Source: Amanita rubescens
Taxonomy: Eukaryota > Basidiomycota > Agaricomycetes > Agaricales > Amanitaceae
Assembly: GCA_015039365.1 (NCBI GenBank)
Contig: WION01000591.1
Coordinates: forward strand, 1-30,502
Direction: 5' to 3'
Length of the DNA: 30,502 bases
A program made the translations under genes and the position numbers. The notes under the pieces are model-generated. The model made no database searches. It worked only from the letters and a program-made list of their open reading frames with translations, and had not been told where the DNA came from. Below, one piece after another: positions 1 through 30,502 of this stretch; position 1 is the stretch's first letter, and each line of letters starts with the position of its first letter.

Positions 1-505
1 ATTTGCGTGAGCCCATTTCTATTGCATATGACTTGATAGAACAGCGCAAGCGTGGGATTTGGAAATGGCAGAGCCCAATGTCAATGTTCAATGTGCATCG
101 ACGGTTCGTCGTTGCTGTGAGTCTAAATTGTATGCGACTGAGGCTTCTGTTGACAGGTTTCACGAGAACGTGTACATAGCAATGGTGAATTATGTATCCT
201 ACGTAGCACAAGGCGTGAATATATTCCGTTTAATAACAAGCTGCATTTGGCTATGCACAATTGTGTGAGTAAAATGCAGTGCATGAAAATGATTTGCAAC
301 ACCCGTGCTAATATACGAGGATATGTGCCCTGTAGGCTGTGAAGTCCACTGCCCCCAGCTGGCATTTCAGTCATTCTTGAAAGTAGAAAGCTTGTCATGG
401 ATTTTCAATCCGGATGCTCTCTGTAAACCATTTTGATTCAATCGCCCAATATGACTATGCTTGAAGAAGGCCGATTGGTCATTAGATGGTATGAGACCCC
501 CACAA
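1..505. repeat. Left copy of a ~0.5 kb direct repeat
   Basis: This stretch matches 8326-8800 in the same orientation over nearly its whole length, for example 'catatgacttgatagaaca', 'gcgcaagcgtgggatttgg' and 'ggtttcacgagaacgtgta'. Small indels and substitutions separate the copies. The match starts at base 1, so the copy probably continues beyond the window. It stops near 505, after 'ttagatggtatgagac'. Neither copy has a convincing conserved protein frame. Short frames on the minus strand share only the block RSRETCQQKPQ. The two copies bracket the G-domain gene. It could be a dispersed repeat or the trace of a segmental duplication. Confidence 0.85.
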
Positions 506-1053
506 CCTGAAAGGTGGAGGGTTTTACAATGCAGCTTCAGCTTCATGAAATAGACCCTGACCTGTTTTTTTTCATGATCCCATGCTTTACTTCCACAATC
601 CCCCTGTTCTGTATACGTTGACATTGAGTAGCATCAGGAAAATGGGTTCCAACTTAATTGACTTAAACTACTTGCACAAGTAAATTAATAAACATTTTTT
701 TGTCTTAGGTGACTTAAAATTAAGACATGATTAGATAATTGATTAGATAACAAATATATATAATATATTAACTTATAATATATCTTTTATATCTTTTCAT
801 CACTCAGCTGTTCCAGGGCTGATACACCATACATATACTAGGCTTTCACTTAATATATAGAGGAAAAGATGGTTCTTTCAAGTTATACATATATAAAATG
901 TCTACATCAGAAAGAAAATATTTGAGACAGATGCATGAACAACAAAGGGGATGCATATGAGAAGTGATCAATGTACAAATAAATATGATCTTAAGTAATG
1001 CAAAGGCAATGCAGCCAATAGTATATCACTGCCTGGATATCATACTGTGTGTT
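506..1053. other. AT-rich gene-less stretch, 3' flank of the G-domain gene
   Basis: I see no coding exon here. From about 640 the sequence is very AT-rich, with runs such as 'aatatatataatatatta'. It lies downstream of the proposed stop of the minus-strand G-domain gene, so it should contain that gene's 3' untranslated region. No clear terminator or poly(A) signal could be singled out from the many A/T runs. Confidence 0.5.
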
Positions 1054-4000
1054 TCACCCTGCCATAAATTGTTCATAACTAGTGCATGACTAGACAAAGT
1101 ACATACCATCAATATGAGTCACCTGCCTATTGAGTAATGTGACAAAATCTTGATGATGAGAGTGTACAAAGCCAGGAGTAATGTCAGTCTTCAGCTTCTG
1201 AGCATAGCTTTTTTGCTTGTACTGATCCAAGGCCTCTGCAACTGATGGCAGAAATGGTTTATTGATCCAAAAGGATAGCTTGGCAATGATAATAATTGCT
1301 TGAAAGTTTAAGCAGAAATTCAGTAAATGAAAAGGAGTAATTTACAAACTAAGACCTGGCAATCAGTAGGCTTGTTGCAATGGCATCAGTTATGTACTAC
1401 CCAAAAGGAAAGAGTGAAAACACCTCAACTACAAAGTTCCTTTTCTTGTCTCCAAAAATGGAGAAAAGTTCATGCTAGTTATGTATGAGATAGAAAATAC
1501 CTCATGAAGCATCAACAAATGAAGGAAAGCATTATAAGTGAGGGAAATGGTGGTGGGTGGGTGAGCTGAAATAAAATCTTACATTCTATGATGATAATAA
1601 TGTAAAAGGAAGACATGGAAAAGATATGGCAACATGCTCACTTTCTGATAAGTATAAATAATGTAATGATATCAAACATTCATGAATTGAGGTATGCTGA
1701 GAATGCAGGTCAAAAATTTTGCAAAGGAACTCACTCGCTGTTGGTCAAAGGAAAAGATGTGATAAGGTGTGATGAGACTGCCTTTCACAAAATGTGCAAT
1801 GTTACTCACTCGCTGTTGGTCATAGGAAAAAGATGTGATGAGACTGCCTTTCACAAGATGTGCAATGTCACTCACTCGCTGTTGGTCATGGGAAAAGATG
1901 TGATGAGACTGCCTTGCACAAAATGTGTAATGTCACTCACTCGCTGTTGGTCATAGGAAAAGATGTGACAAGACTGTCTTTCACAAAATGTGCAATGTCA
2001 CTCACTTGCTGTTGGTCATAGGAAAAGATGTGAGACTGCCTTTCACAAAATGTGCAAGGTCACTCACTTGCTGTTGGTCAAGGAAAAGATGTAATGAGAC
2101 TGCCTTTCACAAAATGTGCAATGTCACTCACTAGCTGTTGGTCATAGGAAAAGATGTGATGAGACTGCCTTTCACAAAATGTGCAATGTCACTCACTTCT
2201 TGTTGGTCATAGGAAAAGATGTGATGAGACTGCCTTTCACAAAGTGTGCAATGTCACTCACGAACTGTTGGTCATAGGAAAAGATGTGATGAGACTGCCT
2301 TTCACAAAGTGTGCAATGTCACTCACAAACTGTTGGTCATAGGAAAAGATGTGATAAGGTGTGATGAGACTGCCTTTCACAAAATGTGCAATGTCACTTA
2401 CTCCCCGTTGGTGATAGGAAAAGATGTGATAAGGTGTGAGGAGACTGCCTTTTGCAAAATGTGCAATGTCACTCACTCGCTGTAGGTAATAGGAAAGGAT
2501 GTGATGAGGCTGCCTTTCACAAAATGTGCAATGTCACTAACAAACTGTTGGTCATAGGAAAAGATGTGATATTGATGAGACTGCCTTTCACAAAATGTGC
2601 AATGTCACTCACTCGCTGTTGGTCATAGTAAAAGATGTGATGAGACTGCCTTTCATAAAATGTGCAATGTCACTCACTTGCTGTTGGTCATAGGAAATGA
2701 TGTGATGAGACTGCCTTTCACAAAATGTGCAATGTCACTCACTCGCTGTTGTCATAGGAAAAGATGTGATGACACTGCCTTTCACACAATGTGCAATGTA
2801 ACTCACTTGCTGTTGGTCATAGGAAAAGATGTGATGGGACTGCCTTTCACAAAATATGCAATGTCACTCACTTCCTGTTGGTCATAGTTCGGAACAGATG
2901 TGATGAGACTGCCTTTCACAAAATGTGCAATGTCACTCACTCACTGTTGGTTATAGGAAAAGATGTGATATTATGAGACTGCCTTTCACAAAATGTGTTG
3001 AATGTCACTCACTTGCTGTTGGTCATAGGAAAAGATGTGATGAGACTGCCTTTCACAAAATGTGCAATGTCACTCACTTGCTGTTGGTCATAGGAAAAGA
3101 TATGATGAGACTGCCTTTCACAAAATGTGCAATGCCACTCACTTCCTGTTGGTCATAGGAAAAGATGTGATGGGACTGCCTTTCACAAAATGTGCAATGT
3201 CACTCACTTGCTGTTGGTCATAGGAAAAGATGTGATGAGACTGCCTTTCACAAAATGTGCAAAGGAACTCACTTCCTGTTGGTTGTAGGAACAGACGTGA
3301 TGAGACCGCCTTTCACAAATGTGCAATGTCACTCACTTGCTGTTGGTCATAGGAAAAGATATGATGAGACTGCCTTTCACAAAATGTGCAATGTTACTTG
3401 CTTGCTGTGGGTCATAGGAAAAGATGTGATGAGACTACCTTTCATAAAATGTGCAATGTCACTCACAAACTGTTTGTGATAGGAAAAGATGTGATGAGAC
3501 TGCCTCTCACAAAACATACAATGTTACTCGCATACTGTTGGACATAGGCAAAATTTTGATAAGGTCATCTTTTGAAATACTAAACCAGCATGACATGCTA
3601 ACCTCCTATGTTTATAGGAAAAGATGATTTCACCGCTTTTCACAAAACTTGAAATATCACTCACAATCTGTAGAACAAAATAATGTATCCTGTAGCACAG
3701 TGGCCAGAATCACTCACTTCCTTTTAGAATGGAATTAATATCATGAGGAGTTGGGAAAAAAGAGAACAATGCTACTGACTCTCTTTTGCCATAGTATTTC
3801 ATATAATGAATTTACATGTCACAAAAGGATCACATACATCCTGTTTGTTTTGCAATAGCTTTGAAGTTTGAAGAGGCTTTGAAAAGGAGAATTATTTACT
3901 GTCTGTTGTTTTGGGACATGATGTGATGTTTATAAGCAGGCAGAAAGGAAATGTTACTTACTTCCTGTTATTAATCCAATGAAATTTGTTGAGACTCTCT

Positions 4001-5961
4001 TTCAGATAATAATATGTTACCAACTTTCTGTTGTTCATTGAGTTATGTCTGATAAGCTGTACAAACATCAATGTTGCTTACTTTCTTTAAGCAGGTCAGA
4101 TGTGGTGTGAAGCAATGTTGTATTACTCACTCCCTGTTCATGAGAGACTGGATTGACAAGTCTGCTTACAATGATAAATCAACTCACTTGCTATTGGCCA
4201 TATGATACACCATGGGATCATTTACCAAAGATAAAAAATTGAGTGATGTCACTCACTTCCTATAGATTATGGGACAAGAATGCTGATCACAAAAGGAAGC
4301 ACTACTCACAAACTGGTGTCATGAGACAATATATCAGATCTATGCTATGTAATTCAATGTCACTTACCCACTGATATCAATATCATCAGATCCTGCCACC
4401 AAGAATATGGTGACAGTGACTAACCTGTGTTTCACTCAGTTGTTCATTAGCCATCTGAAGCATGACTAATCTTGTTTTCATGTGAAGACATTGGAGTGTT
4501 ACTTACCACCTAATGAACATTTGGAAGTATTTATCATTCCATATGAAGATCACCTGCCTCCCTGTCCACCTATGTATTGCCATTTAAAATTTCCTATGCC
4601 GATGTACAAAAATGCATACCCAAAAATGTGGAAATTTTGAAAAAACTATGATAATGACATCATCCCATGTCCAATCTTGATATCTCAGAACTTGTCTGAA
4701 CAATGTCAATGTTAGTAAGTGACATTTTGAATATGACCCTCACTGAAGTGCAGATTTAACACAAAGGTCAAGATTATTCATTTGTGTTGAAACAAACAGC
4801 CCATGTATGCTGTCATCATCTATTGCATCAGCAGTTTGCTGAGTTAATTCAGCACAATTCTTCTCTGGTAAATCCATGTCTATGAAACAACATTACTCCC
4901 ATTTTTCAGGAAGAAATACTCATCATTCTCACCTTCCAATTGCACATATGCCTTGGGAGGATATTTGGCATCCAAAACTTTAGGAAGATAAACTTTCTGA
5001 AAAGTGATTTCAGCAATTTCCCTGGCCCTCTCCCACTTATCTTCATCCTTTGCATCAGCCAAGTTGACAGATTCACTGGTTATTTGACCATCAAATTTAG
5101 TAAATATAACCACCAAAGGAACTGTAAAGGAAGTATTTACTAGTCAGTACTAGTAGATTTTGTGGCAAGTTGGCCAATGGAAAGGAGGTAACAATAGTTA
5201 AGGGTAACCAATCTCTCCAAAACCAACAAGTTACAAGATGAGATATGAATTCATTAGGACTTACCTCTGCCTGTCCCTTTATTGAAGAATTCAAGTTCTG
5301 CAGGTAGAATGGGACGAGGGCTGTCCATGGGTATACAGTACCTAGAGGAAGCCAGGTCAGCCAGTACTGTAAAGGGATAGAGCAAGATACCAAATTGCAT
5401 GCAGCTGGTTTTTCAGCTCAGTTTCTGCAGACTTCTTTTCAATGAACTTCCAAGCAATCTCCAGTTCCTCAGTTGAACCAGATTCAAAACCCTGAGAGTC
5501 ATGGAAGATAAAGTTACTTCCAGGGTATGTAATTTGATGCTCAATATCATGCTCGCCTCTCACTGTTATCATTGCATGTGAATGGGTACATCCATAGCAC
5601 ATCATTATCTGACTCACCTCAAGTGATGGCATCAAATGAATCACAGACTGTTCAAGCTGATGACCTGCAAGAGACTCAACAATCAAAGGAAGCACAAGAT
5701 CCAGACTCACTTACCATCCTTGCCATATATGATGGGCTTTGTCCCCTTTGCTACACTACAAACCTTCTCAAGGATGGTTGTCTTGCCTGCATTAGCCCTC
5801 CCAATGACAAGGATGCAAAAGTGTGGGCATAGATAGCGTTCCCTGAGCATTTGAACATGTGTCTCATCTGAATCTGCATCTGATGTGTTAGTCAAGGGTT
5901 AGCAATCCTGAGTCACATAAATTAGCCTACTCAAAGAAGGTCCACCAGTTGTACCTGCCAT
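1054..5961 (-). CDS. G-domain (P-loop GTPase) protein with about 60 exons, including a chain of single-codon microexons
   Basis: A fungal G-domain protein predicted to bind GTP; its cellular role is unknown. The start is ATG at 5961: exon 5955-5961, then 5715-5879 (P-loop GRANAGKTT), an optional exon 5618-5664, 5391-5562 (switch region FIFHDSQGFESG), 5265-5341 (WYCIPMDSPRP), 4933-5121 (TKFD, base recognition), 4744-4879 (ELTQQTADAIDDD), 4620-4695, 4554-4569, 4507-4509 and 4425-4465 (VMLQMANEQLSETQ). Then come 44 single-codon units (1583-4370), and 1424-1474 (HELFSIFGDKKRNFVVE), 1345-1354, 1107-1298 (hydrophobic start, then SVAEALDQYKQKSYAQKL) and 1054-1058 (stop). All listed exons join in frame, giving about 440 residues. 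The join into 5391-5562 is ambiguous: the exon before it needs donor GTCAGA, or must be skipped. One microexon reads TGA. The family is fairly certain, the C-terminal exon set less so. Confidence 0.8.
1583..4370 (-). other. Chain of 44 consecutive 3-nt microexon units (AG-NNN-GT), 42 with intact splice dinucleotides
   Basis: In transcript order, with the lowest coordinate of each triplet. Diverged part: TGG 4368, TTT 4310, GAA 4257, CAA 4188, GGA 4131, AAA 4082, AAA 4025, GAA 3962, ACA 3900, GAT 3838, TCA 3776, GAA 3718, ATT 3665, GAG 3603, TAT 3532. Tandem part: TTT 3467, CAA 3402, CAA 3337, GAA 3273, CAA 3208, GAA 3143, CAA 3078, CAA 3013, TGA 2941, GAA 2872, CAA 2807, CGA 2743, CAA 2678, CGA 2613, TTT 2542, CGA 2477, (GGA 2402, acceptor AG changed to GG), TTT 2327, TTC 2262, (2197, acceptor shifted), CTA 2132, CAA 2068, CAA 2006, CGA 1941, CGA 1876, CGA 1810, CGA 1735. 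Tail: AAA 1642, AAT 1583. Each triplet follows an AG, mostly CAACAG or similar, and precedes GTGAGT, GTAAGT or a relative; 3532 and 3402 have GC donors. Spacers are mostly 45-70 nt. The exons on both sides are in phase 0, so any subset of triplets keeps the frame. Splicing itself is inferred. Confidence 0.75.
1720..3540 (-). repeat. Tandem array of ~65 bp intron-like units
   Basis: About 27 head-to-tail units, most 65 bp (range about 62-75), differing by scattered substitutions and by small insertions such as 'ataaggt' or 'ata'. Read on the minus strand, each unit is GTGAGTGACATTGCAC, then a T-rich middle with CTCATCAC (a CTNAY-type branch site), then TTTTCCTATGACCAACAG and one triplet, usually CAA, CGA or GAA. 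The repeat period therefore equals one intron plus one codon. Plus-strand frames across the array are repeat-driven and carry no domain. Confidence 0.95.
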
Positions 5962-6129
5962 GACTGATGTTGTGCTAGGATCAAGATCAGATTGTTTGAT
6001 TGAGGGGTGGTGAAATGGAAATGCTCACCAGAGATAATGGAAAAAAGTAGTGCCAATAGCTGGGTGTGTGAATCAAGAGGAGTTGTGTACTGAACTTGAC
6101 AGAGGCCACGGATGATGTGTCTCAGACTC

Positions 6130-6496
6130 TGGATTAAGAGGTCTCAGATCGGCAGGCAAAAGTGGTGACAATCCAAAGCGTAGATTGTGTAGTAGGGCAG
6201 CGGGCGAGTCGATATCAAAGAGATAATGGTACGTCAGATGACTGTGCGATAGGCGACAATTGGTTGTGTTTGGTCAAGACTTCAAGTTGAGAGCGCACAG
6301 AGCTATGTGAGTGTACTGTGTGGTACGGGTGCGATCGAAATCGAATGGTGTGTCTGGTCAAAGGATCGAGAGCACGCAGGACTATAAGTTCATGATCACG
6401 GGGCTGCACTGACCCCCAGTCGCTCTCAGGCCCAGTCTTAGTACATATAACTTCTCCATTCAGCAACATGGGTACCGGGTACCCCTTCTTCATTCT
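6130..6496 (-). repeat. Dispersed repeat, inverted relative to 29285-29590
   Basis: The reverse strand of this stretch matches the forward strand of 29285-29590. Shared blocks include 'gaacttatagtcctgc', 'ctctcaa..tcttgacc' and 'tatctctttgat', and the short frames share GSVQPR and ELIVL. It starts about 170 bp upstream of the ATG of the G-domain gene and points the same way, so it may contribute its promoter. Similarity ends near 6175-6190, where the other copy runs into a putative LTR. No known transposon protein was seen in it. Confidence 0.75.
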
Positions 6497-7110
6497 ATTC
6501 TAGCTCTTTCTCGAAACTACGGACTCACAGGTCAGTGACGGACGGGCGCTCGCTCGTTTACGAAGGTGCTCCATCCCTTCGCTGACATGCTTACACAGGC
6601 TACAAATTGTCCACGCTGTCCGACCACCATGTTTTATTTGCATCTCCGCCAATTCATCGCAACCTAACCAATCTTATAATTGGGCCAACAAATGTATAAA
6701 AAGACGAGGGCAGAAGACTGGTGGATCACTGCCAACATCTACCATGGCCTGGCGATATGTAGAGGGCTAAGCGAGAAATCATGGCATCCTACAAAGCAAA
6801 GGATGGGGTATGCGGGCTGTTCAGGCTATGCGGCGCAAGGGTGGAAAAAGACGAAGGGTCCAGCACTTATGAAGGTGCGTTCATCCCTTTCTGTTTGTTA
6901 CTCCGAATTGGACACGAATGGGACCCCCAGATCTCCGAACCCCGTCTTCCTTCCATTCTAGCTTTTTCTCGAGACTCTCAGGCAGTGCTCCGCCCCCTCG
7001 CTGATCCCACCATCTTCTACTCCACCAATTCATCGTAATCTTACGATCGAGTCAATATCTACCACGGTCCACAACCTGGCATGAGGCTAAGCGAGAAATC
7101 ATTGAAGTCG
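6487..7110 (+). repeat. Internal tandem duplication of a non-coding block
   Basis: Two diverged direct copies, roughly 6487-6785 and 6948-7107. Paired blocks are 'ttctattctagctctttctcga' type sequence at 6491 and 6954, 'ccaattcatcg' at 6649 and 7025, 'atctaccatggcctggc' at 6737 and 'atctaccacggtccacaacc' at 7056, and 'aggctaagcgagaaatcat' type sequence at 6764 and 7082. A 93-codon plus frame starts at 6680 but resembles no family I know and overlaps the duplication, so I do not call it a gene. Confidence 0.6.
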
Positions 7111-7355
7111 CGTCCAACTTTAAACCCGGCTGTGGAACGATTCTGCCCCTCAAGTACTCCTTGAACTCGATCTCTACCAGTCTGGAACTCCCTCGCTCAT
7201 GTCCAACACGACCTCATCTTCCTCGGTTCCCAATCTTGTTCTTCCCACGGAAAACCCGCCGTTGCCATCCTTCCTCTCGTCGTCATCGGCGCCATCGTGA
7301 TCTGGGACAAGGTCAAACGACGCCAAAGCGAAGGAAACAGAAGTGCTGAGCCGAG

Positions 7356-7913
7356 ATGGTCAACAAACGCATGTGGACCATATCAACAGACTGGAAGTTG
7401 AACCATATCCTCAACAGGTGCCAGGCTGCCATCCGACACTCCATAGCCGTCAGCGCCCGCAAATCAGTTTTTTTTTCATTCGGCGCTATTTGTCCCCCAA
7501 CACCACTTCCCCATCACTCGACACGCCTCAGATCCGTTGTCGAGGTACAGGTCCATGAAATGCTGGCTGAGGCTATTGCTTCCGATGAACACCTACCTCA
7601 TTCGCAGCCACTGCAACCCGTGTCTCCCGTTCGTTTGCCACCAACCTCGCCCTTTCACAGATTCTCGTCATACAGCCAGCACTTCCTGCGCCTCTCACGT
7701 ATTCTCGCTCCCGTAAGTAACGACAATCTTTTCGTTAGCATCTTACTAACATCTCCATAGGAGGAACATCGGGCCTTGTACTCCAAGTATTCTTATTCCA
7801 AGATTACAGATAGTGCACCAGCTGAGGAATTGAGAGGGAAGAAGAGAGCTAGGGCGGAGGACTTTGTGAGATGTATGCGTCGCGATGGTGATGAGTTTCG
7901 CCGTCTCTCTTGA
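7356..7913 (+). CDS. Hypothetical protein, two exons, possibly the 3' part of a decayed gene
   Basis: Exon 7356-7712 joins exon 7761-7913 through a clean 48 nt intron (GTAAGT donor, CTTACTAAC branch, CCATAG acceptor) in phase 0, giving 169 residues. The end is highly charged (EELRGKKRARAEDFVRC) and stops in TGA. Upstream, another frame from 7200 also looks coding (MSNTTSSSSVPNLVLPTENP), is broken by TGA at about 7299, resumes as ETEVLSRDGQQTHVDHINRL, and then leaves frame near 7415. So the original gene may have started at 7200 and been broken since. No domain is recognised. The second exon is the best supported part. Confidence 0.45.
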
Positions 7914-8325
7914 CACATTTTATTGCTTAGAGTTTTCATGGTTCATTACATGTGGCAAGCTTGGAAGATCGAGATGCACCATCAGTCCGTCCCAGTCCAG
8001 GCTTTGCTTGATTTGACTTTTACTCATCATTCCCCTTCGTATACATCATCAGTCCTTCAGGCCGGTGAAGCGGTAGGCTTTCTTGCATCCACATAGCCCA
8101 CTCGTTAGCTGGCCCCATTCCGAAGCCCATAGTTACTGTATGTTTCTCCTCGTTTTTTCGTCATAATGTGTATTACGGTCGGTCGATTCCTTTTCTTTTC
8201 TTTTTTAATTTATGATCGCCAAATTTTAAAACACCGAAGAAGGTTTGTATCTCTAAGATATGTTTTGAGTTGATGGAACAGTGCATCGTCCGCGAAAGCA
8301 ATTGTTTCGACCTTCCTTTTTTAAT
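7914..8325. other. Gene-less stretch
   Basis: 3' flank of the preceding frame and a low-complexity T-rich piece near 8190-8215. No coding signal, RNA gene or clear repeat was seen before the direct repeat copy begins at 8326. Confidence 0.4.
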
Positions 8326-8800
8326 ATTTGCGTGAGCCCATTTCTAATGCATATGACTTGATAGAACAGCGCAAGCGTGGGATTTGGAAATGGCAGATGT
8401 CAATGTTCAACGTGCATCGACGGTTCGTCGTTGCAAATGCATGCGCCTGAGGCTTCTGTTGACAGGTTTCACGAGAACGTGTATTATGTATCCTACTTAG
8501 CACAAGACGTGAATATATTTCATTTAATAACAAGGCTTCCGTTTGGCTACGCACGATCGGGCGAGTAAAATGCGAAGCATGACGGGATTCTCGTTTAAAT
8601 GATTTACAACACCCGTGCTGACCCCTGTGAAAGGTGGAAAGTCCACTGCCCGCGGCTGGCGTTTTAGTCATCTTTGAAAGAGGAAAGGTATCTTCTCGTG
8701 GATTTTCAATAACGCTCTCTGTAAACCATTGACTGTTCTATCACCAGTCGCCCGGTATGACTATGCTCGAAGAATGCAGATTGGTCACTAGACGGTATGA
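8326..8800. repeat. Right copy of the ~0.5 kb direct repeat
   Basis: Same orientation as 1-505, collinear with it, shorter through several small deletions (for example after 'tggcaga' near 8397 and after 'gtgtat' near 8484). Similarity fades after 'agacggtatgagat' near 8795. This copy is slightly more GC-rich than the left one, as expected if the left copy drifted with the AT-rich island next to it. Confidence 0.85.
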
Positions 8801-8935
8801 GATTGTGATATTCGGATGCGGCATTTTGTAGTACGTGTCCCGGAAGGATCGCGTGCTGTACCAAGACAATGTATATTACGGGTGGCGTAAACGCTGGTTT
8901 CTGTGGTGTACTGAGACTGGCTTTACAAACCACGA

Positions 8936-10262
8936 TCATTTCGGGTAATGAGGTCGCCGACAAGGTGAACACGACCGATGAACTGCGTCTTTGCTTGTGT
9001 TTTTCACTCTGCTGTAATATTGGGCGACCGTTTCTTGTCCGGTTCGCAGATCTTGAAAGAACCATCGTGATGGCTCCACTTCCTCCAATGATTCGTCATC
9101 TTGAGACCCAAGCAAACCGTACGACGGCTGTTCGGACCTGCAGCGCTCGGTTTTGTTGGTGTTGAATACTTTGTGGTCGAAACCGAGATACGCGTTGACA
9201 GGGGTCTGGAAGTTTCCGTCGTTCCAGTTGTAGACAACATTGAACCACGCTTCCATACTGTTTTCGGCAAACGTCAGATCACGATCATGCCTTGCGCAGA
9301 AGGGGACGGACATTGACCTCTTTTCCCATCTATTATATCGGTGGCGTCCCTCACATTATAATTAAAAGAATGGAGAGATGCAAGATCCATATAGCCTCTC
9401 TGTGGCTCGTCCATGACCTAGTCTTCGACACGAGACTCGTTAGCTCAACGGATCAAGTGAAAAGAATGCTGGACGCCTACCTCAAACCCAATAACTGAAA
9501 ATCCAAACCATAAACCGCTTCCACGCGCTTGTCGAACATATCCAAACATGTGCCCCGCAGAAATTCATGAACGGATACCTTCTTTTCAGCTCTGTTCTTG
9601 ACCCTCAGTTTGGGTGCAAACGCGTCGCCACCCCAGAAGAGTGTTCTTTTTGTTAAAAGGAAAACGTCAAACTCGCGCGAAAAAACTTAACAGCACAACG
9701 AAATTACATACATCATCGTCGACGCTGCCAACTTGGTATATCCCGTCGGCCACAGCCCGCGTTCAGTAGGATCTGTATGTGCCCACCTTTCCGCACGCCA
9801 TTTAACCATGCAGCACCCGCCTCCTCTAAAGCATTTAGATCAAACCATACATATTTGAGTGTCCACGCTGGTGCACCCGGGCCGCTAGAGTACCGTGATC
9901 AGACGTCTTGGTGCATTGAGACGAAGGAAACCATGCCATAAGACGGAAGAAAGGGAACGGATGTAGATCAAATACGAATGGTCGTACCGCCCACTGTCTT
10001 GTTCAGTTGGTAAGTTGGTGCGAACAATAGGGAATGAACGTACAGTCTATAGTGCTCAATTGCTTCCCATGTGACGAGGAACCTTACTTTGGAATAGTGT
10101 AAACAGGCCGGGAAGCAACCATGCAAGTACGTGCAGAACGCGAGTCCCCATCTTCGTAAACGAGAAAAATGTTCGTGGGCCTCTTCAAGAGGAAAGGGAC
10201 GTCCGATAACACTCTGAGTGGTCGGGTTCATCTTGAAGTTACCTCGGACGAGGAATTCGTGT
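8936..10262 (-). pseudogene. Broken GH5 beta-glucosidase (EGCrP2/Egh1-like steryl glucosidase family)
   Basis: Fragments in order match the fungal GH5 family that hydrolyses steryl glucosides and glucosylceramide: IGRPFPLEEAHEHFSRLRRW (10201 down), FLVTWEAIEH, MHQDV-stop-SRYSSGPGAPAWT, FDLNALEEAGAAWLNG, ERGLWPTGYTKLAASTM, WGGDAFAPKLRVKN, VHEFLRGTCLDMFD, and MDEPQRGYMDLASLHSFNYN, which holds the acid/base motif with NEP changed to DEP. TGA at 9899-9901 replaces the Trp expected after HQDV. A frameshift near 9765-9790 separates GVRKGG from ERGLWPTG. Introns between fragments are still partly readable. The frame 8936-9313 (FQTPVNAY, NTNKTERCRS) is collinear with the next part of the enzyme but only weakly similar. 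The N-terminus before the RGN motif and the C-terminal third are not found. Confidence 0.8.
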
Positions 10263-10633
10263 GCTGCGCACTGCCGCCATGATGGGTGGAGATGACCATG
10301 TTAGTTTCCTTTTTCGAGCATTTGCGTGATCGCCGATCATGAACACGCTTTCACCGGCTCTCCGACATCCTCGGATGACATCGCACTATCTGCCTAGCGA
10401 TCAGTCGATCTAAGAGTGCCTCCAAAACCACATTAATCGTAGAGGAAGCCGTTTCAAATTACCAAAATAGTTCATTTATGCCAAGTCGTTGACTTGCAAC
10501 TGTGCCGTGTTCAGCTCATGATTTTTACATCCAAACGGCTTACGACTTGCGGGGGTAGTTATGATGCAATTTGACTTGACTTAAGCTATATAATTATACA
10601 TAAGTAATATGTACAGGATAGTAATGTATTATA
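10263..10633. other. Gene-less stretch
   Basis: Between the GH5 relic and the 3' end of the DUF6533 gene. It has an AT-rich piece around 10575-10635 that likely belongs to the 3' untranslated region of the latter. No coding signal was seen. Confidence 0.4.
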
Positions 10634-12502
10634 TCACGCAAATGAATGCAACTCTATTGGATTTTCTTCGATTCCCTCAACTCGTTGATCACTTTCTGTA
10701 CTTTCGTCGCTATATGTTGCCATATCTGGCATTCGGATAGAAAATGTTTGATGCCATGTAGTGGTGCTGCCTTGCAGATGAGCTGCGGCCACGCGAAGAT
10801 TTAGGATAAGTCTTGACGTCTATGGCGCACGTATTACGAGAATAACGATCCAGAAGAAGCACGATCACTCACTGCGAATGAATATGAGGTTATCATCCAG
10901 CTGAGGTAAAAATCAGCAAATTTCCATGAGAAACCCCTGCTGTAACTCACGGTGCAAGTAAGGGTTCTAGAGGAGCCGGCGCAGCGAAAGTCATCGCCGC
11001 AAGAATCGCCGCAGAAACTAATAGCCGTTAGTAGACCTGCGCATTACAGAAAACATGGGAACTGACCCATCAAACTAATCAGACAATGTTCTTAGTCAAA
11101 ATGAAAGGTATGTGTGAAGGGAGGTTCTTACATGAAGTAATGCACAGTCCCATCTCGAAAAAAAGCGGTGAAAAGGGGAGGAATACGCCAAGCAGCATAA
11201 GGCCGATTTCTCTGGAAAATCGCACGCCATCCTCTTGCAGACAGGACTGAGTGTATTAGGTTCCACATTGTTAAAAGGAACAGAATAGCTTCCATGCCAT
11301 GGTTAGTCAAGAGCGCGCTTCTGCGAATAATACGTACTGGGTGGGATCAAATCGGCTACCCTATCATGTTGTGTTCAGCCCGATATGGGAAGGGAATGAC
11401 GTTGCTTACCAGCCAGTAAGTAGGTCTGGGGCGTGCAAGGTTGCCGTACAACCGGGCCAGGGGACACCGGGAAATCGGGAAACGACATATGAGTTGCTGG
11501 TTCGTATTCCAGTGTATAGCACTGCCTATATTTTCTTCAGGTGGTAGCGCGACAGCAGTGAAAATACAAACGGCAAATTGGCCTAAATACAGCGTGAGTC
11601 CAATTTCGAACAGAGAATTCTGAATGACGCACCAACCAACAAGAAAAGAAGGATTATTAGAACTTCGCAACACGATTAGCACACCGATCATCGCTAAACA
11701 GCATCTATTCACCTCCACGACTTCGATTATAAAGGGCATGTACTCGTAACATGAGAATTATGTTTGAAAAAGTCGAGAAAACGAGGGGACCTCCGCTGTG
11801 CCAGATCGTTAACGTGTTAGTAAGTTCCAAATAGTGATACAAGTCACGTACAAGATAAGCAATAAAACATAGTGGTCGCAGCTTCAAAGACCGTCAAACA
11901 CGGAGTTACCACCAGGGTGAACCTGACTTACGTCTTTAAGCGCACCATGTTAGACCTCGGGATACGAAAAGTAGTAATCCATACCTGAGGAGAGTTCGAC
12001 GTTCTTGTTAAGACTACAAAGACAGCTCAGTGGAAATTCCGAAAGCACCAAGCGACCGACCAAAAACCGTAAATCTATATTCTAAAGTCAGTCGGAGTAC
12101 ATGAATTGATTGAAATGCATAGCTTACGCAAGAATGGCCAGCCCATAATACCGAATGATTAAGTAAACGATTGTCGGAAAGGACCACTTTGCCCTGCACA
12201 ATTGTCGAGTTCATATGCGGGTCGCGATGTCCAATTCGAATGATTTTACCTCCATATGTATGTAATCTCCAAAGTTCAGTCAACACGTGTTGGAAAGCGA
12301 ACCATTGTCAGCTCACTTCATGTCCCGAAGTTAGAATAATGTCGTAGACCAGTACAGTGAATGCGGCCACTGCGTTAATCTAATTCAGAACACAACGCAA
12401 AGAAGAGTCAAGCTGAAGCCTACCAGTCCCATAGTTTGCTGTCCAAGCCAATCGGAGATCATCGATCAGCACCTCTGGCAGAGAGTCGTCTGAGGCGCTC
12501 AT
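10634..12502 (-). CDS. DUF6533-family multi-pass membrane protein
   Basis: A basidiomycete-specific integral membrane protein of unknown function. ATG at 12502 opens MSASDDSLPEVLIDDLRLAW. After an intron follow VAAFTVLVYDIILTSGHE, a 17 nt exon (ITYIW) and RAKWSFPTIVYLIIRYYGLA, the hallmark order of DUF6533. Later exons carry PLVFSTFSNIILMLRVHALY and NRSR (about 11725-11795), then more membrane segments, FFRDGTVHYFM (about 11128), and a cytosolic tail beginning LILNLRVAAAHLQ and ending ENPIELHSFA before TGA at 10634-10636. An apparent in-frame TGA at 12211-12213 falls inside an intron once the 17 nt exon is recognised, so the gene can be read as intact. The exons between about 11890 and 12130 could not be settled by eye. 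The family call is firm, the exact protein is not. Confidence 0.75.
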
Positions 12503-13428
12503 GGTTGGGCCCACGTTCAAGTCCGCTCTTATAGCCAGCATTCCTCTGATTTGGGCAGAATTCGCAGACAGCACGTAAAAGCCTCGGAATGTTCCGAATA
12601 CCTGTGTAGCGACTGTGGACCGCTGTTCCTTGATGCGCATGAATGATTTTTTTCGGAATGGAAATAAGTGTATTGTGTGTCCTATCGTAGTTCTATAGTG
12701 ATTGTTTCACCTCTATGGAGGTTGTGCAGGTACTGTATGGCGCAGGAAAAGTGGTATGATAGTATTTAAATAATAAGTTGCTAGTTACTAATGAAACGCG
12801 ACGGTGTGGGAATTCACGGGAGGTCGTCAAAGGTGAAGGCAGTGGTATTCTTCTTTATGTGACATTTACTGTTCTTTTTATCAGCGTAGAACTGTACATG
12901 GACCCCATACTCCGTTTAAGATAACACATCTTAACGTCATGCGCGATGGCAAGTACGCTTCTTCCTTCGCTTCCGTCGGCTGATCTGGGAACATCACCTG
13001 TTGATTGAAACACTTTCAAGGACCGGCCAGCGATCTCCGTATCCAGAAGCCCGCCAAGCAGTTTGCAGACGAAACTTGAAAGGCAGTGAAAAATGAGTGA
13101 GGTTGAGTCCTTGATCATGATTATCAAGTCTTGATGACCTGAGGAATGTTGGAGCGTTAGGAAGTGTGTTCGTGTTCCAGCGACCAAAACTGTGGGTAAC
13201 TCCATTCATCGTCGGGTTTTAATCATTTCCGAGTCTGCTCTAGCCGCTTTGGTCCTATTCTGATTACTTACGTCAGCTTTGATCGCTCGGACTAGTACGT
13301 ACTCTAGCTCTGGCCACGACCGCCCTGACTGCAGTGTCCTTGATCTGTTCAGATTAGTAGCAATAAATCACGGGAGGTCAAAATGGGAATACAGATACAC
13401 GGTGCACCACCGTCAGCGCACGCTAATA
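12503..13428. other. Stretch without a recognisable gene
   Basis: It contains minus frames 12855-13205 (116 codons) and 12994-13209 (71 codons), which overlap each other in different registers. Neither resembles a known family, shows a domain or has convincing flanking splice sites, so both may be chance frames. The part next to 12502 should hold the promoter of the DUF6533 gene. Confidence 0.35.
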
Positions 13429-13790
13429 GACGCTAATGTCCTCGAAACATGAGAAATACTTTGTCTATTTCCGACGTGTCGCAGATGGGCCGGCTTTTCA
13501 TCAAGTAAGCGTAGTGGGATCACCGCAAGCCTGTACAGTCGGGAGAGCGAAATGTGAGGACCCCTGATAATCGGAGGCGAGGCTGGTTCGGAAACCTGTC
13601 AAACCAAGCCATTTTTGTCCGGACAGAATTTCCCAAATTTCGCGAAATGTGTCGGGAGAGAGATGTGTCAGTAGCGACTACTACATGTGGCGCCGAGGGC
13701 CGTCGTTCGCCGTACCATGGGGATTCGGGACCGCCGAAACTGCCGAACTTCGATCTGACCATCCCCGATGCCGAGATCTACAAGCACACA
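13429..13790 (+). repeat. Local direct duplication, copy 1
   Basis: Matches 14289-14525 in the same direction, about 860 bp apart. Shared blocks are 'ctcgaaacatgagaaata', 'atttccgac.tgt.gc', 'ggccggctttt.catcaagtaa', 'gtcagtagcgactactac', 'gaccgccgaa' and 'gccgagatcta'. Copy 1 is longer by about 120 bp. Frames on both strands (13554-13847 plus, 13681-14061 minus) cross it without a recognisable domain. Confidence 0.75.
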
Positions 13791-14288
13791 TCCCAAGAGG
13801 GATGCGCCAGACTGGTGACAGCAATGTTTGGTCACTCCAAACAATGAAGTCGCTGGCAGCCGCTAAATTCGCTTGCATCGTTGACTTGGTGGTTATCGAT
13901 ATCCGGCCACTGCCTATCATTCGCAAATCATGGGTTCCCAATCCAGGTACATCGCGCTCATGCACAAGGATGTCTGCAAGTGAAACACGCCTGTGCAGTG
14001 GTACTCCTCCATAGGACATCTGGGGTGAGAAAAGGTGCACCGCGAATGCACTGATGCCCACTGCCCAGCGCTAAGGTCGAGGGACACTGACAACCGAGCG
14101 AATTCGTTTCCGAAACATTCCACGACTCCTTCTCCTCTCACAGAAACATACAATTCGAGCACAATGCCAGGGACATGGTTTATTTTCACAAACCTGAATC
14201 GCTCTGATGAGGGTATGATTCTCGTCGTTAAGTAGCTGAAAATGGATTGAAAGCAAAACCTACTGTCTGAAACGTTTCATGACGCACG

Positions 14289-14525
14289 CTAACTCCCTCG
14301 AAACATGAGAAATATTCTATTTCCGACATGTTGCGGGCCGGCTTTTTCATCAAGTAAACGGGGTAGAGGGGATCGTCGCAAGCTTAAGCTGGATGCAAGG
14401 GGACCTACGATGGGAAAGCGAGACGAGTCAATAGCGACTACTACGTGTGCGAGAATTTCGTCGTTCAAGACCGCCGAACTTGGGAAGTGATCCCGACGTC
14501 GAGATCTATTTCCATCCCTTCCCGT
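14289..14525 (+). repeat. Local direct duplication, copy 2
   Basis: Second copy of the block at 13429-13790, shortened by internal deletions. It ends about 110 bp before the start of the DUF6534 gene, so it lies in that gene's upstream region. Confidence 0.75.
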
Positions 14526-14632
14526 CCGCTCGTTTTCTTTCCTGCTTTCTTTTTCCACGATGAACACGGTCATTTCGTCCTGGATATAAAGGAACAGCTG
14601 CTCTCCCACCCTGGTAGCCTACACTGCGCATA

Positions 14633-16810
14633 ATGTTGCAATCCCCCGGAAACACGTTAGAATCCTTCTATATTCAAGACCTAGCTGGCTAATATTTTGA
14701 TCACAGACTGGGGGCTCCATTCATAGGCGTCGTAGTAGCCTCAACGTGAGCATCAACTTTTGGTGCCTGAACCGAATAATGACTAAATCAGGTGCATATA
14801 GTCTGTTTGGAGGTAGGTTCGTGGTTGCTGCATCCCCAGTCCACGTTTAATCCGCTTCAAGTGTCTCTCATACAAGCGTGGCATTACTATACGGATCAGA
14901 ACGACAGATGGCCACTCAAGACGCTGGTAAACATTCTCATTTATACTTCTTGGCACAACGCAACGTGAGGTTGATCTTCCAGGTCTCTGCTGTTATTATT
15001 TGCGATGTCGTCCATCAAGCTCTGATTACGCATACAAGTCCGTCGCCATCCTCGCGCCTTGCAAGTTGCATTCAGGCTAACGCGAGCAGTTTATACTTAC
15101 CTTGTTGCATACTTTGGAGAGGCTGCTCAGATAGGAAATATCGTCTGGTACGTTTTCTTACTGGGTATATGCGCATGCCTGACGGCCTCTTGCTATAGCA
15201 GTATTATCGTAAGTGAAGGTTATCTTGCCCATGGTACGCATCCCGTCGCAACTCCTCACGACAGGTCGAAGTCTTGTTCAACGTAAGTTTCGATCATTTG
15301 CAAAACATGCATTTAATATCGTTACGATTCTAGGGTATCGTGTGTCTTCTGGTCCAAAGGTACGAAAGTTTGACAAAATGGTTCGAACAGTAAATTTAAT
15401 TCCGTCACCTTCTCCCGATAGCTTTTTGACTATGCGCCTGTGGCGTCGTAAGTACCCTCGGGGACCATCTTTTTAGGAAGCTTTAACCTTCAATCTGTCA
15501 GTGAGCAATCATAATATTTGGGTGACCTCTATCATCGTAAGTCACTAGTCAAGTGTTACGCCGTCGTCATCGGCGCATTCAGACCTAAAAAATGACATTG
15601 GCAGGTTGCCTTGGTCATTGCAGAATTTGGTGAGTCTGTTAGTGATCCTACTCGTCAATGTGACTTAAAGCGTCGTAGCATGTATTGTTGGTTAGTATCA
15701 GAGGCTTTAGACGAGGACTCTCATTTACTCTTCTTTTCTTGCAGTATACGCGGGCTTGGCGTACGTGCACAATATTCTATCATTTTCAGAACAGCGTTCA
15801 CACCAGGCCACGTCCTCCAGGCTCTCCATGGAAACCTTTCTCCAAGTGGCGAATCTCAAGGCAAGCTAAGCTTTTGTGGGAGGTCAATACATCCAACGTC
15901 TACCAACAGCGACTGTCGATAGCGATAAACGCCCTAGCCGCAGCTGGAGATGTGTCAATAGCAGCCGTACTATGCACACTGCTCCATAAATCCCGAACAG
16001 GCTTCCATAGGTGATGCACAAACTTTGAGCTCCTACTACGTACTCATCGTGAATCAGGTCAAATACCATGATCAATAGGCTCGTCAGTAAACCCCGTTGG
16101 CATTCATATTACCAAACTTACACTTGGCAGATCCTATTTTCGGTCAACACTAGTCTTCTCACAAGGTCTGTTTTTCTTGAAATTGTACCTACGTTATTGG
16201 GCTGACGTTTTCCCAGTCTATGCGCCCTCGCGTCCTTAATTTCAGTTGATTACATTCCTAATTAATTTTCCTTCTCGCTAACTGATACCTTAGATCGTAG
16301 TTGCGGGGGAAAGTTTCATTTACATCGCTTTCTTCTTCTGCAGTGGGCGACGTAAGTACCTCAGCTCCTTTCACTCGCGGTTGATATTGACGTAACAAAG
16401 TCTATACCAACTCGTTGCTGGCCACGTTGAATGCAAGAAAGATGATTCGGGGTGCGGAAAGTTTCCAAAGCATTGGCAAAGATCATTCGTTCTCTTTGCG
16501 CGATGCACCCAAGACGACAACAATTGGTTCTAAAGTATGTTTCCTTCCTGTTTTGAGTCGCGATGGTCCGCTGGTGTTTTCGAATACGGTGCCACTGCGT
16601 GACGAAAATTTAAGCATTTAATGTTGCTGACTTCATTTACTTGAATAGGGCACTGGTGACATCTCAATCAGGATCGACACTACCAAAGCTACGGAGTCGG
16701 ACACAAATCTGGCAAGTAGGGATACCCGCCGGAGTAGTTTGGAATTGGGGGTGAATGAGAAGGAAGGCTCAGTGGGTATTGTTTGCTGCTTTCGAACGTT
16801 TCGATACTAA
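14633..16810 (+). CDS. DUF6534-family multi-pass membrane protein, very intron-rich
   Basis: A basidiomycete membrane protein of unknown function. ATG at 14633 opens MLQSPGNT, then LGAPFIGVVVAST, an 11 nt exon (14802-14812) giving LFG, VSLIQAWHYYTDQNDRWPLK, VSAVIICDVVHQALITHT, VYTYLVAYFGEAAQIGNIV, a 10 nt exon (15199-15208), VEVLFN (15265-15282), GIVCLLVQ, SFLTMRLWR, SNHNIWVTSII, VALVIAEF and YAGLAYVHNILSFSEQ. The typical family ending follows: INALAAAGDVSIAAVLCTLL, HKSRTGFHR, INRL, ILFSVNTSLLTS, LCALASLIS, IVVAGESFIYIAFFF, then a hydrophilic tail to TAA at 16808-16810. About 15-16 introns can be placed in phase, and no stop remains once they are removed. A GCAAGC donor may follow LQVANLK near 15861. 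Expected topology is seven helices with a cytosolic C-terminus. Confidence 0.82.
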
Positions 16811-17067
16811 TCATTTCGGAAGACTAACGGCGAAGGCTACGCATGAGAATGATGAAGAGGATATTCTTGCTTGTTTTTTTATTGTTATAATCAGTTGCTG
16901 CAGGGCTTGAGTAGTAATCATGAAAGTTGCGTAAATATTATAACTCGGGAAGCGCCGCCTGCGTCGGCACCAACCTTGCTTCAGATGATCCATGCGTAGA
17001 ATCCAACAGCAGATCAAAACATCGGACATCTTGTGCCATATTATAAAAATCTGTGATTCTTATTTAC
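16811..17067. other. Convergent intergenic region with a short duplication
   Basis: Lies between the 3' ends of the DUF6534 gene (plus) and the small minus-strand gene. At 17033-17062 and 17069-17097 the sequence 'gccatattataaaa' followed by 'ctgtgatt' occurs twice in direct order; the second copy overlaps the end of the minus-strand gene. No other feature was seen. Confidence 0.5.
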
Positions 17068-17545
17068 TCATGCCATATTATAAAATACTGTGATTAAATA
17101 TCGTCTATCGGACAATGACGCAACGGCGGCTTGGAGTCGTCGAAGCTTGTCCACGGCGATGGCGAAGTCATTGGCGAGATTTGCGTCCGCAGGAGAGCCC
17201 AGCAACAGCTGGAATTTGGACGCCGTAACGTCGGTGGTATACTGAGGGTTAAAGTTGCCACGGGGTGAAACGTTGAGACGGTTGGGGAGGGCCTCTCCCA
17301 CGACAACCATTACGGCGTCCTCACGCACGTCGTTGGGCGTGGATATCACTGCTGAGACCTGTTGAACACTGACAAGGACGCGAGATGAACCGTTGGACTT
17401 CCACGCCACAGGTGAATCGAATTCAGGACAGGCCAAATAATTTGGCTGAGAAAAGAGACAAGTGCGTTCCCAGACAGTGCTAAACTGCAGTAAACGTCAA
17501 GCGGGGCATGACAGGAAAGAGAAGTAAGAGGCACACAGCCGACAT
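17068..17545 (-). CDS. Small hypothetical protein, possibly secreted
   Basis: The main exon is open from an acceptor at about 17453 (cttttctcag) to TGA at 17068-17070 and encodes about 128 residues beginning PNYLACPEFDSPVAWKSNG and including VSAVISTPNDVREDAVMVVV and LLLGSPADANLANDFAIAVD. An upstream ATG at 17545 gives MSAVCLLLLFP, which looks like a signal peptide and joins in phase if GTCATG is used as donor. That donor is weak, so the start is uncertain. No family is recognised. The length and codon pattern of the main exon make a real gene likely. Confidence 0.45.
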
Positions 17546-18211
17546 TGAGACAAGCAGGGAAGATCGTCAAAAATGATGGTCTGGAGGCTTTATAACAGGG
17601 AAGCGATGAGGAATATAATTGCGGAAGGATCGACACTTTGAATAGAGCCTATTTTTTTCATTATAAAGATCAAAAAGCGACGGTCGTGCGTCTGCTGCTG
17701 CAGGACTTGTTGGGCCTGGCTGATTGGTGGTCTGGAGGCCATAGCAAAAAGACAAACCCAAAGGGTACAGGGAGAGACGTGGAGGGCCACAGGCAGGAGG
17801 TCAATGTCGGGCGCCGCACTGGCTGGAATAGGAAAAAAATTCTGCAATACGTCATTGTTTATTGCTATGTACTGTTGGACACCGATCTGGCTACGGAATA
17901 CGTACCCACTAAACCTTGCTTTAGCAAGGTAATGTTTTGTTTAGCTCGTATGGAATTTTATTCTACCAGCTTCCAGCTGAGCTAGTCATGTACCGGTGTG
18001 AGAATATACGTTAATGTGCATGGCCCAGCAGTGGAATTGAAGCGTGTTGGGATAACGGTGCAGGAGGATGCCAGAAATCACCACCTGCTATTCATTAATC
18101 CCACCACGGTCGACGCCATAGGAAGCTAAAGGACGGCAGAACGGTCGACTGGACATGTATACAATGGCACTAAATAAAATAACAACAACGTGGTATATTT
18201 CGATCGATTCA
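17546..18211. other. Stretch without a supported gene
   Basis: Minus frames 17567-17761 and 17590-17847 (one with RPPISQAQQVLQQQTHDRRF) and plus frame 17638-17985 overlap one another with no recognisable domain. They may include the true 5' exons of the minus-strand gene at 17068-17545. The part from about 18000 to 18211 is the 3' flank of the AIM9-like gene. Confidence 0.35.
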
Positions 18212-20057
18212 TTACATGTAATCCTTTTCGTCCATATCGTTCAAGAACCAATTCGCCTCAGTCTTAGCTCGGACTTCCCCCTCCGTGATCTCCGTTAACA
18301 CCCTCAGCTTTAGCAGCTCGGCGAGGGCCATGGCCATCGCGTGGTGTTCGTTGGACACCCAGGTCTCCGTCTCGAAACCAACCATGCCTCGGCACCCCTC
18401 AAAATTCTCGTCCGCTACTTGCAGCTTTGCGCTCAGCTCCTTCGCCTTGCGTAGGTCCTCGGGTTCGAACGCGACTGGACAGGACACATCTTCCCCCATA
18501 AGCCTCCCCCATATCTCCGTTGCCTCTATCAGCGTAGTCTTCAGCGCGTGAGTCTCACCCTCCCATGGAGCGCCGGCTTGGTCGAAAAGACGGTAGATGA
18601 ACATGGACACGGGGTCCGACAATGCATTGTGATGGAGCTTGTTGTACTCCTCCGTGTTCTTGACGTAGTGGAAGTGGACCAGACGGCGGTGGTAGAGTCC
18701 CATCGCGTGGCTCTGCTCGGATTGGTCCAGCTCATCCATGTTCCCCGGCGGTGAGGGTGGGATGAGAGCCTGAGAGACCGGGTCATCGTAGTTCTGCAAG
18801 CGACCTGGTATACCAGCGAGGAGAAAAACGGGTAGGATCGAGGCGTGTTGCCAGTCAAGCAGGCCCACAATCTTCAACTGGTTAGAGTCTGACGATGTCG
18901 ACACGACAACGTTGCTCGGCTGGAGATCGGGATGGCGGATACGGAAATGATGGAGGGCTGAGTTCTTGGAGACGAGCGAGGATGCGATGAGAAGGTAGCG
19001 TTCGAGATTCTTGATGTGGTCCGACGGTGACTGCTCCTTGTACCCGTAAGCTTCCCTTCTTTCACGCTGGAACGGTAGTAACGGTCGACCGAACTGTTCC
19101 AGATAGGCCAGTTCCTTGCGAGCTGCTGCTACGAGCGCTGCCTCGGCATTTTCGTCTAGTGTCGATTAGTTCCAGAAGGTTCAACAAAAGAAAAGGCAGA
19201 GAGTGGCGTACATGGTCCCCTGTCCACGTCGAGCTGCGACCTCCTTCCGTACCACATATGCAGCCTGGCATCTGGACCGACGCAGAAGCGCTCGTCGTTG
19301 AGCGGGATACCCGTCCTCCCTGCCACCTTCTCCAGGTCGTTGGTATAGTAGAGGCTTCCACCAGCCGGAAAAGGAATCGACATCATGCGAGACTCGAGTT
19401 GAAGAAGTTGACGCAAGACCGAAACGATATCCGGTTCCTCCAGCTCCAGCCACACGTCGCTGAGCTTCGTACCTCTCATGAACTCCATGAAAATATATTC
19501 TGTCTTCGCAGCGTTGTCCGACGAAGGAGAGTAATCGTAAACCTCGGGAACAGGAAGCCCAGAGGAACGGAGGAAACGCATTGTGGCCACTTCACTAGCG
19601 ATAGCGTAGAACTTGGGGACCGTGACGGGGTACGGGATGCGGGCTACCATCTCGAAGCCGCCATGCATGGTGATAAGGAAAGTCCGGTTGAAGCCGCCCT
19701 CGGCGAGCTTCACAAATGTGTCGATGTCTTGAGAACTCCGACCAACAGACTGCGCCGCAAGTCGACAAAGCTCGTCGACGTCGAACTCACGTCTGCGCTC
19801 TGCGAGGCGAAGACCATTGTTGACGCTGAATGTGCGAGATTACGGATTAGACATATACGCCAGAGAACAACATACAGCCAACGTCCTGATGAATAGTTGA
19901 AGAGATCATGAGAGTCTGATATGCTTGAGAATGCACGGCGTGGCAGTTGCCAACAGGCGCAGGTGAAGTTAGAGATTGAGGAGGAAAGATATGCTGAACG
20001 ACGGCGCAGAGGGGGAGAGATTGAGACTGGTAGCAAATTGAGCCTCGCGTAGTGCAT
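18212..20057 (-). CDS. AIM9: AIM9-like mitochondrial phosphotransferase (APH/kinase fold)
   Basis: Three exons, 19876-20057, 19212-19825 and 18212-19155, join in frame to 579 residues. The N-terminus (MHYARLNLLPVSISPPLRRR, then RRAFSS) is rich in Arg and Ser and has no acidic residue, as in a mitochondrial presequence. The family signature follows: LFNYSSGRWL, NNGLRLAERRREFDVDELCR, KLAEGGFNRTF (nucleotide-binding loop), VARIPYP, ASEVATMRFLRSSGLPVPEV and YIFMEFMRGTKLSDVW. The catalytic loop reads HPDLQPSN, with the Asp and Asn typical of aminoglycoside-phosphotransferase folds, and the metal-binding segment GLLDWQHA. Yeast Aim9 is linked to mitochondrial inheritance; substrate unknown. It lies head-to-tail behind PDA1, 320 bp from that gene's stop. 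Branch-site-bearing introns and an uninterrupted frame suggest an active gene. Confidence 0.9.
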
Positions 20058-20378
20058 GTTCCGAGGCCGGTCTTGAGTTATGTAATTTCCCCGATTTACG
20101 GTCGTTGTGTTGACGAGGAAGAACAAACTGTATAACAAGTACAATGATATTTTCTTCCTTAATTACACCCAGTCCAACAAGCTCTGCCGTAACCCGTATT
20201 CACCCCCTTCCCTGCCTCGTTGGTATCTGTGCCTGAACATATGCGGATTGTTTCTTTTTCGTCATGAGTTTCACAATGAGGGCTTCATGAATCGGACAAA
20301 TGCTTAATAAACTTAGATTCAAGAAAGAGAAACGGTAGGTTATTGCATTAAACGTAAGAAAAATCCAGTAGTAACTCT

Positions 20379-21886
20379 CTAATAGTGATGAACCTGGAGG
20401 ACATCCCGATTAGACTCTATGACTTTCGCGGGCAGTTGTCAACGTACCTCTTCACGCTCACGGCCCCTAAGGAACGGCGTTCCGGTTCCCTCGATATAAA
20501 CGTCCGAGTATGCGTCCTCAGGTGATGGGATTGGTGAAGCCTTGGCTTCTTCAACAGCAGCGTCGACTTCTGCCTTGGCTTCCTTGTCGAGTTGCTTAAA
20601 CACGATCGTTATTCCAAAAAATCCAGGTTCCAACGAAAAGCGAATAGCATACCTTGAGCTCTTGTTCGGTAGCAAGGCCCCACTCTTCGATGTATTGCTG
20701 AAGACCGCGGATAGGATCGCGAGTGCTGCGCATACGTTGGACTTCTTCACGCGTGCGGTAGGTCGTGCCAGGGTCAGACATCGAGTGTCCACCGTAACGG
20801 TAGGTCACAAACTCCATAAGGAGTGGACCCTTTTGGTCATCAACCGCCCATTTGCGAGCATACTTAACGGCTTGAATAGTTGCAATAATGTCCATTCCGT
20901 TGACCTAACAAACTCGTCAACGTCATAAATTCACAAAGAAAACCCTGAATCACAAACCTGAATACCCGGAATTTTATCACCCCTCGTATAATACGCCGTA
21001 TTTGACGAACTCCTCTCCGCCGACGTCCCCATTCCATATTTGTTGTTCTCACAAACAAAGATAACCGGCAAATCCCATAACTTGGCCATATTGAACGCTT
21101 CAAAGACTTGGCCTTGGTTACTCGCTCCGTCACCGTACAGAGCAAACGTAGCGGCCTTTTCGCCCATGTATTTTTGGGCAAAGGCGATGCCTGCGCCAAG
21201 GGGGACTTGAGCGCCCACGATACCGTTCCCGCCAAAGAAAGACGGTGTAAAGATATGCATCGAACCACCTTTTCCGCGCGACATGCCGCTTTGACGGCCT
21301 AAAAGTTCGCCAAGGACGCCAGGAATGGTGCCACCTCGCATGACGGCAAAGGGATGACACCTGTACGCGGTGATCACCCTGTCCTCTTTTTTAATTCCAT
21401 GTTCCAAACCAACCGAAACGGCTTCCTACAAAAAGTTCAGTTATAGAAGGGAATTAAAAAAAAGAAAAAAAGACGCGAACCTGGCCAATCGCCAAATGAC
21501 AAAATCCACGAATCAACTTTGCCTTGTACAAAGCGTCGGCGGCCATCTCCATCCTCCGCATTGTCTGCATATCTTTATACAGCGTCATAAGCTGGTCTTT
21601 CGACACTTCGAGTTCCAATTCTGGTTTCTCGCATTGGTAGGAGTGGAACGAGTCTTCGTGCAGTTTTACGGTGAAGGGTTTGGAGTGGTCCGTGGGAGGA
21701 GGGGTTTGTAGTTGGGTTGTGTCTGCGGTGGTTTGGATGGTGCGTACGCCTCCGCTTAGGTGTGGTGCTACGCGGGGCTTTTGGGGGTAAAATAGCGGGA
21801 AGCCGTTAGTATCCGAGGATATGGAAGAATACGGGATGAAAACGTACGAGTTTGCGAGAGAGATGAGCGCGTGCGAGGGAAGCCAT
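20379..21886 (-). CDS. PDA1: Pyruvate dehydrogenase E1 component, alpha subunit
   Basis: Thiamine-diphosphate-dependent decarboxylation of pyruvate and transfer to the lipoyl domain of E2, in the mitochondrial matrix. Six exons: 21848-21886, 21481-21777, 20958-21425, 20653-20904, 20448-20594 and 20379-20393, all divisible by three, total 405 residues, the usual size. [13 protein letters not shown] plus the next exon is the presequence. [20 protein letters not shown] and CHLAIGQEA precede the active site region [12 protein letters not shown]. The ThDP motif is [20 protein letters not shown]. The phosphorylation loop is [20 protein letters not shown], with the regulatory serine in GGHSMSDP, so control by PDH kinase is expected. 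Reading past the exon-5 donor would end in EEVR-stop; splicing to the 15 nt last exon gives EEVHHY, the normal family ending, so I prefer it. It pairs with E1-beta encoded elsewhere. Confidence 0.96.
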
Positions 21887-22059
21887 TCAAAGCAGAACGC
21901 GTGAAATGATAAAACTAGTGAAAGAAGGCGAAGGAGTTGAAGAGAAGGAAGAATTCTAAGTGCGCGAACACGGGAAAAGTTTGGGGGAATTCAGTCTGAC
22001 ATCAACATCAACAAACAGTCCGGCCCGGGCCATACTAATCACTATACCCGCTATCGTTA

Positions 22060-24698
22060 TCAAGTACTACCACTGTACGCATCTCCATGCTCTAACCAAT
22101 CCAACGCAAGCCTAGCCATATCCGTCAACTTCTTATCCTCGTCCATCCGGTGATGGTGATACCTCATCGGACTGGGTACCCTCCCCGTATATGAACCCAA
22201 ACTGCCACTTCCAGTACTGGGAACGCTGCTGCTGAGCGCGCCCCCGCCGGCTCCCGTGTTCGTCCCAGTTGGACTTCCAACAGACGAAGGCAAGGGACCC
22301 GACCACTCTACAATCCTCCTCAAAGAACTCGCAAACCCTTCATCGACCAACGCCTTGCGTCCTTCCGACCCTCCCATTCGAGCAAGCTCACACACGATTG
22401 AACAAACGGGTCTCCTGATATCTGTTTTTCGATCTGTAAGACAAGAGTGGAGGACTGCGAGCATTCTTGGGAAGGTGTTGATCGGACTGGCGTCGCTCCC
22501 GTTGACGAGGTTGGCAAGGGTGAGGGCGGCTTGAAGTGTCACGTCGTCGTCGGCGCATTCGAGGGCTGCGCGGATCCGGTCGAGGAGAATCTCGACTCTG
22601 ATTTGTTGGAAGACGAGATCGATGCCTTCTTCGTTTTCGGCGAGGTTGCGGACGATATTGAATGCTTGTTCTTGGATTCTGGAGTCTGGATGGTCAAAGA
22701 GCCTAGGTACGATGCGTTAGCGCGGGGTTGAGATGGGGCATTAGCAGAGAGGGCGTACTCTACGAGTTTTGTCCAACCTAGGGCTTTCATAATCGCTTTT
22801 TTCTCATCCAAAGACGTTTTTGTGAGGAGATTCTTGATAACCCAAAGCGCATCTCTCCTTAGATCATCGTCCACCTCGACAAACTGTGCAAGCCGCATCA
22901 ACAGCCCATGGGATAGGTACACCTACATGCAACTCATCAGCACTTATGCAAAAAAGAACAGACCAAGTCACCCACCGCTCTCAAGGGAGAAAAATCATTC
23001 ACGCAATTACACACCACCGTCAGCGCAGCACTCAACACCCTCCTATCCTCCTCCACCTCTGCCTCTGCACCGACTTTAACCAGTCTATCCCTATCCCTAC
23101 TCAGCACGTATCCCTGCATCACAATCTTCATCACCGCAACTCCCACACCGGTATCTACCAAATTCGTCCTCAACGCTTGCACCGATCGACTGAGCGCCCT
23201 AATACACTGACAGGCAGCGTATCTCACGCCGTAATGTTTATGTCGAAGCGACGATTTCGCAAAAGGAAGGAGGCCAAGTTCGTCTGCTACGCAACGACGA
23301 ATTTCTTGATTTTGGAGGGAGAGAGAGGCGGTTAGGATGAAGGCGGATTCGCGGAGGGCGGAGAGAGACTCTGCTTCGTCTTCGCCCCATTCTTCGATCG
23401 CTTCTGGGGGTGTGATTTCGCGTATGAGGGCTGCGAGGGAGGATAGGCAACCTCGATTTGAGGCGGATAGACAGAGAGATTGGTCGTCGTGGACTAGGTA
23501 GTGGAGGATGTAGCAGGCTTTGGTTCGGTGGTTGGTTGTGTATTCGTCTGCGTGGATGTTGAGCATGCGGGCTATGATGTGCATTACGGTGTTTTCGCAA
23601 GAGTCGTAGAGGTCGTTGGAGAGTGTGGAGGCTGGGACGGGGCAGCTGGCGCGGTATATATGAGTTGCACTGAGGAAAGGGTGGTGAGTGAGTGAGTGAG
23701 ACAAAGGCGGAGAGAAGCGCACCAGAGGGAAGCGGCGAGTTTGATTTCGGTTGGTTTGGACTTGGCTAGTTGAATAATAGTAGATAGAACGGGCGTAGCT
23801 GCATCTTTATCTGGGGAGTGTTTCGCGAGTGCAAGTGCTACCGTTGGATTGTCTTTTGCCAGATTAGCGAGGGCATACAGCGCAGCTTCTTGTAGCTAAG
23901 GATTTCGTCAGTAGACGCAGCGTTCAAAATGAGCCAGGCGGCACACCTTGAGGTCCTTGCTATTGATCAAGCCACTCAATGCCATGGCCGCCCATCCTCC
24001 GTATCTCGCAGACGAATTGGCGTTGATGGCAGGGGCTTTTTCCCACCTCCTACTCCCGTTTGAGCGAGTTTCCTTCGCGCGTTCTGATGGTGGGAGCCAT
24101 TCGGTGACGGCGGTCCTATGAGGATCTGTGCGTATACCCGAGGCGATGAGTTGAGCAATGGAGGTAGCGGTGCTGGTCGGAGGGTGCGAGGAGAGAAGGG
24201 GTAAGTAGATATCTAGGGAGTCGGTCTGTAGAGGATTGTCATCAATGGATCAAGGGGAACCAGGAACGGAAAGCGGACCTGGAACATCAAGTCCAACGCG
24301 ATCTTGGCATCGTTGCGTAGGGGTAGATTGGCATAGTCGGGTGGGAGACCCCATTGATGAGGACCAAGGAGATCGGCGAGGGATACGGTTATGGCACGAA
24401 GGGCTCTTGTAAATGGAGCACGTAGAGATTGGGGGTCAGTTTGATTGAATTTTGAAATGGCATAGAGGATTGCATGATGAGCACGAGCTCGTAAGAGAGA
24501 AGAAAGAGCTTGCGGAGAACCATAAGACAAGGAAGATATAATATGAGCGGCTTCGATTCGGATATCCGGACCGCTATTGAGAGCATCTACGCAAAGACGA
24601 AGAAAGTGATTATCTTGTGCAAAGTTTCGTTTTGCAGAAGGATTTCCAATCACTGAATTTTTGACATGTTTGAGTTGTGCGATACTGATGACAGTCAT
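22060..24698 (-). CDS. ARMC8: ARMC8/GID5 (Vid28) armadillo-repeat subunit of the GID/CTLH ubiquitin ligase
   Basis: Scaffold that brings substrate receptors to the GID/CTLH E3 ligase, which in yeast destroys gluconeogenic enzymes. Six exons: 24279-24698, 23947-24225, 23723-23895, 22976-23669, 22759-22922 and 22060-22702, total 790 residues in one frame. The N-terminus MTVISIAQLKHVKNSVIGNP is the family signature. Helical armadillo repeats follow, such as IRIEAAHIISSLSYGSPQAL, LQEAALYALANLAKDNP, VRYAACQCIRALSRSVQAL, LRRDALWVIKNLLTKTS, RIQEQAFNIVRNLAENEEG and VTLQAALTLANLVNGSD. A Gly/Ser-rich linker near the C-terminus (about 22170-22260) precedes a last helix (LALDWLEHGDAY). It is longer than human ARMC8 (about 670 residues), mainly through loops. 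It is divergent with the TTC39/IML2 gene. Confidence 0.88.
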
Positions 24699-24759
24699 AA
24701 TCCGTGGGAATAATGATACAACAATGGCTGTACCGCAATGGCCATAGTCTACCAATTCA
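24699..24759. promoter_or_regulatory. Bidirectional promoter between the ARMC8 and TTC39 genes
   Basis: Only 61 bp separate the two start codons (24698 on minus, 24760 on plus). The core promoter and both 5' leaders must fit in this gap or overlap the first exons. The gap contains 'acaatggctgtaccgcaatggcca', two direct 'caatggc' boxes, possibly binding sites. No TATA box was seen. Confidence 0.6.
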
Positions 24760-27342
24760 ATGTCTCTCTCTCCCGATGACCTCAAATCCGCCACTGAAGC
24801 TTTCGACCTTTTCTTTGCAGGAAATATAATCAAAGCTCGAGAGGCCTTTACCAAGAAACCTCACGATCCGTACCACCTACTCGGCATGGCCACATGTTCC
24901 TTCCTCGAGGCTGTTATGAGCATGGAGGTCAGTTCCTACCATCCTCACCTCAGTTCATGCTCACCTCCATCTAGGACGCGGATGTATCCAACGCTTCCAC
25001 CAGCCTCGATGCATCGTTCCAACTCTCCACTAGATACCGCAATGCCTCTAAACTCCCTTCAGCGAGCCGATTCCCGACTGGATTGGAGTGGGATGTCCTC
25101 GTTGCAGACGCGACCGTCTTGTCAGGCCTGGTCAATGTGTTCAGGTCAGTGCTAACGTCTCTCTTTGACCCTATGCCACTAACCGTATATTCCAGCGAAA
25201 CATATGCAGGATATTTTCGATGCGTGTGCGTGCATACCTTCAAATTTCACCCTAAATCATTCATCTTTTTTTTTCGTGCAGAATGTCGCTTTTAAAGTAG
25301 CTAGGTGTCCATATGTGTTGTTCGTTAACTGATGGTGTTCTCAGTGCCAGATCTAAATTTACAAAGTAAGTAATCCGATATCTCGTATCACCAGTCCTGA
25401 TCATTTCTCAAGGCTATATAATACCGTGTTCCCAAATGGCCTCGACTCAGATCATGTCCCTTTAACAGTTGGCGGCGGCGGACCACCATCTAATAACAGC
25501 CTTTTCCGTTTTATATCCAGTTCCAAAGATCGCGGGGGCAGCACTGAACCGTTTATACCACAAGGGCCCCTCGAAGAGTTTATTGTTTCCGGAACCGCAT
25601 TTGGTAAGCGCGAATATGGCCTTTGTCACGTATTCCCACATCGATGGTCTTTTAGGTTTCGGGTTATTCAATCTGGCACTCTCCTTGTTACCGAGAACAG
25701 CTAGGTAAGAATTCATACGTATCTCTGTTGTCGAAAACGACTTACACTCATTTTAGACGAGTCGTGAATATGTTCATTACCTCCGATCAACGAAGCGCGT
25801 TACGTGCTCTAAGGGTTGCAGCTACCAAGAACGACGCCCATTCCGTGTTTGCTCGGTAAGCAGCGTACTTGTTGAAAAGACTATAGTTTATTCGTCGCCA
25901 AGTCTCGTACTCATGCTGCACATGAGTCTATTGCTTCAAATGACCCCATGGCAAGCAGATTCGGTACAGATGAGAGAGGAATTTCATAATTTGCTCGATC
26001 CAATCATCACGCGATACCCAAATAGCAATCTATGGGCTTTATACCAGGTAAGCAGAGCATTTCCATGATATTTCAGTCTTCTCATACGAACAGGCCAAGC
26101 TGATGCGAGTGTCAAATAACCAAGACGGCGCTATCGCTGCTTTGAAAGAGGGGACGAAGCCGGGACGTCCGTTTGTATTCAAGCAAGCCGACATGATGGT
26201 TGTCTACGAACTCGGATGGACTCTCGTAGGCGAGAGAAAATACCGGGAAGCTGCCAAAGTGTTCATGAAGACGAAGGAATTGAACCAATGGTCCGTCGTG
26301 TCCCTAACTGTCGTACTCCAATCTCATGAACTCGCTCTACAGGAGTCACGCCACGTATCATTTTCTCGCTGCGGGCATGTTTTCATTCTTCCGTATCACA
26401 ACGAGTACTAATTTAACGTAACGCAGGTTGCTACATTGCTATAGGAAAGCTGGACAAGGGCCAAAAGCTGCTCGACGACATACCCAATCTCGAAAGCAAG
26501 AAGATTGCCGGCAAACTTCAACCAACAGAAGTGTTTCTCAAGAAGAAGCGTATGTCTACTTATTAACGAGTCTGCTTTGCGGGCGCTGACGCGAAGATGG
26601 CAGTCGAGTTCTACCAGCAGAAACATCAAAGAAGCGGACGTCCCGGAACGAGGTACGTCGAGTCTATCAAGATTGGTCTTGCGGAAGGTTCGTTCATATC
26701 GTTATCTCCGCTATCCCTCTACTAACGTCATCTCGTAGAATTGGGTATATGTAAGTGGCTCCTAAGCACTCCACATAGTGATGTACTAATGTCAATGCAG
26801 TCTGGAACAACTACGCTTACGTCTCGCAAACCGCAGCACGTGAACAAATCGATTTTCTTTCGAAATTAACGCCGACGATCGCACCTTGGCAGCAGGAAGA
26901 AGCCTCAACTGAGACCTTGTCAGACCTTGACACGCCGGACGAACTTGCGGTTCGTTCGCTCCTTCTAGGCATTCTCTACCGCACATTGGGAGACTTTGCC
27001 ACATCGAGGATTCACCTTACGGAGGCGTATGATCTTCGAATGGAGGTAGAGGTTAGTACCTGGGTTGGAGGACTGGCGTTGTTTGAACTGGCCGCTTTGG
27101 ATTTGACCGAGATGGACGCTTTGGACCGAACCAAGGCTGATGCGGGGAATGATACGAGTGAGCAGCAGGAAGGCGGACGGACGTGGAAAGGCGTTTTGCA
27201 ACAGGCGAATCGCATGTTGGACGAAGCATTGTATCTGTCGTCCGATTCGGTGGATTTGTCCTCTAGGTTGGATTCGAGGATATCGTTGTTTAAGGAGGAG
27301 ATTAGGAGGAAGGGGGAGCTCGTTGGGGTAGAGATAAGATAG
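24760..27342 (+). CDS. IML2: TTC39/IML2-family tetratricopeptide protein
   Basis: Member of the TTC39/Iml2 (Mau2-related) family, in yeast linked to lipid-droplet-dependent clearance of inclusion bodies. The start at 24760 opens [20 protein letters not shown], the usual N-terminus. Successive exons read [189 protein letters not shown] and the long last exon (26802-27342: [20 protein letters not shown]). The exons join in phase with short canonical introns, some codons being split (for example TTA AA|T near 25294/25347). The C-terminal region carries TPR-like helices. No signal peptide or membrane helix was seen. It appears intact. Confidence 0.88.
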
Positions 27343-27639
27343 AATATAGATAATTTATGTAATAGACACGATTCAAGGTAATATGCCTCTTTTACGATGC
27401 GAATAAGGATAGATCTGTGTCGGACAGGGACATCCAACAACATTTGAGAAAGAAAGGGGTGTGATATTTATGCTCAGTGGTATGACGATAACAATGGTAT
27501 ACATTTTTTCCTACGTGCAAGAGCATCCGACTTGACAAGAGCAAAGAATACGACCAGGGATACAGGCATATATTGCATCTTACCCAGCACACGAGGCTGA
27601 GAAACGTCCGCCATGTTGTCATCGGCTGGATTCACTTGT
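27343..27639. other. Gene-less stretch
   Basis: 3' flank of the TTC39 gene and decayed sequence beyond the last recognisable piece of the ATP-citrate lyase relic. Short overlapping frames on both strands have no recognisable domain. Confidence 0.4.
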
Positions 27640-28625
27640 CTAGCCACGCTAGGTCTACGAAGCAAACGGCAATGCAGCGATCAACATTGAGGATAAGCTG
27701 TAAATCGATGAGAATGGCCCTTTATGGAGATCGATCGACTTACCGTGTCTTTCTTTGACGTCGTCACTTTTTCAACGGCGAGAGCAAGCTATGGCTGGGG
27801 AAGTGCTTGCGAACGTACTCCTTGACGAGGTCAACACGAAGATCTGGATTGTTGATGGCAGCAGCTTCATCGAGGGGACCACAGAAACGGCTACTGATTG
27901 TCAATAGACCAGAAGCGAGTGACGAGATTAAGTCTTTGTCAGCACGGGTAGTAGCCACGATGGTGTTCATGGCGCCAGAGACGGTCGGACCATGATCGGC
28001 AGTCATCAAAACCATCTCAATGAACTTGGTAGCCCAGGGTGGCAGACCTAGATGTCATCGTCAATCCTAAGCGTCTCGAGATACCAAAGTATACCGACGG
28101 CATATGAACCAGAGCAAGCTGACAACGCCACCGACACCAACGTCCTCCTTGAAGGCGTCAGAGATACGCATGCCAGCATAGAGTAGCTTTTGGTCACGTT
28201 CGTCGGAAATTGTGGAGATGAATGCTGCTGGCTCTCTGATGAGACCGAGTTCCTAAGAATTGATTAGCGGGGGAATCAATATCTGGGTCGCGTCACGTAC
28301 CTGTGCCCATTTGTAGTCCATCACTCTAGCGTACTGTTGTAGACACTGCGGCTACTGGTAAAGTTGACGACGACATCGACATCAGGGTGCTTGGCGACGG
28401 CATCCTTCGCGCTAGTGTAGACCGGAAGGAGGGTCTCTTTGGTACCCCAGTAGAACTTTTGAATGTAATGGCCGCCGAAGGGATAGATCATAGCAGCTAC
28501 AGAGGGAGTTGAGCGACCACAGGAATAATCGAAGTCGAGCATTTCCTGGATAGCACGGGGTTGCAAACCAGACGAAAGAGCGGGTATTTCCATCGAATGG
28601 TCTGTATGACGGGTGCGCTCCCAAC
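27640..28625 (-). pseudogene. ACLY: ATP-citrate lyase relic with internal deletions and frameshifts
   Basis: Pieces of the cytosolic enzyme that makes acetyl-CoA from citrate, in order: [12 protein letters not shown], then (frameshift near 28595) [51 protein letters not shown] and SVYNSTLE ending in TGA at 28321-28323. MDYKWAQ starts at the overlapping ATG (28319-28321); about 250 residues expected between STLE and MDYKWAQ, including the phosphohistidine region, are missing. Next come [77 protein letters not shown] and [16 protein letters not shown]. About 35 residues are then lost before [20 protein letters not shown], a small frameshifting deletion precedes [13 protein letters not shown], and LILNVDRCIAVCFVDL follows at 27697 down. 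It cannot encode active lyase. Confidence 0.9.
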
Positions 28626-29223
28626 CAGGATGGATCACATCGACGTTGGCATTCTCCGGAGGTTCCTCGACTCTGGCATCCCGCATTGTGATAGCAAGAC
28701 ACGTGTCTTCCTCTTGCGGTGGCAGTGAGGCTTTTGGTTTAGTGGGAATGTACGGCGTTGCCCATGTGTTGTTGAGAGTTGCAGGTGAAGACGTCGTTGT
28801 CGTGGTAGTAGAATTAGCAGTGGTTGTCGTGGTAGTTGTCGTCGTACTGGTAGCGGCGGCCATAGTAGAGGACGAAGTCGCGCTCTGCACAGGTTTTGGC
28901 TTTGGAGGAATGGGAGCATTCAAATTATTCGCCGCGTTCGTCCTCCCAACCCAGCAGCTTACGTGGCTCATTCGACATTTTCTTTCGCACATCTTCAGAC
29001 ATATTTCGAGAAGTTACGCCCTGTCCTTCTTTCTTCCGTTTCTTCTTCGCCCCGCCTTCGGATGACGACGAGGAGAGGAAGAAGGGCGGCAGCGGCAGTT
29101 TTTCCGTTGGGTGGTGGATGGGCGCTGGGCGTGGATCAAGGGATCGGATGCGAATAGAAGATGGTGGTTGGGCAGCGTGTGGAAACGGGTCAGCGAAGGA
29201 CCTTCGTAAGCGAGCGCCCATGT
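28600..29223 (-). other. Low-complexity Ser/Thr-, Pro- and Lys-rich frames of unknown origin
   Basis: Upstream of the lyase relic the minus strand has two long frames. One contains MGARLRRSFADPFPHAAQPP (from 29223), SSSSSEGGAKKKRKKEGQG and [20 protein letters not shown]. The other contains [18 protein letters not shown], a run of Thr codons, and [17 protein letters not shown] and [12 protein letters not shown], and runs without a stop into the lyase fragment. A GTAAGC donor at about 28962 suggests splicing. These may be remains of another gene or a poorly conserved gene end. No family is recognised. Confidence 0.3.
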
Positions 29224-29284
29224 CACTGGCACAGTGAGAGTCTGTACTGGAGGAATAGATTGAAACGGGGTTCAGATCCAGAGA

Positions 29285-29590
29285 TCCGGGGTACCCACAT
29301 TCAATGCTGAATGGGGAAGTTACTATCCAAATATGTACGACTGGGTCTGAGAGCGACCCGGTTCCTGGGGGGTCAGTGCAGCCTCGTGAACTTATAGTCC
29401 TGCACGCTCTCGACCCAGACGCACAGTTTGATTTCGCTCGTACCAGTGCCACACAGTACGCTCGCATCGCTGCACTCTCAAGTCTTGACCAAACCCTAAC
29501 CAGCTGTCGCTTATCGCACGGTCACCTGACGCACCACTCTTATCTCTTTGATCTGCCCGCTGCCCTACACACCATCTACACTCCACTCAC
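29285..29590 (+). repeat. Dispersed repeat, inverted relative to 6130-6496
   Basis: Forward copy of the repeat described at 6130-6496. Both carry the order 'ggggtaccc', 'gctgaatggggaagtta' or 'gctgaatggagaagtta', 'gggtcagtgcagcc', 'gaacttatagtcctgc', 'ctctca..tcttgacc', 'tatctctttgat' and 'cccgctgccctac'. It ends about 10 bp before the putative LTR terminus at 29601. Confidence 0.75.
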
Positions 29591-29600
29591 TAGTAGGTTG

Positions 29601-30021
29601 TGTTACAAACGTACGTCATGGCCTATCTTTTTTTATCTTATCATCCCTCCTATGTCGTTATTTGCATATGCGTTCCTTCCGGAACATTCATCGTTTATCA
29701 TATGCCAACTATCTTTATCACATGTATATTCGTTTTCACATGTTAACCGTTTCATTATCACATGCAACCGTTTTCATTATCACATGCATATATACTTACC
29801 ATATTTACGTATGTACTCTGTACTATATAAATCACGCAAATATACGACTAGACCTTAGTCTAGTTTTAACAGTCAAAATCTGTCTCGTTATCGTCTAAGT
29901 TCCCTTGAGGACTTATCCGATAATACTCTTATACTTTGAACGTTCTTAAGTGCCGGAACTCCCTTGAGGAACCTACGGTACCCGATAGGCTTGACTTATC
30001 AGTGAACGAACAAACGTAACA
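29601..30021. mobile_element. Putative 421 bp LTR (TGTTAC...GTAACA)
   Basis: The ends are perfect 6 bp inverted termini with the canonical TG...CA (TGTTACAAACG at 29601, CAAACGTAACA at 30011-30021). A TATA-like 'tatataaat' lies near 29823 if read on plus. The 5 bp flanks (ggttg left, ataaa right) do not match, so this is not a clean solo LTR. It may be one LTR of an element whose body lies beyond 30502. If read on minus, a purine-rich 'ggagaggag' (30033-30041) just before it could be the polypurine tract and the frame 29973-30494 would be the end of the element's coding region. Orientation is undecided and no second LTR is visible. Confidence 0.45.
29697..29792 (+). repeat. Irregular short repeats of a TTATCACATG motif
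   Basis: Within the putative LTR the motif occurs about five times with variations: tttatcatatgcc, tttatcacatgta, ttttcacatgtta, cattatcacatgcaacc and cattatcacatgcatat. Spacing varies from about 12 to 25 bp. Such clusters in LTR U3 regions can be transcription factor sites; here that is only a suggestion. Confidence 0.6.
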
Positions 30022-30494
30022 ATAAAACTAGACTCCTCTCCGAGCACGATAGCTTTAACGCTCTCACCTCCATCATTCACCATTGCTCCACGACAATCTA
30101 AAAGTACCCCCCGAATAACGCCAAACGAAACCCCCTTGACCATCTCTATTATCTCGACGAACATTCCTTCATTGGGATAAACGAGAAAACGGCTGGTGTT
30201 ATACTGCTTCAGGAAAACCCGTACCAGGTCACCAGTTTTGGGTAAAACAAAAACTTGGAAGACCACCAAATCAATCCTTCCCGTTCGAAGGAGGATTATA
30301 TCTAAACGAACGCAAACTTGCCTTTCACGAAGGAAGTAAACGTTGGTACGCCACTGAATCGGAAACAGAGAAGAACCGTACTTTATTAGAGACGAATACT
30401 TTGAAGGAGAACCCTTCATAGGAGGAAAAGAGGAGTTAACACGAACTGCGCTACAACGTTGGAAGAAAGTGAACGAACCAGAAACCTTAACCAC
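29973..30494 (-). other. Unrecognised 173-codon open frame at the window edge
   Basis: The frame is open from after TAG at about 30497 to 29973. It has no ATG at its beginning (first in-register Met codon would be about 30416), so it would need an upstream exon or a later start. It contains SLFPIQWRTNVYFLRERQVC and NTSRFLVYPNEGMFVEIIEM. It overlaps the putative LTR by about 50 bp. The length is unlikely by chance at this base composition, but no domain is recognised. It may belong to a retroelement. Confidence 0.35.
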
Positions 30495-30502
30495 TAGCCA
30501 AG

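Follow-up and report, generated by a model that had tools for sequence, protein, structure and literature searches.

On the minus strand of the window, the 30,502-nucleotide stretch of Amanita rubescens DNA analyzed here, positions 4424-1475 comprise 44 three-base units set between introns of ~62 bases, and these units are predicted with high confidence to be spliced codon by codon into the mRNA of a GTPase. The initial annotation had taken this array for a chain of single-codon exons, and that view held up when the array was examined as a constrained exon chain: the unit edges are conserved, the length of three bases is held, stops are rare, and two protein records, likely transcript-derived, read sister chains. 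We infer splicing of the window copy from its sister genes.

The GTPase gene and the array in the window

All parts of the gene lie on the minus strand. Using tblastn with P0001, a protein from a relative, we located the P-loop exon of the G domain (GRANAGKTT; 5710..5862), two further G-domain exons at 5266..5340 and 4934..5122 (the latter with the VFTKFDGQ region), and the final G-domain exons (4617..4880), which run from DMDLPEKNC to FPHFW and contain one intron. The same search together with the sequence delimited a G-domain coding stretch (RGEHDIEHQITYPGSNFIFHDSQGFES...; 5387..5683) with one short intron near 5617-5561, the acceptor of which is ambiguous. A GTG single-codon unit (4507..4509), reading V here and E in many paralogues, lies directly upstream of the 30-nt exon encoding MANEQLSETQ (4425..4454); a 30-nt exon was parsed at this position in 34 of 39 family loci. 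On the other side of the array, the post-chain exon HELFSIFGDKKRNFVVE (HELFSIF...; 1424..1474) takes the position of GPLLSLFGD... in P0098. It is followed by a predicted 10-nt exon, GTCTTAGTTT (1346..1355), read from the sequence and parsed in equivalent form in L014-L016, and by the C-terminal exon IIIIAKLSFWINK... (1107..1298).

The G-domain fold with its P-loop is that of a TRAFAC-type GTPase. In structure comparison the first matches were IRGs, with EngB (12.6) and septins (12.2) near, and Foldseek TM-scores by query length were 0.22-0.37 among the 50 matches listed; this search found only the G domain and gave no function. The variable segment between the G domain and the C-terminal helical domain is probably disordered, and this linker has low confidence in the predicted model of one relative.

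A recount on the sequence agreed with the earlier figures of 44 units in the array (1475..4424), of which 42 retain both splice dinucleotides. The units run from TGG (4370-4368) to AAT (1585-1583), between exons 4454-4425 and 1474-1424, and the 42 intact ones consist of AG, exactly three bases, and then GT (40 units) or GC (2 units). Introns between units have a median length of 62 nt and a range of 46-90 nt; the first intron of the array measures 54 nt and the last 108 nt. The chain opens with a conserved head of 15 units, WFEQGKKETDREIEY (3532..4370), continues with a variable part of 27 units whose introns are close to the 62-nt family consensus (1735..3469), and closes with the units AAA and AAT (K N; 1583..1644), where several other loci have K-I, K-I-C or K-E-I at the last-unit position. 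P0001 agrees with the head codons at 13 of 15 positions, and P0017, from a second relative, at 9 of 15; in four other loci P0017 agrees at 9-11 of 15. At unit 4027-4025, where the initial annotation had AAA and our parser instead picked TTG, 4 nt downstream, AAA is favored because P0001 has K there.

The competing reading is a single 2.95-kb intron with a minisatellite, in which the AG-NNN-GT units simply result from the repeat and never serve as exons. A 65-bp tandem repeat, built of intron-plus-codon units, does occupy 1764..3553, the exon ending at 4425 joins that starting at 1474 in frame, and the array is absent from the deposited gene models inspected. However, the repeat is limited to 1764-3553, and 3-nt units are equally found outside it, in the 5' part of the array (4460-3521), which lies mostly beyond the minisatellite. 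There, the longest chain at an exon length of 3 nt has 15 units, whereas all exon lengths from 0 to 12 nt other than 3 and 7 nt give chains of 0-1. The exception, 7 nt, gives 10 units in the 5' part and 23 in the whole array, vs 31 at 3 nt, and is a shadow of the same acceptors because of the GTGAGTGA donors. In Markov shuffles of the window array (n = 300), the longest 3-nt chain averaged 1.36 units and never exceeded 4. An Rfam search of the window gave no match at the gathering threshold.

The window copy carries three defects: a unit reading TGA (2941..2943), a GGA unit that has lost its acceptor (AG>GG; 2402..2404), and a GAA unit that has lost its acceptor in another way (AG>AA; 2197..2199). 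This copy may be decaying. It is close to an even question whether the architecture is real in the family while the chain of this particular copy is not fully used, the TGA truncating the protein or triggering mRNA decay. Besides the TGA and the two lost acceptors, the ambiguous acceptor of the G-domain intron (5564-5561) and the young arrays L012 and L019, which look broken and contain 1-, 2- or 4-nt exons, are in keeping with decay. Against it, either lost acceptor would merely skip one codon and keep the frame, 42 of the 44 units are intact, and the G-domain and tail exons of the window are open.

Constraint on the units and proteins that read sister chains

The chain architecture was present in all 39 family loci examined, which form 34 clusters at 99.5% G-domain identity and 26 at 97%. 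A parser without exon-length preference assigned exactly 3 nt to 1865 of 2056 exons in these loci, compared with 2 of 249 in a control with one Markov shuffle per locus. In a simple chain count, the 7-nt echo exceeds the 3-nt chain in L034 (52 vs 49). Among exons parsed as 3 nt, a count without the exons of 1, 2 or 4 nt in L012 and L019, stops make up 2 of 1843 triplets; outside the head there are 2 in 1280, vs 62 expected from base composition. An alternative parse gave 12 TGA in 1257 non-head triplets, 8 of which came from L012 and L019. Three nearly identical loci show TGA at a single head position, where their register is shifted.

Along the family chains the first ~15 codons are conserved and the middle is hypervariable. 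Conservation of the head codons was seen in 37 loci (the table omits L039 and L041). In an alignment of 31 loci, which leaves out these two together with L027, L030, L038, L040, L045 and L046, head triplets differ at 4-7% of sites vs 12% in the head introns, and GT/AG at 0-0.3%. Codon choice in the chains avoids false splice sites: NAG codons account for 3 of 372 Gln/Glu/Lys codons in chains vs 699 of 1370 in ordinary exons of the same loci, and NGT codons for 2 of 311 Arg/Gly codons vs 112 of 439.

Constraint on the unit edges was measured in the older loci (15 loci, 597 units) from an alignment that imposed no splice rule. The first 15 complete units per locus were set aside, as were incomplete units and any that diverged from the consensus by more than 40%. 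Old (15) and young (9) loci were assigned by eye, and the other 15 of the 39 were not counted. The splice positions (G1, T2, A61, G62) showed 15 changes, 7 of them GC donors, vs 264.3 expected at the interior rate, so that GT/AG bases in the older loci change 18 times less than the intron interior. Triplets of the older loci lost 2 bases vs ~44 expected from the intron rate (909 deletions over 62 positions). In the young loci (322 units, 9 loci), triplets had 9 bases deleted and 3 insertions over 3 positions, and introns had 69 bases deleted and 32 insertions over 62 positions; triplet length is without protection in these nine loci. Unit edges of the older loci are under purifying selection, whereas a single intron predicts unconstrained edges.

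Two protein records read sister chains in two further genes of the same genome. P0098, from a 1099-bp contig, follows 45 consecutive exons on C328, 39 of them of 3 nt, with 69 of 70 residues identical. P0108, from a 1107-bp contig, follows 59 consecutive exons on C46 with 77 of 78 residues identical; its 57 single-codon exons form runs of 32 and 25 that flank one 9-nt exon. Matches to shuffled sequences or to the wrong locus reached at most 17 residues for P0098 and 23 for P0108. In both cases the genes span 3-4 times the length of the contig; therefore, the contigs are best read as spliced RNA, and P0098 and P0108 are likely transcript-derived, with JGI contigs as the source. In the tail exons, identity to the genome is 98% for P0098 and 92% for P0108, so the contigs may stem from a different strain or a near relative. 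Edge conservation, the units outside the repeat, the conserved head codons, and P0098 and P0108 all speak against the single intron with a minisatellite, which was rejected as hardly credible.

Five protein records were also compared with the chain of L046. Middle-only shuffles reached the score in 882 of 2000 cases for P0108, 363 for P0028, 34 for P0033, 1 for P0041, and 0 for P0098. The match is thus weak for P0033, stronger for P0041 and clear for P0098, and P0108 and P0028, scoring no better than the shuffles, were rejected as readings of this chain. The deposited gene models whose ends were inspected stop ahead of the array, and the P0074 model connects the G domain directly to the tail. 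Gene predictors would miss the chain, which suggests why the inspected family models end before the C-terminal domain. A protein search for relatives with the C-terminal part alone gave no match.

Nearly all units being 3 nt, any subset of them would stay in frame, and the chain could be spliced alternatively, with varying sets of units skipped and many linker lengths arising from one gene. Some sites do offer two acceptors, as at the 15-nt exon in the map of C328, where the AG used would lie upstream of the usual acceptor. However, the longest introns in the two protein maps are 106 nt and 115 nt, which leaves room for skipping at most single units in few places (one sequence per gene), and we consider such variation unlikely.

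Origin of the introns and a proposed mechanism

One 62-nt intron consensus is common to 33 loci, with 0 differences in 25 of them and 1 in the other 8; only introns of exactly 62 nt beyond exon 17 were counted, and a locus needed at least eight such introns to enter (33 of 39). Intron mutations are rarely common to several units (12 older loci). Among 352 exact copies of the 62-nt intron, at least 348 lie within the fetched arrays of one gene family, and one further copy lies at the extreme end of contig C12. A genome-wide introner finds no support among the exact copies, almost all of which are inside arrays. In the oldest loci, L046, L048 and L049, the majority consensus also has 1 difference, but the reference-bias control failed: when the reference was altered, the majority base matched the alteration at 31 of 60 positions and the master at 25, and an unchanged consensus in these loci was discarded.

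Between six pairs of young paralogues, introns differ by 0.3-1.3% and spacers by 22-39%. Older near-copy pairs, in which the spacers change no faster than the introns, speak against ongoing hypermutation of the triplets as a general process, and it was rejected. Spacer vs intron change was 1.7% vs 4.7% in L031/L033, 2.6% vs 4.7% in L031/L032, 3.9% vs 3.5% in L027/L030, and 19.5% vs 20.9% in L023/L028; L009/L010 and L026/L044 showed zero spacer change. The fast change falls between young paralogues.

Arrays might also have grown by tandem duplication and unequal crossing-over of the 65-bp unit under strong selection for diverse codons, instead of by copying of a master intron. L009 contains a block duplication with a period of 18 units, the near-identical arrays L009 and L010 can differ by one whole unit, and neighboring codons are alike slightly above shuffled levels in all 10 young loci (lag-1 z 0.4 to 3.2). 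On the other hand, any lag with z > 2.5 was found only in L009, L020 and L035 among these ten, and the single consensus of 33 loci and the few intron mutations shared by units of the 12 older loci disfavor such growth, because copying of decayed units should yield a locus-specific consensus. We regard it as somewhat improbable. Higher-order repeats were likewise dismissed as a general origin of the codon order, a clear long period being present in L009 only.

If arrays instead arise by copying of one intron, new ones would be made of pristine 62-nt copies with a short junction, usually of 3 nt; each 3-nt junction would thereby add one codon, leaving the reading frame intact whatever the number of units. 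During splicing, each short intron would be recognized whole, by intron definition. An exon of 3 nt is too small for the machinery of two introns to assemble on it simultaneously; neighboring introns would therefore be removed one after another, and every joining step would put the next intact donor right behind the growing exon (sequential splicing). The first ~15 codons (WFEQGKKETDREIEY) form a conserved lead-in, and the remainder encodes the variable segment. We tentatively propose, at less than even confidence, that a 62-nt intron copying itself into this gene family serves as a protein-diversification system: junction bases would supply a hypervariable segment, arrays composed entirely of 3-nt units would be selected, and the G domain and tail would stay constant, possibly for self/non-self or pathogen recognition.

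The 57 single-codon exons chained in order in one sister gene challenge the lower limit of exon use. How the spliceosome orders dozens of introns that are not all recognizable at once, and how accurate each step is, become testable, and arrays at young, old and broken stages form a natural series within one genome. Intron multiplication would here create protein sequence, beyond merely interrupting genes.

Comparison with known systems

No account of single-codon exons in a chain turned up in a literature search, with subscription papers and preprints outside its scope. The micro-exon genes of Schistosoma (PMC10526429) are similar: their coding regions consist of numerous tiny exons whose lengths are mostly divisible by three and which are difficult to annotate. 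The Amanita family likewise has series of very short exons divisible by three (1865/2056, with two chains matched to proteins). The Schistosoma genes encode secreted proteins and have 10-20 exons of 3-81 bp (abstract) or 6-81 bp (body), most often 15 bp long and separated by introns of 0.1 to 5 kb. In contrast, the two Amanita sister chains string together 39 and 57 single-codon exons, belong to genes for a GTPase, and have introns of ~60 nt copied from one sequence; family exons are 3 nt rather than mostly 15 nt, and the window introns, at 46-90 nt (median 62), are not long.

Isolated 3-nt microexons, in Drosophila homothorax (PMC7392893) and RPS24 (PMC12686416), indicate that a single-codon exon can be spliced, but there is apparently one or a few per gene, vs dozens in a row in Amanita. 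Recursive splicing at ratchet points (PMC8605326, PMC6110457) also proceeds step by step, with a donor regenerated at each joining; however, acceptor and donor are reported to be juxtaposed there, whereas in Amanita three coding bases lie between AG and GT, stay in the mRNA at each step, and appear as residues in P0098 and P0108. Stwintrons, found in fungi, are likewise removed consecutively and multiply, but they are reported to be nested, so that a splice element of one intron is split by a second intron (PMC12403724, PMC8469720), whereas each Amanita intron has its own GT/GC and AG in the two protein maps and in 42 of the 44 window units.

Introners are reported to occur as numerous, nearly identical introns that keep their splice sites and apparently go back to one source sequence (PMC9860276, PMC4457414). 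The Amanita introns are likewise near-identical and apparently of one source (33 loci, with few common mutations in the 12 older loci). Introners insert in many genes genome-wide (PMC9860276), whereas at least 348 of the 352 Amanita copies stand in the arrays of one family, ~3 nt apart.

Single-codon units in the window and its sister loci

Between the exon encoding MANEQLSETQ, which ends at 4425, and the exon starting at 1474, the minus strand of the window carries 44 units within a GTPase gene. The initial annotation had described 42 of them as exactly three bases flanked by intact splice dinucleotides, and a unit-by-unit test confirmed this count, with AG before and GT or GC after the three bases; the remaining two have lost the acceptor alone. 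The introns between units have a median length of 62 nt, also as annotated, with a range of 46-90 nt. A tandem repeat of period 65 lies at 1764-3553, and the 5' part of the array is mostly outside it, yet the same units are present there. Under a strict donor rule, the longest chain in the whole array was 31 units at an exon length of 3, 23 units at a length of 7 and 0-1 units at all other lengths from 0 to 12, and 300 shuffles of the array gave chains of at most four units. The 7-nt chain echoes the 3-nt one: it pairs these acceptors with the second GT of GTGAGTGA. At one sister locus, L034, the echo (52) exceeds the 3-nt chain (49) in a simpler chain count.

In the window copy the exons of the G domain and the tail are open and 42 units are intact, and the unit at 2943-2941 reads TGA; the copy may skip this unit, be truncated or be decaying. 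The evidence from the family is independent of this copy. A G-domain intron at 5617-5561 (minus strand), spliced out in proteins of relatives, ends in AG followed by TG before a conserved AGAGGC, so that a simple join would be out of frame; read-through or a shifted donor would restore the frame. Ordinary-looking genes were seen by eye in the ORF list on both strands of 18200-29500, including, near 20.4-21.4 kb, what we take to be a pyruvate dehydrogenase E1-alpha-like gene and, presumably, an armadillo-repeat gene near 22-24.8 kb.

With the array as query, the assembly that contains the window (75.7 Mb, 786 contigs) gave 92 matches, which merged into 39 places (the best 40 of 230 candidates were scored), and tail-exon and P-loop-exon queries each matched at least 150 places. 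These numbers indicate that the GTPase family is large. Our main set consisted of the window and 38 sister loci, namely 36 of those that the array search had located, out of 38 besides the window, and two located through their exons; two array-found places, on contigs C114 and C61, were left out as near-copies. At 99.5% and 97% identity of the G-domain region, the 39 loci form 34 and 26 clusters, respectively. The chain was present in all 39; members without the array may exist among those outside this set. In P0074, an A. rubescens gene model from a contig of 976794 bases, the G domain is joined straight to the tail without the chain, and this is either a member lacking the array or a model that passed over it.

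We parsed these loci with a Viterbi parser using splice-site scores set by hand and an equal prior for exon lengths 1-40. Exons of 3 nt made up 1865 of the 2056 parsed, followed by the 30-nt MANEQLSETQ exon (34), 4 nt (32) and 6 nt (27). In a Markov shuffle control (one per locus), the parser returned 249 exons whose length distribution was flat; two had 3 nt. The number of 3-nt exons per chain ranged from 14 to 85, with some loci ending at contig ends. A few 6-, 9- or 15-nt exons occur within the chains of L048 and L049, and also of L027, L030, L037 and L038, as though by precise loss of individual introns; some 6-nt units of L027 and L030 are themselves repeated.

Protein records, codon content and unit edges

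With the window exons joined into a composite query, a protein search retrieved gene models covering the G domain and JGI proteins from contigs of 1-1.7 kb, and an alignment search beyond it found few more. In P0001, a protein from a relative (best match of one G-domain stretch in this genome, 86%), NEQLSETK is followed by WFEKGKKESDREIEYDGG, which matches the window's head codons in order at 13 of 15; P0017, another record, shares 9 of these 15 with the window and as many as 11 with other loci. Two further records correspond to sister genes of the window copy and not to the copy itself. The tail exon of P0098 is 98% identical to C328, whose chain, parsed without guidance, includes WFETAKNRAKSYSHEDHYFAFGYFRGA, equal to P0098 over 27 identical codons. 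Spliced alignment of P0098 to C328 up to the tail gave 45 exons: 39 had 3 nt, three had 6 nt, and there was one each of 9, 15 and 51 nt. Of 70 residues, 69 were identical. P0108, with a tail 92% identical to C46, aligned there in 59 exons. Of these, 57 had 3 nt, split 32 and 25 by a single 9-nt exon, and one had 54 nt; identity was 77 of 78 residues. Parsed without guidance, the C46 chain nearly equals P0108, with one wrong residue and one stop at the 9-nt exon site. In the control comparison the true pairs matched at 52/53 (P0098) and 59/60 (P0108) residues, against at best 17/53 and 23/60 for shuffled targets (12 each) and 3-17 residues for wrong loci (three each). Since the contigs behind both records are 1.1 kb and the genomic stretches 3-4 times longer, P0098 and P0108 are best explained as products of spliced RNA.

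The head of the chain is conserved. In 37 loci it reads W-F-E-Q-G-K-(K or L register)-E-T-D-R-E-I-x-Y, with TTT in 37/37 and TGG in 35/37; TGA at the second E of three near-identical loci is a shifted register. Between 31 loci, 4-7% of sites differ in head triplets and 12% in head introns, with 0 for GT and 0.3% for AG. Two stops occur among 1843 triplets, in the window and in L032, and 62 would be expected from base composition among the 1280 non-head triplets. An alternative parse gave TGA in 12 of 1257 triplets; L012 and L019 hold eight of the 12, and a shifted register accounts for some. At the sequence level, these patterns indicate that the array triplets are coding.

Codon choice differs between arrays and the ordinary exons of the same loci. 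NAG accounts for 3/372 Gln, Glu and Lys codons in arrays versus 699/1370 in ordinary exons, and NGT for 2/311 Arg and Gly codons versus 112/439; array codons are not independent because of repeats in young arrays, so that p values for these comparisons are too small, and the effect size stands. Array codon choice avoids false splice sites. Most amino acids in the main-set arrays are nearly always written with a single A- or T-ending codon (CGA, GGA, CTT, GTT, GAA, CAA and others), and such avoidance explains this preference in part, not wholly.

To examine unit edges, arrays of 15 older loci (young and older loci being sorted by eye) were aligned to a 65-base unit of three free bases and the 62-nt consensus, with no splice-site rule. 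In these 597 units, about 8% of intron sites departed from the consensus, and the four obligatory splice bases had 15 changes (seven being GC donors) versus 264.3 expected at the interior rate. Deletions removed two bases in triplets (about 44 expected for three positions) versus 909 in introns (62 positions), and 11 insertions adjoined a triplet versus 416 in introns. These results show that the unit edges of older arrays are under selection. Were the array a single long intron, this constraint seen in the older loci would be absent. In 322 units of nine young loci, changes were few overall, with none in GT and three losses at AG positions; triplets had nine bases deleted and three insertions versus 69 and 32 in introns, indicating that triplet length is unprotected in young arrays.

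Proposed origin and renewal of the arrays

Taking introns of exactly 62 nt and the majority base of each column, with no reference alignment, we obtained an identical sequence in 25 of 33 loci and one base off in the other eight. Mean intron divergence within a locus ranges from 0 to 33%. The introns of 12 older loci are 4.8-10.8% from this consensus, and only one of these loci, L025, has a position with another base in most units. A constant consensus in the three oldest loci was also considered; its control failed, and the claim was dropped. The exact 62-nt sequence has 352 copies in the genome, 348 of them within the fetched arrays. These comparisons indicate that the introns are copies of one sequence. 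With a constant source and decaying copies, introner-like copying is a better fit than plain duplication. Block duplication occurs too, with a period of 18 units, in L009 (G000:C79:251120-259456), which has the longest parsed chain (85 three-nt exons); its near-copy L010 has one unit fewer. By eye, the ends of the consensus are weakly inverted (TGAGTGACATTG versus TGTTGGTCATAG), which could hint at a transposon-like end.

In the 3' half of the L019 array (G000:C749:814-7799), 11 of 19 exons between near-pristine introns have 1, 2 or 4 bases, so the array looks out of frame; at the other loci, 5 of 442 such exons have these lengths. It is as if L019 gave a glimpse of arrays before selection, junction length being variable at birth and in-frame arrays being kept, a reading drawn from this one locus, where later damage could also have produced the odd lengths.

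The chain often ends in K-I or K-E-I, and its middle differs strongly between paralogues. Within loci, 6691 unit pairs whose introns are at most 3% apart, 0.66% per site on average, show differences of 48-65% at each triplet position. Six young paralogue pairs (L014 with L012, L013 and L018; L017 with L021; L035 with L021 and L017) differ by 22-39% in spacers, the bases between neighbouring introns, and by 0.3-1.3% in introns; their flanking genes are 2-4% apart in four cases and 12-13% apart in the two that involve L035. Among L014, L015 and L016, which form closer pairs, spacer differences are 2.6-5.9% and intron differences 0.1-0.3%. In these near-identical genes, array differences lie in small clusters of neighbouring codons, like patchwise conversion, and introns hardly differ. 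Among older near-copy pairs, the spacers do not change faster than the introns. The comparison of young and older pairs suggests that arrays are renewed wholly or patchwise, afterwards evolving as ordinary coding sequence.

Proposed splicing and comparison with known systems

Three bases are too few for the factors of two introns at once. Each array intron is short and complete and would therefore be recognisable as a unit, and the lack of room would require neighbouring introns to be spliced out one by one, or every second intron before the rest. Each removal would join a triplet to the upstream exon and leave the next donor intact behind it. Because the units are single codons in phase 0, their gain or loss would keep the frame.

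Our searches of the open-licence literature turned up no account of single-codon exons in a chain. Single 3-nt exons, recursive splicing and stwintrons, as described there, each share one aspect with the chain. The nearest architecture is that of the Schistosoma micro-exon genes, with exons given as 3-81 bp in the abstract and 6-81 in the body of the source and introns of 0.1-5 kb (PMC10526429), and the nearest intron biology to the 62-nt copies is that of introners (PMC9860276).
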